The notes under the pieces are model-generated. The model was not told the origin of the DNA, made no database searches, and saw nothing but the letters and a program-made list of their open reading frames with translations. The position numbers and the translations under genes are program-made. From Desulfuromonas sp. SDB (lineage in GTDB: Bacteria; SDB-A), in the NCBI GenBank assembly GCA_001412365.1, contig LKUE01000351.1, forward strand, positions 1 through 9,041: DNA of 9,041 nucleotides, given 5' to 3'. Positions within the stretch are counted from its first letter, which is position 1. Every line of letters begins with the position of its first letter. This document shows positions 1 through 9,041 of the stretch, piece after piece.

Positions 1-2637
1 CAATCTAAAAAACAGTGGCCTAAAGGTTTGGAAAAGCAGATAAAGGTAAATTTAAACAAGATTGAAAAAGCTACCGGGAAAAATTTTGGAGATCAGTCAA
101 ATCCCCTGTTGTTATCAGTTAGATCAGGGGCAGCAGTTAGTATGCCCGGAATGATGGATACTGTCTTAAATATCGGGTTAAATGAAAAGTCATTGGCTGG
201 ACTGGCTAAAGAAACTGAAAATCCCCGGTTTGCTTGGGATTCCTATAGAAGGTTTATACAGATGTTTGGGGATGTGGTTATGGGAGTACCTCATTTTGCT
301 TTTGAGGAGCAGTTGAAAAAAGTTAAAAGCAGATATCAGAAAAAAGAGGATATTGAATTAAATACCGATGAGTTAAAAGAGGTAGTTAGAAATTATAAAA
401 AAATCTACCGCAAATTTACCAAGGAAAAATTTCCCGATGATCCCCAGGAGCAGTTATATAAGGCAATAAATGCGGTATTTGAATCATGGAACACTCCCCG
501 GGCAGTTAAATATAGAGAAATAAATGAAATTAAAGGGTTAGTGGGTACCGGGGTAAATGTCCAGACTATGGTTTTCGGCAATATGGGCAATGATTCAGGC
601 ACCGGAGTTTGTTTTACCCGTGATCCTGCAACCGGAGAAGATAAATTACATGGTGAATTTTTGATAAATGCACAGGGCGAAGATGTGGTGGCAGGTATAA
701 GAACCCCGGTGAACATTGATCAATTAAAAAATATTATGCCCAAATCTTACCGTGAATTATTGGATATCAGAAAAAAATTGGAAGATAATTACAAAGATAT
801 GCAGGACCTGGAATTCACCATTGAAAAGAAAACCATGTACATACTTCAAACCAGGACCGGAAAGAGGACTGGACCAGCTGCAGTTAAAATTGCGGTGGAT
901 ATGGTTAAACAGCGTTTAATTGGCAAAAATGAAGCGCTAAACAGAATTACTGCTTCAGATATTGATCAATTGCTTCATCCCCGTTTTCAAGAAAAGACTA
1001 TTAAACAGAGCAACTCCTTAACTCAAGGATTGCCAGCTTCCCCGGGGGCAGCAGTGGGACAAATAGTATTTAAAGCTGAAGATGCTGAAAAATGGGCAGA
1101 AGACGGAAAATCAGTGATCTTATGCCGCATTGAAACCAGTCCTGAAGATGTAGCGGGAATGCATAAAGCGGTAGGGATTTTAACCTCAGTGGGCGGAATG
1201 ACCAGCCATGCTGCAGTGGTTGCCAGAGGTTGGGGTAAGTGTTGTGTGGTGGGCGCAGGAGATGTCAAGATAAATTACGATAAAAAAACCATGGAAATTA
1301 ATGGGAAAATGTTTTCAGAAGGCGATGTAATCTCCATTGACGGAGGAACTGGCAATATATATGAGGGAGAAATACCTACTGAATCTTCTTTAATTTCCAG
1401 CGATTTTAAAACAGTGATGAAGTGGGCTGATCAGATTAGAAAAATTAAAGTCCGGACTAATGCTGATTCTCCTGGAGATACGGAAAAGGCTGTACAGATG
1501 GGAGCAGAAGGAATCGGACTGTGCAGAACGGAGCACATGTTTTTTGCTGAAGATCGGCTTTCCACTTTTAGGCGATTGATATTGTTTGCTTATAAAGCAA
1601 AGCAGATACAGGGAATGATATCCAAGGCGGTAAAAAATGTTAATAAAATTGAATATCAGAAGGAATACGTTAAGGTTTATGATCAATACACCAAAGCGTT
1701 AAAGGATTTACTGCCTCTTCAGAGAAAAGATTTTGAAGGCATTTTTAAAGTATTGAAAGGAAAACCTGCTACTATAAGGTTATTGGATCCACCTCTGCAT
1801 GAATTTTTGCCGAAATCAGAAAAAGATCAAAAATCCTTAGCCAAAGAAACTGGTTTTACCTATGAACAAATTAAGCAGATTGTTGAGGACCTACATGAAC
1901 AGAATCCGATGTTGGGTCATCGGGGCTGCCGGTTAGGGCTGACTTATCCGGAGATAAGCGACACTCAGATCAAGGCGATAATGGAAGCAGCAATAAATGT
2001 TAAAAAGAAGAACCGGATTAAAGTTTTACCGGAGATAATGATACCCCTGGTGGGAAACTGGAGAGAACTGAAAATTGCCCGGGAAAGAGCAGAACAGGTT
2101 ATTGAGGAAGTTTTTAAAAACAAAAAGGTTAAAAAAGGCTACATCAATTACCAGATTGGAACTATGATTGAAATACCCAGGGCAGCAGTTACTGCTGATC
2201 AAATTTCTGATTATGCTGATTTCTTCTCTTTCGGCACTAATGATCTTACCCAGATGGGAGCTGGCTTTTCCAGGGACGACGCCGGAAAATTTCTTGATGA
2301 ATATTTGAAATTAGGAATATATGAAAAAGATCCTTTTCAGTCCCTGGATCAGGAGGGAATTGGTAAACTGGTGCAGATGGGAATTGAATTGGGAAGATCT
2401 AAAAAGAAGAATCTTAAAATTGGTATATGTGGAGAACACGGGGGTGATCCTGAATCAGTTGAATTTTGTTACAAAGTCGGCATGAATTATGTTTCCTGCT
2501 CTCCGTTGAGAGTTCCCATTGCCCGGCTTGCTGCAGCTAAAGCGGTGCTGAAGTCATCATCAAAAAAAAAGCAGCAGAAGGTAACAAAAAAGTCACTAAA
2601 ATCTCCGGGAAAAACCAAAAAAACTAAGAAAAAATAA
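1..2637 (+). CDS. ppdK: Pyruvate, phosphate dikinase (5' partial)
   Basis: Catalyses interconversion of pyruvate + ATP + Pi with PEP + AMP + PPi in the cytoplasm; in anaerobes it can serve glycolysis or gluconeogenesis. The frame is open from base 1, so the gene begins before the window; about 50 N-terminal residues are missing, judged from the catalytic His position in the Clostridium symbiosum enzyme. Visible in order: the nucleotide-binding region with SVRSGAAVSMPGMMD (about residue 40), the phosphohistidine swivel domain with GGMTSHAAVVARG (His at visible residue 403), and the PEP/pyruvate barrel with GLCRTEHMFF, LLDPPLHEFLP, GHRGCR, SFGTNDLTQ and the catalytic Cys at residue 810 in GICGEHGGDP. 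Two oddities: roughly 28 extra residues between the GLCRTEHMFF and LLDPPLHEF motifs (about bases 1585-1670), and a 27-residue C-terminal tail in which 13 residues are Lys. All diagnostic motifs are intact, so I expect an active enzyme. The TTG at base 28 is not the start. Confidence 0.97.
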   Translation, partial: QSKKQWPKGLEKQIKVNLNKIEKATGKNFGDQSNPLLLSVRSGAAVSMPGMMDTVLNIGLNEKSLAGLAKETENPRFAWDSYRRFIQMFGDVVMGVPHFAFEEQLKKVKSRYQKKEDIELNTDELKEVVRNYKKIYRKFTKEKFPDDPQEQLYKAINAVFESWNTPRAVKYREINEIKGLVGTGVNVQTMVFGNMGNDSGTGVCFTRDPATGEDKLHGEFLINAQGEDVVAGIRTPVNIDQLKNIMPKSYRELLDIRKKLEDNYKDMQDLEFTIEKKTMYILQTRTGKRTGPAAVKIAVDMVKQRLIGKNEALNRITASDIDQLLHPRFQEKTIKQSNSLTQGLPASPGAAVGQIVFKAEDAEKWAEDGKSVILCRIETSPEDVAGMHKAVGILTSVGGMTSHAAVVARGWGKCCVVGAGDVKINYDKKTMEINGKMFSEGDVISIDGGTGNIYEGEIPTESSLISSDFKTVMKWADQIRKIKVRTNADSPGDTEKAVQMGAEGIGLCRTEHMFFAEDRLSTFRRLILFAYKAKQIQGMISKAVKNVNKIEYQKEYVKVYDQYTKALKDLLPLQRKDFEGIFKVLKGKPATIRLLDPPLHEFLPKSEKDQKSLAKETGFTYEQIKQIVEDLHEQNPMLGHRGCRLGLTYPEISDTQIKAIMEAAINVKKKNRIKVLPEIMIPLVGNWRELKIARERAEQVIEEVFKNKKVKKGYINYQIGTMIEIPRAAVTADQISDYADFFSFGTNDLTQMGAGFSRDDAGKFLDEYLKLGIYEKDPFQSLDQEGIGKLVQMGIELGRSKKKNLKIGICGEHGGDPESVEFCYKVGMNYVSCSPLRVPIARLAAAKAVLKSSSKKKQQKVTKKSLKSPGKTKKTKKK

Positions 2638-2644
2638 AATCAAT

Positions 2645-2670
2645 GGGGGATCACTGTAAAGTGATTCCCC
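2645..2670 (+). terminator. Hairpin after ppdK, possible terminator
   Basis: An inverted repeat lies 7 bases after the ppdK stop codon: arms GGGGGATCAC (2645-2654) and GTGATTCCCC (2661-2670), ten pairs including one G-U, around a six-base loop. The position suits a transcription terminator, but the bases that follow (TGAGGTTTACC) lack a real T tract. It may be a weak or factor-assisted terminator or a 3'-end stabilising hairpin. Confidence 0.5.
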
Positions 2671-2696
2671 TGAGGTTTACCTAAAATTACAAAATA

Positions 2697-2725
2697 TTGA
2701 CAAATTAGATTTGTTCATTTAGATT
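2697..2725 (+). promoter_or_regulatory. Sigma-70-type promoter for the ankyrin gene
   Basis: A perfect -35 box TTGACA (2697-2702) is followed after exactly 17 bases by TAGATT (2720-2725; 4 of 6 matches to TATAAT). It lies after the ppdK hairpin and about 40 bases before the ankyrin start codon, so the ankyrin gene is probably transcribed on its own. Assigned by consensus only. Confidence 0.6.
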
Positions 2726-2751
2726 AATTCTACCAACTGGTTAATATCATT

Positions 2752-2757
2752 AGGAGG
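2752..2757 (+). promoter_or_regulatory. Ribosome binding site of the ankyrin gene
   Basis: AGGAGG is a full anti-16S match with a 5-base spacer to ATG at 2763. It settles that start, which is also the one that leaves a complete lipoprotein signal peptide. Confidence 0.85.
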
Positions 2758-2762
2758 AATAA

Positions 2763-3815
2763 ATGCGCACAAAATCAATTCCCACCTTGTTGTCAATGTT
2801 TGGTTTAGTTCTACTGCTGAGCCTGAGTATTATTTCGTGTGGTTCAGCTTATCGGCAGGATACTGTTGAATTCATGAAAGATCTGGATCAGCCCGAAGAT
2901 AATCCCTTGAGTTTAGAAGAATTTGCCCTTCATCAAGCGGCAGAACTGGGAAATTTTCCGGTAGTACAGGATTTGGTGGATCATCAGGTTAATGTAAATG
3001 CAGTGGACCAGTATGCATGGACCGCTCTGCATTTTGCTACCAGGGAAGGATATGATACTATTGCTTCTTTTTTAATTGATCGAGGAGCTGATTTCACTAT
3101 AGCCGGTGAAACCAGTGTAGGCGGTGATTTTGCCGGATATTGGACTCCGGTACACCTGGCAGCTTGGAACGGTAGACTGCAGATATTCAAGCTGCTTACT
3201 AGCCTTGGGGCTGACCTTTCCGCAAGGGTGTGGATTGACTACGGAAGCACTCCTTTGCATTTAGCTGCAGAAAAAGGTTATTATGAAATAGTTCAGGAGT
3301 TGATAAATCAAGGAGTGGAAGTTGACAGCCGAAACGAATATGCGGAAACTCCTCTCCATCTTTCCTGTTTTGAAGGATATTATGTGACTTCCCAGGAACT
3401 GATAAATGCCGGAGCTAATGTTAATGTCCAGGATGATCTGGGGTATGCTCCTCTCCATGATGCCTGTGAGTTTAACTTTTTCGATCTGGCGGATATGCTG
3501 ATCAGATATGGTGCTGAGGTAAATATTTCCAATCATGATGGTTTAACTCCTCTTCATCTTGCCGCATCAGAAGGTAATGTTGATATAATGAGGCTTCTTT
3601 TGGACTCAGGAGCAGATATTAATCAGGCAGACGGACAGGGACAGACTCCTCTGCACCTTGCAGTTATTATGTTTGATATAGATGGTGTTGAATTTTTAGT
3701 TTCCCAGGGAGCTGATTTAAACATACAAGATAATGAGGGAAAAACCCCTTACGACATTGCTGAAGAATATGGCTATAAAGAAATAACTAACATCTTGATG
3801 TTTAATTCTATGTAG
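2763..3815 (+). CDS. Ankyrin-repeat lipoprotein
   Basis: A 350-residue protein predicted to be exported and lipid-anchored. The N-terminus has basic residues, a hydrophobic core (about residues 9-24) and a lipobox IISC with Cys26 as the likely lipidated residue, followed by Gly. After a short acidic linker come about nine ankyrin repeats from residue 50 to the end; most repeats have the TPLHLAA-type turn and a G(A/V)(D/N/E)(V/L/I)(N/D) finger. The third repeat has a longer lead-in with GETSVGGDFAGYW. There is no enzymatic domain, so the protein most likely binds another protein at the cell surface or in the periplasm; the partner is unknown. It has its own promoter and Shine-Dalgarno site, and ends 5 bp from the stop of the convergent methyltransferase gene. 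The fold and lipoprotein calls are firm; the role is not known. Confidence 0.93.
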   Translation: MRTKSIPTLLSMFGLVLLLSLSIISCGSAYRQDTVEFMKDLDQPEDNPLSLEEFALHQAAELGNFPVVQDLVDHQVNVNAVDQYAWTALHFATREGYDTIASFLIDRGADFTIAGETSVGGDFAGYWTPVHLAAWNGRLQIFKLLTSLGADLSARVWIDYGSTPLHLAAEKGYYEIVQELINQGVEVDSRNEYAETPLHLSCFEGYYVTSQELINAGANVNVQDDLGYAPLHDACEFNFFDLADMLIRYGAEVNISNHDGLTPLHLAASEGNVDIMRLLLDSGADINQADGQGQTPLHLAVIMFDIDGVEFLVSQGADLNIQDNEGKTPYDIAEEYGYKEITNILMFNSM

Positions 3816-3820
3816 AAAAT

Positions 3821-4579
3821 TCACTTCTTTCTAAAGATTAAGTATTCGTTGAGATTTTTGGTTTTTCCGTCTGACCGGAATTGTTCAGTTAATTTTAAAC
3901 CGTGATTATTTAAATATATTTTGATATTTTCGGTTTCCTGATCATTGAAATAGTGACAATATCTGATGTTTTCAATGTTCTGCCAGGACAGGAAGTAATC
4001 ATTTTGTTGCAGTTGTTCAGGTCGAATATCAGTAAATTTCGACCATTGGTTTATCTCCAGTATCTTTTTTTTCTGCTGAGCGCATTCAGCAAACTTCCAT
4101 AATGAAATCACCAGATATCCCTTGTCCTGCAATAATTTGACTGTTTCCGATAAGACCCTGAACCGGTTGTTTTCACCGGGGAGGTGATGTAAAACTGCGA
4201 TCATAAAAATTAAATTAAACTTTTTATGTATAGATGAACTTAAATTGCCATTCATCAAGGACATGTTTTTGAAGTCAATATTACCAAATTGCTTGAAATT
4301 ATCTTGGGCAATATTTAAAAGCTCAATGCTTTGATCAATACCCAGATAATAAAAATCAATCTTTTCGGAGATCAAATTGCTTTGAAGAAAATTAATTAAT
4401 CTTCCATTACCGCATCCCAGATCTAAAATGCAAATTTTCTGCTGCCAGCAAAATAAAAATTTTTTTAATTTAATCCATCCCTGCCAGAAGCTGTTTCTGG
4501 ACAGATGGAATTGTTCAGCTTGATTTAGATAAAAATCTGAATTGATTTTTAAAATTTTATTTACAGTGTCTCTATCCAT
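3821..4579 (-). CDS. Class I SAM methyltransferase, Trm9/ALKBH8-like
   Basis: A 252-residue class I methyltransferase. SAM-binding motif I is LDLGCGNGR (residues 52-60), the acidic end of strand 2 is Asp82 in YLGID, and the motif IV region is FMIAVLHHL (125-133). Features that recall the eukaryotic tRNA wobble-uridine carboxymethyl esterase family (Trm9, ALKBH8 C-terminal domain) are the N-terminal ...F..SR.SFW.GW stretch, the AVLHHL followed by an Arg-containing helix, the VISLWKF strand, and RYCHYF at 206-211 (compare RYYHVF). Substrate remains an inference: a bacterial copy might act on a modified wobble uridine or on a small molecule. The start ATG has no clear Shine-Dalgarno sequence. 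It lies 59 bp downstream of the receiver-PATAN gene on the same strand and may be read from that transcript. Codons are AT-rich like the neighbouring receiver gene. Confidence 0.85.
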   Translation of the reverse strand: MDRDTVNKILKINSDFYLNQAEQFHLSRNSFWQGWIKLKKFLFCWQQKICILDLGCGNGRLINFLQSNLISEKIDFYYLGIDQSIELLNIAQDNFKQFGNIDFKNMSLMNGNLSSSIHKKFNLIFMIAVLHHLPGENNRFRVLSETVKLLQDKGYLVISLWKFAECAQQKKKILEINQWSKFTDIRPEQLQQNDYFLSWQNIENIRYCHYFNDQETENIKIYLNNHGLKLTEQFRSDGKTKNLNEYLIFRKK

Positions 4580-4638
4580 TTTTCTGGTTCTGGAATATCT
4601 TGTCAGTAATCAGAACATATATTTAAAGCTAAACAAGA

Positions 4639-5796
4639 TTAATTTTCTGTTTCCTCAATAAATGCCTGTTTAAATTTCTGGACCGCTTTGGGGAGGATGA
4701 TGCTTAACAGAGTTCCAAGTTGAATCCTGGAACCATCAACTAAAATTGACCAGATAAATCTGTTCATCAAGATAATCAATGCAATTTTATTATCAGCTAA
4801 GTCCATAACTATGTAATCGCCCCAATTAAAAAGCCTTTTATGTAAATACTCATTCATCATTTGTACTATTTCTGTAAATAGACCTGAAGATTTATCATTG
4901 GAATTCCAACTTGCTAAAGATTTTGCATCATTAACATAAATTATATCAGAATTTATTACACCAGGGGTAAATTCATTTTTAAATAACTCCATTGCTTTTA
5001 TTATTTTAATTGTGGAAGGAATTTTATCTTCATTGATTGCAATTTTATCAGGGGTTTTCACATGATTTGGTTGTATTTTACGGTTTTTTAACCCTTCCAG
5101 TATTATGTATTCCAGGGGCATTTCTATAGTTCTTTCTTCCTGATTGCAGGTATCCATTAAATCAATTTTCACATCTTCCCAGGAGACGATATCCAATGCG
5201 GAGTTCAGGGAATTTTGATTTTCTTTGTTGATCCAGTCCAAAAGCTCCAAAGGATGTTCAGGATGAATTTTACTTTTTACCGATGCATGGATCAGATCGC
5301 CGTTACGGAAGTAAATATTTCCAATTTTATCTTTGGTGGATATTCTAAGGGTAGATGTCATGTTTTCCATTGAAATTATCTGCATTAACGAACTTATTTT
5401 TTCAGGGTAATTTGTCTGGGGCTCACCGTAAATTTTTTGATTTGTAATTAATTGATATATCTTTCTAAAATCAATGGGCTTTTCAATGTAATTTAAAATA
5501 CCCAATTTTCTTATTCTTTGTCCGGTCTGCCGGTTGCCGAATGCGGTCATCACCACTACCGGTATTGTTGGATATTGCCCAATTACATAGGCAATTAATT
5601 TAAAACCATTGAGTTTGGGCATAACCAGGTCAGTAATGATAAGATCAATTTTTTGGGAATTTAAGATTTCTATGGCTTTACAGCCATTTTCCGCAGTGTG
5701 TATATAAAATTTTTTATCGGGGATATGTTTGTTCAGGAATTTTAGTAAAGATTTTATGAGCAGGTGATCATCATCTACTATTAGAATATTTTTCAT
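4639..5796 (-). CDS. Response regulator: receiver + PATAN + Roadblock-like domain
   Basis: A 385-residue signalling protein with three domains. Residues 1-120 are a CheY-like receiver with the acidic pocket Asp8-Asp10, phosphoacceptor Asp56 (ITDLVMP), Thr84 and Lys106 (EKP), all intact, so it should accept phosphate from a histidine kinase not present here. Residues about 136-240 are a PATAN (DUF4388) domain with GNIYFRNGDLIHA; it holds about 18 extra residues after HA relative to the PATAN domain at the right end of the window. Residues about 262-380 are a Roadblock/LC7-like domain with ASWNSN, divergent from the two other copies here. There is no DNA-binding output domain, so output is probably by protein contact. 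The ATG has no Shine-Dalgarno motif; its leader is nearly all A/T. It is transcribed divergently from the stand-alone Roadblock gene. Receiver and PATAN calls are firm; Roadblock is a fold-level inference. Confidence 0.9.
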   Translation of the reverse strand: MKNILIVDDDHLLIKSLLKFLNKHIPDKKFYIHTAENGCKAIEILNSQKIDLIITDLVMPKLNGFKLIAYVIGQYPTIPVVVMTAFGNRQTGQRIRKLGILNYIEKPIDFRKIYQLITNQKIYGEPQTNYPEKISSLMQIISMENMTSTLRISTKDKIGNIYFRNGDLIHASVKSKIHPEHPLELLDWINKENQNSLNSALDIVSWEDVKIDLMDTCNQEERTIEMPLEYIILEGLKNRKIQPNHVKTPDKIAINEDKIPSTIKIIKAMELFKNEFTPGVINSDIIYVNDAKSLASWNSNDKSSGLFTEIVQMMNEYLHKRLFNWGDYIVMDLADNKIALIILMNRFIWSILVDGSRIQLGTLLSIILPKAVQKFKQAFIEETEN

Positions 5797-5871
5797 AATT
5801 TTATATTAATAATTTATTTCGAAATATCCAATAACTTTGTTAATAAAATATAAATTTTCAAAATTTTTGTA

Positions 5872-5902
5872 TTAATCAATAATTTTTAAAGTTGTTGATT
5901 AA
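5872..5902. repeat. 31-bp imperfect palindrome, possible operator
   Basis: TTAATCAA (5872-5879) and TTGATTAA (5895-5902) form perfect 8-bp outer arms. Pairing continues inward so that 13 of 15 positions per arm are complementary around base 5887; the two exceptions are T/G. Its place between divergent genes suits a binding site for a dimeric regulator. Chance is a real alternative in such AT-rich DNA, although the paired C/G inside each arm argues somewhat against it. Confidence 0.4.
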
Positions 5903-5988
5903 AATTTAATTGTAAATAATTTAATTATGTGTAAAATAATTTTAAATGATTTGAAAAGAAAATTTTAAAACTATAACTATCAAGGATT

Positions 5989-5993
5989 GGAGG
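5989..5993 (+). promoter_or_regulatory. Ribosome binding site of the stand-alone Roadblock gene
   Basis: GGAGG with a 5-base spacer to ATG at 5999. This decides the start: the in-frame TTG at 5987 would bury the site inside the coding sequence. The local sequence GGAGGATGCTATGAATGTAC closely matches the internal site at 8735-8716 on the minus strand in the paralogous gene. Confidence 0.8.
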
Positions 5994-5998
5994 ATGCT

Positions 5999-6373
5999 AT
6001 GAATGTACAGTTATTACAGGATTCTGTAGAGGTGTTGAAAACTAATCTGGGGGGGGGATTATTAGCTACAGATATATTTTCAACAAATGATTATCAATCA
6101 GTTGCAGGTTGGAACTCCAATCCCACCGCCTGTGTTCTGTTTGGACAAATTGCCACTTCCATGGATAAAAGCCTTAAGGACAGCGGATTTCCCGGTTTGG
6201 GAAAATATTTTCTTCTGCATTTAGTGGATGAAAAGATGGTTATTGTAATTCCCATGGGTAATTATATGTGGGGAATGTTAATTGATGGCAAAAGAGTGGC
6301 ATTAGGATTAGTATTGAATGTTGCCCTTCCTAAAGCAATATCTGCCTTTGAAGAGGCGTTAATAGCAAAATAG
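5999..6373 (+). CDS. Stand-alone Roadblock/LC7-like protein
   Basis: A 124-residue single-domain protein, MNVQLLQ...EEALIAK. It is about 65% identical by eye (80 of 123) to the C-terminal domain of the PATAN gene at the right end and more distantly related to the C-terminal domain of the receiver gene. Shared hallmarks are LL.TDIF, SVAGWNSNPTACVLF (residues 37-51), SGFP.LGKY, IPM..Y.W, DGK and a C-terminal ALPKAI.AFEEAL helix. The alternation of strands between flanking helices fits a Roadblock/LC7 (longin-type) fold, whose members form dimers and scaffold GTPases or receptors; no GTPase gene is seen in the window. A run of nine G (6049-6057) lies in codons 17-20; loss or gain of one G gives a stop within a few codons. 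The next gene follows after 10 bp. Family inference is moderate; that it is a real gene is near certain. Confidence 0.85.
   Translation: MNVQLLQDSVEVLKTNLGGGLLATDIFSTNDYQSVAGWNSNPTACVLFGQIATSMDKSLKDSGFPGLGKYFLLHLVDEKMVIVIPMGNYMWGMLIDGKRVALGLVLNVALPKAISAFEEALIAK
6049..6057 (+). repeat. Nine-G homopolymer inside a coding region
   Basis: Nine consecutive G bases encode part of Leu-Gly-Gly-Gly in the stand-alone Roadblock gene. The paralogous position in the minus-strand gene reads TTGGGACCGGG and is not homopolymeric. A G tract this long stands out in AT-rich DNA and is of a length known to slip during replication in some bacteria. Confidence 0.95.
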
Positions 6374-6383
6374 AGAGGTTTAC

Positions 6384-6578
6384 ATGGGAATGCAATTAAA
6401 AAAGATTTACCAGCTTGTTGAGGAACACGGAGGGGTTGCAGCAAGGTTGAAACTAGCGGAAAGAACAGGAATAAGTCAAAATAAAGCAGAAACCATTCAG
6501 GATAAACCTGAATATATTGATAATTTTAAAAAGATAGCTACTGAAATTTTAGGTCAGGATATCTCTCAATATATGTAA
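6384..6578 (+). CDS. 64-residue protein, paralog of the 131-residue minus-strand protein
   Basis: A small, probably helical protein that I do not recognise. It is about half identical (30 of 60) to the first 60 residues of the protein at 7942-8337. Shared pattern: IY.LVE.HGG...R...A..T..S..KA....D.PEYI..F.KIA..IL..DI. Two or three helices with an HGG turn are suggested; no metal-binding, membrane or catalytic motif is seen. ATG at 6384 has a GAGAGG site at 6373-6378 that overlaps the previous stop codon, so the gene is in an operon with the stand-alone Roadblock gene. Since the paralog also follows a Roadblock gene, the two products probably act together, perhaps as a complex. The duplication with conserved sequence is strong evidence for a real gene. 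Confidence 0.85.
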   Translation: MGMQLKKIYQLVEEHGGVAARLKLAERTGISQNKAETIQDKPEYIDNFKKIATEILGQDISQYM

Positions 6579-6611
6579 TATTATTTATTTTTTTTTATTG
6601 TTTATTCGATA
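6579..6611. terminator. T-rich convergent junction with T9 run
   Basis: The 33 bp between the two converging stop codons are nearly all A/T, with nine T at 6588-6596 on the plus strand. A short AT-only stem (AATAT 6568-6572 with ATATT 6578-6582) precedes the T run. This could end plus-strand transcription, but the stem is too weak for a confident intrinsic terminator. Confidence 0.3.
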
Positions 6612-7949
6612 TTATTCCTCGTCTTTAGAGTGCCTCCGGTAGTATACTTCCAGGAAATGGTGGCATTGTTGAGGGCGATAAAGTCCGTTGAGAATTGCTT
6701 TAGCCATTGCTTCACAGGACATGTATCCGCAACAGGCGCAGTTTTTAATATCTTCCGGTTCGAATTTGTACATTTCCTCGTATAACGCCTTAATTCCTTC
6801 CTCATCTGGATCTTCCAGCTGAGTGAAATATTCTGATTTATCTGAATACTCTCTGGAAAAATCAATATCTTCCATAGATTGAAGCAGTTTTTCCAAATTA
6901 TCCAGTTCTTGGTCAGTGCTGTAATTTTTCTTTTTATGTTCTTCTAAACGGTCGTCTTGGATTTTTAGTATTTCATCAGTAGTGCGCTCATCGTAAATTG
7001 TTCCCGTACCCCGGTTACATCCGTGCAGGCAGTTGAGAATGTCCACTAAAACCACTTCGGATTTACCGCTTTCAATTTCTTTTTCCAGTTCTTCAAAAAA
7101 TTCTTCGTAAATTTCAACACCTTCAGTTCTTCTCACTTGATGCAGTTTTAAAGGCACATTGTAGCGTTTAAAGGTTTCATACAATCCCCCCGGTTGGGAA
7201 TAAAGTAAACCTCTCTCCGCTTCCATGGGACCGTCAAAATCAGCTTGGGGGAAAGAAGATAATGCGATGTTGTTTGCATCCATATATTTTTTCAAATTGG
7301 CTATAGTCACATTGTACTGGATTCTGTTTTTGGTTTTGGGATCGGTAAACTCCCTTTTTTTAGCAATACATGGGCTGATAAAAGCAAGTTTGTAACCAGG
7401 ATGGTGTTTATGCACCCAGCAGGCGATATCCATTACCGGACTTCCGGTGGGGGCAAGATATTTTATCAGATGGGGTTTGTAAATTTCAATAAAATTGACT
7501 ACAGCAGGGCAGGGTTGGGCGATGATAGGAGTATTGGCTCCTTTTTTATAAGCTTGAAGATATTGGTAGGTGGTAATTTCTGCTCCGAAAGAAACATCAA
7601 AATTTTTCTGCACTCCAATGGATTTCAACCAGCCCAGTAAATTGTGAAGTTGACCGGGAAAGTTCACTGCAGCAGCGGGAGCAACCAGACAGGCAATTTT
7701 TTCTCCTTTTTTTAAATCTTCCATAAATTGTTCAGTGTCATCTATTATATATCTGGCATCATGAGTGCAAGCACGTATACAGTTTCCGCATCCGATGCAC
7801 AGATCATGATTAACGGTGATACCCTTTTCTAAATCGGAGGCATCGTTGCAATATTTCACCGGACATACCTGGATACAAGCGTGGCACTGAACACATTTAT
7901 CACTGTCCACATCAACAATTGCAGGTAAGCTAAAAGTGTTATCACTCAT
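6612..7949 (-). CDS. [FeFe]-hydrogenase H-domain protein, putative sensory type
   Basis: A 445-residue cytoplasmic iron-sulfur protein. The N-terminus has two ferredoxin-type [4Fe-4S] motifs: Cys19/22/25/29-Pro and Cys51/54/57/61. Residues about 85-320 form a hydrogenase large-subunit-like H-domain with all four [4Fe-4S]H ligands: Cys147 (PCPAVVNFIE), Cys194 (SPCIAKKRE) and Cys307/Cys311 (NCLHGC). The position of the proton-relay Cys just before the first ligand (Cys299 in Clostridium pasteurianum CpI) is Pro146; the Met before the second ligand motif is Ser192 and that before the third is Leu305. Lys197 and Glu200 of the second motif are kept. The C-terminus has a CX2CX4CX16C cluster motif (Cys404, 407, 412, 429; NCACCGYMSC). 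This layout resembles group C/D putative sensory hydrogenases rather than catalytic HydA. No PAS, kinase or phosphatase domain is attached. It is last in the minus-strand operon and overlaps the preceding gene by 8 bases (ATGAGTGA). Confidence 0.88.
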   Translation of the reverse strand: MSDNTFSLPAIVDVDSDKCVQCHACIQVCPVKYCNDASDLEKGITVNHDLCIGCGNCIRACTHDARYIIDDTEQFMEDLKKGEKIACLVAPAAAVNFPGQLHNLLGWLKSIGVQKNFDVSFGAEITTYQYLQAYKKGANTPIIAQPCPAVVNFIEIYKPHLIKYLAPTGSPVMDIACWVHKHHPGYKLAFISPCIAKKREFTDPKTKNRIQYNVTIANLKKYMDANNIALSSFPQADFDGPMEAERGLLYSQPGGLYETFKRYNVPLKLHQVRRTEGVEIYEEFFEELEKEIESGKSEVVLVDILNCLHGCNRGTGTIYDERTTDEILKIQDDRLEEHKKKNYSTDQELDNLEKLLQSMEDIDFSREYSDKSEYFTQLEDPDEEGIKALYEEMYKFEPEDIKNCACCGYMSCEAMAKAILNGLYRPQQCHHFLEVYYRRHSKDEE

Positions 7950-8337
7950 GGCGTTCCTCCTCTGAAAGTTTTGTATCAGGTTGATAAGGTCTTAAATTAT
8001 TTTGACCATAAACATCTGAATCCTGTTTGTATTGAGTCTGGTTAATCTTTGGAGGGTAGCTGTCAGTGGCAGGTTGAGTAGTGGTAGTGGAGGGGGATTC
8101 AGCAGGACCTGACTGACTGAAGGTCAAACTGGGGTGTTTTTGCTTTAGTTCTGCACCAATATCTTTTTGCAGAATCAGGTTGGCAATTTTAACGAAACTT
8201 TGGATATATTCCGGCCGATCTTCCACTGCGGCAGCTTTGCTACTGCTGACTTTGGTCTTTATGGCAAATCTCATTCTACCCTTAAGACCACCATGATATT
8301 CGACCAGTTTATAGATGTCAGATAAAATAACTCCCAT
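7942..8337 (-). CDS. Small paralogous protein with Pro/Thr/Gln-rich tail
   Basis: A 131-residue protein in two parts. Residues 1-60 match the 64-residue plus-strand protein at about 50% identity (LSDIYKLVEYHGG, RPEYIQSFVKIA). Residues about 65-131 are low-complexity and polar, rich in Ser, Thr, Pro, Gln and Asn (for example SPSTTTTQPATDSYPP), and look disordered; the plus-strand paralog has no such tail. No known domain is recognised. ATG at 8337 is chosen from the Shine-Dalgarno site 6 bases upstream and from co-linearity with the paralog's start (both begin MG). It lies 16 bp after the PATAN-Roadblock gene and its last codons overlap the start of the hydrogenase-like gene, so all three should be co-expressed. 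A possible role is to link the Roadblock protein to the iron-sulfur protein; this is inferred from gene order only. Confidence 0.88.
   Translation of the reverse strand: MGVILSDIYKLVEYHGGLKGRMRFAIKTKVSSSKAAAVEDRPEYIQSFVKIANLILQKDIGAELKQKHPSLTFSQSGPAESPSTTTTQPATDSYPPKINQTQYKQDSDVYGQNNLRPYQPDTKLSEEERHE
7956..7961 (-). promoter_or_regulatory. Ribosome binding site of the hydrogenase-like gene
   Basis: AGGAGG on the minus strand, 6 bases before ATG at 7949, inside the end of the preceding coding region. With the 8-base gene overlap it indicates coupled but efficient independent initiation. Confidence 0.85.
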
Positions 8338-8343
8338 AATATT

Positions 8344-8349
8344 CCTCCT
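8344..8349 (-). promoter_or_regulatory. Ribosome binding site of the extended small-protein gene
   Basis: AGGAGG on the minus strand with a 6-base spacer to ATG at 8337, located in the 16-bp gap after the upstream stop codon. It fixes the start. Confidence 0.85.
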
Positions 8350-8353
8350 AAAA

Positions 8354-9041
8354 TTAACCTATTAAAGCTTCTTCAAATGCTTCAATAGCTTTGGGTAAAA
8401 CAACATTGAGTAGCAAGCCCAGAGGAGATTTTTTCCCGTCCAGCAGTACCAGCCAGATGTATTCGTCCATGGGAATAATCAAAACCATTTTACCGTCCAC
8501 TAGATCTAACAACAGGTACTTTCCCAACTCGGGGAAACCACTTTCCTGTAAAGTGGTATTCATCATGGTGATGATTTGGGTAAATAGTGCGCAGGCGGTG
8601 GGATTGGAATTCCATCCCGCTATGGATTGAGCATCGGACAAAGTAAATATGTCAGTGCTTAATAATCCCGGTCCCAAATTTGATTTTATCACCTCAATTG
8701 CTTCATTTAATTTTGGTACATTCATCTCAACCTCCTCCTGTATATTTCTTGTTTTATCAATCTGATTTTGATTGATCTGTGATTTTTCATCTTTATCTTT
8801 AAATGCCTGAAGCAAAATATTTTCCAAAGCCATATTGATAGTGTTTCCCTTGAACGTGCAGTTATCTATTAAATCAATAGTAACTCCATCCCAGGTCACT
8901 ATATCCATTGCCGCTTCTAATCCTTTTTTATTCTTAGTCTCGGCATGGATGAGTTCTCCATCCTTGATATAAAGATGACCGATGTCTTTTCCTCTGGTAA
9001 CGGTTAAAGTGTATGAAATTTTTTCCATACCTATTATCTGT
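8354..9041 (-). CDS. PATAN + Roadblock-like protein (5' partial)
   Basis: The frame stays open to the right edge: the four codons before the first visible Met read QIIG, matching QIIS in the PATAN domain of the receiver gene (MQIISMEN versus QIIGMEK). The gene therefore starts outside the window, probably with a receiver domain as in its paralog. Of 228 visible residues, about 1-95 are PATAN (DUF4388; IGHLYIKDGELIHA, AAMDIVTWDGVTIDLID), about 96-105 and onward a polar linker, and the last 123 a Roadblock/LC7-like domain (IAGWNSNPTACALF, SGFPELGKY, LPKAIEAFEEAL) about 65% identical to the stand-alone plus-strand protein. Inside the linker is a strong Shine-Dalgarno and ATG that could start the Roadblock domain separately. 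It leads the operon with the small protein and the hydrogenase-like protein, so it probably carries their signal. Confidence 0.88.
   Translation of the reverse strand, partial: QIIGMEKISYTLTVTRGKDIGHLYIKDGELIHAETKNKKGLEAAMDIVTWDGVTIDLIDNCTFKGNTINMALENILLQAFKDKDEKSQINQNQIDKTRNIQEEVEMNVPKLNEAIEVIKSNLGPGLLSTDIFTLSDAQSIAGWNSNPTACALFTQIITMMNTTLQESGFPELGKYLLLDLVDGKMVLIIPMDEYIWLVLLDGKKSPLGLLLNVVLPKAIEAFEEALIG
8723..8739 (-). promoter_or_regulatory. Internal ribosome binding site and start codon
   Basis: Within the PATAN-Roadblock coding region the minus strand reads AGGAGGAGG (8739-8731), five bases TTGAG, then ATG (8725-8723), in frame and exactly at the domain boundary. Initiation here would make a 123-residue Roadblock protein beginning MNVPKLNE, co-linear with the stand-alone MNVQLLQD protein. 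The match to consensus is as good as any start in the window. Confidence 0.65.

Follow-up and report, generated by a model that had tools for sequence, protein, structure and literature searches.

Identifying the interaction partners of sensory [FeFe]-hydrogenases that have no output domain has been named the critical next step (PMC13104023), and the locus described here raises the question of how a hydrogenase-like protein without an output domain could pass on a signal from among genes for Roadblock and PATAN proteins. The locus lies in Desulfuromonas sp. SDB (genome G000) on contig C351 (LKUE01000351.1), the whole of which, 9,041 nucleotides, is the window analyzed here. ORF calling gave six ORFs between positions 4639 and 9040 that make up the Roadblock, small-protein, and HydS gene set, listed below with two intervening or internal features.

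4639-5796, minus strand: REC-PATAN-Roadblock protein, 385 aa (ORF, Pfam); Roadblock copy divergent, without an internal start
5797-5998, no strand: divergent intergenic region between two Roadblock transcription units
5999-6373, plus strand: Roadblock-fold protein encoded alone, 124 aa; start ATG preceded by GGAGG; AlphaFold model
6384-6578, plus strand: small adaptor-like protein, 64 aa, similar to the H-NOX N-terminal helical subdomain
6612-7949, minus strand: HydS, 445 aa; two [4Fe-4S] motifs, H-domain, C-terminal Cx2Cx4Cx16C; no output domain
7942-8337, minus strand: second small adaptor-like protein, 131 aa; conserved helical domain of about 60 aa and a Ser/Thr/Pro-rich tail
8354-9040, minus strand: PATAN (DUF4388)-Roadblock protein, 228 aa; 5' end cut by the contig edge
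8723-8738, minus strand: Shine-Dalgarno site (AGGAGGAGG region) with ATG inside the 8354-9040 gene, immediately ahead of its Roadblock domain

The ORF calls agree with the initial annotation in that each of two small-protein copies immediately follows a Roadblock gene and one of the two is overlapped by a hydrogenase-like gene, the overlap between HydS and the second small gene being 8 bases. The small proteins share 47% identity and have relatives in three phyla, which indicates that they are real genes. An Rfam search of the window gave no match, and a promoter and terminator scan gave no more sites than were found in shuffled sequences.

The Roadblock and PATAN proteins

Pfam matched one receiver domain in the gene set and two PATAN domains (DUF4388, PF14332) in the window, the latter scoring 42.9 and 34.3 bits against a curated cut-off of 25. 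None of the three window Roadblock copies matched Robl_LC7 (PF03259) at an E value of 10 or below, and nothing in NCBIfam or Pfam exceeded its cut-off for the Roadblock domains or the small protein. The copies are Roadblock domains by predicted fold only. An AlphaFold model of the 5999-6370 product (pLDDT 75) had MglB as its best structural match (Z 11.7, rmsd 3.4, 113 residues), with an Asgard Roadblock protein at Z 11.4. The stand-alone protein encoded at 5999-6373 shares 65% and 34% identity with the other two window copies.

All three Roadblock domains reported in the initial annotation are thus present by fold, but the architecture described there as PATAN-Roadblock is likely a truncated one. 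The 8354-9040 product is 53% identical overall to a REC-PATAN-Roadblock protein encoded on C95 and is near-identical over PATAN. Since its first residues are nearly identical to the PATAN part of the C95 protein, it is most likely a REC-PATAN-Roadblock protein cut by the contig end, and a separate architecture is unlikely. The site at 8723-8738 is a possible second start that would yield a free Roadblock domain. An internal Shine-Dalgarno site and ATG before the Roadblock domain also occur in a relative of the same family (G001), and such a site is present at 9 of 424 internal in-frame ATGs. An internal Roadblock start has support from the sequence and is probable. The Roadblock family is sparse, being found in only 3 of 290 genomes spread across families.

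HydS, a sensory-type hydrogenase without an output domain

Pfam matches in HydS comprise two Fer4 motifs, Fe_hyd_lg_C, and the C-terminal FeS motif. The H-cluster cysteines are intact (C147, C194, C307, and C311), and the protein ends 16 aa past the last cysteine of the C-terminal Cx2Cx4Cx16C. In a tree of 14 sequences, which includes one presumed group D sequence (from C206) on a very long branch, HydS and MCP-fused hydrogenases form one clade with support of 99/99, and two MCP-fused relatives in that clade are placed in chemotaxis operons. Group C2 [FeFe]-hydrogenases are classed as putatively chemotactic in HydDB (PMC5037454). HydS shares with that group the two N-terminal [4Fe-4S] motifs, the H-domain, the C-terminal FeS motif, and the clade; however, the C2 relatives carry a C-terminal MCP domain, some of them in che operons, whereas HydS ends after the FeS motif and is encoded among Roadblock and small-protein genes. 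Because neither an MCP domain nor che genes were found among the ORFs and Pfam matches of the window, we call HydS C2-like and do not file it as C2. As judged from its sequence, HydS is a sensory-type [FeFe]-hydrogenase, group-C2-like in the HydDB scheme as placed by our own tree, without an output part. In its relatives elsewhere, the hydrogenase part is joined to a chemoreceptor or kinase domain.

A parallel to the missing output is TamHydS (group D, or M2e; PMC8163306, PMC13104023). Both proteins lack PAS and output domains, carry Cx2Cx4Cx16C, have Ser and Leu at the M353 and M497 positions, and lack C299. TamHydS is encoded upstream of a bifurcating HydABC, a place held here by a second HydS-like gene, on C206, whose product is 27% identical to the window HydS. 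That gene was considered as TmHydS-type and rejected as such; it lacks PAS and is followed by HydC-, HydB-, and HydA-like genes, which brings it closer to the TamHydS (group D) operon.

The maturases HydF and HydG, expected in a genome with a functional [FeFe]-hydrogenase, scored above cut-off in G000, G002, and G003 and not in G001, and those three are exactly the family genomes that carry a window-type HydS, a co-occurrence confounded by the other [FeFe]-hydrogenases in these genomes. The earlier suggestion that HydS is of the sensory kind is supported.

Gene neighborhoods and a proposed exchange of sensors

Within the phylum, the proposed association of Roadblock, small-protein, and HydS genes is supported. 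Small protein and HydS adjoin in all three family genomes carrying a window-type HydS, and two genera have REC-PATAN-Roadblock next to the small protein. HydS is directly visible with Roadblock only in G000 because the G002 and G003 contigs end inside the small gene, whose C-terminus remains in front of HydS; for the same reason, the failure to find Roadblock in those two genomes is not taken as evidence of a true absence. Each of the four complete small genes of the phylum begins no more than 30 bases after a Roadblock gene. The fourth family genome, G001, lacks HydS, HydF, and HydG but retains REC-PATAN-Roadblock and the small protein, together with HK and NtrC genes, at the corresponding position, with the same DUF6754 gene downstream. 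A contig search with HydS, run with poor search patterns, returned nothing beyond the G002 record and a single Bacilli locus.

Outside the phylum, the small protein was not found beside HydS; its neighbors there are V4R-type sensors or a PAS kinase instead. Among 14 small-protein loci, seven lie next to V4R-type sensors and a further one lies next to a PAS kinase. V4R neighbors in other phyla were seen in G260, G301, G010, G324 (twice), and G322, and the PAS kinase in G297, where the order is REC-PATAN, small protein, PAS kinase, NtrC; the C-terminal part of that REC-PATAN protein had no detectable relation to the Roadblock profile. On C95, a Roadblock gene is followed by a small gene and a V4R-like pair. 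On C208, in the same genome as the window, a Roadblock gene directly adjoins an H-NOX gene with no separate small gene between them, and the H-NOX protein carries the N-terminal subdomain itself. The dedicated H2 pathway of the initial annotation is therefore too narrow, given a small protein that occurs elsewhere with V4R and PAS kinase genes, a Roadblock gene with H-NOX, and HydS relatives fused to outputs of their own. The neighborhood survey suggested there, once run, placed the small protein mostly away from hydrogenase genes outside the phylum, which counts against that claim as literally worded.

We propose, with confidence evenly balanced, that the locus exemplifies a modular platform for intracellular signaling with an exchangeable sensor, of the H2 type in the window. 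Its constant part would be a Roadblock pair, made of a REC-PATAN-Roadblock protein and a free Roadblock domain from its own gene or, probably, an internal start, one or other of which was found in five of five cases. The exchangeable sensor, here HydS, would be attached beside that pair, with the small protein as the coupling piece between them. Alternatively, two unrelated modules, small protein with V4R-type sensor and Roadblock with REC-PATAN, may have been joined in this phylum, HydS being an enzyme or orphan sensor that is merely co-transcribed. That would fit the small proteins that lie beside V4R genes without Roadblock in other phyla, the Roadblock genes without a small gene on C208 and in G046 (another phylum, where no sensor adjoins either), and the HydS relatives elsewhere that have neither small protein nor Roadblock. 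We consider it unlikely in view of the tight spacing of all four complete small genes, the renewed adjacency of REC-PATAN and small protein in the phylum of G297, and the retention of the rest of the unit in G001 without HydS.

A proposed signal path and the small protein

In the proposed platform, a change in HydS that depends on H2 would affect how HydS contacts the small protein; the small protein may dock on the Roadblock dimer and so change the state or the partners of REC-PATAN, itself also taking in a phosphorylation signal. Output would probably run through PATAN partners, which in known cases concern the type IV pilus or polarity, and/or through the NtrC-type regulator encoded alongside in relatives. 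We know of no Roadblock domain or adaptor in the PixD-PixE system. There a BLUF photoreceptor binds a PATAN response regulator (PMC7690835), so that the likeness is that of a sensor acting on a PATAN-type regulator, with light in place of H2 as the input. The Roadblock pair might instead work in the manner of MglB, controlling polarity or pili through an MglA-type GTPase whose gene lies elsewhere, with H2 input from HydS. MglB as best structural match, cyanobacterial PATAN response regulators that act on type IV pili (PMC7690835), and chemoreceptors among the HydS relatives speak for such a system, but no Ras-like GTPase was recognized among the ORFs of the window or of the Roadblock loci examined, and the NtrC neighbors point to transcription, which makes it quite unlikely. 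Actinobacterial conservons/AGPS (PMC13343842, PMC4316618) likewise have operons in which an MglB-type Roadblock protein is encoded with a sensor-type protein and another protein whose role is unknown; the conservon core, however, is formed by a Ras-like GTPase together with a histidine-kinase-like protein, whereas no GTPase was seen beside the window genes and the small protein is like the H-NOX N-terminus.

H-NOX is a known nitric oxide sensor. The small protein aligned over 64 of 64 residues with H-NOX residues 2 to 70 at a best structural Z of 7.1, a likeness that falls short of customary confidence levels (Foldseek E near 1, hhalign probability 42%, Z below 8). The best 16 structural matches were all H-NOX N-terminal subdomains, aligned over 63 residues in one and 64 in the others; XRE-type HTH came next (Z 4.9, mostly 54 to 57 residues). 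Profile comparison with the H-NOX N-terminus scored 22.9 (P = 2.6e-4), with 0 of 300 shuffles as high and decoys at 16.1 or below. Searching PDB sequences with the profile of the small protein gave chance matches only, and no relatives were found in viral contigs. Fold and profile support a resemblance to the N-terminal helical (signaling) subdomain of H-NOX, here as a separate chain from which the heme-binding core (proximal His, YxSxR) is absent, while the H-NOX neighbor on C208 has it. H-NOX and V4R/TRAPPC3 have a common fold (PMC10933270), and both kinds of sensor were found as neighbors of the small protein or of Roadblock. That the small protein is a DNA-binding HTH regulator, with Roadblock/PATAN as merely co-regulated neighbors and HydS using another partner, draws on the XRE-type matches and on sub-threshold winged-HTH Pfam matches (E 0.036), but is very unlikely beside the longer, higher-scoring H-NOX matches, a profile score above every shuffle, and neighbors that are sensors and not one regulated pathway.

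More tentatively, the exchangeable-sensor platform may represent an undescribed signaling class, in which Roadblock/PATAN would accept HydS (H2-type), H-NOX (NO/O2-type), V4R ligand sensors, and PAS kinases by way of a helical subdomain of the H-NOX type that stands apart as its own chain, and HydS would gain its missing partner. The locus offers candidate partners for an output-less sensory [FeFe]-hydrogenase, the 64-aa small protein and the 124-aa Roadblock protein, and a plug-in platform of this kind could explain how sensory hydrogenases relay an H2 signal. A further suggestion from the locus is that the N-terminal subdomain of H-NOX occurs on its own as an exchangeable adaptor, which would connect Roadblock scaffolds with sensing by H-NOX, V4R, and hydrogenases.

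Gene arrangement at the hydrogenase locus

The window spans an entire contig (C351), one of 433 from a 3.1-Mb genome, and the phylum is sampled by four species, all belonging to one family. The sensory-type [FeFe]-hydrogenase (HydS) is encoded among genes for PATAN (DUF4388) and Roadblock proteins and two copies of a small, adaptor-like protein.

Features of the HydS locus in the window
8354-9040, minus strand: PATAN-Roadblock gene, cut by the contig edge
8723-8738, minus strand: internal Shine-Dalgarno sequence and ATG before the Roadblock domain
7942-8337, minus strand: small protein with a Ser/Thr/Pro-rich tail
6612-7949, minus strand: HydS, overlapping the small-protein gene at 7942-8337 by 8 bases
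6384-6578, plus strand: second small protein, with 33 bases separating its end from the 3' end of HydS
5999-6373, plus strand: stand-alone Roadblock
4639-5796, minus strand: divergent receiver (REC)-PATAN-Roadblock gene

Outside this set, a pyruvate phosphate dikinase gene (1-2637) adjoins an ankyrin-repeat lipoprotein-like gene (2763-3815).

Two of the three related genomes, G002 and G003, have HydS (78% identical), each time at a contig edge. The stub ahead of HydS reads as a small-protein C terminus in both (KISEEILNKNIDEYLRDKLAAM* and EILGKSIDDDLREGF*, respectively), so the small protein adjoins HydS in three of three genomes. The missing Roadblock genes of G002 and G003 are most simply explained by an assembly gap. 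The gene order there is small protein, HydS, and a DUF6754 gene, and the order in the third relative, G001, is histidine kinase, NtrC, REC-PATAN-Roadblock, small protein, and DUF6754 gene. By synteny, HydS would have been lost from G001 or acquired by the others, with the small protein retained. In each of the three relatives, HydS or the small protein is followed by the DUF6754 membrane protein (L018 7895-9181, L048 1547-2848, and L047 5634-6941) and then by a conserved run of membrane genes, an arrangement absent from the window.

HydS and its relatives

HydS begins with two [4Fe-4S] motifs followed by the H-domain, in which C147, C194, C307, and C311 lie within three ligand loops, and a C-terminal motif reads C404-x2-C407-x4-C412-x16-C429. 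By motif position, Pro, Ser, and Leu stand where CpI has C299, M353, and M497; TamHydS has likewise lost C299 and carries Ser/Leu at the methionine positions (PMC8163306). A 14-sequence tree grouped HydS with fusions to an MCP signaling domain at 99/99 support, leaving kinase-fused proteins outside, and the fusions of these clade-mates match HydDB group C2 (PMC5037454). HydS stops 16 residues past its last cysteine and hence lacks their output domain. Two MCP-fused relatives (G121 and G167) sit within chemotaxis operons; the MCP and H-domains were assigned by Pfam, and the operon reading frames were read by eye as CheA, CheW, CheB, CheR, and similar proteins. The fusions are candidate H2 chemoreceptors of group C2.

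H-domain-MCP fusions at related loci
L086 4081-6303, minus strand
L088 4934-7738, plus strand
L087 4147-6021 and L089 4731-6530

HydF and HydG scored above the cut-off in the window genome, G002, and G003, a distribution identical to that of HydS orthologues, and neither did so in G001. This co-distribution argument is weakened because some genomes carry other [FeFe]-hydrogenase genes, namely, a HydS-like gene followed by HydABC-like genes on contig C206 of the window genome and a HydA-like gene in G003. This second HydS-like gene of the window genome (L049 65-8000; 27% identical) shares an operon with NuoE-like, DRTGG, PHP, and HATPase genes ahead of the HydABC-like genes, a setting resembling that of TamHydS (group D).

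Roadblock domains and the small protein

The initial annotation's assignment of Roadblock domains holds by fold only, since structural matches were obtained and Pfam models matched none of the three window copies. An AlphaFold model built for the stand-alone copy from an alignment of all three (pLDDT 75) matched MglB with a Z score of 11.7 (rmsd 3.4 over 113 residues); Z was 11.4 for an Asgard Roadblock and ranged from 8 to 10 for Ragulator subunits. The family is rare, occurring in 3 of 290 family-spread genomes. In the sole foreign genome, G046, a free Roadblock gene adjoins a REC-PATAN-Roadblock gene, with neither sensor nor small protein adjoining the pair.

Two fused genes, the PATAN-Roadblock gene of the window (CAGGAGGAGGTTGAGATGAAT) and the G001 REC-PATAN-Roadblock gene (AAAAGGAGGATAACATGGAT; L018 9629-10726, minus strand), have a strong Shine-Dalgarno sequence and ATG exactly ahead of their Roadblock domain; such sites precede 9 of 424 internal in-frame ATGs at these loci. 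Each fused gene without an internal start (window 4639, C95 of the window genome, and G046) adjoins a separate Roadblock gene. Both fused and free domains thus appear to be provided in all five cases, through an internal start (two) or a neighboring free gene (three). The internal starts are homologous to each other, which makes this evidence suggestive only.

The small-protein model (pLDDT 88) has three helices, and H-NOX predominated among its Foldseek matches (E about 1). After structural realignment, the whole protein against H-NOX residues 2 to 70 filled the top 16 rows (best Z 7.1, rmsd 2.3, 64 residues), ahead of XRE HTH as the next fold (Z 4.9, 57 residues). Against a profile of 25 H-NOX N termini, a profile of six small proteins scored 19.6 and one of eleven scored 22.9 (P = 2.6e-4; colinear, 4-63 to 5-66), the signal rising with added independent sequences. 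None of 300 column shuffles equaled 22.9 (maximum, 16.4); alignment windows from HydS and Roadblock gave at most 16.1. The small protein resembles the H-NOX N terminus at a level below that normally accepted for homology.

Sensor exchange and the proposed signaling platform

On contig C208 of the window genome, an H-NOX gene (HNOB, 129.7 bits; proximal His aligned, YKSER present) starts 25 bases after a Roadblock gene. Contig C95 reads NtrC end, REC-PATAN-Roadblock, Roadblock, small protein, V4R-like pair (173 and 205 amino acids), cysteine-desulfurase-like gene, and 89-amino-acid gene. Small-protein relatives in two other phyla have V4R-type neighbors in G260, G301, G010, G324 (twice), and G322, and the V4R matches pass the cut-off in G322 and G324 C91 and fall slightly short of it in G301 and G010; the C95 pair is clearly homologous to the G260, G301, and G324 proteins (31 to 60% identity). 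In G297, the small protein has a REC-PATAN protein on one side and, on the other, a PAS kinase with NtrC after it; G300 has a copy with an internal stop near a REC-PATAN gene. HydS adjoins 4 of the 14 small-protein loci, all in the window phylum, and V4R-type genes adjoin 7. Given these neighbors of small-protein and Roadblock genes, we infer that HydS, V4R, and H-NOX are alternatives at one kind of place. The full H-NOX on C208 has no separate small gene and the V4R-type neighbor does, a pattern that agrees with the H-NOX resemblance, the V4R fold being related to H-NOX (PMC10933270).

A five-gene set common to two phyla (L016 1-2742, minus strand; L136 1714-4569, plus strand) comprises a cysteine-desulfurase-like enzyme, an approximately 90-amino-acid protein, the small protein, and two V4R-like proteins, and seems to form a distinct unit for sensing sulfur or a ligand. 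Four H-NOX-like genes stand in tandem in G260 (L129 6199-8623, minus strand).

The sensory hydrogenase, PATAN, and the Roadblock fold are already known, and a literature search of incomplete coverage found no paper linking a sensory hydrogenase with Roadblock. The closest design is that of the actinobacterial conservons, which, however, contain a GTPase; none was seen at the loci here. Beyond gene adjacency, we infer every step of the mechanism. HydS would react with H2, the small protein would link it to the Roadblock pair, REC-PATAN would add phosphorylation input, and output may pass via PATAN partners, which in cyanobacteria affect type IV pili (PMC7690835), and/or the neighboring NtrC. 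The signal is more likely conformational than electron flow, because H2 is reported to induce secondary-structure changes in TamHydS and does not reduce its C-terminal cluster (PMC13104023). The dedicated H2 signaling system initially proposed is too narrow; a modular platform carrying an H2-type sensor fits better.
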